Notes under the pieces: model-generated | The model's database searches: none | Seen by the model: only the letters and a program-made list of their open reading frames with translations | What the model was told of the DNA's origin: nothing | Translations under genes and position numbers: made by a program | NCBI RefSeq assembly: GCF_008326425.1 | Contig: NZ_AP018929.1 | Coordinates: 882,875-946,874 of the forward strand | Direction: 5' to 3' | Origin: Sulfuracidifex tepidarius | GTDB taxonomy: Archaea; Thermoproteota; Thermoprotei_A; Sulfolobales; Sulfolobaceae | DNA length: 64,000 bases | Shown: piece by piece, positions 1 to 64,000 of the stretch | Layout of the letters: every line of letters starts with the position of its first letter | Position numbering within the stretch: position 1 is the first letter of the stretch

Positions 1-449
1 ATCTGCGGATCCTGTGCTATCACAGCCGCTAGGAAAGTCCTCCTCTTCTGTCCCTTGGAGAGTTTACCGCACTTCGAGTTAAGGTTTGGTAAATCAAGTC
101 TGGCGTTCAGTGACTCAACGTCAGCCTCTCTCCCCCTGAGCTTCGCTGCGAACTGGATGAACTCCCTCACCGTCATGAAGTCAGGAGGCTCTGGTACGCT
201 CACCAGAGAGCCCATCTCCTTCAAAGCTTCCTCCTTGTTCCTGAATATGTCCTTCCCGTTCATCAATATCCTCCCCGAGTCAGGGTATATCAGGGTAGTA
301 AGTATCCTGAACAAGGTAGTCTTCCCAGCCCCGTTAGGGCCTAGGATAGCGTAACATCCGGGCTTGTCTATTTCAAAGGAGACACTCTCCAAAGCGGTGA
401 ATTTACCGAAATTCTTGGAAAGCCCTTCAACTTGTACAGAAGGTGACAT
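1..449 (-). CDS. ABC transporter ATP-binding protein, N-terminal part (cut by window edge)
   Basis: The minus strand reads open from an ATG at 449 to the window edge, giving 149 codons. Walker A (GPNGAGKT) lies near residues 37-44 and the ABC signature (LSKGQKRR) near residue 130, in the order of an ABC ATPase domain; Walker B and the H-loop lie beyond the edge. This class of stand-alone ATPase powers export or an ABC-2 type permease, sitting on the cytoplasmic face of the membrane. The substrate cannot be told. The matching C-terminal half of a very similar gene sits at the other end of the window (63662-64000), discussed as a finding. Confidence 0.9.
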   Translation of the reverse strand, partial: MSPSVQVEGLSKNFGKFTALESVSFEIDKPGCYAILGPNGAGKTTLFRILTTLIYPDSGRILMNGKDIFRNKEEALKEMGSLVSVPEPPDFMTVREFIQFAAKLRGREADVESLNARLDLPNLNSKCGKLSKGQKRRTFLAAVIAQDPQ

Positions 450-632
450 AACAAAGTGTAATAAACTTTAGCTATTAAAAATCTTGTCGTATAGGGTTTA
501 AGCTAACTCCTAGATGCCCATGTCTCTCCTCATGAATTCAGGGTCTTCATGTAGTTTCAAGATATCTCAGGTTTAAAATATTTTATCAAGAGCTGTCATG
601 CCTACTCTGTTACGTAGAGGTGTGAGATTCAA

Positions 633-1505
633 TCACCTTCTCCTGAAAGCCAGGAACGAGAGGACTGCCATTATAGCTACCCCTACAACGAGCAACGATA
701 TAGGTAAGACGTAGCTAGTGGTCTTCTCCTTGGTGCTGGGCGTACGGACTGAGCCGTTCTCTAGCTGTTTCACTAAGCTACTTGGTATAGTTGAATTAGT
801 TGAATTATAGGCTGTGGAGTTCTGAGTCCTTGAGTTTGTCGACGTTGACGTCTGAGTTGAGGTAGGCTTTACATGGTCACTAGGGAAATGCCAGTTCTTC
901 ACAGTGCTGAAGATCGTAGCTGAACCGAATGAAGTCGACGCTACTATCAGGAGCTGTAGTATCACCCCGTTAGTCTCATTGACCCAGATAGTCATGTTAG
1001 CAGTACCTATGGATTCGCTCTTCACCAAGTTCACCTTGTAAGCCTGAAAGTCCCCCTTTGGAGAGCTGAAGGTACAAGTAGATACAGTGGCTTGACTCCC
1101 GTTAACTGTGAAAGTACCGGCCTTGAGTGACGAGAGTTCCTTCTGCGACATCATGGGGAAGCCTGAGCCCAGCCCTATGGAGGTCGAGTAAGAACCGTTG
1201 TACATTTCCATCAGGAAGTACTCGGTCAGGTTCATGTTGTTCTTGCTCGCTACTGAATAGATGCTACCATACCCCTGGGTGCGAAAATATACTTCACCGT
1301 TAGAATCCCCTGTAACGTACTGAATCACGGTACCGTTGCCCTGCTCCTTTATGATTGAGAGAGCCTCTAAACAGACGGAAGTGTAATAACTTATCGCAGA
1401 TCCCGCTTGGATTGAGTCTTGGGTGGATGAACCGGCTGAGACTACAGTACTCGATAGCATAAATACCACCACAAATAGGGCAATAAACCCTTTCCTCGGA
1501 TTCAT
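633..1505 (-). CDS. Signal-peptide and C-terminally anchored Ser/Thr-rich surface protein
   Basis: This 290-residue protein has an N-terminal signal peptide (about residues 1-24), a folded outer domain with several N-glycosylation sequons, a Ser/Thr/Asn-rich stalk (about 203-258) and one C-terminal membrane helix followed by three arginines. That architecture is typical of Sulfolobales proteins anchored in the cytoplasmic membrane below the S-layer. I do not recognise the outer domain, so the function is unknown. The start ATG overlaps the stop of the upstream zinc-ribbon/HTH gene by four bases (ATGA), so the two are probably co-translated and may be functionally linked. Confidence 0.85.
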   Translation of the reverse strand: MNPRKGFIALFVVVFMLSSTVVSAGSSTQDSIQAGSAISYYTSVCLEALSIIKEQGNGTVIQYVTGDSNGEVYFRTQGYGSIYSVASKNNMNLTEYFLMEMYNGSYSTSIGLGSGFPMMSQKELSSLKAGTFTVNGSQATVSTCTFSSPKGDFQAYKVNLVKSESIGTANMTIWVNETNGVILQLLIVASTSFGSATIFSTVKNWHFPSDHVKPTSTQTSTSTNSRTQNSTAYNSTNSTIPSSLVKQLENGSVRTPSTKEKTTSYVLPISLLVVGVAIMAVLSFLAFRRR

Positions 1506-1762
1506 CTTTCTTCATCACAAGTTTTGGCAACCCACTTATAAATCGTGCTCTTCGGTATGAGAAGTTCCTTTGAGACCTCCCTCACTGACTTACCCTGTTT
1601 GACCAAGGAAACCGCTCTGTTCCTTACAGAATCTGGGTACTTGCTGAAAGTAGCGTTCTCGACCCAATACCTATGACAGTCCTTGCAGTAGTATACCCGT
1701 TTCCCACTCTTTAATTTCCCGTACTTAATGACGTTAGTGGACCCACAACACCTACATTTCAT
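1502..1762 (-). CDS. Zinc-ribbon plus helix-turn-helix protein (InsA/IS1-like N-terminal domain)
   Basis: This 86-residue protein has two CxxC pairs (CRCCGS and CKDCHR, residues about 3-29) forming a zinc ribbon, then a helix-turn-helix region around residues 50-78 (motif KSVREVSKELLIPKSTIYKW). The order matches InsA-type proteins of IS1-family elements and transposase-derived regulators. No DDE catalytic domain or terminal inverted repeats were seen around it, so it is either a stranded transposase fragment or a domesticated DNA-binding regulator. It overlaps the next gene (633-1505) by ATGA, which favours a retained role in an operon over a dead IS remnant. Confidence 0.7.
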   Translation of the reverse strand: MKCRCCGSTNVIKYGKLKSGKRVYYCKDCHRYWVENATFSKYPDSVRNRAVSLVKQGKSVREVSKELLIPKSTIYKWVAKTCDEER

Positions 1763-3031
1763 CTAAACATCAGATAGATTTTCCTGAAACAGGATTATAA
1801 AAGATTTTAGTTCAACTGTTATATAGTCAAAAAAGACCTTTAATCCTTTTTAATTAATATAGATTTTTTAACATTTAATTTCTATTATAAGGTAGTAAAG
1901 TATCTGTGAAAGAGCTTTTCGTATCCTATAATTTCAGGGTTTCTCTCCTTGTACTAGAGGAAATAGGCTTACCTATTTTCGTGGCAGAGTGTACAGAAGA
2001 TTTTATATATATATAAAAAAAATCTCCTCTTTTCTTTTCCTTTTCTCCTGTTCTTTGCTTTACTCCAATTCCTATGAGGTAGTGATGGATACTGACTCCC
2101 TCCCCGCCCTAAAGGGCGAGGCTTTCAATCTTTTGTAATAACATGAGAGACAGAAGACTTTGGTAGTACATAAAAGGTGTAGATGGACATTGACAGTTAG
2201 TATTGCAAATTATATATAGATCTATACATCTTTTTTCCTTGGCTCAATTTACATGGAACCCGTCTAGATTCCTCCACTTAAATCAAGTCCTTCTCGCTGG
2301 TTGGTCTTATATCTCTTCCCTGTGATAAAGGTCAGTCTACATTTAGTCCTTTTGTAGGTTATTTGCATACCATAGAAAATCTGTCTAGAGGTTTCTACAG
2401 CAAGTAGACTTTTTAAATCATAAATCCGCCTAAAACAGAATGAAGTCAGGAGTTTCTCTGAGTTCAACCTGCGTCCTGATAACTCTTCAAACTTCACGCA
2501 AATTATGTTACACCCAACCGAGGAAAGTCACTACGTGCACTACAGCACTAACATAGAGTTCGATTCAGCTTGCGTAGTGGTTTGGCTTTCCTCTACAACG
2601 TGTAAGTTCCTTATATAAGATCGTAAATTAATGAAAGTTACCTTCTAGGCTATTATGATAATATAATTTATCAGGGGAACATAAGATTCTTAAACATTTG
2701 ACCAGGGTGTTCTTACTATTTTGAACGAAATGTCTATTTCCTTACCAAAAAAAGTGAAAAGAGACGGACTTCACCTAGAAAACAACTCAGATCGACCTCT
2801 ATATAAGCCTTTTGTTTAATAGATTACAAAATAAAGAGATTAAATGAAAGAAATTAGAAAATAAAATACAAAATAGCCTTTTCTTTATATTCCATTATAT
2901 CCTTTGACGAGAAAAGATTATGACGGAACAGAACAAGCAATAGGTCCAACTGGACGCTGTCTGCATGCCAGTTTTGACAACACAGAAAATTTTCAATATA
3001 TGGAATTAAAAAAAATCCTTGTTTTTATATT
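1763..3031. other. Gene-poor AT-rich stretch
   Basis: Apart from the solo transposon end at 2093-2136 I see no convincing gene. A 77-codon minus-strand ORF at 2264-2497 has no recognisable motif and a composition unlike its neighbours, so it is left out. Several TATA-like tracts are present. Confidence 0.5.
2093..2136. repeat. Solo end of an IS200/IS605-type (tnpB) element
   Basis: A GC-rich hairpin (CCCGCCCTAAAGGGCGAGG) is followed by CTTTCAATCTTTTGTAA in an AT-rich surround. Nearly the same sequence occurs at 9885-9927 and, with variation, at the tnpB elements near 6340 and 50640. No tnpB reading frame is attached here. Confidence 0.6.
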
Positions 3032-3148
3032 TTACAATAGAGCTAGGTGCAGCCCTATTATTAGGCCCTTCAAAAGATCTAATACTAGAGTCAAGATCTG
3101 CTGCAACAGCTGCACCAAACCTCCTAACAGACCTCCTAATAGACCCAT
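3032..3148 (-). CDS. Leucine-rich amphipathic small peptide (38 aa), copy 1
   Basis: An ATG at 3148 opens a 38-codon frame on the minus strand encoding almost only Leu, Gly, Ile, Val and Gln with a few polar residues (start MGLLGGLLGGL, core VQLLQQILTLVLDLL). Drawn as a helix, the polar residues (Q, Q, T, D, K, H) fall roughly on one face, giving an amphipathic, membrane-active-looking peptide. No signal peptide or Cys is present. A second gene of the same design lies 150 bp upstream (3300-3419), so the frame is unlikely to be chance. A weak ribosome-binding element (TAGGT) precedes the start. Function unknown; pore-forming peptide, toxin of a type I-like pair, or membrane regulator are possibilities. 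Confidence 0.55.
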   Translation of the reverse strand: MGLLGGLLGGLVQLLQQILTLVLDLLKGLIIGLHLALL

Positions 3149-3299
3149 AGTTTTTACCTAAATCAAAATCAGCGTTCATTATATATAAACTTTTCGTTTA
3201 TAATAGAGCTAACCAAAAAAATGAAAATGTACTATAAAGATAAGAAATAGCTAAGAGGGAAAAAAAGGTTTTGCCTTGCTACCCCATCAGACGACCTCC

Positions 3300-3419
3300 T
3301 TATGCGCCCGAGAAGACGGTCAGGAGGGTCTTGATGAGGGTCTCCAGGAGCCCCAATATCAGGTTTAGGAGCTGTTCCAGGAGTTGCAGTACTGGACCTA
3401 GGGCTGAAGACTCTGCCAT
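3300..3419 (-). CDS. Leucine-rich amphipathic small peptide (39 aa), copy 2
   Basis: An ATG at 3419 opens a 39-codon minus-strand frame with the same plan as the gene at 3032-3148: a short polar start (MAESSALGP), a leucine-rich amphipathic segment (VLQLLEQLLNLILGLLETL) and a small tail. The two peptides align through the motif LxQLLxQxLxLxLxLL despite different codons, which shows selection on the peptide rather than simple DNA duplication. A TATA-like CATATTTTTAG lies about 40 bp upstream of the ATG on the minus strand. No neighbouring gene reveals its job. Confidence 0.55.
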   Translation of the reverse strand: MAESSALGPVLQLLEQLLNLILGLLETLIKTLLTVFSGA

Positions 3420-3703
3420 GCTTAACCCTGACCCTCTCTTCTACCTCATGCTAAAAATATGTTTTGTATTAGATTAGCTTAATACTTTCATATCAGTTTT
3501 TTGAGATAGAATTATATAGAATTAGTTAGCATGATAAATCACTCGAGTACTTGAAAATCGCTGTCGAGACAGTTTGTATACTACTATATACTATTAAATA
3601 TAGATAAAAAAGAGATAAATCTTTTTAGTTCATTACATTATAAATAAACAAAATATTTACACTAAGCTTAAATAGTTGCTTTCGATTAAAGACTTGAAAC
3701 ATT

Positions 3704-4756
3704 ATGAGAAAGAAAACTACAAAGTTTCTGAAAGTGATGGAGGTTGTCATTGTTTCCACGGGCCTCATAGCGGGCATCTTCTTGGTTTCCCTCCTTCAAG
3801 TCTCTGTGGTCGACGGTAACTTGGAACAAGGAGCTTTCATGTCGTCTTCTCCCCTCCTGACAATGCCGAGCACGGCGAACCTTAGCTACGACTGGGCAGT
3901 GGGTGGTTACACGAACGTGATAGGGAAGTCAGATTACGGTGCATTATGGGACAACGGCTTCTCCGCAGTGAAGCTTGGAAACTACACTGTGTCTTACATG
4001 GTTAACGTACCAGTGAACGTTTCAGGTTATCTCAACGTGAGCCTACTCAGCCCGTTCTTCAACTTCTTCGTCCCACCACCTACCCCCGTAACGGTGAACT
4101 GGATGTGGATACAAGACGGTGTGATATACATGGACAACGGCTCTGTAATGCCTGACATCAACATTTGGTTCGTCCCCAACGCTCCCATTTATGACGGTGT
4201 GATCTACTTAATTTATGGAGGAATGGAACTGAGCCATAATGGTCCATATAACGAGACAGTGTTTTACAGCAACGGACAGTGGGTCATAGAAATAAACGGA
4301 CATAAGATAGCTACGGTAGGAGATAAAGGCGTGCAAATGAAGATACACGGAGAGGAACTGATAGCAACTGACGTCTTCGGAATAACGTGGCCTTACTCTC
4401 TCGTCAGTGGCTTCTCAGTGAAGATAGACAGTTTCTCCACTGAAACCAACGATGTGCTCCCATCAGCAGGTGTGGAAGTGCACAGCGCCTCCGCCTCTCA
4501 ATTTACAAACGATAACCCCGACTTCGTTGCGACCTTCAAGTTCTACGTGAATAATGACTTAGAACACTTATACTACGCTAATTCGTCAAGCTTATCAGCT
4601 GACTACGGTTACATGGCAGGAGCTAGCGCACCACCTCAAACAGTTTACGGCAGCTCTCTCGGGTACATTAACCTCATCGGAACGAAGGCAGGGATCTCCA
4701 GTGTATCGTCTAACGCCTTAGCTTATCTGACCCAGATGCCCGGCACAGAATTCTGA
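3704..4756 (+). CDS. Membrane-anchored extracellular protein, unknown function
   Basis: This 350-residue protein has one N-terminal hydrophobic segment (about residues 13-36) acting as signal anchor or signal peptide, and a long extracellular part rich in Asn, Ser, Tyr and Val with many N-glycosylation sequons. No catalytic motif or metal site stands out. It resembles other Sulfolobales exported proteins of beta-rich composition, but I cannot assign a family. A TATA-like AT-rich tract precedes the start. A 59-codon gene follows after 9 bp (4766-4945) and may be co-transcribed. Confidence 0.8.
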   Translation: MRKKTTKFLKVMEVVIVSTGLIAGIFLVSLLQVSVVDGNLEQGAFMSSSPLLTMPSTANLSYDWAVGGYTNVIGKSDYGALWDNGFSAVKLGNYTVSYMVNVPVNVSGYLNVSLLSPFFNFFVPPPTPVTVNWMWIQDGVIYMDNGSVMPDINIWFVPNAPIYDGVIYLIYGGMELSHNGPYNETVFYSNGQWVIEINGHKIATVGDKGVQMKIHGEELIATDVFGITWPYSLVSGFSVKIDSFSTETNDVLPSAGVEVHSASASQFTNDNPDFVATFKFYVNNDLEHLYYANSSSLSADYGYMAGASAPPQTVYGSSLGYINLIGTKAGISSVSSNALAYLTQMPGTEF

Positions 4757-4765
4757 GGGACGTTC

Positions 4766-4945
4766 ATGAAAAGCTTAGCAGAGAAGTTAAAGGAGAAGGG
4801 CTACAACGCTGAAGAGATCAAGGTAAGGAAAGTACAGATAGACAGAGAAGATGAAACGTTCGAGATGAAACCTCTTTACTCTTTAGAAATAGAAATACAA
4901 GGAAGGAAGGTGTTGGCCCTAGTAGGGAGACTAAAAAAGCATTGA
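4766..4945 (+). CDS. Small charged protein (59 aa)
   Basis: A 59-codon frame starts with ATG 9 bp after the stop at 4756 and ends TGA at 4945. The product is rich in Lys and Glu with alternating charge (MKSLAEKLKEKGYNAEEIKV at the start) and a hydrophobic beta-like end (YSLEIEIQGRKVLALVGRL). No membrane segment. Position directly behind the anchored protein suggests a short operon. The family is not recognised. Confidence 0.6.
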   Translation: MKSLAEKLKEKGYNAEEIKVRKVQIDREDETFEMKPLYSLEIEIQGRKVLALVGRLKKH

Positions 4946-5266
4946 ATGAACTTGTTGTGCGACCTCACGGTCAGGACAAGCTCGACTAAAGTACTCTTCT
5001 TTTTCACAGAGAGTAGTTATAATCAAGGAATCGGGGAGCTACTTTAAAATTATTTATTATAAGTCACTATTCTTTAAAAAGTTTTAAAGATGATAGACTG
5101 CCTTTAATTTTAGCTATTTCAGTGTTTAATATAAGTCCAAGACTTGTCTTGAGTATTTTTTATTAAAAGTTTTCAATAGTTAGTACCACAGCATAGAAGG
5201 AAAACGTTAAGTCAATAGGGAAAGTTTTATATGTTAATAATAAAATATTAGAAAAGGGGAGAAATT
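4946..5266. other. Intergenic AT-rich region with promoter of the next gene
   Basis: No gene seen. Just before 5267 the sequence has an AT-rich TATA-like stretch (TTTTATATGTTAATAATAAAAT, split over two tracts) and a purine-rich GGGGAGA ribosome-binding element 8 bp before the ATG at 5267. Confidence 0.5.
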
Positions 5267-5752
5267 ATGAATAAATGGTTGATAATTTTAATAATAGGAA
5301 TAATAATCCTTGTAATAGGAGTAGGGCTCGTATTCTACGGTTCTAGTACACTAGCTGGACAGATAGTCTCGGCTGAGAATCACCTCAAAAGTGAGAGTTA
5401 TATGACCCTACCCCCCACGAGTAAGATCACAATCCCGGTGGCTCGTGGTGAAATTAAGCAACTTCTCTATGAATCGAGTGAACCAGTGAGCGTTAACACG
5501 ACTGTAGTTAACGATAACGGAATATACATCGGGGAACTGGTTGGAACCACATCTAGCACGACTTACACCATCGTTAACAACAACACTGTTCCGGTAAGCC
5601 TAAGGTATGATACTATTACAATAAGTGGTGCCCCTGTTGACGCTGCAGCTGCTGGCGTCCTCCTAGCAATCGTGGGAGTTATCGTAGCCATAGTTGGGGG
5701 TATAGTAAGCCTAGTAAGGTTCCTGAGGAACAGAAGCAGACCGATGGGCTGA
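5267..5752 (+). CDS. Small membrane protein with two terminal helices
   Basis: This 161-residue protein has a strongly hydrophobic N-terminal helix (about residues 4-25), an outer domain of roughly 100 residues rich in Thr, Val and Asn, and a long Ala/Val/Ile-rich C-terminal helix (about 124-148) ending in a basic tail (RFLRNRSR). The topology places the middle domain outside. A GGGGAGA element at a proper distance supports the ATG start. It stands alone between gene-poor stretches; the function is not recognised. Confidence 0.8.
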   Translation: MNKWLIILIIGIIILVIGVGLVFYGSSTLAGQIVSAENHLKSESYMTLPPTSKITIPVARGEIKQLLYESSEPVSVNTTVVNDNGIYIGELVGTTSSTTYTIVNNNTVPVSLRYDTITISGAPVDAAAAGVLLAIVGVIVAIVGGIVSLVRFLRNRSRPMG

Positions 5753-5845
5753 AACCTCAGCAATTTACACTTCATCGGACTTTAAAGAGCAAGGATACTT
5801 CCTCTTAGAGCCTAGCTTTAAGGTCTCTCAAGTCCCGTTTAGACC

Positions 5846-5892
5846 TGAAATAAATCTTGTCTTTTAAGGTCTGACGAAATATAGTGTGAAAC
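5846..5892 (+). repeat. Dispersed repeat R1 (copy 1 of 4)
   Basis: The motif CTTGTCTTTTAAGGTCTGAC followed by GAA(A/G)TATA and a variable tail recurs at 6224-6257, 14941-14985 and, diverged, 34509-34540. Copies lie in intergenic DNA and share no coding frame. Confidence 0.5.
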
Positions 5893-6223
5893 CAGAAGTT
5901 AAAACCTCATGTTTTTTAATCCTCTTCTGGATTTACCCCTTAGTTGCTCATTCACAAGATATCATCGCTGTCTAGAGATTAATAGCTCTCTTCATGGTAG
6001 CGTCGTAAGGCACGGAGAGGAAATCCATTAAGATCTCCTGCCTATTGACGACTTGTAGCGAACACCCAGTTTTTCTATATATCAGACAATTCACGTCTCC
6101 TTTATGAATTCAGTTTATTTATCGAAATCAAATGAATTTAATTGAGAATTCTTGTACGAACTGGGTTAGTGTTACGAAATGATTTTTATCCATTTTACAG
6201 GGGAGGAGACTTTAGAATCTAAA

Positions 6224-6257
6224 CCTTGTCTTTTAAAATCTGACGAAGTGTAAGCAT
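6224..6257 (+). repeat. Dispersed repeat R1 (copy 2 of 4)
   Basis: Shares CTTGTCTTTTAA then TCTGACGAAGTGTAA with the copy at 5846. It lies about 180 bp before the broken tnpB at 6406. Confidence 0.45.
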
Positions 6258-6405
6258 GAACCCTAACGGATAAAAACATTTAGACAGCAGGAATTCCGTA
6301 AACTACTAACCTTTATTTGATCTACTACAAATTACAAAAGATTGAAAGCCTTGTCCTTCCAGGGGATGGAAATTTAAATAGTTCTTTTCTTTTTAAATTT
6401 CCTTA

Positions 6406-7540
6406 ATGGCTGGGAGGGTTAAAGCGATCAGAGCTACTGTTTCTATGAAGATCGCTCTCTCTGAACCCCTCCTAGCCCTCGTGAACGACTACGTGAAAGC
6501 AATACGTTTTTCGTTATTTTGGTTGAAGGAAAATGTCCCGAACCCAGAAGAGAAGGGAGTGTTAGGAAAAGTCCACGAGGAGTTATACACGAAGTTAAGA
6601 GAGGAATACGACCTACCATCAAAGGTTGCTGAGGACTGTTATAGGGATGCTCTCGCGATATACAAGGGTTGGTACAACAACCCGAGAAGAGGACGTTCCC
6701 GAGAGTGTACAAACCTACAGTGTGGCTACCCTAGAGCGAGCTATAGCGTGGACTTCGATAACATGACTGTTAGGATAGCGAGTGTTGGTGAAAACTACCA
6801 CTGGGTTATCCCAGGAACCTCAAGGACTACATGAGTTGGAGGATGAAGAAGCACGTCTAATAGTTAAAGGAGACAATGCTTTCCTCAAGGTCGTTTTTGA
6901 CAAACCGTTGGAGAGAGATGAACCAAGGGAAAGTGTTGCTGTTGATGTTAACATGGGTGAGGTAGTAGTCGGAAGAGATGACACTCACTACGTTAGGATC
7001 CCAACTAGGCTTGAAGTTCATCACTGCAAGTCTTTAGCTGAGAGGTTACAGAAGTATTACCCAAAGAGGTGGAGGGAGAATAAGAGGATCCTCCACAGGA
7101 CTCACTCCTTCCACCTAAAGGCTGAGAGAATGGAGGATGCTAGGAAAGTGGGGAAGTGGGTAGTTGAAATAGCAAGGATGATGGGTGCCAACGTCATAAA
7201 GTTAGAGAGTCTCAGGAACCTCATCAAGAACGTGGATAAATTATCTAAGGAGTTTAGGGATAAGTTATATCTAATGCAGTACCGTCGTGTTCAGTACTGG
7301 ATAGTGTGGCAAGCTAAGGAGCGTGGCGGTCGTAGAATTCGTGAACCCCAGTTACTCTTCCGTTTCATGCCCTAAAAGTAGGAAAAGGATGGAGGAGATC
7401 TCTCATAGGTATTTTTCCGCTTTCCGTCTTGCGGTTACGAGAACGACCGTGACGTTATTGCGATCATGAACCTCAACAGGAGGGGTTCTCTGACCCTCTC
7501 GACTGCCCCTCAAATGAGATATGTAAACACGAACCGATGA
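6406..7540 (+). pseudogene. tnpB: Frameshifted tnpB (IS200/IS605-type RNA-guided nuclease)
   Basis: Three successive frames together encode a TnpB: the N-terminal helical part at 6406-6834, the RuvC-like part at 6782-7375 and a decayed zinc ribbon plus last RuvC segment near 7340-7520. The first catalytic Asp is visible in [15 protein letters not shown] and the Glu in [10 protein letters not shown], but the zinc-ribbon cysteines are partly lost (CPKSRKR). Frame changes near 6790 and 7350 make it dead. It is flanked by transposon ends: CTTTCAATC-type sequence near 6340 and a GC hairpin (CCCTCGCCGTGGCGGGG) at 7547-7567, the same ends as the copy at 49430-50670. No tnpA is present. Confidence 0.85.
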
Positions 7541-7726
7541 GGGGAACCCTCGCCGTGGCGGGGAGGAAGTCAGACTGACAAAAATCCCTTTGTATTAAAA
7601 GTAGGTTTTACATCAACTTTGATAAAAATTGAAGCATTCCACAAAACATCTAGGAAAGTTAAAAAGAGGTGAGGGAGAGGAAAAGAGCCTTCAAAGGGGA
7701 AGTTGCAGAGACAGCTAAATCCTTTG

Positions 7727-9415
7727 TCATTGCTGTTTAATCTCCCCCTTTCTCTCGGGTACCTTGTCTTCCTCAGCTATCACCACCTTGCCTCTCATGG
7801 CCGACACTATAGCAGCTACGAACGACATGGCCGCGCCAACGTAGAACGCTACCCGCAAAGCCTGCATGAACGCTGGTGCTATCGCATCAGGGAACCAATC
7901 CCTCGCCTCTATAGTTGAGAGTACGCTGTGAGGTATTGTAGAGACTACAGAAGGTGGTAACGTGGAGATTATCTCCCTCACTGGGTTGTATCCAAGGAAG
8001 GCGGAGAACAAGGCCCCGGTCACGGGGATGTGGTACGCCACAGGCGCAAGCTGCGGTGCCCCAGCGTCAGTGAGTGACGCAGCTAACGTGTGAGGCAAAA
8101 CCCCAGAGAGGGTGATGATCACTATGGTGAAGAACATTGCTATACTGGCAGTCTGTCCGGTGTTCTGAAGCGTTGCCCTCATCCCCGACGCTGAGCCCCT
8201 AACTTCCTTGGGGACGCTATTCATGATTGAGGCAGTGTTGGGGGAAGCGAACATCCCGTTTCCTATACCCATGAAGAAAATTATGGCTGCAAACTCTGGA
8301 TAGCTGAAGTCGTAGGATAGGGTGGAGAGAGCAAGGAAACCTGAGCCCACTATCACCATGCCCAGCGTCGAGAGGAGCCTTGCCCCGTACCTGTCGGAGA
8401 GCCACCCGCTTATCGGACCCATGGACACGAACCCTATCATAAGGGGTATCATGTATATCCCAGCCCACAGTGGAGTCTCACTGTAACTATAACCGTGAAG
8501 GGGGAGCCATATCCCCTGGAGAAAGATAACTAACATTATCATGAGACCACCGTAGGCAAAGGAACGCAACATGCTAGCGAAGTTGCCCGCCGAGAACATC
8601 CTGATCTTGAACAGACTAAGCCTAAATATGGGGTACTTGACCTTGGTCTCCACAAATACGAAACCAGCTAGGAGTGCGAGCCCTGAGCCCATGGACGCAA
8701 GAACCCACGGGTTACTCCAGCCGGTTTGAGATCCACCGTACGGCATCAGACCGTAAGTAACAGCAATGAGGACAAGAACAAGCCCTAAGGCGAAGGTGAG
8801 GTTCCCCGGTACGTCAATTCCCTGTCTCTGTGGCTGGCTCAGCTCCTTAAGTTTGGTGTAGCTCCATACCGTTCCGAAGATACCCACCGGTACGCTGACG
8901 AGGAACACTAACCTCCAGTCTATTGTTGATAGAATACCGCCAAGGATCAGCCCCACAAGAGATCCCGCGAGTGCGGCTATCTGGTTTATCCCTAATGCTT
9001 TTCCCCTTTCCTTGATCGGAAAGGCGTCCGTCAGTATGGCAGCGCTGTTGGCGAAGAGGAAAGCCCCACCTATCCCTTGTATAATCCTGAAAATAATGAG
9101 CTCTAAAGCACCCGTATCTCCCTTCCCCGGAGTCAGGGAGAGTAGTATGGACCCTATAGTGAAGATAAGGAAACCTAAATTATAAAGCCTTACCCTACCG
9201 TACATGTCGGATAACCTGCCGAACGAGACTAGAAGGGTAGCTGTAACCACATTATAACCCATGAGGATCCACAGAAGGTATTGGAAAGACACCAGGGGAT
9301 TTATGTCTATCCCCCTGAAGATCGCGGGTAGGGAAATGATAGTGATGGTACCATTGATCGTCGCCATTAGGATCCCCACGGTAGTATTGCTCAAAGCGAT
9401 CCACTTATACTGCAT
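7727..9415 (-). CDS. MFS multidrug exporter, DHA2 family (14 membrane helices)
   Basis: This 562-residue membrane protein has the length and helix pattern of DHA2 (EmrB/QacA-like) proton-driven drug exporters. The motif-A loop between helices 2 and 3 is visible ([11 protein letters not shown], about residues 66-76) and a second copy after the central helices ([11 protein letters not shown]). The antiporter motif region reads [18 protein letters not shown]. The C-terminal tail is short and charged. Expected role: efflux of hydrophobic compounds across the cytoplasmic membrane. It is a single transcription unit and no TetR- or MarR-like regulator is beside it. The 5' region (9416-9500) is AT-rich with TATA-like sequence. 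Confidence 0.93.
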
Positions 9416-9448
9416 GATTATAGTTAAGTATTTAATATTTTTATACTT

Positions 9449-9495
9449 AACTTTCTGCGAAAGATAGAAGAATTATCACTACTTGCTTAAAATTA
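9449..9495 (+). repeat. Dispersed repeat R2 (copy 1 of 2)
   Basis: A stretch of about 47 bp containing TTTCTGCGAAAGAT and GAAGAATTATCA recurs in the same orientation at 39487-39535 with few differences. Both copies lie in non-coding DNA. Part of it forms the upstream region of the MFS gene. Confidence 0.6.
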
Positions 9496-9499
9496 TTAA

Positions 9500-10346
9500 T
9501 TTAAACTATAAATCTTACTTTTATAATTTTATAAGTAAAATCTAATCGAATAATTATCTTTGTATAATAATTATCTTTGTATAATGCTCCCGGATAGTAG
9601 AGGAGAAGGGGTATTAACACTTTTCATTTTAGAAGAGTCTTTATTAAAAAGTTATTAACGTTTTGCTCTTTAGGTCTTCTGATCCAGCCCCAGATCCTTG
9701 ATTTCTTCTTGTGATGACCGCTTAAAATCTTTAATGAAAATTTTTTAGTTAAAATGAAAAATTAATGAACCTTTATTATGAAATAGTCCCATATGATCTT
9801 CTATATTTTTGTATATATTTAGTATGATAGTGCTATTATAGCAAGGAGTTTTAGATCCCTATAAAAGTACTGGAAGAGAAAGAGACTGACTCCCCGCCCT
9901 AAAGGGCAAGGCTTTCAATCTTTTGTAAAGAGAGACAGGAAATTAATGGGAAAGTAATAGTGCGAGGAGAGGGCTTCGCTTTATCGTGCTTGGAGCAGAG
10001 ACAGAATGAACAGTTTAGGTAATTTTGAGGTCGACTTTCATAAGATTCATGTAAAAAGGTTCCTTCGTTCTTTTCCTGTAAACTGTATGTCTGACCTAAG
10101 GGGTAATGGAGGGCAGGGTAGAGTGTGGCTGACTTTTACAGAGAGTCATCTTTCTGTTTCAGTCTCCTCAACGAGCAGATACTCCAACACCTATTACAGT
10201 GTACAATAGAGTTGTGTGTGACAACGGCCATGAATTCATTACGGGTTAAGATACTATCGGGAGAGACGATCCACACATGGTCTACTTTTGATATTATGAG
10301 ACTAAGGCCGCAGGATACATGAGGAATGCATGTCCCCTTCATGACA
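9500..10346. other. Gene-poor stretch
   Basis: AT-rich to about 9880, then a solo tnpB-type end at 9885-9927. Small frames around 10006-10340 on both strands have no supportable motif. I see no gene here. Confidence 0.45.
9885..9927. repeat. Solo end of an IS200/IS605-type element
   Basis: GACTGACTCCCCGCCCTAAA, then GGGCAAGGCTTTCAATC and TTTTGTAA, nearly identical to 2093-2136, with no transposon gene attached. A CCCGCCCTAAAGGGC hairpin is retained. Confidence 0.6.
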
Positions 10347-11342
10347 TCAATCTAAGGTAAGGGTGAAGATCCAAGGTACGGGCCTCTTGAAGTTCAGGTT
10401 CACCACTACGTTATCGTCGCTACCTTGGCCTACAAGAACGTGCGGGTCTATTACGTAGCCTGGGTGCCCGTCCACCATACCCCAGTCCCACATCATCCCT
10501 CCAGCAGAAGGTGAGAGTATCACAGTGATGTAAGGTTTATTAGACGACTCGTTGTAGGTGACTTGACCGTTCACCGCATAGGCGAAAGCCAGGAAGGGGT
10601 ACTGATCCGGGAAGGGTATGACGGAAATGTTGTAGGGGGAGTAGTACACCAGCGAGAAGTTATAGTCCTTGAACACCGTCCCGTTGGAGAACCTCTGGTA
10701 TGTACCAGGCTGAACTACTACTATGAGGTTAGAGTCCACGGTAACTCCACCCTTGGTCCCGTTTATCTCGTAAGTAACCCCGTTCACGGGGGTTAACCCG
10801 AAGGCGGGCTTCACGGGGTAGCTAACTGTCTTGGGAGGTTCCCCGAAGGGCTTTGTAGACGTGACGAACTTGTACAGACCAGGAGAGGCGTTTGAGAACA
10901 TGATGCCGTCACCGTACATCCATGATACTTGTCCCGCTGTGGAGACCCCGGTGAAGTTACCGTCAAAGGAGGAGTAATTGACCTTCACTGTGGACCACGT
11001 ATTCGGAGCGAATACTAACACGAAAGGTAGGATCTTCCCCGTGAAGTAACCTTCGGTGGAGTTGTCCACTTCGAGCGCGAAACCTGGTCCACTGGTGAGC
11101 ATGAGGGTGACTTCGTAGGAGGTAAGGGTCATGTTGCCCACGTGAGCGTAAGTCCCTGGCGGTACCACCAAGATCATTGGACCGAGCCACATGACCGTAC
11201 CTTGAAGGTCATGGATGTACTTCACCGATTCCGCATCAACAGACATAGAGGGTTCGTGGGTAGAAAAATGATAAGCGAAGAGCCCTCCTGCCAAGCTTAG
11301 AAGGAAAAGAGAAACTATTACGAGGGGAATCTTTTTGTTCAT
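10347..11342 (-). CDS. Exported protein with internal duplication, unknown function
   Basis: This 331-residue protein begins with a basic-hydrophobic signal peptide or anchor (about residues 1-24). The rest is beta-rich and carries many N-glycosylation sequons. Two halves look related: VVPPGTYAHVGNMTLTSYEV near residue 60 and VVQPGTYQRFSNGTVFKDYN near residue 208, each followed by similar strands, suggesting a duplicated beta domain. No catalytic motif is evident. It likely faces the outside of the cell under the S-layer. It is flanked by non-coding DNA. Confidence 0.8.
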   Translation of the reverse strand: MNKKIPLVIVSLFLLSLAGGLFAYHFSTHEPSMSVDAESVKYIHDLQGTVMWLGPMILVVPPGTYAHVGNMTLTSYEVTLMLTSGPGFALEVDNSTEGYFTGKILPFVLVFAPNTWSTVKVNYSSFDGNFTGVSTAGQVSWMYGDGIMFSNASPGLYKFVTSTKPFGEPPKTVSYPVKPAFGLTPVNGVTYEINGTKGGVTVDSNLIVVVQPGTYQRFSNGTVFKDYNFSLVYYSPYNISVIPFPDQYPFLAFAYAVNGQVTYNESSNKPYITVILSPSAGGMMWDWGMVDGHPGYVIDPHVLVGQGSDDNVVVNLNFKRPVPWIFTLTLD

Positions 11343-11810
11343 GTAGAGTAGAACAAAACTGGAGAATTTAAACTTTCTTCAATTTAGAGAGATATATCAC
11401 GATGCACTTTTTCACTCTGCCCACAATTGACTACACTATTAATAGATGAGTTTTTACACAGCTCAGCAAAGAGACCATACCTTTACATGGGTATGTAGCA
11501 CAACTTCCTCTGCTTCTCTGTTCTTGTGATCCAGTTGCGCCAAGCGGTGAATCCGTGTACACATAGACTCACTAGGGTTAAACTATGTGTGTTCTACAGA
11601 TGGAGGTGTCCAAGTACCTTACAATGGAGTAGAACCTTTTCTGAATAACAAACTTCAGGTGTAGTTTACGAAGAAACCTAGAAGAGGAGTTTCAACCTTT
11701 CTCGTGTAATTCAAGAAGCTAACGTTGATTTGCCCATTGCTATTGTAAAAGGACATGCTCGGGCTCGAAAACGGGAAGTACTCTTCCGCTTGGTAGTAGC
11801 TATTTCGTCA
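11343..11810. other. Non-coding stretch
   Basis: No supportable gene. It leads into a decayed duplicate of the end of the 12556-14217 gene. Confidence 0.4.
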
Positions 11811-11811
11811 A

Positions 11812-11990
11812 GTTTGGGCTAGCTGGGCTCGTCGAAGGTCTGACATCTACAACGTTTACACGTACCGTTATCAAATTATAGCTCTTAGCAGTGTGCAATA
11901 TTACAACGCAAATGACCAGTTAGTCATGTCTGTTAATGGCACTGGGCATGTCTACTTGAGCTATGAGACTCCACTGTTAAGCACGTTTGA
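11812..11990 (+). pseudogene. Inverted partial duplicate of the C-terminal end of the 553-residue protein gene
   Basis: On the plus strand this stretch encodes pieces identical or close to the C-terminal part of the protein at 12556-14217, including FGLAGLVEGL and NDQLVMSVNGTGHVYLSYE, separated by unrelated bases. It is in the opposite orientation to the parent gene and about 700 bp away. A remnant, not a gene. Confidence 0.75.
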
Positions 11991-12065
11991 CTTTAATTGT
12001 TTTACAACTTATTATAATAATATATAACAATATTAATCCATTATTTATATAAGGAAAGAAAAAGT

Positions 12066-12563
12066 TCAACTGCCAGGGAAACGGTTTGGAAAGGAAGGTT
12101 CCTCAGTGTGTGAGCTTCTGTAGTAAAGGAACGCGGCTATTATGCTAGGTATAATCAGTATGTAGAAGTAAAAGTTGAACACTCCCAATGGGAAGGAGAG
12201 TGCGCTCACTCCCCAAAGCCAGGATCTCGTCTTAAACGCCAAGGCTAGGTAGATCCCAGAGAGGAACAGGGACGAAATGAGTGAGACTAGTAGAGCGGGA
12301 TAGAACAGGAAAATGACACGGGTAACAACAAACCCTAAAGTAAGGTAAACCACGTTCTTGTCCCAAAGGGAGAGGAAGAGAACCAAGAGGATCGCAGTGA
12401 AAATGAGACGTGCCACGTCCAAGTTCCCTGGGTCGTAAACCATGAAGGAAGGAGTATAAAACGAGGAAGTGGTAAGGAAAGACGAGACATCGAGATAAGC
12501 GAAGATGGACAGGAAGTAAGCCACGTAAAGGATAGAGAATAACCTCAGGTTCACCTCACTCAC
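12066..12563 (-). CDS. Small polytopic membrane protein (about 5 helices)
   Basis: This 165-residue, very hydrophobic protein has about five predicted membrane helices and short loops. The start ATG lies within the end of the upstream 553-residue gene (8-base overlap), so the two are an operon and probably translationally coupled. Aromatic and Ser-rich composition; no transporter signature recognised. It may be a membrane partner of the large anchored protein encoded upstream. Family unknown. Confidence 0.8.
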   Translation of the reverse strand: MSEVNLRLFSILYVAYFLSIFAYLDVSSFLTTSSFYTPSFMVYDPGNLDVARLIFTAILLVLFLSLWDKNVVYLTLGFVVTRVIFLFYPALLVSLISSLFLSGIYLALAFKTRSWLWGVSALSFPLGVFNFYFYILIIPSIIAAFLYYRSSHTEEPSFPNRFPGS

Positions 12564-14217
12564 CGTAGTAGCTGGTGTAGTTCATCACGAATCCGAAACT
12601 GGGAACGTGTTTAACAGTCGAGTAATTCTCGTAGCTCAAGTAGACATGCCCAGTGCCATTAACAGACATGACTAACTGGTCATTTGCGTTGTAATATTGC
12701 ACATTGTTGGGAAGTTGAATTGATATAGCGTCTATAATAGCTGTAGATATTAGACCCTCGACGAGCCCAGCTAGCCCAAAGGTACTTAATGAAATAGCTA
12801 TGGTCGTAGCTGCAGCCAAAATATCGGTTGGTATTTCGTATGGGTTATTGACGTGGACGTACGTAGATGTCGTATAAGTTGCCCACGTATTTCCTGATCT
12901 AGCGAAGATTCTTGAGCTTTCGTAGTTTATGTCACCGTCCTTCCACCTCACCTCCCCGTAATGGGAGAAAGATACGTGGGTACCCTCTACTTGGTACAGC
13001 ATAGTTGGGGTACCGTTTCCCTCGATGAACGACTTGTCTGTACCTTCAGGTGTGTGATATTCCACGCACGTGAAGGATGTGGTCTCCTCCACTGCTCCTC
13101 CTACGTCACGGTATGATGGATTAGCGTAAAGTACCTCCGTCACTGTCACGTTAGCTTCTGGTACGTTCAGGAAGGAGCCTGCTTGATGTGCCTTTGAAGA
13201 GACGACCGGGCACGCTATTGTAGAGACGCAGTATTGCACCACGGCCACAGTAGCGTTGTAGTAAGTGTACATAGTAGGTGAGAATAACTTATGCAGGAAA
13301 GAATAGTAATAACTAGAGAACCCAAACCAGTTCACGTTAGCGCTGTAAGACGTACCTATGTACGGGCCTCCATAGTTTGAGGAGTTGCTCACGGCCTCCC
13401 ATCCTACTTTACCAGTCAAAGCTGAAGATAAGTATATTGAACTGTAGTCGTCGCGGTGAGCTACGTTGTTGGAGATGGTCAGCCAGCTCATGGGGACTTC
13501 CAAGTCGTGAATTACGATACCCTTATAGCTCGGGCGGTAATCTGACGGAGGGTACCCATCAGCGTAACACGGAGCACTTCCGTTGAATGGAGTGACGTTA
13601 ATCACGTAGTTGTCCAGTTTGCCTGAACCTCCTCCGCATCCCGGGCAATAAATACGTGGCGTCGCGTCAACCTTCTTGTCCAACTCGTCCTCCAATGAGT
13701 GGAGGTAAGAGTAGTCCACGTGCACTTCCCTCGGTACAACGTTGATCGTGCTCACCACTTGGATGGGGTAGCCGTGGAAAACCCACCGAGGGTTGTAATC
13801 CACCTCCTCAGCCGAGTAGTACATGTGACCTGACTTCACGTACGACGCTATCACGAGGAGCGAAGTGTTACCTTCCTTGCCCTCCCAAGCTTTAATGTAT
13901 GGCGAAACCTCACTGAAAGGGATAGTGAGCTCGTCAGTCCTCCTGGTCTCCAGCTCCACCACCTTGTTGGGCAAGTTGACGAAGACGCTTACTATGGTGG
14001 GTTCCTGGGTTCCTGACACATATGTCTTCACTAGGAATGAAGGGTCTCCCATCCTGTTGAGGAAGTACTCTACCTCACCGTTGTCGGTGTGGTAGAAACC
14101 AACTAGGATTGGAGAGAACAGGAAGTACACTACGCCGAGGAATGAAGCTGCGACTGTCATGGCAAGGAGGACGTAAGAGAGGCCCTTCTTCCCCCATAAC
14201 ATACCTTTGTGGCTCAT
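12556..14217 (-). CDS. Large membrane-anchored extracellular protein with a CxxC site
   Basis: This 553-residue protein has an N-terminal membrane helix (about residues 12-36), a long extracellular Asn/Ser/Tyr-rich region with many sequons, a CPGCGGGSG motif near residue 190, further Cys pairs (YC...AC) that may form disulfides, and a hydrophobic Ala/Ile-rich segment near residues 467-495. It is the first gene of a two-gene operon with the 5-helix protein at 12066-12563. Possible roles include a surface protein or assembly factor; the sequence does not decide. A decayed inverted copy of its 3' end lies at 11812-11990. Confidence 0.8.
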   Translation of the reverse strand: MSHKGMLWGKKGLSYVLLAMTVAASFLGVVYFLFSPILVGFYHTDNGEVEYFLNRMGDPSFLVKTYVSGTQEPTIVSVFVNLPNKVVELETRRTDELTIPFSEVSPYIKAWEGKEGNTSLLVIASYVKSGHMYYSAEEVDYNPRWVFHGYPIQVVSTINVVPREVHVDYSYLHSLEDELDKKVDATPRIYCPGCGGGSGKLDNYVINVTPFNGSAPCYADGYPPSDYRPSYKGIVIHDLEVPMSWLTISNNVAHRDDYSSIYLSSALTGKVGWEAVSNSSNYGGPYIGTSYSANVNWFGFSSYYYSFLHKLFSPTMYTYYNATVAVVQYCVSTIACPVVSSKAHQAGSFLNVPEANVTVTEVLYANPSYRDVGGAVEETTSFTCVEYHTPEGTDKSFIEGNGTPTMLYQVEGTHVSFSHYGEVRWKDGDINYESSRIFARSGNTWATYTTSTYVHVNNPYEIPTDILAAATTIAISLSTFGLAGLVEGLISTAIIDAISIQLPNNVQYYNANDQLVMSVNGTGHVYLSYENYSTVKHVPSFGFVMNYTSYYGE

Positions 14218-16004
14218 AATTTACCTCGCCCGCATGGAGCTTTCATTATATTTGTAGCTATGTAAATAAAAAATTTCCGTTCTGTTAACGCCTTTACTTT
14301 CATACATTTTCCTGTCTTCCAACATTTTCGCGTCTCCATGATATTACCAGCATTAACATTAGAGCTATTGGTTATATATTTTGTGATATTAGGTTTAGAA
14401 AGTTTTCATTCTACGTATTTAACCTTTTCCTTAGACTTTGAAAAGCAAGGAAACTATCGCCAATACGTTAGGCGTAGATAATCGCTGATGAGAGATCGTT
14501 GTGCACTCGCTCTGTCTTTCAAAATTCAAGGAAGTGTAACCTTAAGCAAAAATTTTTCAAGTAGTATCAAGTCTATATTTAATATATTTTAGTTTCTAGT
14601 AATTAACTGAAAGCAACGTAGCTTCCTGTGTTAGCGCCCCGTCTCTAAATCATAATTCTCAAAATATTGAGTCAATACAGATTTTTCTCCACTGTATCAC
14701 GTGGACTGAGACTAGAACCTTTGAGTCCCCCTGTGCGTACGTCAGGCTTTTCCTCTGACAACTCATCAGTGAATTAACCTACACTATACTTCATCAGGTG
14801 TTAAAGGGCAAGAAACATTCTGCGTCGACGTTCAAGGCTCACAGCGCTACCTCACGCTTGGTGTTAGACCATTAGCTCCTTTGAACATTGAAGTAACTCT
14901 TTACGGCGAACGTTGAGGTCTCAAGATAGTACAGATCTGAAATATAGATCTTGTCTTTTAAGGTCTGATTGAGTATAAACTGAGATCCGAAATCGTTTTA
15001 CCACCACGATTGCTAGTAAATAATGAACCACACGCGTCAAACATCTAAAAAATAACGGTTTTAGTTAAATTTTTACTAACGGTTTTATTAATGCGCTTGA
15101 CGTTTCAAAATCCGTGTTGTCCACATCTCCCCGAGTGTACGTCTCCCCCACCTACTCTACGGAGTTCCGCGTCTCTTTCCCGCACGAGAGGGAGTTAAGG
15201 GCTTTCGATAAGGAATCCCGTAAATCATTTCCTCCAACGTTAAAGGTCAGGAGACCCCTTGATGAAATTAATTATTAAAAAACAATCTTCACTTTTCAAC
15301 TTGATATGTGATTTCTATACCTTACTGTTTCTGGCCCTGAGCTTGGTCTTTCTTCTGAGTCTTGTTCTTCTTGCCCGCCATTTTGGCTCTAAATACATGA
15401 TACTCTCAGGACAGTTAAAACACTTTTTAGGCAAGAACGGTTATATCTCTAACATTAATAGAGAAGGGAGAACCGCATAAATATCTAAATTGCATGGCTC
15501 AGATTAACTTGTCTTTTCATTACAACCGCCTCACTAGTGTAAATAATTTAATATTTCTTAGACGTAGAATGAAAGAAAGTAACGTGCATCCGACGTGCGA
15601 ACCTTAGTTCTTTATAAGGGGAAAGAAAGTTAGGTCTCGAATCATACCCTCGATACCCCCGTAGCTCGCCCATTATGCTACGCTTCACGAGAAGAACACC
15701 CAGATAATGCGTCCTGAGACTCTGTCCTACCTAGTGTGCAATGGTACAGAGAATGGTATCCCGCATTTGCCCGCTTCATCTGTGACGTTTGCTCCTACCT
15801 ACCCAAGGATCGCAAGATCGTGATTCGAAACGAAGACTCCACCGCGATAGTCTTAACCGTGATGTTTCGAGAGGAATCCTCTCATCCTGTCCCTTCTCCT
15901 CCCTTTCTCCTGAGGGGAGTTCCAGAAGTTACACATAAGACCAAAAACGGCAAGTAAATGCAAGAATTTTTGTAATAAAGAGACTGGATCGGATCAGAAT
16001 ATCC
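14218..16004. other. Long gene-poor stretch
   Basis: About 1.8 kb without a supportable gene. It contains dispersed repeat R1 (14941-14985). Frames at 15259-15480 and 15736-15957 lack motifs and a start signal; the first has one hydrophobic helix (about residues 22-44) and could be a small membrane protein, but I do not call it. Confidence 0.4.
14941..14985 (+). repeat. Dispersed repeat R1 (copy 3 of 4)
   Basis: Contains CTTGTCTTTTAAGGTCTGAT followed by TGAGTATAAAC, matching copies at 5846 and 6224 and the diverged copy at 34509 that was hit by an IS. Confidence 0.5.
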
Positions 16005-17456
16005 CTACTCTGTTCCCACATATTTCCTCTCCAAGTAATCCACCAACCTCGTCGGGTTATAGTCCTCGCCGAAGGACCTCTTGAGTAGTTCCTTGGGCGG
16101 GTAGGTGGCGCCGAACTTATGTACCTTCTCCCTTAACCAGTCCTTAACTACTTCCAGCTTACCTCCCCTGATCACGTCGTCTTCAAAGTCCATGTGGTGG
16201 TAAATCACGGCAGCCACGATGTTTCCTACAGTATATGAAGGGAAGTATCCGAAGGACCCGTGGCTCCAATGGATGTCCTGTAGGACTCCGTCAGAGTAGC
16301 TCTTAGGCCTCACTCCCAAGTACTCCTCTAACATGTCGTCGAAGAACTCCGGCAGCTCGCTGACACCCAATGACCCGTCTATTAGCTTCTTCTCGGCGAA
16401 GTACCTAACTGCTATGTGGAAGTTGTAGGTGAGCTCGTCCGCGTCTACCCTTATGGGTTGCGGCCTCACGGCGTTCAGATATCTGTAGACCTCCTCCACG
16501 CTTTTCCCCTTCACTAGGGGCTTCAGCCTTGGGTAGATTAGTCCCACGAAGCCCTTGCTCCTGCCTATGTTGTTCTCCCATAACCTGGACTGGGACTCGT
16601 GAACACCGAAGGAAGGTGCCTGAGCGAGAGGCGTGAACTCCAAAGACTCGTCCATCTGGAGCTCATAAATTGCGTGACCGGACTCGTGGATCAGGGAGTA
16701 GAGGGCCCTCTTGAAGTCGAAACCCTCGTACCTCACGGTTATCCTAACGTCGTGCCTGTTTATTCCAGTGGTGAAGGGGTGTGGGGACGAATCTATCCTG
16801 AACTTACCTCTCGGCATCCTCAATACGTCGTAGGCTATCTCGTTCACTACCCCCTCCATGATTTCCCTAGGATACGGCTCGTCCTCCAGCCCGCTAGGAG
16901 AGTTAAACCTCCCCTCTGCCTCCACTTTTTGAAGCACCCTCTTGAGGTCAGGGAGAAGAGAACCGAAAATGCCGTCCGCCTCATTAACGGTCAAACCCTC
17001 TTCGTAAAGGTCGAGGAGGGAGCTGTAAGGGTGGTCATTGTAGCCTAGAAGTTGCGCCACCTTTACCTTGAGTTCCACCATCCTATCCAAGTAGGGCTTG
17101 AAGGAAGAGAAGTCGTTCTTTACCCTAGCGTCCCTCCAGACCACTGCGGACTCTGCTGAGAGCTTGTTGATCTCCGCATCTACTTCCTCTGGAACGGAAT
17201 CTATATACCTTATCTCCCTCCAGAGTACCCTCTTAATTCCCGCCTCCATGTCGTCCCTTGGCTCGAGGTGCTCCACGTCCGCCTTGATTTCCAGTAGCTT
17301 CTTCCTCCTCATGGAGTTGAGGGTCGCCATTTCTTCAGCCCTATAAGATATGCCCTCTGGTGGCATGTAGGTCTCAATGTCCCAACCCATTAACCTCATG
17401 GCGTGGCTTATCGCCCAGACCTCCTTGAACTTGGTGAGAAAGGAATTAGAAATCAT
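16005..17456 (-). CDS. M32 family metallocarboxypeptidase (carboxypeptidase Taq type)
   Basis: This 483-residue protein has the zinc site of M32 carboxypeptidases: HESGH at about residues 257-261 and the third ligand in HESQSRLWEN (Glu at about 287). The family motifs around GINRHDVRIT (about 231-240), PQPIRVDADELTYNFH and the DIHWSHGSFGYFPSYTVGN segment are all present in the right order. Length fits the family (about 500). It removes C-terminal amino acids from peptides in the cytoplasm as part of protein turnover; no signal peptide is present. It is a single gene with no operon partner. No broken motif seen, so it should be active. Confidence 0.97.
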   Translation of the reverse strand: MISNSFLTKFKEVWAISHAMRLMGWDIETYMPPEGISYRAEEMATLNSMRRKKLLEIKADVEHLEPRDDMEAGIKRVLWREIRYIDSVPEEVDAEINKLSAESAVVWRDARVKNDFSSFKPYLDRMVELKVKVAQLLGYNDHPYSSLLDLYEEGLTVNEADGIFGSLLPDLKRVLQKVEAEGRFNSPSGLEDEPYPREIMEGVVNEIAYDVLRMPRGKFRIDSSPHPFTTGINRHDVRITVRYEGFDFKRALYSLIHESGHAIYELQMDESLEFTPLAQAPSFGVHESQSRLWENNIGRSKGFVGLIYPRLKPLVKGKSVEEVYRYLNAVRPQPIRVDADELTYNFHIAVRYFAEKKLIDGSLGVSELPEFFDDMLEEYLGVRPKSYSDGVLQDIHWSHGSFGYFPSYTVGNIVAAVIYHHMDFEDDVIRGGKLEVVKDWLREKVHKFGATYPPKELLKRSFGEDYNPTRLVDYLERKYVGTE

Positions 17457-18888
17457 GTTATCATATAGCCTAGTTGGTTTATTAACTCTTCTGGCTTGAA
17501 AGCGTCTTCTTCAACAGGCGTGCTCTACGTCTTTGGGGCTAGGTGACGCAATCGCGATCGGGCTTTACATGCCTATTCGATGTCCAGTCTGCAGGTAGGA
17601 CCTACGGAGCGCTTACTTGCCCGGCGCCGTCCGACTTCTGGTGTGCTCGGAGCGCTGGGCTTTGGTCTCGTTCACTGTTCCGACATCAGAACGGGTATAA
17701 AGACAGCTAAAGCGATGGCCCTTTACCTTTGCCTGAGCATAAGATGGGGTAAACGGGCCTTATGAGACGTGGAACCCCGGGTATAGAAGGTCAAGGTCTC
17801 TCGAATTTCGCCTTTTCCATGAATTGCACCAGAAGTCGGGCACTACACAGGAAGGGTTGAGGTCTCTTGAGTTTCATCCCCCTTTTCAAGAGCGTCAATA
17901 ACATTACCGAGGGAGAAGTCATCCCTCGGGCATCCGTGACCTTATCGCTTCCCGTCATGGACGACCATGGTATGTAGGTCTATCGAATCCCACGCCTTTA
18001 CCACCCATCCCCTGGGTGGAGACAAGAGGTTCTATCCACCTTGCCCATACACGTAGCTAAAGCAGACTTAAAGGCGCGGAGCTAATCGTTCTCATACACC
18101 GCGAGTAGAGATAGCTCCTTAGACAAGTGAATTAACTCAAATCGGAGAGGCAGTGCACAGTGAACAGGAAATGCCTCGGGATATGGAACAGTTTGCGGAG
18201 ATCAGCCACATGTCGCAACGAAAAAAGTCAAACACACTTTATGTCGATAAGACTAACATGGGTGACTTCATTTCAGGGCTTGTTGATCCAAGTCTAGTGA
18301 AATGCCTTGAAACTCCGAGGGAGAGTTTCCTTCCCACGTTAACTGATTTTCCTCGACTCCGTTGTCATTGCTGAGATGAGAGCATGTGGGACATGAGCGT
18401 TTGGAATCTAAATTACGTGTTTTAGCCTCCAGATAGTTCTGTCCTTCAAGTTCCTCATCTCCTCAAAACGGCGTCTGTTGGACACGTGCGTGTGATGACC
18501 TCTATATCAAGAAGTGACGCGGTGTGTTTATTATTTTAAATTTTAAAAACATGTGTCTCTAATTCAAGGAAAAATCATTAAATCACTATTTAAATGCATT
18601 ACGAGAATAATCAAGGTAAGTCCCCACTTCTCTTTCTCTAGATGTAAAGGAACTTCCCCTATTGCAGTTAAGGACTTCTTTCCTCAATGCCACGCTGGAT
18701 GTCTTACAGTGCAGAGGTGTGGAGAGATAAATACACGGTAAAACATGCGAAAGTCAACGGGAAGTAACGCTCGTATAAGTAGCTCAAGATGAGAACTTAA
18801 AAGGAAACCTAAATCTCCCCGTCGCGGTTTTCCCTCTCACATCCTTTTCATCTACCTACGGTTTCGAGTAACAAGTTCTCGCTCTGCA
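17457..18888. other. Long gene-poor stretch
   Basis: About 1.4 kb with no supportable gene. GC content from 17500 to 18120 is higher than expected for Sulfolobales intergenic DNA and short coding-like stretches occur in several frames, so this may be an old pseudogene I cannot identify. A short element resembling AGGTCTCT(C/T)GA(A/G)TTTC occurs twice (about 17790 and 17861). Confidence 0.35.
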
Positions 18889-19734
18889 TCACTGTGGCCA
18901 AGTTGCAGTTACGTTCCAGTTGGTCACGAAACTGGGTACTGACTCCTCTTTGGCTAGTTCCTTTACCTCGTTGTAGAAAGCGTCATGAGGATGAACCGCG
19001 TAGCCGAATGCCAGTACGCTCACGTTGTAGCTCTCCACGTACGCTGTGAGGTTCTTCACTTGGGTGAAGTTATTGAAGGAAATGTTATTTGGCGAAACCA
19101 CTTGTGTCCCGTAATCCTCAAAGAGAACGAAGTTAATGAAACTTGAGATGTTATGTAACACGTAGAACCCCCTGTTAACCCCTATAGTGGCGTTGGGGTA
19201 CTCCTCTCTAACCCAGTGTATCACACTGATCATACCCTGCTCAGTCCCCGGGTACTGTTCAGCGACGTCGACGTCGTCGAACATGACCCCTTGAAAGCCC
19301 ATTGACATGACGTATTTCACTTGACATTCAATGTACTCCTCCCAGGCAGGCGACGATACGTTGACCACGGACTGGTTCCACTGAGTATCGTACCCTATTG
19401 TTACGTTGGACGAAAGGGAACACGGCCCCAAAGACATGTTGGCGAACTCTCCGAGGTCTAAGTAAGCTATTTTCTCTCCGTGAATTTGGGATAAGACGGT
19501 GGAGTTGACCTGAGTGGGGTCGATGATAACTAAGGAGAAGTTGTTAAGCCAACCTATGACGCTTTGATTCACCGTGCCGTAGTATACTGCAAATGCCTCA
19601 ATTCGGTTTGTGTGCTTCGTCCCCGTGACATGCTTAGTCCCCGTGACGCCGGAGTTATTCTCAAAAATTACAAACCAGGAGAAGAGAAGCATCACAACAA
19701 GGCTCAATATAACAAGTTTTGCTTTAGCTGACAT
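18889..19734 (-). CDS. Membrane-anchored GH114-like TIM-barrel glycosidase
   Basis: This 281-residue protein has an N-terminal signal anchor (about residues 5-23) and then a domain matching the GH114 / endo-alpha-1,4-polygalactosaminidase fold. Visible motifs: LVIIDPTQV on an early strand, KIAYLDLGEF, the strand-end acidic pair GVMFDDVDVAEQYPG near residue 155, and NFVLFEDYG near residue 205. Several sequons indicate it faces outside. GH114 enzymes cut galactosamine-containing polymers; here the substrate could be an extracellular or S-layer glycan, which is inference. The short repeated stretch TGTKHVTGTKHTN follows the anchor and may be a linker. Confidence 0.75.
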   Translation of the reverse strand: MSAKAKLVILSLVVMLLFSWFVIFENNSGVTGTKHVTGTKHTNRIEAFAVYYGTVNQSVIGWLNNFSLVIIDPTQVNSTVLSQIHGEKIAYLDLGEFANMSLGPCSLSSNVTIGYDTQWNQSVVNVSSPAWEEYIECQVKYVMSMGFQGVMFDDVDVAEQYPGTEQGMISVIHWVREEYPNATIGVNRGFYVLHNISSFINFVLFEDYGTQVVSPNNISFNNFTQVKNLTAYVESYNVSVLAFGYAVHPHDAFYNEVKELAKEESVPSFVTNWNVTATWPQ

Positions 19735-19917
19735 AGACTGTCCTAGAAAAACAGTAATTTAAGCTTTACTTAAGCTTGGTGTATTTTTTTAAAAAAAGGG
19801 ACTGCAATAGTCGACGCATAATACACGTAAAATGAGCCGATCAATTAAGTAATCTGGAAAAGAAAATTTTTTAAACAGTTTTCTTTTATACTGTATAGGG
19901 TTCTTAAAAAAAGAGCA

Positions 19918-20158
19918 ATGTCAAAGTGTCCTTTACCTTATTGTGACAAGGAATTCAAGTCCAAGAGAGACCTTAATACACTTAAAGAAGTCTGTGAAAG
20001 AATGTCCGGTATGCTGTAAGAAGGCAACTTATGATGGACTAATCAAACATCTAAGGATGTCTAAAGACGAGGATCACAGGGGGCTCTCGTTTAAACTCTC
20101 CGAAACAAACCCGAAGATTAATCTAGGACGCAAGGAAATTAAAGATGTTAAACCTTAG
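19918..20158 (+). pseudogene. Frameshifted small C2H2-type zinc-finger protein
   Basis: An ATG at 19918 opens CPLPYCDKEFKSKRDLN, a first zinc-finger half, and a frame change near 19980 continues with HLKKSVKECPVCCKKATYDG and LIKHLRMSKDEDH. Together they make two C2H2-like fingers in about 80 residues. One lost base around 19978-19984 would explain the break; a sequencing error is possible. Such small fingers are common in Sulfolobales viruses, plasmids and chromosomes and usually bind DNA. A TATA-like TTTTATACTG lies about 25 bp before the start. Confidence 0.65.
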
Positions 20159-20932
20159 ATAAGGAAATGAGCAATAACGGTTAACGGGTTTAGTCGATCA
20201 CGCTATTGTTTTGATGCAGAGAATATAAAGTCTTAAATATCCTTTATGGTCAACCGCGATGTAGCTTCCTCTGGATCAGTAACGGTAACTCTGTCATGAC
20301 AGGTCTAAGACCTTTCTTGAAAACGAATCTATATATTAAAATAATTAGAATATCTAAATAAATATACATAAATAGAGCTGGCAGTGCTAAACAAAAATAT
20401 CCCGGTTAAAAAACAAGCGATCCTGCGTCTAGAAATCACTACGTCCCTTTATACAAAAATCTACTAAGAAAGCTCCTGTATCAAAATTTGTATAAATTAC
20501 TAAAAATTTAGTAATTTTTTTATAATAGATTAAATTGTAGATGCGAATCCTTATAGTATAAAAATTTCATTTAATTCTATTTATTTTGCTTTATTTACAA
20601 CAAAAACGATCATGAATGTCCATGAGACCTTCTTAAAATAATTATAAACTGCAACAATTTTCTCATAAATACTAAATATTTAGAGACATAGTTTGACTCC
20701 ACGGTAACCTACTTAGAGGTTCCTAAAAAGAGATTATTGAACGTCATAATTAGGTCACTCTTAAAACGACCTTCTAAACCGCATTTCCAAGTATTTTCAA
20801 GTAAATACTTCTTGTAAAACTTATAGATTACATGAATTTAATTAATATTAAGTATACTTACATTTAATTTATGTTTACAATCTTGTTATTCAACTATCAA
20901 AGGTTTAAATATCTGTTGTTAATAGACTAGTG
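20159..20932. other. AT-rich non-coding stretch
   Basis: No supportable gene in about 770 bp. Very AT-rich with many TATA-like tracts near 20340-20900; the last of them may have driven the broken ATPase gene at 20933. Confidence 0.4.
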
Positions 20933-22102
20933 GAGGAATTCAGCGATTTAAACCCTTGGTGGTATAGCAGAGATTGGAGGGATTCACTTATCCGATGGGA
21001 GAGCCAAAAGATTAAGTGGAGACTTAGCTGGATAGATGAAGTCTCAATGAAACCTTTCAGCTTGAACTTCGTGTACGGTGCCAAGCTGGTAAGACTACTG
21101 GGCTGAAGATACTTGTGAAGGGACTATTGGAGAAGGGGAAGGACTCCACCTCAATATTTTACTTAGACTTCGACTATATAGCCTCTTTACAGGAAGGGAG
21201 ATAATGGCGGAGTACGTTAAGGAGAAAAGGAGGAGAGGAGTCAAGAGTGCGGTCCTGATCCTTGACGAGGTAACTCCCCTAGAGGACTGGTGGAAGATCA
21301 TCAAATATTACATAGACAAGGGAGAACTCTCTACAGACGTAATAATCGTTAGCGGTTCTTCTTCCTTAGGAATCACCAAGTCGGTCGAAAGGTTCCCAGG
21401 GAGGAAGGGTTACGGTAAGGAAATTTCGGTGCTACCCCTGTCTTTCCCTCAGTTCGTAGAAGTTCACGGATACAAGAGAGAAGAAGTCCTGAGCGATTCG
21501 GCCCTATCCTCGGCACTCTTCGAGGAATACACCAAGAAGGGGGGTTTCCCTAAGTCGATAAACTGCCACAGCGACGCGGAGGAAGCGTTGATAGACGGGA
21601 TAACCTCAGAAGTATATAAGGGTGGTAAGGACCTAAAGAAAGTACAAGAGGTCTTGAGGTCTATTATGACTAAAATCCCATCAGCCCTCTCTTTTAATTC
21701 AGTAGCAAACGACGTAGGGATTTCCCACGTCACCGTGGAGGAATACATTGAGTTCCTTAAGGACTTGTTCATGATCCAATCGCATATTACAAGGTGGGAA
21801 ACGAGGTAGTGTATAGGAAAGAAAAGAAAGTGTTCTTCAGAGACCCCTTCATTTACCGTACTTTGGCCAAGTGGCTCCACAGGCAGTTGAGAGACGACGC
21901 GATATTAGAACACGTTGTCCAAGAGCACTTGTTCAGAAAGTACGGTGAGGTGTTCTACTTCAAGAACGACTTTGAAATCGACATCGTTGTAGGAGGTCTG
22001 AAAATCGAGGTAAAAGCAGAGAGGTCTCATAGGGGCTATCCCAAAGACGTTACCTTGTTATCTAAGGGTGAAATACCGATGTTCTTATTGCGTGGAATGT
22101 AG
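20933..22102 (+). pseudogene. Broken AAA-type ATPase of the DUF4143 family
   Basis: Pieces in three frames build one archaeal AAA ATPase. The N-terminus (VEEFSDLNPWWYSRDW) starts at 20933. The Walker A region is split by a frame change near 21090 (VYGAKL... then GKTTGLKILVKGLLEKG). Walker B follows (VLILDEVTPLEDWW, 21204-21809) with sensor-like IIVSGSSSLG, then a winged-helix part and, after another change near 21795, the PD-(D/E)XK-like end (EIDIVVGGLKIEVKAE). Three indels make it non-functional. Relatives are mobile-element-associated ATPases of uncertain role. Confidence 0.8.
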
Positions 22103-23482
22103 CACCCATACGGAGTTGAAAGCTATACTCTCGTGTGATAAGCGTACAAGTCATGGGACACCCAAGGGGGTCGCGGGCTGCCCATCAAGCATAGGCTCCG
22201 CTTCGACCTTAGCTGTGCCCTCAACGTCTTAAGGCATCAACGTCTTAATGTCATAACAGCTCGCGATGAGGAGGCCTCTCCCCTTCCCGATCCTTCATAA
22301 CGGAGTAGCACCCGTAAAAAGGTGTACTCAAGGCCTCGGGAAACCCTCAGGGCGTGGAGTAGGTCAGCCTTAGAACCTTGGAGATCACGGGCCCACGATC
22401 CTATAGACTCCCTTCCCTTGCTAAGGTGGTCCTACCCGGACGCCTGTAAACACATCGTTACGTCCCTTTCCCAGGATTATCCCTATCTAGCTCGTTGTGG
22501 AAATATCGGGTCTAACTCATTAAGTCGTAATGAAAACTCTTTTTCTATGACGAGTCCTCTTTCATTCATCTTTTTCACCCCAAAATTTTTCTTGTTTTGG
22601 CCAAGCTTTTTTAAAAACTTCCATAATACGATAGAACTTATTAAAGATATCCTTTACGCGTTAGTTGAATACCAAAACTACTTTTAAAACTTTCGAGTCT
22701 GGTACGTGCTTAGTGTATCTCTTTAAATTATTTCCGATAAATAATGAAACATGAATAATGCAACATAAGAGAAGTTCTTCGATAATTCTGTCTGCCTTGG
22801 CTAGGTCCTGATTCCGGGCTTTGCTTACCACCAAGTTGGCGTTGCGGCCGCCCAAGCGTAAAACCCGAGTGGAAGCGTTCTTGACGGGGTAAAGGACTTC
22901 CCTCTCAGGGACTCACAGAAGATCCCGGAGAAAGGGGGCTCAGTGAGCCACCTCGCCCTGATCCTTTCTCTCAGCTGTCGTAAACGTACTGAACTCGCGG
23001 GTCACACGTCGAGGTTCACCTCGACGGGGGAGCAACCTGGGTCAGCATCCGGACTCTCGTTTTGTATCGTTGGAATCGTACGCCTTGTCGACGTCAACTG
23101 GTCACGTGTTTGCCCTCGTGTTGGAGTTCTTACCCCCCCCCCGCATTAGCTAATGGCTCCACCCCGTTAGTGGTGACCTTCACCACCCTACCCGAGGCGT
23201 TCACGCTGGGCATCGCCATGAAGGACGTGATAGAGCTGTACTCGGACATGAAGGGGCTTGACAGAGTGGCCTCCACCACCTTGGACTAGCCCCTCTCCAT
23301 CATTACCTCAGCCCGGATCTTTAGAAATCAATGCACGCTGAGAGGAGTCAAGATCTAGAATTTAAGTGTTCACAACACACCTCCCGGTTCTGTCGCAGGG
23401 TCTACAACATGCGGGTTCCCCGCCCGCAGGCGCAGTGGCCCCGAGTCCAGAGGGCCCTGCTTGATCGAGCAGGTCCTACAGG
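22103..23482. other. Gene-poor stretch before the repeated gene family
   Basis: About 1.4 kb with no supportable gene. A short coding-like piece on the plus strand near 23150-23289 (AFTLGIAMKDVIELYSDMKG) suggests an old gene fragment I cannot place. An AT-rich block lies at 22530-22760. Confidence 0.35.
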
Positions 23483-24934
23483 TCAGTACGTGATAGAACG
23501 TCTGTCAACATCGGAGTAAACGCAGTCAGTCGCTTCGTCCAACCAGGTCTCGTAGTCCTCATCTACCGTGCTCTCGACACACTCCTGTATCCTCCCTACG
23601 AGGAACATTTCACCGCTCTTCTCCACCAGGGATCTGATGGCCTCCACCACCTTGTGGTAGTTCTCCACGTAGGGTTTGGCGTCTGTCATCATCTGCTCAC
23701 GGTCGTTCCAGTCCAAGTGGTCCACTATGGCTGATGCCAGTGTCTGGCTTATGTGGTACGTGCTTTGGAGGGAGATGATGACTTCCCTCGCGTTCCCTAG
23801 CGCCCTCACGCTCTCGTTGAAGACGTCTTGGACCCCCAGGGCGGAGGCGAGTTGCTCGAAGGCTTGGTCGGTGTAAGCGGTAGGGAGAGGTACCAACACC
23901 AGGGAGACCACGGGCCCGGCTAACTGCGTCGCGCTCGCCACGAGCCCCACTATCCCGGGCTCCTTGCAACCGGAGAGGCAGGAGTACGCTGTGAATACCG
24001 GGGCGCCTATGAGGGCATCGCTGAACCCTTTCACAGTGCTCAGGCTATTGCAGATCGAGTCATCCTGTGTAATGAAGAGGTTGCAAAGCTTCTCCTGAAG
24101 CTGGCTGTCAAGCACGGCGACCGCCATCATACCGTTTATCACCGCGTTAGGGTTCTTCTGCTGGAACGGCGTCCCGACTGTCCTGGCGACTATGAAAGGG
24201 ACGGGCGGTTGATCTGAGGTTAACTTCAAACTCTCCTTCAAGGCGGTTGCGCTCAATTTATCGCCTGATATGCCTACAAGAATACCTGGAACTTTTAAAG
24301 CATGGAATGGAAGACTGGTGTAGTAAGGTAGGTAGTTAGGCATGACCCCTCCCGCGTCCCTGCTGTTCTCAGCTGCTGTCTCGAACCAACCTATGACGGG
24401 AGTGCTGCAACCCTCGGGCGGGTTAGGCTGTTGCCAAGGCGCGCTCGTCAACTTCCTCCTCTTCAACCTTACCACAATGATGTTCGCTTTCCTCATCAGC
24501 GTGGGGATACTGCTGTCGCTTATGAAGAAGCACGCTCCCCCTTGCAGGGCGAAGAAGTCCTTCCCGGCTCCCCAGTAAGGGGAAGCCCCTCCCACGTAGT
24601 AGTAGTTACCCTCGGCGCTCTCGATGATCACGCCGTGCCTGAAGAGCTGGAATATGTTGCTGACAGGCTCTACTTTACCGTTTATATTGGCGTTTTTTAT
24701 CGCCCTGTTTACGATACCTAACGCGGGGTAGTACGTGTAACCGCTGTCCTTCATCCCCTGCACTGTGCACCCCAAGGTGTTCGTGATGTTCTCTATGTCC
24801 TGGCTTATCTCCGACCCCACTGCAGACGCTGCCCCCACCGCGTCCGACAAAGCCTGCCCTACCTCAGACGCTGCGTCCGATATCGCTTTTTCTATTCCTT
24901 GCGCTATTTCAGATAGAATAGACGATATTGACAC
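23483..24934 (-). CDS. Mosaic family protein, copy A (483 aa)
   Basis: One of five full-length members of a family I do not recognise. Start is a GTG shared by copies A, C, D and E. Plan by residue: amphipathic N-terminal helices (1-55), Cys at about 56, a short variable segment (74-92), a conserved block with FRHG (near 101), a variable block (about 122-168; here type 'WGAGKDFF'), a conserved block with EGCSTP (near 178), a short variable block (about 209-230; type '[12 protein letters not shown]'), a long near-invariant block (231-381) with a hydrophobic stretch, and a variable acidic tail. The tail after TDAKPYVE is unique here (ending SDVDRRSITY). No signal peptide. Tandem with copy B; mirror image of copy E. 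Confidence 0.85.
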   Translation of the reverse strand: MSISSILSEIAQGIEKAISDAASEVGQALSDAVGAASAVGSEISQDIENITNTLGCTVQGMKDSGYTYYPALGIVNRAIKNANINGKVEPVSNIFQLFRHGVIIESAEGNYYYVGGASPYWGAGKDFFALQGGACFFISDSSIPTLMRKANIIVVRLKRRKLTSAPWQQPNPPEGCSTPVIGWFETAAENSRDAGGVMPNYLPYYTSLPFHALKVPGILVGISGDKLSATALKESLKLTSDQPPVPFIVARTVGTPFQQKNPNAVINGMMAVAVLDSQLQEKLCNLFITQDDSICNSLSTVKGFSDALIGAPVFTAYSCLSGCKEPGIVGLVASATQLAGPVVSLVLVPLPTAYTDQAFEQLASALGVQDVFNESVRALGNAREVIISLQSTYHISQTLASAIVDHLDWNDREQMMTDAKPYVENYHKVVEAIRSLVEKSGEMFLVGRIQECVESTVDEDYETWLDEATDCVYSDVDRRSITY

Positions 24935-24964
24935 GTTTCATCATTTTAAGTTTTGAGGTAAAAA

Positions 24965-24976
24965 CATAAAAATATT
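24965..24976 (-). promoter_or_regulatory. TATA-like promoter element of copy A
   Basis: On the minus strand AATATTTTTATG lies about 35 bp before the GTG start. The identical element stands at the same distance before copies C, D and E. Spacing implies a very short or leaderless transcript. Confidence 0.55.
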
Positions 24977-24998
24977 GTGGTTATGAATGCTACGACCA

Positions 24999-25018
24999 TC
25001 AAAGACGTTTTGTCTTTG
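24999..25018. terminator. Hairpin CAAAGAC-AAAAC-GTCTTTG between copies B and A
   Basis: A perfect 7-bp stem with a 5-base loop sits upstream of copy A and is repeated upstream of copy E (about 37553) and downstream of copy C (about 33998). It could be a terminator of the preceding copy or an operator. Confidence 0.4.
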
Positions 25019-25175
25019 AGTTACGATCTCTTCAATCCGGATGTTAAGATAGCCGACATTTGTCCTAATTGAATGTTTATTTAAAAAACACGGTTCCACT
25101 CCGGCGCCGATAATTGGATCGATCCACGGGGTAGTGCTCGGAATGGAACGCGTCGGGCCTGTATACCTTGTTCTT

Positions 25176-25224
25176 TCCTACCTCCACCATCATCTACCTC
25201 CACCATCATCTACCTCCACCAGGA
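25176..25224 (-). repeat. 16-bp tandem repeat across the stop codon of copy B
   Basis: Three tandem units of TGGTGGAGGTAGATGA (minus strand) begin in the last codons (Trp-Trp-Arg-stop) and run past the stop. Related two-and-a-half unit versions end copies C (about 33870-33915) and D (about 37318-37362). Confidence 0.75.
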
Positions 25225-26619
25225 GTCATTGGTGCTATCTACGCATTCCAAGGCGTCATATTCCCAACAGTCGTAGTCCTCGTAGAAGGTAATCTCGGCG
25301 CACCTCTCTATCCTGTCAGCACGGGACGGGTCTCCTTCTCTCTCCACGTGGGCCCTGAGCGTCTCCACCAACTTGTGGTAGTTCTCCACGTAGGGTTTGG
25401 CGTCTGTCATCATCTGCTCCTCACTGTCCCATTCCACGTAGTCCATCACGGCTGAGGCAAAGGTATAGCTCACGTTATACTTATCATGGAGGGAAAGGAT
25501 GACACCGTTGACCTTCTCCAGCGCCCTCACGCTCTCGTTGAAGACGTCTTGGACCCCCAGGGCGGAGGCGAGTTGCTCGAAGGCTTGGTCGGTGTAAGCG
25601 GTAGGGAGAGGTACCAACACCAGGGAGACCACGGGCCCGGCTAACTGCGTCGCGCTCGCCACGAGCCCCACTATCCCGGGCTCCTTGCAACCGGAGAGGC
25701 AGGAGTACGCTGTGAATACCGGGGCGCCTATGAGGGCATCGCTGAACCCTTTCACAGTGCTCAGGCTATTGCAGATCGAGTCATCCTGTGTAATGAAGAG
25801 GTTGCAAAGCTTCTCCTGAAGCTGGCTGTCAAGCACGGCGACCGCCATCATACCGTTTATCACCGCGTTAGGGTTCTTCTGCTGGAACGGCGTCCCGACT
25901 GTCCTGGCGACTATGAAAGGGACGGGCGGTTGATCTGAGGTTAACTTCAAACTCTCCTTCAAGGCGGTTGCGCTCAATTTATCGTCTGATACGTCTACAA
26001 GAACACCTGGAACTTCTAAAGCATAGAATGGAAGACCAGTGAAGTAAGGTAGGTAGTTAGGCATGACCCCTCCCGCGTCCCTGCTGTTCTCAGCTGCTGT
26101 CTCGAACCAACCTATGACGGGAGTGCTGCAACCCTCGGGCGGGTTAGGCTGTTGCCAATGCTCCTCAATTCCACGACCGAGATGACCCCTCTTCAGCCTG
26201 ACCACAACTATGTTTGCTTTCCTCATCGACTTGACCACGTTCTCGCCCTTCACAAGGAAGCATGCTCCTCCTTGCACGGCGAGGAAGTCCTTCCCATCCC
26301 AGTAAGGGGAAGCCCCTCCCACGTAGTAGTAGTTACCCTCGGCGCTCTCGATGATCACGCCGTGCCTGAAGAGCTGGAATATGTCAGTAGGGCGTTTGTC
26401 CTCCTTGTACAGAGCATCGGCTATCCCCAACGCGGGGTAATGCGGACAGCCCTTTTCTCCCTTCACGGTACACTCTAACGTGTTCGCGACGTTCTCTACG
26501 TCTTGTTCTGTCCTCGACGAAACCCCAGTCCCTACATTCTTGGCCCTCCCCGCATTCGATATTGCGTTTTCTATTCCTTGCGCTATTTCAGATAGGATAG
26601 ACCGTGTAGACACGACCAA
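25210..26619 (-). CDS. Mosaic family protein, copy B (469 aa)
   Basis: Same family as copy A. The N-terminal 75 residues are a different type (ENAISNAGRAKNVGTG..., HYPALGIADALYKEDKRP). The second variable block is type 'WDGKDFLAVQGG', the third type 'TGLPFYALEVPGVLVDVSDD', and the tail is type 'ALEKVNGVILSLHDKYNVSY' ending NDSWWR. Its start region (GTG/TTG, VSTRS) and upstream DNA differ from the other copies, so B has its own promoter. The stop codon lies inside a 16-bp tandem repeat. Conserved blocks match the other copies almost base for base. Function unknown. Confidence 0.85.
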   Translation of the reverse strand: MVVSTRSILSEIAQGIENAISNAGRAKNVGTGVSSRTEQDVENVANTLECTVKGEKGCPHYPALGIADALYKEDKRPTDIFQLFRHGVIIESAEGNYYYVGGASPYWDGKDFLAVQGGACFLVKGENVVKSMRKANIVVVRLKRGHLGRGIEEHWQQPNPPEGCSTPVIGWFETAAENSRDAGGVMPNYLPYFTGLPFYALEVPGVLVDVSDDKLSATALKESLKLTSDQPPVPFIVARTVGTPFQQKNPNAVINGMMAVAVLDSQLQEKLCNLFITQDDSICNSLSTVKGFSDALIGAPVFTAYSCLSGCKEPGIVGLVASATQLAGPVVSLVLVPLPTAYTDQAFEQLASALGVQDVFNESVRALEKVNGVILSLHDKYNVSYTFASAVMDYVEWDSEEQMMTDAKPYVENYHKLVETLRAHVEREGDPSRADRIERCAEITFYEDYDCWEYDALECVDSTNDSWWR

Positions 26620-27126
26620 TCAATATTGTTATACAAGCAAAACATAAAAAATATATATGCACTGTGTTAGCCGTGAACAACCCGCTTTAAATACGACGAT
26701 TTAGGCTCTCTCTCGATGTCCTCCACGATCTGCACGTCTATTGAGACCGGCTCTCTTTTCCCCTTCACCTCGTGTTACCGCAATCTCTCCTCTACCTTCA
26801 TTCTCATGGAGGAAGCATTCCTTTTCCCTCTCATAATGAGAGACAGAAAAGAAGATAGAGAGATCAGTAAGGCCGGGAAAGTCTTCTCGTATTGCGAGAG
26901 AAAAGCGAAGTAATTACACGTCGGGTGCGTCCTTCAAAAATACACGTATGGACATGCTTTTTCCATGTCCCTCACTTTACACACTCCTCCTCTTGTTCCA
27001 TAACAAAGGTTTGTATTTAGAATCTACCATACTTCGCTAGCTCCTCAATTACTCTCCCCTCACCTTGCGCGCTTCTCTCTAAAGCGTAGACCAGTCCAGA
27101 CGTTCGTTTTAAATTATCCACTGGAT
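26620..27126. other. Upstream region of copy B and non-coding DNA
   Basis: A TATA-like ATATATTTTTTATG (minus strand, about 26645-26658) probably drives copy B. The rest, to 27126, holds no supportable gene. Confidence 0.4.
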
Positions 27127-27509
27127 CATTCCTAGACCTTATCCATAGCAGGAATATAGGAGTAACTTATTCTACGCATAATCTCTATGAGGCATTAGAA
27201 CTAGCTGAAAACGTAATTATCATAAACCATGGTAGAGTAGTATTTAAAGGCTCTCTTGAGGATTTAAGACATTTTATCGGAAGAATAAAAGTTGGTTTAA
27301 AGGTACGTGGAAATCCCGTCACTATCTTAAACTCTATGGGTTATGATACTTATCAAGACAGTGGATTATGGATAGCTGAAGTCAAGTCAGAAGACGAAAT
27401 TGGAAATATTGTTAAAGAACTTACAAAACATAATATTATTATACTTGAGGTTAAGGAAATTGGTAATCCACTTGAAGATGTATTAGAGCAGTTAAGTGAT
27501 AAATCATGA
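27127..27509 (+). pseudogene. ABC transporter ATP-binding protein, C-terminal remnant
   Basis: The frame encodes the last third of an ABC ATPase: a post-Walker-B helix (FLDLIHSRNIGVT), the H-loop (STHNLYEALELAENV), the strand VIIINHGRVVFKGSLEDLR and a C-terminal domain of about 80 residues. The Walker A, signature and Walker B parts are missing. The stop overlaps the next gene's ATG by four bases, as in an intact ABC-2 operon. Base composition is much more AT-rich than in the surrounding family genes, suggesting different origin. Confidence 0.8.
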
Positions 27510-28311
27510 CGAGCGGTATTGTTAGAGCTTATGTAACTAGGCTTAAGATAAATATAAGAAATATGATCATATTATCTCTAGCATACGGAATTGGAATAAT
27601 ATCGTCAACAGTCATAGTAGGCGTTTTGTTTCCAGAAATCTACACTCCTACTACACGTCAAGCTCTCGAAGCTTTAGCTATTAGAATGCTTAATATCCAT
27701 AACCATGTCCTCCCTAAGGATGCTTTAGGAGTTGTGGCCGCAGCTATTTTTACGCCTTTTTTAGCCGCTATTATAGCTGCCTTTGTAGCCTCGGGCACCA
27801 TATCTGGTACATTTAGTGAGGATCGTAATGAGGGAGTATTTGAAGTTCTACTCTCATCGCCAGTGTCACATAGAGATATTATTATTTCACTTTTAATTTA
27901 CACATTATTAGCATCCTTAATTGTTGAGGGATTAGTTATAACAATCACATCTGGAATATCACTATTATCACTATATCTTATGGGATACCTTAATAGCTTT
28001 GGCATTTACTATTTAGAGCTCGTTACAATACTTATACCTTCACTTACTTTTCCAGCAGTCCTTATTAGCTTATTACTCATAACTATATCCCCTTCTCTAG
28101 GTCGTGTTAGGACTGGACTTACTCCAGGCAGAACTTATTATCAACGATTTCACTTCTTCCAGTACTAATACCATTTATAGTATTAAATATTGAGCCCCAG
28201 ATAGATCCTATGGAGTTAGCTTCCTATACTTCAATATTTTCAGCAATTTTAACGCTAATTTTATTAATACTTTTACCTCGTGTATTGAAAGACGAAACAC
28301 TCTTACGGTGA
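27506..28311 (+). pseudogene. ABC-2 type permease, frameshifted near its end
   Basis: The first 220 codons (27506-28168) encode four to five membrane helices and the ABC-2 coupling segment GTISGTFSEDRNEGVFEVLLSSPVS, followed by a frame change near 28130. The frame then continues with two more helices (LLPVLIPFIVLN; ILTLILLILLPRVL) to a TGA at 28311. With the ATPase remnant at 27127 and the PH-like gene at 28318 it forms a decayed exporter operon. Substrate unknown. Confidence 0.8.
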
Positions 28312-28317
28312 AGTTAT

Positions 28318-28700
28318 ATGGTTCAAATATGTATTAAAGGAGAGAATTTAATCATAAAGCTTAGAGGCTTTGAGAAAATTGCAGCATTAAAGGGAAGTCT
28401 AAAGATTCCGTTTAATTGCATAGAGAGAGTAGCTTACGTTAAAGAATTAGATGATACCGAGAAAGAACAAATATATCCAAAGATGAGGCTAGGCGGTCTA
28501 TCTATTGGAGAAATTATATATGGCAGATTCACTACTGGCTTAGGTCTAGCTTTCTTCGCTACTAAGAAACTGGAAAGGTCTATTGTAATATATATATAAA
28601 ATGTTCTTTTCCTTATAAAATTATTGTCATAGAGGTATCGGATTCAGAAACTTTAAGTGAATTAGAGAAAAAGTTAAAAAATAGAAATTTTAATGATTAG
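28318..28700 (+). pseudogene. Small PH-like domain protein, frameshifted at a TA repeat
   Basis: Six bases after the permease, an ATG opens 93 codons (MVQICIKGENLIIKLRGFEK) with a beta-rich pattern like short bacterial/archaeal PH-type domains (GEIIYGRFTTGLGLAFFATKK). At 28590 a run ATATATATA shifts the frame; in the other frame the protein continues (SFPYKIIVIEVSDSETLSEL) to a TAG at 28700. A two-base slip in the TA run explains this; it could also be a phase-variable site. The family often accompanies ABC exporters in Sulfolobales. Confidence 0.6.
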
Positions 28701-28980
28701 AATTCCATTAGAAATTTTAACAATTTATATTCAAATAGAATCGTAGATGTTGCGTTTAGTCTAGTATATTAGCAAATAGCATAGCAACCTACATTTAAAA
28801 ATTCATCTATTCCGGCATTATTACGTAATCTTATGAAAGTTAATCTTCTTTGCAAGATTCGATAATCCTTCACTTTCATTTGTTTCTAAGAATTTAATAA
28901 ACATTTAGTTCTCTTTAGTTAATGTCTATAACACTTTTATGTAACTCTTTGACGATGACGAATATTTGCACTGTTAAAGG

Positions 28981-29145
28981 ATGGATAAGATTTCTGTATG
29001 GTTATATCCAATTGGTGATAATACTGGACTGCATTTGAAATTCAAAACAAATAGAGTACTTCCTTTGAAGAAATCCTTGGAAAATGAAGTTAAAGCAGAA
29101 GTAGAATTACTAAAAAGTTTGTTAGATGCTTTGAGGAGGTTCTGA
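28981..29145 (+). CDS. Small protein (54 aa) coupled to DUF1286 gene
   Basis: An ATG at 28981 opens 54 codons ending TGA at 29145, whose last base is the first base of the next ATG. The product starts MDKISVWLYPIGDNTGLHLK and ends in a helical, charged segment (VKAEVELLKSLLDALRRF) preceded by a GAGG ribosome-binding element for the next gene. It is too short for most gene finders. Unknown function; its tight coupling with the DUF1286 membrane protein suggests a two-gene module of a mobile element or stress locus. Confidence 0.65.
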   Translation: MDKISVWLYPIGDNTGLHLKFKTNRVLPLKKSLENEVKAEVELLKSLLDALRRF

Positions 29146-29381
29146 TGAAGCTTAGAACTCATTTTGTGTTTTCTGTTGGTTTGTTGGTTTTGGTTAGTTC
29201 TTTTGTTTTTAGTAGTTTTTATTTTTCTTTGTTAGTGTCATCTTTTATAAGTGTTTTGGGTAATAGTGTTATTGATAAACTGGGGCATAGGGAGGTTTTA
29301 ACTAGGCGTGGGCAAGTTCCCGTTAGGACTCCCCTAACCCATACTTTGCCCAGGAGTGTTTTTTGGGTTTTATCTTCATAG
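29145..29381 (+). CDS. DUF1286-like membrane protein
   Basis: This 78-residue protein has two N-terminal membrane helices and the hallmark end of DUF1286 (GNSVIDKLGHREV...RRGQVPVRTPLTHTLPRS). DUF1286 proteins are small membrane proteins common in Sulfolobales chromosomes and mobile elements; the H/D residues resemble YdjM-type membrane-bound hydrolases. Full members are longer (about 100-140 residues), so this one is truncated: the frame stops shortly after PRSVFW, just where the tnpB element starts at about 29383. The insertion probably cut it. A decayed second copy is at 62734-62958. Confidence 0.65.
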   Translation: MKLRTHFVFSVGLLVLVSSFVFSSFYFSLLVSSFISVLGNSVIDKLGHREVLTRRGQVPVRTPLTHTLPRSVFWVLSS

Positions 29382-29382
29382 G

Positions 29383-30683
29383 GGGTTCAAAGGGGGCGGA
29401 AGACCCCTTCCGTCAGGGAGGGATGGATAGCCCTCATATTTAAATATCGGCCCTTCAAAAATCTCCTAATGCCTGACGTAGGATTCAGGTTTCGAGCTTA
29501 CACAAATTCTCAAACGTTGAGGGCGTTAAAGGCCCAGTTGAGGATGGCGTGTGAGGTGTAAAACACCCTGCGTTGGGCAGACTCCTATTTCTACCAAAGA
29601 GATGGGAAAGGTCTGAATCAAACCCAGTTGAGGCAACTCGCCTTGGACCTGAGGAAGCAGGACGGGGAGTATCAACAAATGCACTCTCATACTCAGAACG
29701 TTGCGGATCGCTTCTACGAGGCTAGGGAGGGGTTCTTCAATGGATTAGCGCGTTTCCCCAAGGAGAAGCCCCACAAGTACTCTTCCCTGGTCTATCAGAG
29801 CGGATGGAAAGTCTGAGCGTGAAGATAATCAGGAAGAATAGTAAAGAAGCGAGGGCCACCCCAAGGAGTTGATGAAGTTGAGCCTCTCCCACTTGGGAGT
29901 CTTCAAGGTCCTCGTGCACAGGGACTTCCCCCTCGATAAGGTAAAGAGGGTAATCGTGAAGTTGACCCCTCCGAGAGGGTCTACATCTCCTTCGTGGTCG
30001 ATTACGAGTTCCCCAAGCTACCTAAGGTTAACAAGATCACGGTACTAGACGTGGGCATCAAGACCCTCATCATGACTTCCGATGGGGAGTACTTCCCCAA
30101 CCTGAAGCCTTACGAGAAGGCGTTATGGAAGGTGAGGCACCTACACCGAATCCTGTCCAGGAAGCAGTTCCTCTCCAAGAACTGGTTCAAAGCAAAGATC
30201 AAGTTAGCCAAGGCATACGAGCACCTCAAGAACCTGAGGAAAGATCTCTACATGAGGTTAGGTAAACACTTCGCAAGGAACTACGACGTCCTCGTTATGG
30301 AGGACATACAAGTCAAGAAGCTCGTGGACAAGTCCCCCAGGAAGTTGAGGCTCCACGACGTCTCCTTCCGCGAGCTGAAGAACACCTTGAAGTACCAGAT
30401 GGAGAAGCACGGTAAGGCACTCCTCCTTGTGGACCCACCCTACACGTCCAAAACCTGCGCCAAATGCGGTTACGTGAGGGAAGACCTAACCCTCCGATAG
30501 GATCTTTTCCTGTCCACGATGCGGTTGGGTGACTGACCGCGATTACAACGCCTCCCTGAACATCTTACGTAGATCGGGGTCGGTGCGACCCTTAGATGTG
30601 GAGTTCCGCCCTCTACCGGTATCGGTACTGGCAAGGTGGAGCCGTGAATCAGGAAGCCCCGTCCGTAAGGGCGGGGTGAGTTC
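29383..30683 (+). mobile_element. IS200/IS605-type element carrying only tnpB
   Basis: The left end has a GC-rich hairpin (CCCCTTCCGTCAGGGAGG) near 29403 followed by TATTTAAATAT; the right end has CCCCGTCCGTAAGGGCGGGG at about 30657-30676 and ends GTGAGTTCAC. Both ends recur, inverted and close together, in the small derivative at 34596-34911. No tnpA is present, so it would have needed a transposase in trans. Confidence 0.7.
29470..30600 (+). pseudogene. tnpB: Frameshifted tnpB in the 29.4-30.7 kb element
   Basis: Frames from 29470 on encode a TnpB: N-terminal helices ([20 protein letters not shown]), the first RuvC Asp in [18 protein letters not shown], the Glu in [17 protein letters not shown], a zinc ribbon (CAKCG) and, after a stop at about 30498, the last Asp in [11 protein letters not shown]. 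In-frame stop and frame changes near 29560, 29815 and 29960 break it. It differs in sequence from the tnpB copies at 6406 and 49477, so at least two tnpB families occur here. Confidence 0.85.
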
Positions 30684-30869
30684 ACTATATGGTGTATTAT
30701 TTAATGCTCAAATTTTGGCAACATTGATTGGGGAGAATTTTAGTTGGCCCATCACACATGCTTCTTGATGTATTCACAGAAAGGGGAACTCGTAAAGACT
30801 TTATCCGAAAATCCCTGCAAAACTACGCGACCTTAAAAACTTTTAAAAAATTAACCCAAAAGATTACGT

Positions 30870-31292
30870 ATGAATAAAAACCTAAGCAACGATGAGTACT
30901 ACGAAGCCTTAACCAACGCAATCTACATAGCAACAGCGTCACTAAACCTAAGAAAAGACACGGCAACAAAACTCGTACTAGGAGGAATAAGCGGAGGAGC
31001 ACACTAGAAATAGCACAAGAAACAAACATGAACTACGAGACACAATACTAAAAAACCTGGACAAGATAGCAAAAAACGACCTGGTAGACGCACTAAAAAA
31101 GATAGTAGGAAACCACCCGGTACTCGTCATAATAGACGACACGGACGACCATAAAACCTACGCAAGAGCTTGGTCTTCAAGTATTCCTTAGTTTTGAACC
31201 TAGGAGCTAAGAGGCTCTCTAGGTTGATAAAAAAAGTTTATCAAGGAAGTGGAGAAATCAAAAATTTGTTTAAACGTAAGGGAAACCCGTAA
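30870..31292 (+). pseudogene. DDE transposase remnant (ISC1217-like), internally deleted
   Basis: An ATG at 30870 opens MNKNLSNDEYYEALTNAIYI, followed after a frame change by LEIAQETNMNYE... and HPVLVIIDDTDDHKTYARA, which carries a first catalytic Asp. Then the frame jumps to a C-terminal piece (VLNLGAKRLSRLIKKVYQGS) ending TAA at 31292. The middle is deleted. The assignment to a particular Sulfolobus IS is from memory of the N-terminal motif and is uncertain. It abuts the truncated family copy F, which it evidently cut. Confidence 0.6.
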
Positions 31293-31296
31293 ACTG

Positions 31297-31956
31297 CTAT
31301 ACGTAGTTGGGCATCATGGAGACGGTGCCGTGGTTTGTCTGTGTCCACTGCAGGAAGTCCCCCAAAGCCCCGTTGCAGGAAGAAGGAGGGTTTATCTGGA
31401 TCCAGCTGCTGGACTTTGCCACTCTGTCGAGCGTTGTTACGATCACGTTAGAGTCGGCCTGCTCCAGTAGGTTCGTCAGGGGGTTTATCTTCCCGCCTTT
31501 GTCCTTTTCCCTTGGCAGAAAGAACTGTGCACCTCCCTGGAACACGTCCAAGCTCGACGAGGCGATCCAGTCCGGAGACTTCCCTCCCACGTAGTAGTAG
31601 AGGTACTTCGCGTCGTCCCCCTCTCCTACCTGCTCCCTCACGATCATGCCGTGCCTCACGATGCCGTAAAGTGTCTTAGCACCCCTGGATACCCTGTTGG
31701 TCACAGCCAAGGCAGGGTAGTACGTGTAGGGCTGAGCCTTCTTCACCTCGTCTTGCAGGCAGTTAGATGTCGTCTGTTGCGTTATCAGTTGAGTTATCGT
31801 GTTTATGTCGGCGGGTATTGACGCCATGCTCGACGCTGCTGCAGACACTGCCGAGCTTATCCCTTCAGCCACATCGCCCAGCATCTCGGATAACCAACTC
31901 ACGATAGACGACATGTCATATATCTTTTCCCCCTCTCTACTTTTAAATATTCTCAC
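31297..31956 (-). pseudogene. Mosaic family, divergent truncated copy F (219 codons)
   Basis: This frame follows the same plan as copies A-E but with diverged sequence: amphipathic N-terminal helices (SSIVSWLSEMLGDVAEGISS), YYPALAVTNRV, a conserved IVRHGMIV with YYYVGGKSPDW, FQGGAQFF, and NPPSSCNGALGDFLQW. It stops after SMMPNYV, exactly where the other copies read GVMPNYLPYYT, and four bases later the transposase remnant begins. F is thus a 5' half of an old paralogue. It shows which positions are conserved over longer evolution: the His of RHG, YYYVGG, QGGA and the Cys after NPP. Confidence 0.8.
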
Positions 31957-32383
31957 AATAGTGAATATTATGGCCTAATGGACCGCAGGACTCCCCGACC
32001 CCTCCTGCACTACCCGAGTGAGGCCAACTTCCTTGACATCTACCCGATTAGCAGTTTACGGGAATTCCTGCGAGACGAATGTTTTCATCTAGTAGTTGTT
32101 ATAAAAAAACAAATTTTATCCATTTTATAGTGAGAAGATCTTGAAACCTATAGCTATTATTTAACCTCTATCACGCACTATTAAATTATTTTTAAGGTCA
32201 CGTAACTTTGCAAGGGTTTTCCGATAAAAGTTACCGATCTACCAATCGACTGCGTTGCTGGGAGGAAACGCACCCACATAAAGTGTTTTCTGCCCACGGT
32301 GAGTATGAAGAGGTACGTAAAACTCTTCCATTAGCGTACCACGCGACAATAACGTGAAGAGATAACTAAACACCTATAACCAC
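31957..32383. other. Non-coding DNA between copies F and C
   Basis: No supportable gene. Contains AGCAGTTTACGGGAATTCCT, which matches (inverted, near-identical) sequence near 6284-6305, and AT-rich promoter-like DNA. Confidence 0.4.
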
Positions 32384-32395
32384 AATATTTTTATG
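32384..32395 (+). promoter_or_regulatory. TATA-like promoter element of copy C
   Basis: AATATTTTTATG about 32 bp before the GTG start. Identity with copies A, D and E begins just upstream of this element (ATAACCACAATATTTTTATG), so the promoter travels with the gene. Confidence 0.55.
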
Positions 32396-32426
32396 TTTTT
32401 ACCTCAAAACTTAAAATTGATGAAAC

Positions 32427-33881
32427 GTGTCAATATCGTCTATTCTATCTGAAATAGCGCAAGGAATAGAAAAAGCGATATCGGACGCAGCGTCTGAGGT
32501 AGGGCAGGCTTTGTCGGACGCGGTGGGGGCAGCGTCTGCAGTGGGGTCGGAGATAAGCCAGGACATAGAGAACATCACGAACACCTTGGGGTGCACAGTG
32601 CAGGGGATGAAGGACAGCGGTTACACGTACTACCCCGCGTTGGGGGTAGCGAACACGGCGATATTGTATGAGTACATAAACGGTGAACAAGGGCCAAAGG
32701 TAAGCAACATATTCCAGCTCTTCAGGCACGGCGTGATCATCGAGAGCGCCGAGGGTAACTACTACTACGTGGGAGGGGCTTCCCCTTACTGGGATGGGAA
32801 GGACTTCCTCGCCGTGCAAGGAGGAGCATGCTTCCTTGTGAAGGGCGAGAACGTGGTCAAGTCGATGAGGAAAGCAAACATAGTTGTGGTCAGGCTGAAG
32901 AGGGGTCATCTCGGTCGTGGAATTGAGGAGCATTGGCAACAGCCTAACCCGCCCGAGGGTTGCAGCACTCCCGTCATAGGTTGGTTCGAGACAGCAGCTG
33001 AGAACAGCAGGGACGCGGGAGGGGTCATGCCTAACTACCTACCTTACTTCACTGGTCTTCCATTCTATGCTTTAGAAGTTCCAGGTGTTCTTGTAGACGT
33101 ATCAGACGATAAATTGAGCGCAACCGCCTTGAAGGAGAGTTTGAAGTTAACCTCAGATCAACCGCCCGTCCCTTTCATAGTCGCCAGGACAGTCGGGACG
33201 CCGTTCCAGCAGAAGAACCCTAACGCGGTGATAAACGGTATGATGGCGGTCGCCGTGCTTGACAGCCAGCTTCAGGAGAAGCTTTGCAACCTCTTCATTA
33301 CACAGGATGACTCGATCTGCAATAGCCTGAGCACTGTGAAAGGGTTCAGCGATGCCCTCATAGGCGCCCCGGTATTCACAGCGTACTCCTGCCTCTCCGG
33401 TTGCAAGGAGCCCGGGATAGTGGGGCTCGTGGCGAGCGCGACGCAGTTAGCCGGGCCCGTGGTCTCCCTGGTGTTGGTACCTCTCCCTACCGCTTACACC
33501 GACCAAGCCTTCGAGCAACTCGCCTCCGCCCTGGGGGTCCAAGACGTCTTCAACGAGAGCGTGAGGGCGCTGGAGAAGGTCAACGGTGTCATCCTTTCCC
33601 TCCATGATAAGTATAACGTGAGCTATACCTTTGCCTCAGCCGTGATGGACTACGTGGAATGGGACAGTGAGGAGCAGATGATGACAGACGCCAAACCCTA
33701 CGTGGAGAACTACCACAAGTTGGTGGAGACGCTCAGGGCCCACGTGGAGAGAGAAGGAGACCCGTCCCGTGCTGACAGGATAGAGAGGTGCGCCGAGATT
33801 ACCTTCTACGAGGACTACGACTGTTGGGAATATGACGCCTTGGAATGCGTAGATAGCACCAATGACTCCTGGTGGAGGTAG
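32427..33881 (+). CDS. Mosaic family protein, copy C (484 aa)
   Basis: GTG start; the ATG eight bases upstream is out of frame. N-terminal 73 residues equal copies A and E; the short variable segment is unique (ANTAILYEYINGEQGPK); the second variable block, the third (TGLPFYALEVPGVLVDVSDD) and the tail (ending NDSWWR) equal copy B. Cys residues at 56, 136, 179, 287, 298, 322, 326, 455, 466 and 474. A hydrophobic segment runs from about 328 to 353 (IVGLVASATQLAGPVVSLVL). His101 and Cys179 are conserved in the divergent copy F. No signal peptide. Function unknown; a permuted papain-like (NlpC/P60-LRAT) fold is a speculative possibility. Confidence 0.85.
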   Translation: MSISSILSEIAQGIEKAISDAASEVGQALSDAVGAASAVGSEISQDIENITNTLGCTVQGMKDSGYTYYPALGVANTAILYEYINGEQGPKVSNIFQLFRHGVIIESAEGNYYYVGGASPYWDGKDFLAVQGGACFLVKGENVVKSMRKANIVVVRLKRGHLGRGIEEHWQQPNPPEGCSTPVIGWFETAAENSRDAGGVMPNYLPYFTGLPFYALEVPGVLVDVSDDKLSATALKESLKLTSDQPPVPFIVARTVGTPFQQKNPNAVINGMMAVAVLDSQLQEKLCNLFITQDDSICNSLSTVKGFSDALIGAPVFTAYSCLSGCKEPGIVGLVASATQLAGPVVSLVLVPLPTAYTDQAFEQLASALGVQDVFNESVRALEKVNGVILSLHDKYNVSYTFASAVMDYVEWDSEEQMMTDAKPYVENYHKLVETLRAHVEREGDPSRADRIERCAEITFYEDYDCWEYDALECVDSTNDSWWR

Positions 33882-34508
33882 ATGATGGTGGAGGTAGATG
33901 ACTGGTGGAGGTAGGAAAGAACAAGGTATACAGGCCCGACGCGTTCCATTCCGAGCAAGGTCGGCTGTCTTAACATCCGGATTGGAGAGATCATAACTCA
34001 AAGACAAAACGTCTTTGATTGTTGTAGGCTATGATTATAACCTCTATAAGAGCAGGCGTCTCTTTCACAGGAGCTTTAGACTATGCGTCTTCGTCTTACT
34101 AACGGGGGAATTTCTTTCACTAACAACAAGAGATTTAAGGTCATTGAAATGAGAGAGCCTCCAGATGGCTATGATTATAACTTGTACACCCAGTCAAAGG
34201 AGGTACCTCATAGATTAAACCCGTGTCATTCACCATGAGTATGATGAAAACTCCTCCTGTATCTCCTGCTTGTTCATGAGCTCTTGGAAGGCATTGTCGT
34301 CTTGGGTGAGGCCGACGGCTTGGTTAATGAAAACTCCTTCTTAGCCGCATTGTCACGTGAAAATAATTTGAAGCGATCCAGTGAGTATCCATTTACTTAG
34401 TTATGCCTAAAGGTCAAGGTAATACAGTGGCTATGGCGATGTTGCCTGAACTTACGATTTCCGCTGTTCCACAGAGTTAGGCACGTTATGCATTCCTCCA
34501 TGGTTTGC
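33882..34508. other. Downstream region of copy C
   Basis: Holds the 16-bp tandem repeat, the shared ACAAGGTATACAGGCCCGAC downstream block and the CAAAGAC hairpin near 33998, then about 500 bp with no supportable gene. The motif GGCTATGATTATAACCT recurs at 34029 and 34169. Confidence 0.4.
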
Positions 34509-34540
34509 CCTTGACCTTCAGGGTCTGACTAAGTATAAAC
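34509..34540 (+). repeat. Dispersed repeat R1 (copy 4, interrupted by an IS)
   Basis: CTTGACCTTCAGGGTCTGAC then TAAGTATAAAC, diverged from the other three copies. Its last nine bases are the target-site duplication of the IS that follows. Confidence 0.45.
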
Positions 34541-34595
34541 GAGTCTGGGACAAATTAGTCTAATGATTCCAAACCTATATAGCGTTTCAGGATTT

Positions 34596-34911
34596 GTGAA
34601 CTCACCCCGCCCTTACGGACGGGGCATCCCCACCTCACGATGGAGATTTCCTGCTTCTCAGAGGAACCTCGATCCCCCTTCACCCACAGCGGAGGTTCCA
34701 TCTAACGGAACCGTTCTCTGATGCCCCGTGTGGAAGAGGGGTTACGGAGGGTTCCTCTCCACAAGCGTAAGTTCCCCCAGTCCCGAGGGTACTGACCCAG
34801 CTCTTACAGCTGAGGTCTGAGAGATGGCGCGATTTTTAGTATAAAACCGTTTCTATAAGGGGGCTATCCATCCCCTCCCTGACGGAAGGGGACTTCCGCC
34901 CCCTCAACCCC
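34596..34911 (-). mobile_element. Small non-autonomous derivative of the tnpB element, nested in the IS
   Basis: The right end (GTGAACTCACCCCGCCCTTA...) and left end (...CCCTGACGGAAGGGG, CCCCCTCAACCCCC) match in reverse the two ends of the element at 29383-30683, but only about 220 bp lie between them. This is a deletion derivative (MITE-like). Confidence 0.7.
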
Positions 34912-34929
34912 CACAAGGTTAAAACGCTT

Positions 34930-35830
34930 TAGACCACAGTAGGTCGTGGATCACGACGCTCGCTAAGACCTTCAAGTGATCCTCTCTTCCCCGACCTTGG
35001 TTATGATCCGTCTCCTCTTGACGGATGAGGTCGGGGACTCTGCATTCTCGCGCTTGAAGCGCCTTTTATCCCGGTGGGTTCTCATGAACCCAAGATCATC
35101 TCCCTCCGCCTCTTCCCCTGACCGTGGCGTTAGACTTAGGTACCAAGTAGACCGTGGGGAGAAGCTGTCCAGCGTGGACTTGTCGTAGCACTTGACCTAA
35201 AGGAGTCCGCCCTCACGTCACGACCCCTCAGGACCTCGAGGGCCATCCCATGAGCCTCTCGCTCTTGAGCGAATAGCCGTGCTACAATCAAGTTAATGCC
35301 CGGGTCGGAGATGAAGAAGGAGTACATGAAGTCCTTCCCTTCACCTCTTCCCCTGTCTCCCTTTCACTCCTGTGATGCTTGGTCGCGGAATAGCTTGTCG
35401 CGTCCGTGACCGCGTCCACCTTAAGCCCTTCTACGGTCTTTGAGAGCAGGTTGTAGAGGAAAAGGACGTCTGGGTCGGAGTACAGTCCCTCCACGGTCTT
35501 GTAGCTTATGTCTCCTCCTTCGTCAAGTATTGACACGCCTCTGCGGTCTCCTGTTGGATGAGCCTAACTATTCCTTGATTATCGGTGTGATACCTTCTCT
35601 CGTGGGGTCAACTTGTCTCTTCTCACTTGTTTTCCCTGACTTCATGAATTTTTATGCTCCATCTACGTCTGCCTCAACTCTCGACCGAACCTCCTTAACC
35701 TATCTAACCTCTCCTCCTCAGTGTTCTCACTCTCACTGATCCTACTTTCCTTGTAAATCTAGATCAAGTCCTCTATTGGCTCCTTGAAGTAGTCAAAGCC
35801 CCTCTGAGTTAACTTCCTATTCACGTGTTC
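34930..35830 (-). pseudogene. Decayed DDE transposase of the 34.5-35.9 kb IS
   Basis: Minus-strand frames give VDAVTDATSYSATKHHRSER, DFMYSFFISDPGINLIVARL, AESPTSSVKRR and LASVVIHDLLWSKAF, in the order of an IS4/IS5-superfamily transposase (catalytic Asp, then Glu in the Exx(S)xKRR helix). Many frame changes. Family not fixed. Confidence 0.6.
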
Positions 35831-35883
35831 ATAATACAAAATAAGGGGTGTCTAAATTTTTGTCCCAGACTCAGTATAACCAC

Positions 35884-35895
35884 AATATTTTTATG
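35884..35895 (+). promoter_or_regulatory. TATA-like promoter element of copy D
   Basis: Same AATATTTTTATG and spacing as copies A, C and E. The IS ends 12 bp upstream of it, so anything farther upstream that normally controls copy D has been displaced. Confidence 0.55.
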
Positions 35896-35926
35896 TTTTT
35901 ACCTCAAAACTTAAAATTGATGAAAC

Positions 35927-37330
35927 GTGTCAATATCGTCTATTCTATCTGAAATAGCGCAAGGAATAGAAAACGCAATATCGAATGCGGGGAGGGCCAA
36001 GAATGTAGGGACTGGGGTTTCGTCGAGGACAGAACAAGACGTAGAGAACGTCGCGAACACGTTAGAGTGTACCGTGAAGGGAGAAAAGGGCTGTCCGCAT
36101 TACCCCGCGTTGGGGATAGCCGATGCTCTGTACAAGGAGGACAAACGCCCTACTGACATATTCCAGCTCTTCAGGCACGGCGTGATCATCGAGAGCGCCG
36201 AGGGTAACTACTACTACGTGGGAGGGGCTTCCCCTTACTGGGATGGGAAGGACTTCCTCGCCGTGCAAGGAGGAGCATGCTTCCTTGTGAAGGGCGAGAA
36301 CGTGGTCAAGTCGATGAGGAAAGCAAACATAGTTGTGGTCAGGCTGAAGAGGGGTCATCTCGGTCGTGGAATTGAGGAGCATTGGCAACAGCCTAACCCG
36401 CCCGAGGGTTGCAGCACTCCCGTCATAGGTTGGTTCGAGACAGCAGCTGAGAACAGCAGGGACGCGGGAGGGGTCATGCCTAACTACCTACCTTACTACA
36501 CCAGTCTTCCATTCCATGCTTTAAAAGTTCCAGGTATTCTTGTAGGCATATCAGGCGATAAATTGAGCGCAACCGCCTTGAAGGAGAGTTTGAAGTTAAC
36601 CTCAGATCAACCGCCCGTCCCTTTCATAGTCGCCAGGACAGTCGGGACGCCGTTCCAGCAGAAGAACCCTAACGCGGTGATAAACGGTATGATGGCGGTC
36701 GCCGTGCTTGACAGCCAGCTTCAGGAGAAGCTTTGCAACCTCTTCATTACACAGGATGACTCGATCTGCAATAGCCTGAGCACTGTGAAAGGGTTCAGCG
36801 ATGCCCTCATAGGCGCCCCGGTATTCACAGCGTACTCCTGCCTCTCCGGTTGCAAGGAGCCCGGGATAGTGGGGCTCGTGGCGAGCGCGACGCAGTTAGC
36901 CGGGCCCGTGGTCTCCCTGGTGTTGGTACCTCTCCCTACCGCTTACACCGACCAAGCCTTCGAGCAACTCGCCTCCGCCCTGGGGGTCCAAGACGTCTTC
37001 AACGAGAGCGTGAGGGCGCTGGAGAAGGTCAACGGTGTCATCCTTTCCCTCCATGATAAGTATAACGTGAGCTATACCTTTGCCTCAGCCGTGATGGACT
37101 ACGTGGAATGGGACAGTGAGGAGCAGATGATGACAGACGCCAAACCCTACGTGGAGAACTACCACAAGTTGGTGGAGACGCTCAGGGCCCACGTGGAGAG
37201 AGAAGGAGACCCGTCCCGTGCTGACAGGATAGAGAGGTGCGCCGAGATTACCTTCTACGAGGACTACGACTGTTGGGAATATGACGCCTTGGAATGCGTA
37301 GATAGCACCAATGACTCCTGGTGGAGGTAG
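35927..37330 (+). CDS. Mosaic family protein, copy D (467 aa)
   Basis: Promoter and first eleven codons (MSISSILSEIAQ) equal copies A, C and E, then the sequence switches to the B-type N-terminus (ENAISNAGRAKNVGTG). The second variable block is B-type (WDGKDFLAVQGG), the third is A-type ([20 protein letters not shown]) and the tail is B-type (ending NDSWWR). It is therefore a chimera with at least three switch points relative to A and B. Conserved blocks are near identical in DNA to other copies. Tandem with copy E; together D-E mirror B-A. Confidence 0.85.
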   Translation: MSISSILSEIAQGIENAISNAGRAKNVGTGVSSRTEQDVENVANTLECTVKGEKGCPHYPALGIADALYKEDKRPTDIFQLFRHGVIIESAEGNYYYVGGASPYWDGKDFLAVQGGACFLVKGENVVKSMRKANIVVVRLKRGHLGRGIEEHWQQPNPPEGCSTPVIGWFETAAENSRDAGGVMPNYLPYYTSLPFHALKVPGILVGISGDKLSATALKESLKLTSDQPPVPFIVARTVGTPFQQKNPNAVINGMMAVAVLDSQLQEKLCNLFITQDDSICNSLSTVKGFSDALIGAPVFTAYSCLSGCKEPGIVGLVASATQLAGPVVSLVLVPLPTAYTDQAFEQLASALGVQDVFNESVRALEKVNGVILSLHDKYNVSYTFASAVMDYVEWDSEEQMMTDAKPYVENYHKLVETLRAHVEREGDPSRADRIERCAEITFYEDYDCWEYDALECVDSTNDSWWR

Positions 37331-37549
37331 ATGATGGTGGAGGTAGATGACTGGTGGAGGTAGGAAAGAACAAGGTATACAGGCCCGACGCGTTCCATTC
37401 CGAGCACTACCCCGTGGATCGATCCAATTATCGGCGCCGGAGTGGAACCGTGTTTTTTAAATAAACATTCAATTAGGACAAATGTCGGCTATCTTAACAT
37501 CCGGATTGAAGAGATCATAACTCAAAGGAGATATTAAGAGATCATAACT

Positions 37550-37603
37550 CAAAGACAAAACGTCTTTGATGGTCGTAGCATTCATAACCACAATATTTTT
37601 ATG
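37550..37603 (+). promoter_or_regulatory. Hairpin and TATA-like element before copy E
   Basis: CAAAGACAAAACGTCTTTG (about 37551-37569) forms a 7-bp stem, followed by AATATTTTTATG at 37592-37603 and the GTG start at 37634. A phrase GAGATCATAACTCAAAG is duplicated just upstream, unlike in the mirror region before copy A. Confidence 0.5.
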
Positions 37604-37633
37604 TTTTTACCTCAAAACTTAAAATGATGAAAC

Positions 37634-39085
37634 GTGTCAATATCGTCTATTCTATCTGAAATAGCGCAAGGAATAGAAAAAGCGATATCGGACGCAGCGT
37701 CTGAGGTAGGGCAGGCTTTGTCGGACGCGGTGGGGGCAGCGTCTGCAGTGGGGTCGGAGATAAGCCAGGACATAGAGAACATCACGAACACCTTGGGGTG
37801 CACAGTGCAGGGGATGAAGGACAGCGGTTACACGTACTACCCCGCGTTAGGTATCGTAAACAGGGCGATAAAAAACGCCAATATAAACGGTAAAGTAGAG
37901 CCTGTCAGCAACATATTCCAGCTCTTCAGGCACGGCGTGATCATCGAGAGCGCCGAGGGTAACTACTACTACGTGGGAGGGGCTTCCCCTTACTGGGGAG
38001 CCGGGAAGGACTTCTTCGCCCTGCAAGGGGGAGCGTGCTTCTTCATAAGCGACAGCAGTATCCCCACGCTGATGAGGAAAGCGAACATCATTGTGGTAAG
38101 GTTGAAGAGGAGGAAGTTGACGAGCGCGCCTTGGCAACAGCCTAACCCGCCCGAGGGTTGCAGCACTCCCGTCATAGGTTGGTTCGAGACAGCAGCTGAG
38201 AACAGCAGGGACGCGGGAGGGGTCATGCCTAACTACCTACCTTACTACACCAGTCTTCCATTCCATGCTTTAAAAGTTCCAGGTATTCTTGTAGGCATAT
38301 CAGGCGATAAATTGAGCGCAACCGCCTTGAAGGAGAGTTTGAAGTTAACCTCAGATCAACCGCCCGTCCCTTTCATAGTCGCCAGGACAGTCGGGACGCC
38401 GTTCCAGCAGAAGAACCCTAACGCGGTGATAAACGGTATGATGGCGGTCGCCGTGCTTGACAGCCAGCTTCAGGAGAAGCTTTGCAACCTCTTCATTACA
38501 CAGGATGACTCGATCTGCAATAGCCTGAGCACTGTGAAAGGGTTCAGCGATGCCCTCATAGGCGCCCCGGTATTCACAGCGTACTCCTGCCTCTCCGGTT
38601 GCAAGGAGCCCGGGATAGTGGGGCTCGTGGCGAGCGCGACGCAGTTAGCCGGGCCCGTGGTCTCCCTGGTGTTGGTACCTCTCCCTACCGCTTACACCGA
38701 CCAAGCCTTCGAGCAACTCGCCTCCGCCCTGGGGGTCCAAGACGTCTTCAACGAGAGCGTGAGGGCGCTAGGGAACGCGAGGGAAGTCATCATCTCCCTC
38801 CAAAGCACGTACCACATAAGCCAGACACTGGCATCAGCCATAGTGGACCACTTGGACTGGAACGACCGTGAGCAGATGATGACAGACGCCAAACCCTACG
38901 TGGAGGAGGCTATCAAGATAGAGGACGGGATAAAGGAGGCCCTGAAGGAAGCTAAGGAGGAGTACCTTGAGGAGTACGTAGACGAGTGCGTGGCGTACCA
39001 CGTCAACGAGGACTACGACGAGTGGTACAACGACTCGCTGGACTGCGTGTACTCCCACTCCAGGAAGTTCGGGATAGCACCGTGA
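37634..39085 (+). CDS. Mosaic family protein, copy E (483 aa)
   Basis: Matches copy A through promoter, N-terminus, all three internal variable blocks and the start of the tail (ALGNAREVIISLQSTYHISQ up to TDAKPYVE). It then diverges into a third tail type: a Glu/Lys/Ala-rich helix (EAIKIEDGIKEALKEAKEEY) with CV and DCV motifs, ending SRKFGIAP. Copies A and E are in opposite orientation 14 kb apart, almost a perfect inverted pair for about 1.3 kb plus shared upstream DNA. Function unknown. It is the last copy before the rRNA operon. Confidence 0.85.
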   Translation: MSISSILSEIAQGIEKAISDAASEVGQALSDAVGAASAVGSEISQDIENITNTLGCTVQGMKDSGYTYYPALGIVNRAIKNANINGKVEPVSNIFQLFRHGVIIESAEGNYYYVGGASPYWGAGKDFFALQGGACFFISDSSIPTLMRKANIIVVRLKRRKLTSAPWQQPNPPEGCSTPVIGWFETAAENSRDAGGVMPNYLPYYTSLPFHALKVPGILVGISGDKLSATALKESLKLTSDQPPVPFIVARTVGTPFQQKNPNAVINGMMAVAVLDSQLQEKLCNLFITQDDSICNSLSTVKGFSDALIGAPVFTAYSCLSGCKEPGIVGLVASATQLAGPVVSLVLVPLPTAYTDQAFEQLASALGVQDVFNESVRALGNAREVIISLQSTYHISQTLASAIVDHLDWNDREQMMTDAKPYVEEAIKIEDGIKEALKEAKEEYLEEYVDECVAYHVNEDYDEWYNDSLDCVYSHSRKFGIAP

Positions 39086-39757
39086 AGTCCCGCGATATAT
39101 GTCGTGATGCTCCCGACGAAGGGGACAGTCAGGATAATCCGTGTTAGGGGAGTCTCCAATAGTATCCCCAGACTTCCGGGCAAGACACTAGAGTATAGTC
39201 TACTTTTTTTAAAAAAATAAAAATCTATGGTGAACTATTAATTGAAAGTTTTATGTGCTACCCTAATAAGGACTGAACCATCCGTGCTTTATGGGTCTCT
39301 TCACCTTCTTAGGTGTTTAAGTCCGGTTTTCGCGTAGTCTCCTAAACGTTAGTAAGGGAGTCACAGAGCCTTGATAAGATCCTGATAAAACGAAGTAATT
39401 CATGGCACATGATGGCCATCTTCTTTTCCTCCTGACTACTTGTAGGAGAAGTCACACGTGAACACTAATTAAATCGCTTATAGATATACTTAAGTTTCTG
39501 CGAAAGATGGAAGAATTATCATCATTTGCTTAAAATTAAAGTGAGACTCTCTGTAATGGTGTGTGTATATATATATTTTCTTCCCCTTCCCATTTTCGCT
39601 TGTTACGTGTTCTTTTTTCCTGCTCTCTTTCTTTTTCCTTACTCACTCCGCCTCATGCACCTCACGATGGGATGTGGACAAAAGACAGTGCACTCATGAG
39701 AGATTGAACAAGTAAGAAAAGGGAAAAAGCATACATGGAATGAAAAGTGAGGGCCTT
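39086..39757. other. Gene-poor stretch between copy E and the 23S gene
   Basis: No supportable gene. Contains repeat R2 (39487-39535) and T-rich tracts (39566-39650) that, on the minus strand, lie downstream of the rRNA operon; a pyrimidine-rich plus strand here could reflect the rRNA termination region. Confidence 0.4.
39487..39535 (+). repeat. Dispersed repeat R2 (copy 2 of 2)
   Basis: Matches 9449-9495 (TTTCTGCGAAAGAT, GAAGAATTATCA, TTTGCTTAAAATTA) in the same orientation. Confidence 0.6.
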
Positions 39758-39773
39758 GGCTAGTTGCAGAATT

Positions 39774-39785
<12 letters not shown>
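39758..39785 (-). promoter_or_regulatory. 23S rRNA processing stem, trailer arm (BHB motif)
   Basis: Pairs with 42811-42838. In rRNA sense the arms are GGCUAGUUGCAGAG-GCCG-AAA-GAUAGCC (leader) and GGCUAUC-CGGU-AAA-UUCUGCAACUAGCC (trailer): a 14-bp helix, a 4-bp helix and a 7-bp helix separated by two 3-base bulges on opposite strands. This is the splicing-endonuclease site known from archaeal pre-rRNA. Confidence 0.85.
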
Positions 39786-42810
<3,025 letters not shown>

Positions 42811-42818
<8 letters not shown>

Positions 42819-42838
42819 TTCGGCCTCTGCAACTAGCC
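42811..42838 (-). promoter_or_regulatory. 23S rRNA processing stem, leader arm (BHB motif)
   Basis: Complement of 39758-39785; see that entry. The arm lies in the 16S-23S spacer, about 95 bp from the 16S trailer arm. Confidence 0.85.
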
Positions 42839-42932
42839 TCATCGGACACGCGAACAGACTCATTGCTCATCCGTTCACGGGCCCTAAGCTCTTCACTCCT
42901 CTCCGGCCCTCGTGAGAGGAGTTGCATGAAAA

Positions 42933-42960
42933 GGGGAAGTTGGACTTAGGTGGATCTTCC
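42933..42960 (-). promoter_or_regulatory. 16S rRNA processing stem, trailer arm (BHB motif)
   Basis: Pairs with 44471-44498. In rRNA sense: GGAAGAUC-CACC-UAA-GUCCAACUUCCCC pairing with GGGGAAGUUGGAC-GGUG-AAA-GAUCUUCC, a perfect 13 + 4 + 8 bp stem with two 3-base bulges. Confidence 0.9.
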
Positions 42961-42990
42961 GCCCCCTCCTGTAATTGTAAGGGGAGCTTA

Positions 42991-44462
<1,472 letters not shown>

Positions 44463-44470
44463 CAGGGGAC

Positions 44471-44498
44471 GGAAGATCTTTCACCGTCCAACTTCCCC
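44471..44498 (-). promoter_or_regulatory. 16S rRNA processing stem, leader arm (BHB motif)
   Basis: Complement of 42933-42960 with a perfect bulge-helix-bulge; lies 9 bp upstream of the mature 16S 5' end. Confidence 0.9.
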
Positions 44499-44595
44499 TG
44501 TCAGAAGCAAGGTTTCCCGACCTTAAAGCTCGGGGTTCTTGCTTCTCCATGTGTCTCCAACCCCCGGGAGGTTTTCTCCCGGAGGGGTTTTCGAC

Positions 44596-44632
44596 ATTAT
44601 ACATATAGGTTGTGAACTACATATAAAACTTA
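44596..44632 (-). promoter_or_regulatory. rRNA operon promoter
   Basis: On the minus strand TTTTATATG (box A) is followed 25 bp later by TATGTATAATGTCG, a layout like the well-studied Sulfolobus rRNA promoter. Transcription would start near 44597, giving a leader of about 135 nt that contains a GC-rich hairpin (44561-44590) and the 16S BHB arm. Confidence 0.7.
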
Positions 44633-45101
44633 CGACTAGGTGTCCCTATATAACCCCGTGAACTGGGGACGTCACTTACGCGGGTCAGTTTTATTAAAGA
44701 TATGTCAACACCTGAGAAGAAGAACTTTTTCTTGAAACTATTCAGAAAGATCGGGGTTAAAGTAAAAAGGAATTTTTATTAACGGTGTCAATTAAGAAAA
44801 TGATTGGAGAAAGGTGTCTTTAAATAAAAAATATTTAACAAACTTTATATCTTTCTTAGTAGAGAAAAAAAGGGAGGGGGAGTGGGTTGCGAGAGGAGTC
44901 GATGCTGGAGGAAGGGAGAAGTGTAGGGTAGTGAAAAGAGAGCTTTGTCCTGCCCATCCACGGTTGCACGGCTCAATTACACGCGGGCGAGGAGCTTCAA
45001 CTCCCAAATACGCTGCGTCCTTGTTTCCCTGCCTTCTGGTCAGGAACTTGAGGAGAGAATAAACTGGGCATGAGGTTGTGAGGCAAAGGGTATTTCGCGA
45101 G
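44633..45101. other. Region upstream of the rRNA operon
   Basis: No supportable gene. Frames at 44792-45062 on both strands lack motifs. Confidence 0.4.
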
Positions 45102-45467
45102 TCAATAGGGTTGTGAAGTCTCCGGTCTCTTCTCTTTCAGCTTGTGTAACCCTTTCAACATCCTCACATACATCTTCTCGTATTTGTCCACGTCTAGCAC
45201 CACGGCCCTCCAGCAAGGGAAACCCTTGTCTGTAGTAACTATATATCCTCGGATCAACTCTGCGTAAAGCATTATCTGGTGGTCGTATCTGTAAGGGGTC
45301 ACGAAGGGCCTGAAGCCAAGGTAAATCACCCTCCTTCTGGACCAGCGATAGAAACCTTTCAAAGGGAGGTCGAAGACGAGCGGGACCCCCTCGTGGGTGT
45401 TGCGAGCTAGGTCCGGCGTGTTACGAGACACACAGAAGGAGCGGGAATCAGAGGAGTTGAAGCTCAT
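45102..45467 (-). CDS. Uncharacterised protein, possibly a truncated Cas4/Dna2-like nuclease
   Basis: This 121-residue frame has a polar N-terminus and a core reading LVFDLPLKGFYRWSRRRVIY, YRYDHQIMLYAELIRG and GFPCWRAVVLDVDKYEKMYV. The YDHQI-LYAELI helix resembles motif IV of PD-(D/E)XK nucleases of the Cas4 type (QxxxY), followed by a strand-helix end. The catalytic D-ExK part is not evident, so if related it is partial. Upstream residues before about 30 may not belong to the real protein. No CRISPR array or cas gene is nearby. Function uncertain. Confidence 0.45.
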   Translation of the reverse strand: MSFNSSDSRSFCVSRNTPDLARNTHEGVPLVFDLPLKGFYRWSRRRVIYLGFRPFVTPYRYDHQIMLYAELIRGYIVTTDKGFPCWRAVVLDVDKYEKMYVRMLKGLHKLKEKRPETSQPY

Positions 45468-45679
45468 TGGGGGTCCTTGAATTCCTTGTCTCTCCTAAAT
45501 CTTAAATTTTCATGATTTTTCCCTTGCATCGTTTTCCCCGGCTTGGGCCCGACGGACGCGTACCGAGCGTGGGGTGTTCCACTTGTAGGACGCAAGATAC
45601 GTCCACGTGGTTTCAGCCAGCTTACAGTCTCGCAGAGAGGTGAAACCTTTTAACGCGCATAAGATAACATGTAATACAT

Positions 45680-45910
45680 ATGTATGAAGAGTTGTTCAAC
45701 CAGCAAGGCGTTTCGTGTAACGCTTACGTGCAGAACCTCTCATCAAACGCGGTCGTCCCGAGCATCAAACAATACGATGACGGCATTTCAGTAGACTTTG
45801 GGGGTTCCCCTTATTACGTGGAATACCACGAGGGTAACGTTCAAGTTTGGAGAGACGAGGAAGGTAGGATAGTCTCCATCGACGTAGTTTACGAGGACGA
45901 CGATGAATGA
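45680..45910 (+). CDS. Small acidic protein, DUF2283-like (possible antitoxin)
   Basis: This 76-residue protein ends with a beta pattern like DUF2283 (YYVEYHEGNVQVWRDEEGRI then VSIDVVYEDDDE). DUF2283 proteins are small and often paired with DUF4258 toxins. The stop overlaps the ATG of the next gene (45907) by four bases (ATGA). A TATA-like sequence with ACATGTAATACATATG surrounds the start, so the transcript is probably leaderless. Assignment is by eye. Confidence 0.5.
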   Translation: MYEELFNQQGVSCNAYVQNLSSNAVVPSIKQYDDGISVDFGGSPYYVEYHEGNVQVWRDEEGRIVSIDVVYEDDDE

Positions 45911-46306
45911 TATCTCTCTCAGATTATGAATTAATTTCTATTAAACCCGGGACTTTAACCATTAAAATAGATAATGAAGAGCTGAAAGTGAGAGTTTTCT
46001 CTATACCGATTCACGTGATCAAGAATGGTGAAAATTACAGCGTGCAAGTAAACGTAACAATTTCCGTAGATACTAAAGCCCAGATTCGGCGAGCAATGCA
46101 CCCCGCAAAACATAGTGTCACACAGAGGTGTGGTACCTAAAGACATCAATGTCATTGGGAGACCTGAATTAGAAATAAATGTAGAGGGCAAGCAAATCAG
46201 CGTTTACTTGGAGGTCACTAACTTAGTAGTTTACCCAGATTTAAGAGATTTAGGCGGAAGTCCTTGTGCGGTAATATCTTGGATTCAGTTTCAAACTGTG
46301 AAATAA
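45907..46306 (+). pseudogene. Small beta-rich protein gene with a frameshift
   Basis: The first frame (45907-46140; MISLSDYELISIKPGTLTIK) and the second (46115-46306; VPKDINVIGRPELEINVEGK and SVYLEVTNLVVYPDLRDLGG) join into one protein of about 130 residues if one base is gained or lost near 46090-46120. It lies between the DUF2283-like and DUF4258-like genes with overlapping ends, so it belongs to the same operon. Family unknown. A sequence error would restore it. Confidence 0.5.
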
Positions 46307-46488
46307 CCCAACACGCTATGGACAGAATTAAGAAACATTCTCAGCTCTTAAGGAATAGAGGAATAGATGAGAGAGTTGTGTACAATGCCATAAGGTGCGT
46401 TTGTAACAAACCGAACAAGACAGAGAAGAACAAAGTAAGAAGAGGTATATTTGTTTCAATCTACCTCAAGAGTTTTACCTTATCGTAG
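46264..46488 (+). CDS. DUF4258-like small protein (possible toxin)
   Basis: A TTG start at 46264 (or a later in-frame start) gives 74 residues with EITQHAMDRIKKHSQLLRNR then GIDERVVYNAIRCV, the HaxxR...RGI pattern of DUF4258, followed by basic residues (KTEKNKVRRGIFVSIYLKS). DUF4258 proteins are small RNase-like toxins by prediction. Linked to the DUF2283-like gene at 45680 in one operon. The TTG start is weakly supported because it lies inside the preceding frame. Confidence 0.45.
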   Translation: MCGNILDSVSNCEITQHAMDRIKKHSQLLRNRGIDERVVYNAIRCVCNKPNKTEKNKVRRGIFVSIYLKSFTLS

Positions 46489-46853
46489 TATTCACCCCCG
46501 TTCCTTTAGTCAGGATAATTACTGTAATTCTAACTAGCAAAAACCGTGACGTATTGAAGAAGTGCGGTACTTCACATAATTTACCAGGTTGAAAAAACAT
46601 GAGTGTATCTCTCCTTACATACTCATCCCATAGTATGCACTGAAGTGATTATCACTATTCTGAATACTCGTTTAGAGTGCCTTTTGATTTCAAAATTTTG
46701 ATTTCAAAATATGGGAATTATAACTCCCACGTGGGGGAAAGAAAACGAGAGAGGGCTAAAAAAGGTAAATGGAGGGGAGAGAACAAAAGCAGAGATCGGC
46801 TCCGCCTTCACGGAGGGAGGAGAGGGCTTGGCTCCTTCTCTATCCTGACGGGG
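46489..46853. other. Non-coding stretch
   Basis: No supportable gene. Confidence 0.4.
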
Positions 46854-47288
46854 TCAAGTGAAGCCCATGCTGTGCAGTATTGCGATAAGCTCTTCTCCTT
46901 TATGGACTTTCTTGAACCTCAGTAGCTCCATCCCGTTCTGGAGGAATATCACGTCCTGCACTACGTGATTTCCTCCCACCTTACTGCTTATGAACTGCTG
47001 ATTGACCGTAGACACCAGTAGGTTGGGCGTGTTGAGGGGGACCTCCTTAGTTGCCTTGCCGAACCTCAAGAGCATTGCCCTCTCGTTGGTCACAAGGTAT
47101 TGGGACGCAGACCTCGTGAGGGAATACATGACGAGGGCAAGCGCTATCAAGAAAATACCTAAACCGTAGAAAAAACCTGAAAATAGGAAGAGCACTCCTA
47201 TCACGGTGAGCGCTATGGTGACGTTCCTCCTGTAAACGCTCATCGGGAACTCCCTCCAAACGACCTGTTCACCCGGGTTGAGTTTCAT
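46854..47288 (-). CDS. Membrane protein with a PH-like (DUF304/bPH2) domain
   Basis: This 144-residue protein starts MKLNPGEQVVWREFPMSVYR, then two adjacent membrane helices (about residues 24-60), then a beta-rich part (YLVTNERAMLLRFGKATKEV; QDVIFLQNGMELLRFKKVHK) ending in a helix (EELIAILHSMGF). This matches the YdbT/DUF304 bacterial PH domain plan. Role in Archaea unknown; likely at the cytoplasmic membrane. A fragment of a second copy lies upstream at 47440-47580. A TATA-like TATATATATTAGG precedes the start on the minus strand. Confidence 0.8.
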   Translation of the reverse strand: MKLNPGEQVVWREFPMSVYRRNVTIALTVIGVLFLFSGFFYGLGIFLIALALVMYSLTRSASQYLVTNERAMLLRFGKATKEVPLNTPNLLVSTVNQQFISSKVGGNHVVQDVIFLQNGMELLRFKKVHKGEELIAILHSMGFT

Positions 47289-47439
47289 GCCAATCCCTAA
47301 TATATATAGCAGATTATTAAATATTTCTCTAGAACAGATTATTAAGCATTACTAACCGTAATCTTTATAAAACTCTAAGTTGCCTTTCTGCTTAATAGAA
47401 AAACAATTTTTTAAAGGAGACAGGGAATTATCTCGTCAG

Positions 47440-47580
47440 AGCGGATGAAGGGTAGACACCAGTAGTTTGGGTGTGTGAAGGCGTCCTTCGTGGCCTTGCC
47501 GAACCTCAAGAGCGTTGCCCTCTCGTTGGTCACAAGGTATTGGGACGCGAACGTGAGGGAATGACGAGGGCAAGCGCTGG
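47440..47580 (-). pseudogene. Partial duplicate of the PH-like membrane protein gene
   Basis: About 130 bp match the middle of the 46854-47288 gene almost exactly (for instance GTTGCCCTCTCGTTGGTCAC) in the same orientation, with small deletions. No frame remains. Confidence 0.8.
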
Positions 47581-47620
47581 AATAACTCTCAGGGCTCCGC
47601 GTCTGTTCTAGTTCGCGTCG

Positions 47621-48030
47621 GTGGGCCTTATCTCCGCCAACGATTTCTCGCCAACGTATTTCCGTCCTAGTTCAAAGCCTGAAGGCGTTAAATTGCATTA
47701 TGAAGGGAAGGAGGACGGTAACCGAGTCTTTAGACAAGGAGCGACAGCGACAGAGTATGAGTGGTATTCAAAACTCTTCAGCGGTCAATATGGGTGTCTC
47801 ACAGTAGGCATGAGATATAAGGTAAACTGGCTCCTAAAGTTTAGGGTTTTTAAGGTGAATTACATGGAAAGGCGTAGGGTTTTGTTAAGGAAGCTATCAT
47901 GTGGAACCAAGGGTAAATAGAGGACAGGGGTATAGCAATGCCAAACAATTACACTGGCCTTCCTTTACAGGAAGTGGAGGGGAAAAATGGGTCCATAGAA
48001 TGTGGCATGTAAAGCGATAGTTTCACGACT
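47621..48030 (+). pseudogene. Decayed copy of the halocin-C8-like precursor gene
   Basis: The frame 47621-47920 matches the N-terminal domain of the gene at 54085 (EDGNRVFRQGATATEYE against DDKRIFRQVVTLIEYE; FRVFKVNYMERRRVLL against RSFKVKYLGREGDKHRVL; CGTK shared). After a stop at 47920 another frame gives NYTGLPLQEVEGKNGSIECG, matching YQPYPLQ...NPIECEIC, and then similarity ends, so the Cys-rich toxin part is lost. GC content is higher than in the intact copy, suggesting longer residence in the genome. Confidence 0.75.
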
Positions 48031-48278
48031 GTGCGGGTTGCCAGCCGAAGGCGTCGATGAAAGCGTGGCGTGAAATGAAGCTTGTGTGGAGTTTTTTTTG
48101 TTTTTGTTTTTAATATCGGGGATCCTTCTAGGTATGCGGGCGATGTGCACACCTTCACGAATTACTCCAAGATCCTCAGGAGTAGAACTTGCGGGATAGG
48201 CGGTTTATGCCGGGGAGTTGGTTTATGTCGTTAACGGGTTTTCAACCTTTATAAACAAATTTAACAAAGGGAAGAGTT

Positions 48279-48817
48279 ATGGGTGGGAGGAAGCTACCTT
48301 TTTTGAAATGGCTCGGTTTAGCATTACTGTTTATAGGTTTGCCTACAGCAATAGCCGTTGTACTGTCTTTTTCGATCCCCTTACTATTACACAGTGTAAC
48401 ACTAGCTAATACCGTTAGCACGATAGCCCCTGTATTAGTGTTTCTAGTCTCAGTAACGTATTTTAGGAAATACCTCCAGAGTCGCAACCTCGTTACTCCC
48501 TTTATGAGGAAGGTATCCGTTACGATCTCGCCTGATAGCGGACAACCAATCGACGAGAAATATATTAAGAGATTCGAGCTAATCTCAAGTTTGCTAAAGG
48601 GGAGGGATACATCAAGCAGTTAGCCATACTCGGCATGATGTACCTGCAGAACGCTGTGGCTTACGACGACAAGGATCTTTATTTGAGGGCTGAGGAGTGT
48701 CTGGCAAGGGCTGAGGAGGTAATGCAGGGGAAGAGCGTGGGTTTTGAGGCTAAAATTTCGGTAGGTAACCTGAGGAGTAAGATTGAGACGTATAAGTATC
48801 GTTTCGTGGAAAGGTAA
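48279..48817 (+). pseudogene. Decayed copy of the putative immunity membrane protein
   Basis: The first frame (48279-48623) has two membrane helices and TISPDSGQPIDEKYIKRFEL; a second frame (48635-48817) has MMYLQNAVAYDDKDLYLRAE, ECLARAEEVM and KIETYKYRFVER. Together they match the intact 203-residue protein at 54843 over its length, with one frame change near 48600 and a small deletion. It follows the decayed precursor in the same order as the intact locus. Confidence 0.8.
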
Positions 48818-48920
48818 AAGCTTAAACTTATCGATGTTATTCAGATGTTATTAATTTAAGCCCTTACTTTTTAGTAGTTCATCATCGAGGAAACTATTGA
48901 AATTATCAACAAATTTAGAA

Positions 48921-48961
48921 GGTACCGCGACTTGAACCCCCGGTCGACCGGGTGTTTAAGA
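48921..48961 (-). other. tRNA 3'-half fragment (possible attachment-site remnant)
   Basis: In minus sense CTTAAACACCCGGTCGACC then GGGGGTTCAAGTC reads like a tRNA from the anticodon loop through the T-loop, followed by a shortened acceptor end (GCGGTACC). No 5' half is present. Archaeal integrases often target the 3' half of tRNA genes and leave such fragments. Confidence 0.5.
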
Positions 48962-49429
48962 CGTTAAATTGAAACTATCAATTTAACGCGATTTATCAAA
49001 GGCGTAACAGTGTATACGTTATATTTTATTGTTATAACGAATATCTGATTTTCACATCTACTGCGCATAACATGTTGAACCGTTAAACTCCCCAGTTTAA
49101 CCAACCATTAACGTAATGACCTCAACGACTGGATAGCAAGATACAACACTAATTCTAGGGAAGAGTTTTCCTTTAAATAGTCCCAATAATCAAATTGCTC
49201 GGTCGTCCATTTGGCTATTTTATACGTTAATGCAGCGGACCCCAAAGCAGGCAGTACAGCCCAGGAGCGCGAAAATAATCTGAAAGAACGGACCTAGACT
49301 GGACCAAGTTTGTTCAGCCACACTAAATATTGGCGAAGAGTAAAGGGCGTTTAAAGAGGTAGAGAATCCGTACAAAACATAATAAGTGATAACGTTTCTT
49401 AGGATCCCTAAAGGTATTAACTTACTTCC

Positions 49430-50668
<1,239 letters not shown>

Positions 50669-50790
50669 GTCGAAAAGAGCAAGCACAACCTTTAGAATAA
50701 TATTTAGCATATCGAACATATCAAACCTTCCATGTCCGTGGTTAATCAATCCCTAGCTCCCTTAATATCGAGATCTTCAACGATTTCCTG

Positions 50791-50847
50791 TATTTCTTAC
50801 CTCCATGCGGAGCCATCCCCTAGTTATCTTCACCCAGATGCTAACTC
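50791..50847 (+). repeat. Direct repeat R3, left copy
   Basis: TTTCTTACCTCCATG(C/G)GGAG then CTAGTTATCTT and CCAGATGCTAACTC recur in the same orientation at 61113-61172. With the tRNA fragments and the duplicated membrane-protein gene, the repeat flanks the AT-rich island on both sides. Confidence 0.65.
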
Positions 50848-51118
50848 TGACAGATAAGATAACGGATCATGTGAAAGGTCGCGAAGAAATAACGGGGAGG
50901 TTATGTCTTTATATTTCAATATCAATCTAGCGACTAAGCGTTAGAAGTGCTTATATTTAAACATTTTTTTGGGTAAACACAAATTAAGACTAAAAACTAT
51001 AAAAATAATGGTGATAGTTTTTAGTGTAAACTATAAATGCTGTACAAGATTTCCAATGATATATTTAGACATTGTTAAGAGTTAAAAAAAGGAGGGTTTT
51101 TATAAGAGGATTTTTATA
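50848..51118. other. AT-rich leader region of the island
   Basis: No gene. Strong TATA-like tracts at 51095-51118 (TTTTTATAAGAGGATTTTTA) directly before the small ORF at 51119. Confidence 0.45.
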
Positions 51119-51250
51119 GTGAGTTATAGAATAGGTGAAAAAGAAATGGACGGAGTTCCAACAAATTGGGTCTCTCCAAAATGGATGGAGCTTGGAAAGC
51201 AAAGCAAGGAGAAATTTGCTAACTGCATTATTATTATAATACCTAAGTGA
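51119..51250 (+). CDS. Small peptide gene (43 aa), candidate peptide precursor
   Basis: A GTG at 51119 (or ATG at 51146, 34 codons) opens a short frame ending TGA at 51250. The product has a polar front (SYRIGEKEMDGVPTNWVSPK), a charged middle and a striking end with one Cys followed by five Ile, Pro and Lys. It lies directly behind strong TATA-like sequence and before a two-gene operon of an ASKHA-like protein and an MFS-type membrane protein (51366-53710), as a small precursor would. The sequence after its stop (GGGGGG and a T-rich tract) could attenuate or end transcription. No known peptide family is recognised. Confidence 0.45.
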   Translation: MSYRIGEKEMDGVPTNWVSPKWMELGKQSKEKFANCIIIIIPK

Positions 51251-51365
51251 AAATGGGGGGTTTGGTATAATAAGTAATAATTTTTTTCATATTATTTTGA
51301 TATTGTCAGAATGTACTGGAGAATTTTTACAAGTAATTTAGGAGAGCTAAGATGTCCTCTTACTG

Positions 51366-52547
51366 GTGAGGATAATTATGATTGATATTTACATGAACTT
51401 TGGAGGAAATTTGGAAATAGGGATACATAATGTAGATAAAAAGGAAATATATGTGGCTACAATTCCTCTGATTTCATATTTTTTTAATTTATTGGATGAT
51501 AACTATAGAGGCGATCCTAAAGAAATTTATTATAATTATAATTCTACAAAAAATACTACATTAGAGTTAATAAGAAAATATATAAGCCAAAATTTTAACA
51601 TAGATGATCAAATAGACAATATAATTGTTTCTGGTTCAGCTACCTTGTTTTTGCAGAAGCCCTCAGATATAAGTCTTGCCATAATAAGGAAAATATTCGG
51701 AAATAACCATAATAAGATTTACTATTTTACACTATTAAATACATTTATTGATATTACTAATAATAATTTCAAAAATATAGATAACACTGTATATTTACTT
51801 TCGCATAAATCAGGAATCCTACCCCTTATTGAGCTATTAGGCTTGGGAGAGAATAGTCTAATTTTTGAAATGGGTACCCAGTCTACTGGAATTTTCTTCT
51901 CTAATTTATCTAGTGATTTCTCTTTATCTAATTTAGACTTTCTGAACTTAGGTCTATTTACAGATATCTCATTTTTCTATAACAATTATCATATTCCAAT
52001 ATCCTTTTCAAAAATTTTTCAAAGCGAATTATTATTAATTACAATGTATCTATTCTTATCTATAAAATCTAAAAAATTTGAGGAAGCCTCAGTTAAGACC
52101 ATGGAGTTTTTAAAGATCTTTTCCAAGTTTTACTATACATATTTTACTGATTATTTAATAAATGAAAATAAGGTTGATAATGAAAAAATTTTACAAGATA
52201 TAAGTAATATATTACAGACTGATTCCTATCAATTTAATACTTTAAATGAGAATAATGTGTATATGATAGTATATAATTTCTATTATAATATTAAGAAGAA
52301 ATTTATGTCGCGAATTATTAATTTTCTTAATAAGCGTGAACTCACTTTTCCCCTTAAGGTAATTGTAGACGGTGTGGGTGAATATATCCTTAGAGACCTA
52401 TTAGAGGACCTTTCAGAAATTGATCAAATGGAATTAATTCAACTTTCTAATATTACTAATAGAGAAGTTTCAGTGTATTCACCTATAGTAGGACCTCTAT
52501 TAAAAATAAGAAATATGGAATTTAACCATAAGGTGAGAGTGATTTGA
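51366..52547 (+). CDS. ASKHA-fold-like cytoplasmic protein, unknown function
   Basis: This 393-residue protein is very rich in Asn, Ile, Lys and Phe, reflecting the AT-rich DNA. Features resembling the ASKHA (actin/hexokinase/hydantoinase-A) fold are an N-terminal IDIYMNFGGNLEIGI strand-turn-strand, a phosphate-2-like loop SLIFEMGTQSTGIFF near residue 165, and an adenosine-like VIVDGVGEYILRDLL near residue 340. These are weak and the catalytic Asp residues are not clear. It overlaps the MFS-type gene by four bases (TTGA), so they are one operon, and a 43-residue peptide gene lies just upstream. A role in making, sensing or resisting that peptide is inference. Confidence 0.6.
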   Translation: MRIIMIDIYMNFGGNLEIGIHNVDKKEIYVATIPLISYFFNLLDDNYRGDPKEIYYNYNSTKNTTLELIRKYISQNFNIDDQIDNIIVSGSATLFLQKPSDISLAIIRKIFGNNHNKIYYFTLLNTFIDITNNNFKNIDNTVYLLSHKSGILPLIELLGLGENSLIFEMGTQSTGIFFSNLSSDFSLSNLDFLNLGLFTDISFFYNNYHIPISFSKIFQSELLLITMYLFLSIKSKKFEEASVKTMEFLKIFSKFYYTYFTDYLINENKVDNEKILQDISNILQTDSYQFNTLNENNVYMIVYNFYYNIKKKFMSRIINFLNKRELTFPLKVIVDGVGEYILRDLLEDLSEIDQMELIQLSNITNREVSVYSPIVGPLLKIRNMEFNHKVRVI

Positions 52548-53710
52548 ATATACCTAATGAGATAAAAATTATAGTATCTATGCTCACTCTTCTTAATTTA
52601 GTAGATATGTTTATAGGATACTATTTCGTAATAGACACCTATTTAATTTATAAGAATTTAATAATTTCAGCTTTAGTATGGACGTTGATAAATGCACCGA
52701 ATATCTTCTCATTGCCTTTACCTTTAATTTTCAGGAAGATAAAGAGTGTAAAGATTAATGTAATAATATTTCCTGTACTGGCATTCCTCGTAGTGTTTGC
52801 TTTAAGTCTTGACTTGACACCGTTAGAAGAGATCCTTCTAATAGTCTTATTCGATTTCCTGGTTTTACTGGTGACCAGGCCATTAGGATATTACGCTAAA
52901 ACTTTATTAAACAAATACGGTGAGTTCATAGATTATGATTCCGTTCTAGATATCTCCCTGTTAGGAGCTTCTATCATAGCGTTGATAATAGCTGGGCTGT
53001 TCAATACCTACTTGCCCCGCGCTTACCTACCGGTTATGGGGTTACCTTTACTGATAATAGCCTTTTTATCCATGATATTAAATGATGTCGAGATAACCCT
53101 CTCTTCTACTAATTCCTTTAAGGTATGGGTAAACTACATAAAGAGTAACCATGTATTCAGATTCTTAGAAACACATATATATCCGGTTATCGGTCTGGCT
53201 AATGCATTAACTATATTGTTTCTTAAGCTCGTATACGTAAACAAGGAGACGTTCTCAGAATACATCACTATAGTTTTAGTAGCGAGTATAGTAGCTGGAG
53301 CGTTTGGTGCCATTATTGCCCTAAGGTGGAAGACAAAGACCTTGAGAAGACTGTTGATCTTATCAATCCCTGCCATGTTAATTGAATACGTCTTTCCCTT
53401 CATTGCAGGTAGGATAATACCTATTACAGTCCTGACTTTCTTACAGTCAATTGTCGTGTCTTATATTTTCATCCACTTTAATTCTATTTATAAATATATT
53501 GTAAGTAAAGACGCTTATGTAAATATCTTGATCGCACAAGGAGTTTTAATGCAACTCTCGATGTTTATAGCGACCATTTCAGTCTCGACAATAGCTACTC
53601 TCGTGGGTCTTACATATACTTATATAGGTACTGCGTCGGTGGTAATACTAATAGTGGCACTTACAATATTCTCCAACACTACAAAGGATATTATAAGGGA
53701 AAAAGATTAG
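52544..53710 (+). CDS. MFS-type membrane transporter (about 12 helices)
   Basis: This 388-residue protein has roughly twelve membrane helices, a charged central loop (DVEITLSSTNSFKVWVNYIK) between the two six-helix halves, and a short basic C-terminus. The canonical MFS motif A is not clear, so the family call rests on size and helix pattern. It starts with TTG inside the stop of the ASKHA-like gene. The likely role is export of a small molecule or peptide related to the operon. A broken MFS gene at 58913-60078 in the same island looks related in size. Confidence 0.7.
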   Translation: MNIPNEIKIIVSMLTLLNLVDMFIGYYFVIDTYLIYKNLIISALVWTLINAPNIFSLPLPLIFRKIKSVKINVIIFPVLAFLVVFALSLDLTPLEEILLIVLFDFLVLLVTRPLGYYAKTLLNKYGEFIDYDSVLDISLLGASIIALIIAGLFNTYLPRAYLPVMGLPLLIIAFLSMILNDVEITLSSTNSFKVWVNYIKSNHVFRFLETHIYPVIGLANALTILFLKLVYVNKETFSEYITIVLVASIVAGAFGAIIALRWKTKTLRRLLILSIPAMLIEYVFPFIAGRIIPITVLTFLQSIVVSYIFIHFNSIYKYIVSKDAYVNILIAQGVLMQLSMFIATISVSTIATLVGLTYTYIGTASVVILIVALTIFSNTTKDIIREKD

Positions 53711-54084
53711 CGTAAGGTTATGACGGATATGACTTAAAGATCATAAAGTGAAAGCAAGTATGTGGAGAGTCAATAATGTCTCGCGAGATAGAAGTACCTT
53801 TTGTCAAAACGTTTTATTTAAATTACAGAGAGTTTATATACACTATCTTCTTACATATAATTTTGTCTTCGTACTTTAACTAATTTTCATTAACATAACT
53901 ACGGTATTTAATTACCCTTATCCTCTTTGACTCTCCTATTCATTTCCTGAGTATCTCTAAGTCTATTAATATCTCTACAATTGGTTTAAGGAATTCTTCT
54001 AATACACTAAATTTTAAAAAGGAATTGGAACTATTCTTTCAAACTATTGCCTAGTTAGGTTAGAATAAAAATAAGTGAAGAATA
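53711..54084. other. AT-rich intergenic region
   Basis: No supportable gene; a likely promoter region for the precursor gene at 54085 (several TATA-like tracts between 54000 and 54080). Confidence 0.4.
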
Positions 54085-54801
54085 TTGCCAAGATGTTCTA
54101 TTATAGTTAACTTTTTTTTAAAAGTTCTCAATTCTCATATGCCTCAGAGTTTAAAGCCTAAGAGCATTAAATTATTGTATTATAAAGAGAAGAAAGATGA
54201 TAAGAGAATTTTTAGACAAGTAGTGACATTAATAGAATATGAAGGACAACCGTCAAAGATAATCCAATGGAGTCAGTTAATAGAAGGCGATCCTTTCGGT
54301 GAGCACGAGATAACTTATAGGATAAACTACGGGTCTGAAAGCGTACTTAGAAGTTTTAAAGTGAAGTATTTAGGAAGGGAAGGGGATAAGCATAGGGTTT
54401 TGATTAAGGAAGGCGTATCTGGTTGTGGAACTAAGACTAAAAAGATAGAGAATAAGGAGGTGTTGATACCAGACAAACTATACCAACCTTACCCTTTGCA
54501 ACAAAAAAGTGAAGAAGGGAAAGATCCGAATCCGATAGAATGTGAAATATGCCAAGTACTAGTTCCAATATTATGTAATTTACTTGCAACTAAGGTAGCT
54601 AGCGCGATTGCATGTGACGAAGTATGTGAAGTGGATGTCTGTATAATATTCATTGAGGATCCGATTATATATGCTATATGTTCAGTATCTTGCGATATAA
54701 TATGCAATGAGGTTTTGCAGATTATTCTACGAATTGGTATCCAAACAGCTTGTACGGTAGGTGGTGAATACGTATGTGAAAAAGGTGGATTTTGTTGCTA
54801 A
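54085..54801 (+). CDS. Halocin-C8-like archaeocin precursor
   Basis: This 238-residue protein has a soluble N-terminal domain (about residues 25-140) and a Cys-rich hydrophobic C-terminal domain (about 150-238) with Cys at 153, 156, 164, 177, 181, 186, 199, 203, 207, 223, 231, 237 and 238. The opening CxxC-x7-C and the closing C-x5-C (CEKGGFC) match the mature halocin C8 pattern (CSAC-x7-C; C-x5-C), and the domain has the same size (about 80). In halocin C8 the N-terminal part of the same precursor gives immunity. The start could also be the ATG at 54139. No clear signal peptide. It is followed after 41 bp by a membrane protein (54843) likely involved in self-protection. A decayed copy lies at 47621. 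Confidence 0.75.
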   Translation: MPRCSIIVNFFLKVLNSHMPQSLKPKSIKLLYYKEKKDDKRIFRQVVTLIEYEGQPSKIIQWSQLIEGDPFGEHEITYRINYGSESVLRSFKVKYLGREGDKHRVLIKEGVSGCGTKTKKIENKEVLIPDKLYQPYPLQQKSEEGKDPNPIECEICQVLVPILCNLLATKVASAIACDEVCEVDVCIIFIEDPIIYAICSVSCDIICNEVLQIILRIGIQTACTVGGEYVCEKGGFCC

Positions 54802-54842
54802 TTTTGTTTAAAAAAATAAAGGTAAAGATAATAAATATTTAG

Positions 54843-55454
54843 ATGATTGTTATGGTGAGCAAGATGAAAAAGCGTGAAAATAAGGTTATCTTTGGTCCTA
54901 CTAAACAGATATCAAATTTAAAATACGTCTTACTTATCCTATTATTTTCAGCATTGCCATCAGCTATAGTGCTTATTTTGGCTTATGACATTATTTATAT
55001 CTTTTTACATAGCTTTATATTATCCGTTTCATTAAGCGCTATAATATCTTCCACATTAGGTGCGACATTGTCCACTTACCTTGACAGATATCTTATGAGG
55101 CGTGGGATAAGACCTCCTGGAATAAGGAAAAAAGAGGCTAGGACTAAGTATATAATCTCTCCAGAGAGCGGACAACCCATTGATGAAAAAGTGATTAAGA
55201 GATATGAGAAAGCGTTAGCGTTTTCAGATAAGGAGTCGGAAAATTATGTGGCGGAGTTAGCCATGCTAGGCATGATGTATCTGCAGAACGCTGTAGCTTA
55301 TGATAACAAAGATCTCTACTTGAGGGCTAAGGAGTGTCTGGCAAGGGCTGAGGAGGCTGTGCAAGAAAAGAGAGTGAGCTTTGAAACTAAAATGTTGGTT
55401 GATAACCTGAGGAGTAGGATAGAGACTTACAAGTACCGTTTCGGAGAAAGATAA
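54843..55454 (+). CDS. Putative archaeocin immunity or accessory membrane protein
   Basis: This 203-residue protein has a basic start, two membrane helices (about residues 27-50 and 55-78), then a cytoplasmic part with ISPESGQPIDEKVIKRYEKA followed by helical, TPR-like repeats (MLGMMYLQNAVAYDNKDLYL; ECLARAEEAV) and a charged end. It directly follows the halocin-C8-like precursor, and the same pair occurs decayed at 47.6-48.8 kb, so the two genes move and are kept together. A self-immunity or secretion role is inferred from this linkage; I do not recognise the family. Confidence 0.7.
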   Translation: MIVMVSKMKKRENKVIFGPTKQISNLKYVLLILLFSALPSAIVLILAYDIIYIFLHSFILSVSLSAIISSTLGATLSTYLDRYLMRRGIRPPGIRKKEARTKYIISPESGQPIDEKVIKRYEKALAFSDKESENYVAELAMLGMMYLQNAVAYDNKDLYLRAKECLARAEEAVQEKRVSFETKMLVDNLRSRIETYKYRFGER

Positions 55455-55662
55455 CAAGCTAAATTATTATCATCCTTGTATAAGTAATGATAAAGTAAAA
55501 GCAAAGAAGTTGTTCTACTAAAAATTAGTTTAGTTCTTGCTCAAATGTATTATAGACTTTTTAATATTAAGAAACGTTTATATCCCTTATTTATTAAAAC
55601 TTTTTAGAATAAACGAGAGTTTTAAAAAAAGCTGATTACACGTAATATATACTGAGGCGATA

Positions 55663-56102
55663 AACGATAGAGTTTGAAGATCTTACACAGAAATTTGATA
55701 TTATAGAGGATGTCGCAAAAAAGAGAAAGCAATATATAGATAGATTAAATAAAAGTAATAAGGTAGAATTTGAAATTAGAGATGATATACAGATAGGAAA
55801 CTACTCTTTCGCATTTGTGAAAGCTAAAGACGGGAAAGTAGGATATGAAGTCATAATTAAGGAAAAGGATAAGGGGTATCATTTCGGCAGAAGAAAATAA
55901 GGGTCGCATTGTAGTATTAAATATTTTGGAGAATATTGAAAGAGAAGGAGATAAGAAAGTATTTACTGCTGAATCTTATTTATTAAGAGAAAATAAGGTA
56001 ATTAAAGTAGTATCTGGAAGATATGAAATAAAAGGAAACGCACTTTCAAACGTTTTGAGTAATTATGAACCAGAAAAAATAGAGATAAAAAAGGTGAAAT
56101 AA
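55663..56102 (+). pseudogene. Frameshifted gene for a soluble Lys/Glu-rich protein
   Basis: One frame gives IEFEDLTQKFDIIEDVAKKR and GNYSFAFVKAKDGKVGYEVI; a frame change near 55875 continues with VVLNILENIEREGDKKVFTA and EIKGNALSNVLSNYEPEKIE to a TAA at 56102. No start codon is found in frame at the beginning, so at least two lesions exist. It stands directly before the short Cys-rich frame at 56104, as an N-terminal domain stands before a Cys-rich core in the C8-like precursor, so it may be the remains of a related precursor. Confidence 0.5.
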
Positions 56103-56103
56103 G

Positions 56104-56226
56104 ATGTGCATAAAGAATGATCCACCGGATCCAGATGCTTCTTATGTTTGTTTTTATGAGTGTTTAGTATATGACTGTGCGGGTAATAATGACATAGAAG
56201 TTTTAGACGGAGTTAACATGCACTGA
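56104..56226 (+). CDS. Short Cys-rich ORF (40 aa), possibly longer if frameshifted
   Basis: An ATG one base after the stop at 56102 opens 40 codons with Cys at positions 2, 16, 20 and 26 (YVCFYECLVYDCAGN). In the next frame the sequence continues with CTDYCIGLANVYTTLSRYVF to a TAG near 56320, so an intact version could be about 70 residues with six or more Cys. Composition and location suggest another small disulfide-rich secreted peptide. Not recognised as a known family. Confidence 0.4.
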   Translation: MCIKNDPPDPDASYVCFYECLVYDCAGNNDIEVLDGVNMH

Positions 56227-56263
56227 TTACTGTATAGGTTTAGCTAATGTTTATACAACATTG

Positions 56264-56742
56264 TCAAGGTATGTTTTTGAGTACTCTAATACTGTTTTGA
56301 AATATATAAATAGATAGAGTTGATTCTATAAATGCAGCTGTAATTAAAAGAGTACAACCTATTATCAGAGGTTTGGTATAATTATTCCTAGTTTTGAATT
56401 TTTGACCAGCATAAGCTATGAAACTAAAGCCAAGAAATTCAATCGGACCATGAGGTAAGATACCTATAAGACCTACTATTAATCCAAATTTAAATACTAT
56501 CTCGCCTACATATAGGGCAATAGTGAAACCGATAATCTTCTGTATAATTTTATTTCCTACTAAGAAAATTATTAATGCAAAAGTAAAATTTACTGTTATT
56601 ATGTGAAAAAGCAGTGTATAATCTGGTACTGGAAGTTCATGCACTATTGCGGGTTTCTTAAAACCTATTAAGTAATCTATTGGTAAACTGACAGTAAACC
56701 AATCCAGAATGTTAAATAAATGTATAGTATTTCTCTATTCAT
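56264..56742 (-). pseudogene. SpoIIM/DUF95-like membrane protein with one frameshift
   Basis: The main frame (56264-56644, 126 codons) has four membrane helices and the SpoIIM/DUF95 hallmark GILPHGPIEFLGFSFIAYAG. Upstream, an ATG at 56742 opens MNREILYIYLTFWIGLLSV in another frame, and a single base change near 56685-56700 joins the two into a normal-length protein of about 160 residues. The ATG lies one base after the stop of the M48 gene, so it is the last gene of that operon. DUF95 proteins occur in circular-bacteriocin clusters, where they act in maturation or export. A sequencing error would make the gene intact. Confidence 0.65.
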
Positions 56743-56743
56743 T

Positions 56744-58231
56744 CTATAGTACACCAAGATAATATCTTAAGAGAAAAAGCGCGAGTAGAGAAACGCTTAA
56801 TATTCCATATATAATGAACGTAATTAAAAATACCTTTAGACTAGTTTTTACATCGATAAGGAAGGATTTAATTACCAAAAATATCAGAGTAAGTATGGAT
56901 AAAAATAATATAGCATCAAGATAAAAATAACTATGAGCAATAACTTCTATTGAGCTTAGAATTGCATACATTCCAGATATAAGAAAGGAGAAGTTCGCTA
57001 TACCTTTCTTTGTTCCCTTATAATATCCCTTTACTATAGGTAAGAAAATTAATCCTAAAAGTAGGTCTACCACTAAAGATCCGGAAAAGTAAAGAGGAAA
57101 CAAAAATACTAAAGATTTCAACGAAACTATTTGTAATGATAGTACCACGGAGTTAAAAATGGACAATAAAATAGGTATCTCCCAATATCCTAATGAGGAG
57201 AGCGGGTCCCCAGTCTTTAACGCATATCTCGTTGAAGTATGAGTAATACGACTCGATAAAGGTAATTCTGTGGTAGAATTAAAATCTTTGCCAAAACTTT
57301 CTCTTACGGACGTTAAGAATTCCTCATAGGCCTTCTTGCCAACTGTATTGAACGCAAATGCATCTGCCTTTGATTCTTCAATTCTAATTAATGATATAGA
57401 CAAAAAATAGCTAATAATCGTAATTAAAACTAACTTCGCTACTAAAGGTAAGCTTATAGTTATATTAGATAAGTTAGGAAACATGGCAATTATTAGGAAA
57501 TGTATTGTAGAGAGTGTGATAGAGAGATTTAGTGTCTGTAGAATTAAATTTATTAATGCATGGTGTTCTTTAGCATGGCAGAGTTCATGTGCCTTTATAG
57601 ATTGACTTGAATTTTCCATTATAATTATTAATGTTTTAGAAAAACCATGCCTAGAAATAGTAGGTATTTCAAATGTTACGCCACCTACTTTAAATGGAAC
57701 GTTTACCAACTTTACATCTTTAGGTTTTATATACTTAAAAGGAGGCATCCTAGACACTATTAAAGCGACCGCTAAGAGAGAAATAAGAAAAGACAAGATA
57801 GTGTAAATTACGAAACCTACGGGAGTGTAAAGGGAGGGAATTCTGTAAGCGGAAGTTAACATAAAAATGGTAAATAAAATGGATGCTTCAATAAAGAATA
57901 TTTTAAGATGAATTAATACTGAATTATAAATAGAATCACTATTTATTTGATTAGTATTAACTATATTAGTCCGATTAGATAACTGACGATTATATAAAAG
58001 TAAAGCTTTAACAAAGAATATTAACATTATGAGGGGAGCAAATATGGTAATTATAGCAAATGATAAGGTTAAGTATGTAAAAATATCAAAAAGATGGACA
58101 TTTTCCTTTCCTATAGTATCTCTTATTACTAAGGATGCAATATCAAGTAAAATTAATATAATTAAAGAAAGAAAATAATGTTTCTTCTTATTATTAGTTA
58201 TTATAAAAAAATTTCTTTTCATTACAATCAC
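56744..58231 (-). CDS. M48-type membrane metalloprotease
   Basis: This 495-residue protein has the zinc motif HELCH (about residues 215-219) and the downstream EESKAD (about 285-290) giving the third ligand, the M48 (HtpX/Ste24) arrangement. About ten membrane helices lie on both sides of the catalytic part. The GTG start follows the TGA of the 105-residue peptide gene without a gap; an ATG nine bases later is the alternative start. The order peptide, protease, DUF95 protein suggests it cleaves or matures the peptide, or protects against it; that is inference. AT-rich like the whole island. Confidence 0.8.
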   Translation of the reverse strand: MIVMKRNFFIITNNKKKHYFLSLIILILLDIASLVIRDTIGKENVHLFDIFTYLTLSFAIITIFAPLIMLIFFVKALLLYNRQLSNRTNIVNTNQINSDSIYNSVLIHLKIFFIEASILFTIFMLTSAYRIPSLYTPVGFVIYTILSFLISLLAVALIVSRMPPFKYIKPKDVKLVNVPFKVGGVTFEIPTISRHGFSKTLIIIMENSSQSIKAHELCHAKEHHALINLILQTLNLSITLSTIHFLIIAMFPNLSNITISLPLVAKLVLITIISYFLSISLIRIEESKADAFAFNTVGKKAYEEFLTSVRESFGKDFNSTTELPLSSRITHTSTRYALKTGDPLSSLGYWEIPILLSIFNSVVLSLQIVSLKSLVFLFPLYFSGSLVVDLLLGLIFLPIVKGYYKGTKKGIANFSFLISGMYAILSSIEVIAHSYFYLDAILFLSILTLIFLVIKSFLIDVKTSLKVFLITFIIYGILSVSLLALFLLRYYLGVL

Positions 58232-58549
58232 TCAGACTAAACCTACACCAGTACCCGCTAGAGCTAATCCCGCACCAAATAATATATCACTCACAGCTAC
58301 ACTCGTACCTGCTACAGATATGGTATATCCTGCAGTAGCGGCATACCCGGCCACTGGTCCGGCCAGCCCTATTCCGATACCGCCTAGTGCTGAACCTCCT
58401 GCCGTGTATAACAATGAGCCCATTATTATACCTGCTATCATTATTTGGAACGGAAATACTGCTAGCATTGCTAATACGAACACTGATAAAATGGCTACTT
58501 GGGTTTCATTACTTAATTTGTGCATATAACCTTTTGACTTTATTATCAT
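58232..58549 (-). CDS. Gly/Ala-rich hydrophobic peptide (105 aa), candidate circular-bacteriocin-like precursor
   Basis: The first 18 residues are polar and basic (MIIKSKGYMHKLSNETQ), then one very hydrophobic helix (about 19-38), then about 65 residues of Gly, Ala, Val, Ile and Leu with no charge except one Asp (GGSALGGIGIGLAGPVAGYA; SVAGTSVAVSDILFGAGLAL), ending in a free hydrophobic Val. Circular bacteriocin precursors likewise consist of a leader and a 58-70 residue hydrophobic core. It heads an operon with the M48 protease and DUF95 protein. A GGGGA ribosome-binding element and TATA-like AAAATATAATAG precede the start. Alternative start at Met9. Confidence 0.75.
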   Translation of the reverse strand: MIIKSKGYMHKLSNETQVAILSVFVLAMLAVFPFQIMIAGIIMGSLLYTAGGSALGGIGIGLAGPVAGYAATAGYTISVAGTSVAVSDILFGAGLALAGTGVGLV

Positions 58550-58670
58550 CTTTATTCCCCTATTATATTTTGGCTTAAACGGCTTTTTTTAACTCTCGAT
58601 CATGTTAAAAAGTCTTACTAAATAAGAAGTAATCATTTATTTTCCATTTAAAATTAATACTTATAATAGT

Positions 58671-58849
58671 GTGGCATATGAACAGTTTTTGGAAGAGCTC
58701 ACTAAACTAAAAAAGTTAAAAATCAATTTAAGTATATTATTTACAGTAAAATATTTAAATGCCCTATGACAGTATTGTTAGACAATGAGGCAATAGGATA
58801 TTTAGATAAGGATGGAAGCCTAGTCATAGAAGAGGGAAAAATTCAATAA
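58671..58849 (+). pseudogene. Short frameshifted gene remnant (about 60 aa)
   Basis: A GTG opens AYEQFLEELTKLKKLKINLS; a frame change near 58755 continues with KCPMTVLLDNEAIGYLDKDG and SLVIEEGKIQ to a TAA at 58849. Divergent from the peptide operon. Family unknown. Confidence 0.35.
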
Positions 58850-58912
58850 ATGAGCTAAATACATTAATTCTGGAATTAAATGTCCTAGATTAGCAGAACT
58901 CGGGGAAAATTA

Positions 58913-60078
58913 ATGGAATTTAGAGTTTTTCAGAATAGGTATGTTAGACTTTATCTTATTCAACACGCTATACAACCATATTTTACTCTTTCTTTCATTT
59001 TTCCAGCATACATATTTTTAATAAGTAAGAACGTTATTTTAATTGGTGTTCTTTTTAGTATTGCATTCGTACTAGGACATCTTGCAGTAATTGCTGGTTT
59101 TTTAACAGATTATATTGTAAATACTAGAATATATTACTTTATCCTTTCGATTCTAAGTGGATCAACGCTTGTTAGTCTTTCTTTATTTACTCCAATTCTA
59201 TAAGTTTTATCTTTGTAATTTTCCTAATCCTAGGTGTAATACATACATTTAAGGAGACTAATCATAAGAAAGTGTTAAGACACATTGTAAACTCGTATAA
59301 AGATTTCAGAAATATTTGGGTTTTAACTCATAGTATTAGAACATTAACGGATTAGTCTACTCTACTTTTCACTTTCCATAGTAGGTTTAAAAGGCGTATT
59401 ACTAATTTTAGGGTTTTACATGCTTTTGATTCACACTCCCATAATTTTCCTTATTAATCATCCAAAAGGTACTGAGAATGCTAAGATAATCTTTAAGATA
59501 ACGTTATCTTTATTAAAAGGTAAAAGAGGTGCTCAATTTTATTTAATAGATATTTTTCAGTAATTTCTTCAGGGGAATAGTTCCAGTATTTATAGGTGCA
59601 TTGTCTTTATCCTCTTCTTTCTTGGTTAATTACACAATTTACTTCGCAGCATTTATCCTTTATGATACCATTTATCTAATAATTATTAATAGAAATTTTA
59701 AAAGGGATAGTAATATATATATACGGTTTTACTTTTTAGAGGTCTCATTCCTTCTTTTATTCTATTTACTATAGTCCTCTTTCCTCCTTCATTATATATA
59801 ATTCCATTGATTATCTATTCCATAATTCTAATATTATTTTATAACCTATTTCTTCAAAAATTCAGTTTAACTTATCTAAGGAAATTTACGCTACTTACTT
59901 AGGCCTTAACGCAACTTTTGGCAGCTTATTCTATACAGTAGGAAATTTAATACTATAATATGTAGAAATGACCTTAGGTATAAAAAGTGTTATTGAAGTG
60001 GCATCTGCAATATCAGCTTTTTACTCTATAGCTATATCATATATTTTTAGAGATATATTTGAAACTAATAAGAAATAA
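58913..60078 (+). pseudogene. Broken MFS-type transporter
   Basis: The first frame (58913-59203) encodes the first three helices of an MFS protein (NRYVRLYLIQHAIQPYFTL; VLGHLAVIAGFLTDYIVNTR, a motif-A-like loop). Later pieces with hydrophobic helices follow in shifting frames to a TAA at about 60078, with many stops. The length of the reconstructed gene is about 390 codons, near that of the intact transporter at 52544. Probably a lost exporter of the neighbouring peptide system. Confidence 0.65.
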
Positions 60079-60514
60079 TGTTTTTGCTAAGGAAATATCA
60101 TAGTGTCGCCATTTGTATATAAATTTATTAAATGGCTTTTCTTTATAAAGAGTATTCATATTAAATAAGATATTATCAATCGTCAAAACTTATAGAAATA
60201 TAAATAGCTTAATGACAACACTATGAAGTAATCCAAGAATTACTGTAACCGTAAATGGTATAATACTAAGAGCTAAAGAACAATAGAAATTTAGCTTATA
60301 ACAGATATTTTCAGTACTCAAATAAAATATGTAAACAATTACGATATTATTTGACTAGTTAATAAAGCTAAACTAAACAGTTTAAGAAGACTGGATAAGG
60401 AAAAAGTAAAAAAGGAATAGTATAACAGTTACCAATCCTATAATGTTGTAGTTATTCCTTACAATTATTCGCACTAACCTCCCTAGCTATTATATAGGGT
60501 GTATTGGTGAAGAA
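60079..60514. other. AT-rich non-coding stretch
   Basis: No supportable gene between the broken transporter and the tRNA fragment. Confidence 0.4.
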
Positions 60515-60562
60515 CCAGTGCCGCCACGGGGATTTGAACCCAGCACAAACGGATGTTTAAAA
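60515..60562 (-). other. tRNA 3'-half fragment (possible attachment-site remnant)
   Basis: In minus sense TTTTAAACATCCG, a T-arm GGGTTCAAATCCCC and an acceptor strand TGGCGGC-A read like a tRNA from the anticodon loop to the 3' end. The 5' half is absent. It shares the TTAAACA(C/T)CCG start with the fragment at 48921-48961 but differs after it, so they derive from different or diverged tRNAs. Confidence 0.55.
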
Positions 60563-60824
60563 CGTTTCCATAAATCGTTAAAAAGAAACGTAAGGTATTT
60601 CACGAGAGAAGGGAGAACTGATTTACATAAAATAATGAATATTGATATAGCAATCAGTAGATGAGACAACGTTTCCTATTTATGTTAACTCTCAATTTCA
60701 TGTTATTATGCAAATAGTGTAACAATCTGAGCTATAAGAATATAAGAAGATACGATGCAAATTCCTTGACTTAGAAGTATTTTCTACGAAATAATTCAAA
60801 CAGTCTGCTTAGCCATTAAACTGG

Positions 60825-61079
60825 CTATTCCAAGAGCAGGATCATTCCAAAGAATATATAAATGATCTGAAAGGTGGAACCAATGTCGTACAGCACTAGA
60901 TTAGCAAGACTATTACTTAATATCGAGGAAGAGTAGAACACACTTTCAGATATGGACACGCTATATAAAATATAATATTTGATAATATTTCTCAAAATCT
61001 CTATCATAAAACTAGCTAAAATATCAAATGGAACTAGTAGTAACTTCATATCAGAGTCTTCCATGCTACTCCACCCCAA
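60825..61079 (-). CDS. Small membrane protein, intact relative of the split gene at 49-51 kb
   Basis: This 84-residue protein has a short charged start (MGWSSMEDSDMKL) and two to three membrane helices (VPFDILASFMIEILRNIIKY; STFQIIYIFFGMILL). The same protein, split by a tnpB element, lies at 49170-50810 in the same position relative to a tRNA fragment and repeat R3. Unknown function; the pairing suggests it belongs to the integrating element rather than the host. Confidence 0.55.
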   Translation of the reverse strand: MGWSSMEDSDMKLLLVPFDILASFMIEILRNIIKYYILYSVSISESVFYSSSILSNSLANLVLYDIGSTFQIIYIFFGMILLLE

Positions 61080-61112
61080 TTCCTTAAGTAAGGCTCGTAG
61101 AGAACATTTTCT

Positions 61113-61172
61113 ATATTTTTCTTACCTCCATGGGGAGCCAGCCTCTAGTTATCTTCCACCAGATGCTAACTC
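61113..61172 (+). repeat. Direct repeat R3, right copy
   Basis: Matches 50791-50847 in the same orientation (TTTCTTACCTCCATGGGGAG, CTAGTTATCTTCCACCAGATG). Confidence 0.65.
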
Positions 61173-61546
61173 AGTTAAATTTTTCAAGAGTGAGTTTCTA
61201 GAAATTTAGTATATCTTTCTAATTCTTCTAAAGTTAATGAGCCTTTTGCCGGAACTGCTAGTATTTTCTGCTTTTTTGTGATACCCTTCATACGTTAAAA
61301 AACGTTAAATCTTCCTTAGCAGGTTTACTTAATTCATAATAATATCGTAGTTAGTTAAAAGTTGAGTTATGAAACTCTTTCCAGTAGGTTTACTAAAATA
61401 GCAATATTGTTCCCATTGTCGCGAGAGCGAGCCCTCACAAAGAAAAAATCGGGATCCGGGCAGTAACTGCTTAGAATTTCTATTCAGTAAACTGGAGAGT
61501 TTATTCTAGACTACACCTTTAATAACCTCTGGGAAAATTTATACAT
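61173..61546. other. Non-coding stretch
   Basis: No supportable gene. A short inverted motif around CAGTAAACTGGAGAGTTTATTCTAG (61487-61511 in two parts) resembles sequence near 49085 and 62085 (CCCCAGTTTA). Confidence 0.35.
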
Positions 61547-61690
61547 ATGAATACTGGTAAGGACGGAGAATATTATTATGCTGAGTTAAGCAAAGACGAA
61601 GTAATTAAGCTTAAGGGGATTGTGGAAAAGAAAGCTAAGGAGAGAACCAACGTCCGTAAACCTTCTTATGAGACCCAACTTCCCAAATAA
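61547..61690 (+). CDS. Small charged protein (47 aa)
   Basis: An ATG with a TATA-like TTTATACATATG context opens 47 codons ending TAA at 61690. The product is helical and charged (YYYAELSKDEVIKLKGIVEK then KAKERTNVRKPSYE). Probably leaderless. Could be a small DNA-binding or antitoxin-like protein, but no motif is decisive. Confidence 0.5.
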   Translation: MNTGKDGEYYYAELSKDEVIKLKGIVEKKAKERTNVRKPSYETQLPK

Positions 61691-62180
61691 ATATGATACA
61701 ATTTTTTGAATCTATATTGTAAAGTATTCTTATGTCTCCAGTAACTTCTATTGAAAAAGTAGGATTACCATGCTTATCCTTTCCTAACTTTTCCTGGAAT
61801 ATTTGAAGGGATTATCTAGTAATAATAGCACCTTATCTAAGATAAGCATAACTAACTTATCACTTGCAAAATTATCTAGAAGATAATCAGCTAATTCATC
61901 AAGATTATTTATCCTCTTACTAAACATTATCCTTAATTTCCATTCGATGCAAACCACAATAAAAGTAATAGAAAATGTATTTAAAAACTTTTCTCTTTAC
62001 GTATATTATTTTGTTATAAATAATAGTTGTGAAAAATAAAGTAGAGTCACTGTTTCTCTTGTCGTCCTGGGACTTTACTCCCCAGTTTACCTCTCAAGGG
62101 TTTCTTGTTAACTTAGGACTATGCAGTACATGCAGGAAAGGAGGTTCGCGAAGTAGCAGAAAGCTAGATAACCTGCTATG
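61691..62180. other. Non-coding stretch
   Basis: Short coding-like pieces on the minus strand near 61720-61930 could be an old gene fragment; nothing supportable. Confidence 0.35.
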
Positions 62181-62280
62181 ACCGTGAAAGAGTTACAAAA
62201 AGAATGAAAGCCTCGACTCTCTGAGGCAGGTATGGATAGCCCCCTTATATTTAAATGCTCCTTTTTCCAAAGGCTCCTTA

Positions 62281-62720
62281 ATGTCTATGAGGGGTAAGGC
62301 GATCAGAGCAACTGTTTCGATGAAAATCCCCCTCTGAACCCCTCCTAGCTCTTTTGAATAGCTACGTGAAAACACTGCGTTTCACCCTGTTTTGGTTAAA
62401 GGAGAACGTGAAAAATCTAGGAGAGAAGAGAGCACTATGAAGAGTCCACGAGGAGTTATACAAGAGGCTAAGAGAGGGATATGATCTACCGTCAGTTGCT
62501 GAGGACTGCTATCGTGACGCTCTCGCGACGTACAAGGGTTGGCATAGTAACCTTAAGAAAGGTCGTTTCCATAGGGTGTACAAGCCCACTTTGGTTGACA
62601 CCTAAAGAGAAGTGGGCTAAGGCGAACCTCCTCCACTTATCATCACTCTTCACGTATATTCCCACCTATGTGAAGATGTCCAGGGGCATATGGAAGGGAT
62701 CTCTCGATGGAGAGTAGGAG
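62281..62720 (+). pseudogene. tnpB: N-terminal remnant of tnpB
   Basis: An ATG at 62281 opens [18 protein letters not shown], followed in other frames by [36 protein letters not shown] and [20 protein letters not shown], the N-terminal third of a TnpB related to the copies at 6406 and 49477. The upstream end (GAAAGCCTCGACTCTCTGAGGC, in two halves near 62208) is the transposon end. The RuvC part is missing. Confidence 0.8.
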
Positions 62721-62733
62721 AAACTAAGGGAAG

Positions 62734-62958
62734 TCACCGAGGAGAGAACCGAGAGCGAAGAAAGGTATAGAAGAACATTCCCCACACCACTGACCTCGGG
62801 AAAGTGTGGGTCTGTGGCGTCGTGGTGGGTATGATCCATCGTCTAGTGCGTACTTCCCTGTGACCAAGCTCATCGATGATGAGGTTCCCCGCTACGGAGA
62901 GGACACCTGCCAACATAAGGTAGGGAAGTGATATATATATACATCTTCTTTGCATCAT
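62734..62958 (-). pseudogene. DUF1286 remnant
   Basis: The frame contains a membrane-helix remnant and GNLIIDELGHREVRTRRW, then TTTPQTHTFPRSVVWGMFF, the hallmark region of DUF1286 seen intact at 29145-29381 (DKLGHREV, TPLTHTLPRSVFW). The N-terminal helices are lost. Like the other copy, it sits beside a tnpB element. Confidence 0.65.
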
Positions 62959-63012
62959 TTCCTTGCGTGCAGTGTTCTCCCTCTTCGCGTTTTCGAAACG
63001 TGGGAGTAAAAG

Positions 63013-63708
63013 CTAAAGTTTGTAGCTTGACCTCAGGAAGGAGAAAAGGAAGAGAGTGACGAAGATAGCGCTCAGCACGGAGTCCACCAGGTACACGTAC
63101 GGGAAGTCCACGTGTATCAAGCCTATGGATTCGCCTAAGTAACCCGCTACGGGAGAGACGGAGGAGAACACGTAAGACATCAGGTCGGAGTGCAGTCTCA
63201 ACGACTGGTACGTCAGTAACGCTACCTGCGACGATATTGACGTCATGAACGAGAAAAGGAAGGAGAGAGTGAGAGCAAGTCGTGAGAGCATGAACAAAAG
63301 CGAGACGCAAGAGAAGAGTACCACGGTGAATACTGTGTCCAGGTAGAGGTTCCACTCGCCGGTGACCAAGGGGAAGACCAAGTCCACCGCTGAGAAGAGG
63401 AGGTCCCACGCGAGGACTGAGACCACCTTGGCTACCCCTATTCCCTTCCACGTCTTGAGCATGGAGAGCTCGAACACCGTGACGTCGTCCTCCCTGTAAA
63501 CGTGCGACACACCTCCTACCACTACCAAGGGAACCGTGAATATCCCTATAAGGAAGGACTCTATCTCCTTGACCCCAAGTACGTAGCCGAAGAACTGAAA
63601 ACCGACACACAAGAAGAGGAGGAAAGCTGTGGACAAGGGGAAAAGCCCCTTGAAGTACCACTTAACTGCACGTGTATAGCTTCCTGACTCCCGCTCTCTT
63701 GAACCCAA
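63013..63708 (-). CDS. ABC-2 type permease-like membrane protein
   Basis: This 231-residue protein has six predicted membrane helices and a cytoplasmic loop after the second (VSHVYREDDVTVFELSMLKT), like the coupling segment of ABC-2 permeases. It follows the ATPase C-terminus (63662-64000); the track-like start at 63708 overlaps the ATPase by 47 bases, so the true start may be a little further in (around residue 10-20). Together they form a two-component exporter. Substrate unknown. Confidence 0.75.
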   Translation of the reverse strand: MGSRERESGSYTRAVKWYFKGLFPLSTAFLLFLCVGFQFFGYVLGVKEIESFLIGIFTVPLVVVGGVSHVYREDDVTVFELSMLKTWKGIGVAKVVSVLAWDLLFSAVDLVFPLVTGEWNLYLDTVFTVVLFSCVSLLFMLSRLALTLSFLFSFMTSISSQVALLTYQSLRLHSDLMSYVFSSVSPVAGYLGESIGLIHVDFPYVYLVDSVLSAIFVTLFLFSFLRSSYKL

Positions 63709-64000
63709 CTATCTCACCCTTCTTCACCAGTGACGAGAGTAAGTCCTCGTCTCCCTTGACAAGGGCGACGTTTCCGAAGTCGCACAACGCGTCCAACCTC
63801 AGCTTTCCCCTATAATAGACCTCGTATATGTCTCCCCTGTAGAGTTCCTCCACGGTCCCGTACCACTTCAGCCTTCCGTCCTGGAGTACCACTATCACGT
63901 CTCCCATCCACTCCGCCTCCTCTGGGACGTGGGTGGTGACGATCGTGTCCGAGTCGAGAGAGAGCATGGCCTTCCTGAGCTTGCTCTCCACGTTGACGTC
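63662..64000 (-). CDS. ABC transporter ATP-binding protein, C-terminal part (cut by window edge)
   Basis: The open frame enters at the window edge (DVNVESKLRKAML) and shows the H-loop (TIVTTHVPEEAEWMGDVIVV), the strand LQDGRLKWYGTVEELYRGDI and a C-terminal extension of about 60 residues ending KLYTCS. Walker A, signature and Walker B lie beyond the edge. It pairs with the permease at 63013-63708. The part missing here is the part present at 1-449 on the other edge. Confidence 0.88.
   Translation of the reverse strand, partial: DVNVESKLRKAMLSLDSDTIVTTHVPEEAEWMGDVIVVLQDGRLKWYGTVEELYRGDIYEVYYRGKLRLDALCDFGNVALVKGDEDLLSSLVKKGEIVGFKRAGVRKLYTCS

Follow-up and report, generated by a model that had tools for sequence, protein, structure and literature searches.

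Does a three-gene operon in the heat- and acid-loving archaeon Sulfuracidifex tepidarius encode a bacteriocin-like peptide together with the enzyme that matures it? The operon lies in a 64,000-nucleotide stretch of the genome (NZ_AP018929.1, positions 882,875–946,874; hereafter the window), where genes for a 105-residue peptide, a 495-residue M48 protease and a SpoIIM/DUF95 protein follow one another on the minus strand. The original prediction was of a candidate archaeal operon of circular-bacteriocin-like make-up. What our analysis bears out is a conserved operon of precursor-like peptide, M48 protease and SpoIIM, with a peptide that is conserved in its N-terminal and variable in its C-terminal part, and with signs of conflict.

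The three genes and their state

The features discussed below are, with window coordinates:

58587–58610, minus strand: perfect palindrome TTTTAAC-N10-GTTAAAA, candidate operator, 38–61 bases upstream of the peptide start
58232–58549, minus strand: precursor-like peptide, 105 residues; its six homologues in alignment A2 all adjoin the protease
58235–58414, minus strand: presumed core, or mature part, formed by peptide residues 46–105, its boundary inferred from the identity contrast between the G013 a and b copies
56744–58231, minus strand: M48-family membrane zinc metallopeptidase, 495 residues, candidate leader peptidase/maturase (PF01435, E 3.4e-8)
57575–57589, minus strand: HELCH motif of the protease, with zinc ligands H215 and H219 and catalytic E216; HExxH is present in 7/7 Sulfolobaceae proteins and in distant relatives
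56689–56742, minus strand: N-terminal piece of SpoIIM, 18 codons from a coupled start (MNREILYIYLTFWIGLLS, resembling residues 1–18 of a G013 SpoIIM), after which the frame ends
56264–56680, minus strand: remainder of SpoIIM/DUF95 in another frame (resembling G013 SpoIIM residues 22–152), including a 126-residue ORF from GTG at 56644

The peptide gene is a real ORF, as had been proposed, and the protease ORF begins directly after it. A spacing of zero to one base was claimed for all three genes; it holds for this pair, but the third ORF as listed (56264–56644) lies 99 nt from the protease, and coupling there is at best a property of the ancestral start (ATG at 56742).

Three regions can be distinguished in the peptide. 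Residues 1–20 are charged, residues 21–45 are hydrophobic and leader-like with a conserved LA[IVM]xP...xMIA pattern, and residues 46–105 are Gly/Ala-rich, hydrophobic and variable. This layout of leader-like part and hydrophobic core fits all homologues. In the two G013 peptides, residues 1–45 are 78% identical and the remainder 39%. The hydrophobic end is not strictly uncharged as first described: one Asp follows residue 20, and relatives carry one to six charged residues in this part, with a net negative charge. No Pfam or NCBIfam model matches the peptide. Its structure is predicted as four helices in a poor model (pLDDT 51), with which a Foldseek search returned no structural match. Weak peptide matches in other Sulfolobales (E 0.003–0.1) were dropped as noise-level, most of them lying in unrelated longer or stop-containing frames.

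The protease was correctly recognised as an M48 enzyme. It scores 34 bits against PF01435 (cut-off 20.3) and combines HExxH with a third ligand, a glutamate in a downstream helix; H215, E216, H219, E286 and D290 are invariant in the alignment. With HtpX, Ste24 and Oma1 it has in common its membrane embedding, the HExxH of zinc peptidases and an ExxxD farther downstream. It is longer than these, has an additional hydrophobic stretch at the C-terminus and a conserved R.(T)H...R..L..GD...ExP motif, and falls far below the NCBIfam cut-off for HtpX. The structure model (pLDDT 66) has long helices at the N- and C-terminus and gave a weak match to Ste24 (E 1.8). In G013, the last 170 residues of the two proteases (L027 10327–11829 and L028 9402–10928) are identical and the preceding parts 56–64% identical, a pattern as after gene conversion.

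The third gene retains the LPHGPIEF motif and a weak PF01944 match, in agreement with its SpoIIM/DUF95 assignment, but the window copy is frameshifted relative to its relatives at 56689–56680, which leaves a 126-residue fragment, and scores below the family cut-off (E 0.0024). Several relatives exceed the cut-off of 26.9 bits, at 30.9, 36.6 and 57.9 bits; the copy in G020 operon a is also below it. Elsewhere SpoIIM is truncated in the second G013 locus and broken in G021. The window copy is probably non-functional, and the window operon is therefore probably impaired, unless an intact SpoIIM at 2,243.9 kb serves in trans. That gene belongs to a paralogous operon (L033 7880–10254, genome about 2243.9–2246.3 kb) in which peptide and protease are frameshifted and SpoIIM is intact, the mirror image of the window operon, in which SpoIIM is the one broken gene.

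Occurrence and gene order of the operon

Relatives of the protease were sought in 229 genomes of the class and 398 genomes of the phylum. Within the class they occur in 5/229 genomes, all Sulfolobaceae, from three genera. Matches to the peptide profile fall in these five genomes too, directly upstream of each protease, apart from a few at noise level (E 0.003–0.006), and a search within the family places the SpoIIM subfamily in these five as well. Wherever they occur in these Sulfolobaceae, peptide, M48 and SpoIIM adjoin in constant order (seven operons plus decayed copies). Besides the window, the loci comprise two each in G013 and G020, one each in G004 and G021, and a decayed paralogue at 2244 kb of the window genome. 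The homologous clusters that the original prediction called for are found at seven other Sulfolobaceae loci (one decayed) and, with the order unchanged, in two genomes from another class. Because homologous operons share this order at other loci, the three-gene unit is more than chance. The opposite outcome, that no peptide homologue would adjoin a protease or DUF95 gene, can be excluded, as every homologue above noise stands directly upstream of a protease.

The distribution is patchy. The window genome contains further operon remnants (258 and 476 kb), and the operon is absent from both other genomes of the genus examined. Scans of genome contigs for the protease, with a single sequence and with an alignment, gave no confirmed relatives. 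Searches of plasmid and phage collections for relatives of the window protease came back empty, as did plasmid searches with the G537 protease and SpoIIM.

Distant proteases, 23–30% identical to the G537 protein (alignment A8), were found in two families of another class among the 398 phylum genomes. They keep HExxH, RxxExxAD and the C-terminal R.(T)H...R..L..GD...(W)ExP motif. Two of these genomes, G537 and G531, repeat the gene order of the window, with M48 proteins that are about 25–30% identical. The G537 set comprises peptide, protease and SpoIIM (57.9 bits); the peptide ORF there starts MRNEMRRDMAIAGLALAVILLMPTIVIPL and runs from charged to hydrophobic to proline, as does the window peptide. 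G531 encodes an N-terminally charged hydrophobic peptide, whose frame looks shifted near the C-terminus, followed by protease and SpoIIM (36.6 bits). Less complete sets are a protease end with SpoIIM in G477, a decayed second locus in G537, and a frameshifted peptide with protease in G560. Distant M48 relatives in G374, G237, G354, G319 and G265 stand without SpoIIM.

We looked for further genes common to the operons. No fourth gene is shared, and none of the small cationic hydrophobic kind expected of an immunity protein was found. A scan for ORFs with Walker A and ABC signature motifs was empty in the flanks of 7/8 loci; one ATPase-like ORF lies 2 kb from G020 operon a, outside the operon.

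G013 and G020 also carry a second type of operon, in arrays at L027 3081–9474, L029 2952–8762, L063 4952–10180 and L064 5119–7680. Its precursors share a 43-residue leader (80% identical, MITTVV..EETEIDIKKAIK.SLLMTFFLVA.PINSIMLTQAI) ahead of hypervariable C-termini (35%), and are followed by a membrane protein of 350–420 residues and often by one of about 139 residues. Another precursor type in these arrays starts MSQQITIK. The idea that this is a divergent M48 operon was rejected, as profile comparison detected homology for 0/3 parts, with small alignments and low power; from its sequences we regard it as an analogue only.

Rates of evolution and genomic setting

In the two close pairs that could be compared, the peptide evolves faster than protease and SpoIIM, with the change mostly C-terminal. 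Between G020 operon b and G004, dN/dS is about 1.6 for the peptide (2.20 after residue 45), 0.54 for the protease and 0.11 for SpoIIM. The corresponding values for operons a of G013 and G020 are 1.0 (1.10), 0.33 and 0.12. The nonsynonymous excess of the peptide over SpoIIM is significant in both pairs (Fisher p 3.6e-4 and 1.0e-4, respectively). Taken alone, the excess of the peptide's dN/dS over 1 lacks significance (bootstrap 0.58–7.4 and 0.47–2.5), and the faster evolution could reflect relaxed constraint instead.

The palindrome upstream of the peptide is dedicated to the operon. An exact copy of TTTTAAC-N10-GTTAAAA occurs once in the 2.56-Mb genome; G013 has two, one ahead of each operon, and G020 has one, ahead of operon a. 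Base composition predicts about 0.03 (window genome) to 0.15 (G013) copies per genome, and a reversed-pattern control gave 0 matches. In G004 the sole match falls within the coding sequence of a gene, and we regard it as fortuitous.

The operon has a GC content of 0.31, compared with 0.444 for the window. About 1.5 kb past the SpoIIM end is a gene (54085–54801, plus strand) for a 238-residue protein with a Cys-rich C-terminal part. It scores 18.2–21.3 bits against TIGR04449 (cut-off 24), and from its sequence is likely a member of the halocin C8 family. A second such copy, outside the window at genome 980574–980825, exceeds the cut-off with 25.7 bits, and halocin-C8-like matches are present in 6/31 Sulfolobaceae genomes. 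Two decayed regions were noted beside the operon. Broken frames at 55650–56260 (plus strand) end in a short Cys-containing stretch, MCIKNDPPDPDASYVCFYECLVYDCAGNN, and may be what is left of a second gene for a Cys-rich peptide; at 58913–60078 (plus strand), a decayed multi-membrane-spanning gene spread over several frames is perhaps a transporter relic.

Proposed function and relation to known systems

We suggest that this is a horizontally spreading antagonism operon, encoding a secreted bacteriocin-like peptide, its own processing protease and a SpoIIM protein for export or tolerance, and put the probability of this reading at about 0.55. The N-terminal ~45 residues of the precursor would act as a membrane-targeting leader and the C-terminal ~60 as a diversifying hydrophobic effector. 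The membrane-embedded M48 protease would mature the peptide by cleaving off its leader within or at the membrane; if the product is a ring, the protease might also carry out the ligation. SpoIIM would aid release of the mature peptide across the membrane, confer immunity on the producer, or both, and the peptide probably acts on the membranes of close relatives. Cleavage, secretion, antagonism and immunity are here inferred from several observations: the invariable adjacency and order of three subfamilies confined to the same genomes and the recurrence of that order in a second class (G537, G531), the nonsynonymous excess of the peptide over SpoIIM, the invariant catalytic residues of the protease and the unique palindrome. 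The low GC content of the operon, its absence from the two congeners examined and the decayed copies in the genome point the same way, as do the halocin-C8-like neighbour and the parallels with bacterial circular bacteriocins in SpoIIM, LcyD and M48. Weighing against antagonism are the non-significance of dN/dS above 1 by itself, with relaxed constraint as an alternative, the absence of a transporter or separate immunity gene from the operon, and the several distant M48 relatives without SpoIIM. On balance, the operon plausibly works like a bacteriocin system.

A stronger form of this proposal is that the product is a head-to-tail cyclised bacteriocin: M48, with or without help from SpoIIM, would cleave off the leader and link the freed N-terminus to the hydrophobic C-terminus. 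In every homologue a leader-like part precedes a hydrophobic core of about 60 residues that carries few charges and whose last residue is hydrophobic or small, as has been reported for circular bacteriocins (PMC8659200). In bacterial clusters SpoIIM is the constant partner, regarded as class-defining, and deletion of the SpoIIM gene lcyD traps mature leucocyclicin Q in the cells (PMC6131525, PMC8659200, PMC13289728). M48 peptidase genes occur in a few such clusters (PMC8659200, PMC6131525). Hydrophobic C-termini are common in membrane peptides, however, no saposin-like fold is supported, and circular-bacteriocin families were matched neither by the window peptide at E<=1 nor by five homologues at E<=10. 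We find cyclisation unlikely. The operon has neither an ABC transporter nor a separate immunity gene, and its precursor matches no circular-bacteriocin model, so we advise against classing it with the circular bacteriocins.

The same genes could instead form a module for envelope function, signalling or membrane homeostasis, in which M48 proteolysis, with SpoIIM, sets the level of a small membrane protein and antagonism plays no part. M48 proteins elsewhere serve in membrane quality control, and the peptide profile matches nothing antimicrobial. For archaeal SpoIIM relatives, a part in remodelling membranes or forming vesicles has been suggested (PMC5898192). A patchy distribution, many decayed copies and a fast-evolving peptide beside conserved partners are atypical of housekeeping, and we rate this explanation as unlikely, much on a par with cyclisation. 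More improbable is a self-acting membrane toxin of the toxin-antitoxin or abortive-infection type, with M48 and/or SpoIIM as antidote. The hydrophobic peptide does adjoin a protease that could in principle degrade it, in an island-like location, but its C-terminus is its most variable part, a self-acting toxin needs neither diversification nor a leader-like N-terminus, and the protease has no phage or plasmid copies among the collections searched. The least probable account, and a very improbable one, makes the peptide an ordinary membrane-spanning protein or a pilin-like subunit that has nothing to do with the adjoining genes. The peptide has two to three hydrophobic peaks, and its best PDB match is an archaeal pilin, though not a significant one (E 0.16). 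This explanation is already disfavoured by the linkage, since the peptide is never found away from the protease; a conserved class III signal-peptide cut site is also absent from the alignment.

How does the proposed antagonism operon relate to known systems? With the circular bacteriocins of Firmicutes (leucocyclicin Q, circularin A, AS-48, garvicin ML) it shares a short precursor laid out as a putative leader and hydrophobic core, the SpoIIM (PF01944) partner, clustered membrane proteins and, in a few of their clusters, an M48 peptidase gene. It differs in being archaeal, in having M48 as a constant and immediate neighbour, and in lacking an ABC transporter, a small cationic immunity gene and a precursor sequence match. 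Halocin C8 (TIGR04449) is also an archaeal antimicrobial, with a likely relative in the operon's low-GC island, but it is Cys-rich and unrelated in sequence to the window peptide; we know of no M48 or SpoIIM partner for it. The sulfolobicins SulA/SulB of Sulfolobus acidocaldarius and S. tokodaii are likewise membrane-associated antimicrobials from small operons of Sulfolobaceae (PMC10117752, PMC3718332). Compared by description only, they differ in requiring two toxin proteins and in their reported signal peptides (PMC8628083). We found no description of a peptide–M48–SpoIIM operon in the literature searched, from which the main archaeal antimicrobial-peptide survey (mBio 2019, doi 10.1128/mBio.00715-19) is excepted.

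In circular bacteriocins the leader protease and cyclase have yet to be identified, an acknowledged open question, and the protease has been postulated to be encoded outside the cluster (PMC8659200, PMC6131525). The operon offers a candidate maturation protease for this unsolved step. Protease, SpoIIM and precursor-like peptide make up the whole operon, which has been kept over a large evolutionary distance, and the role of the protease is therefore directly testable. A bolder generalisation, which we hold to be rather unlikely, is that Thermoproteota make diversifying antagonistic peptides, cyclised or otherwise matured by M48, with a minimal three-gene set in which M48 is both leader peptidase and cyclase. 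If true, M48 would be the enzyme that is still to be found for circular-bacteriocin pathways in bacteria. The operon would also lengthen the very short list of antagonistic proteins of Sulfolobales, on which, up to 2021, sulfolobicin was the only characterised entry (PMC8628083).
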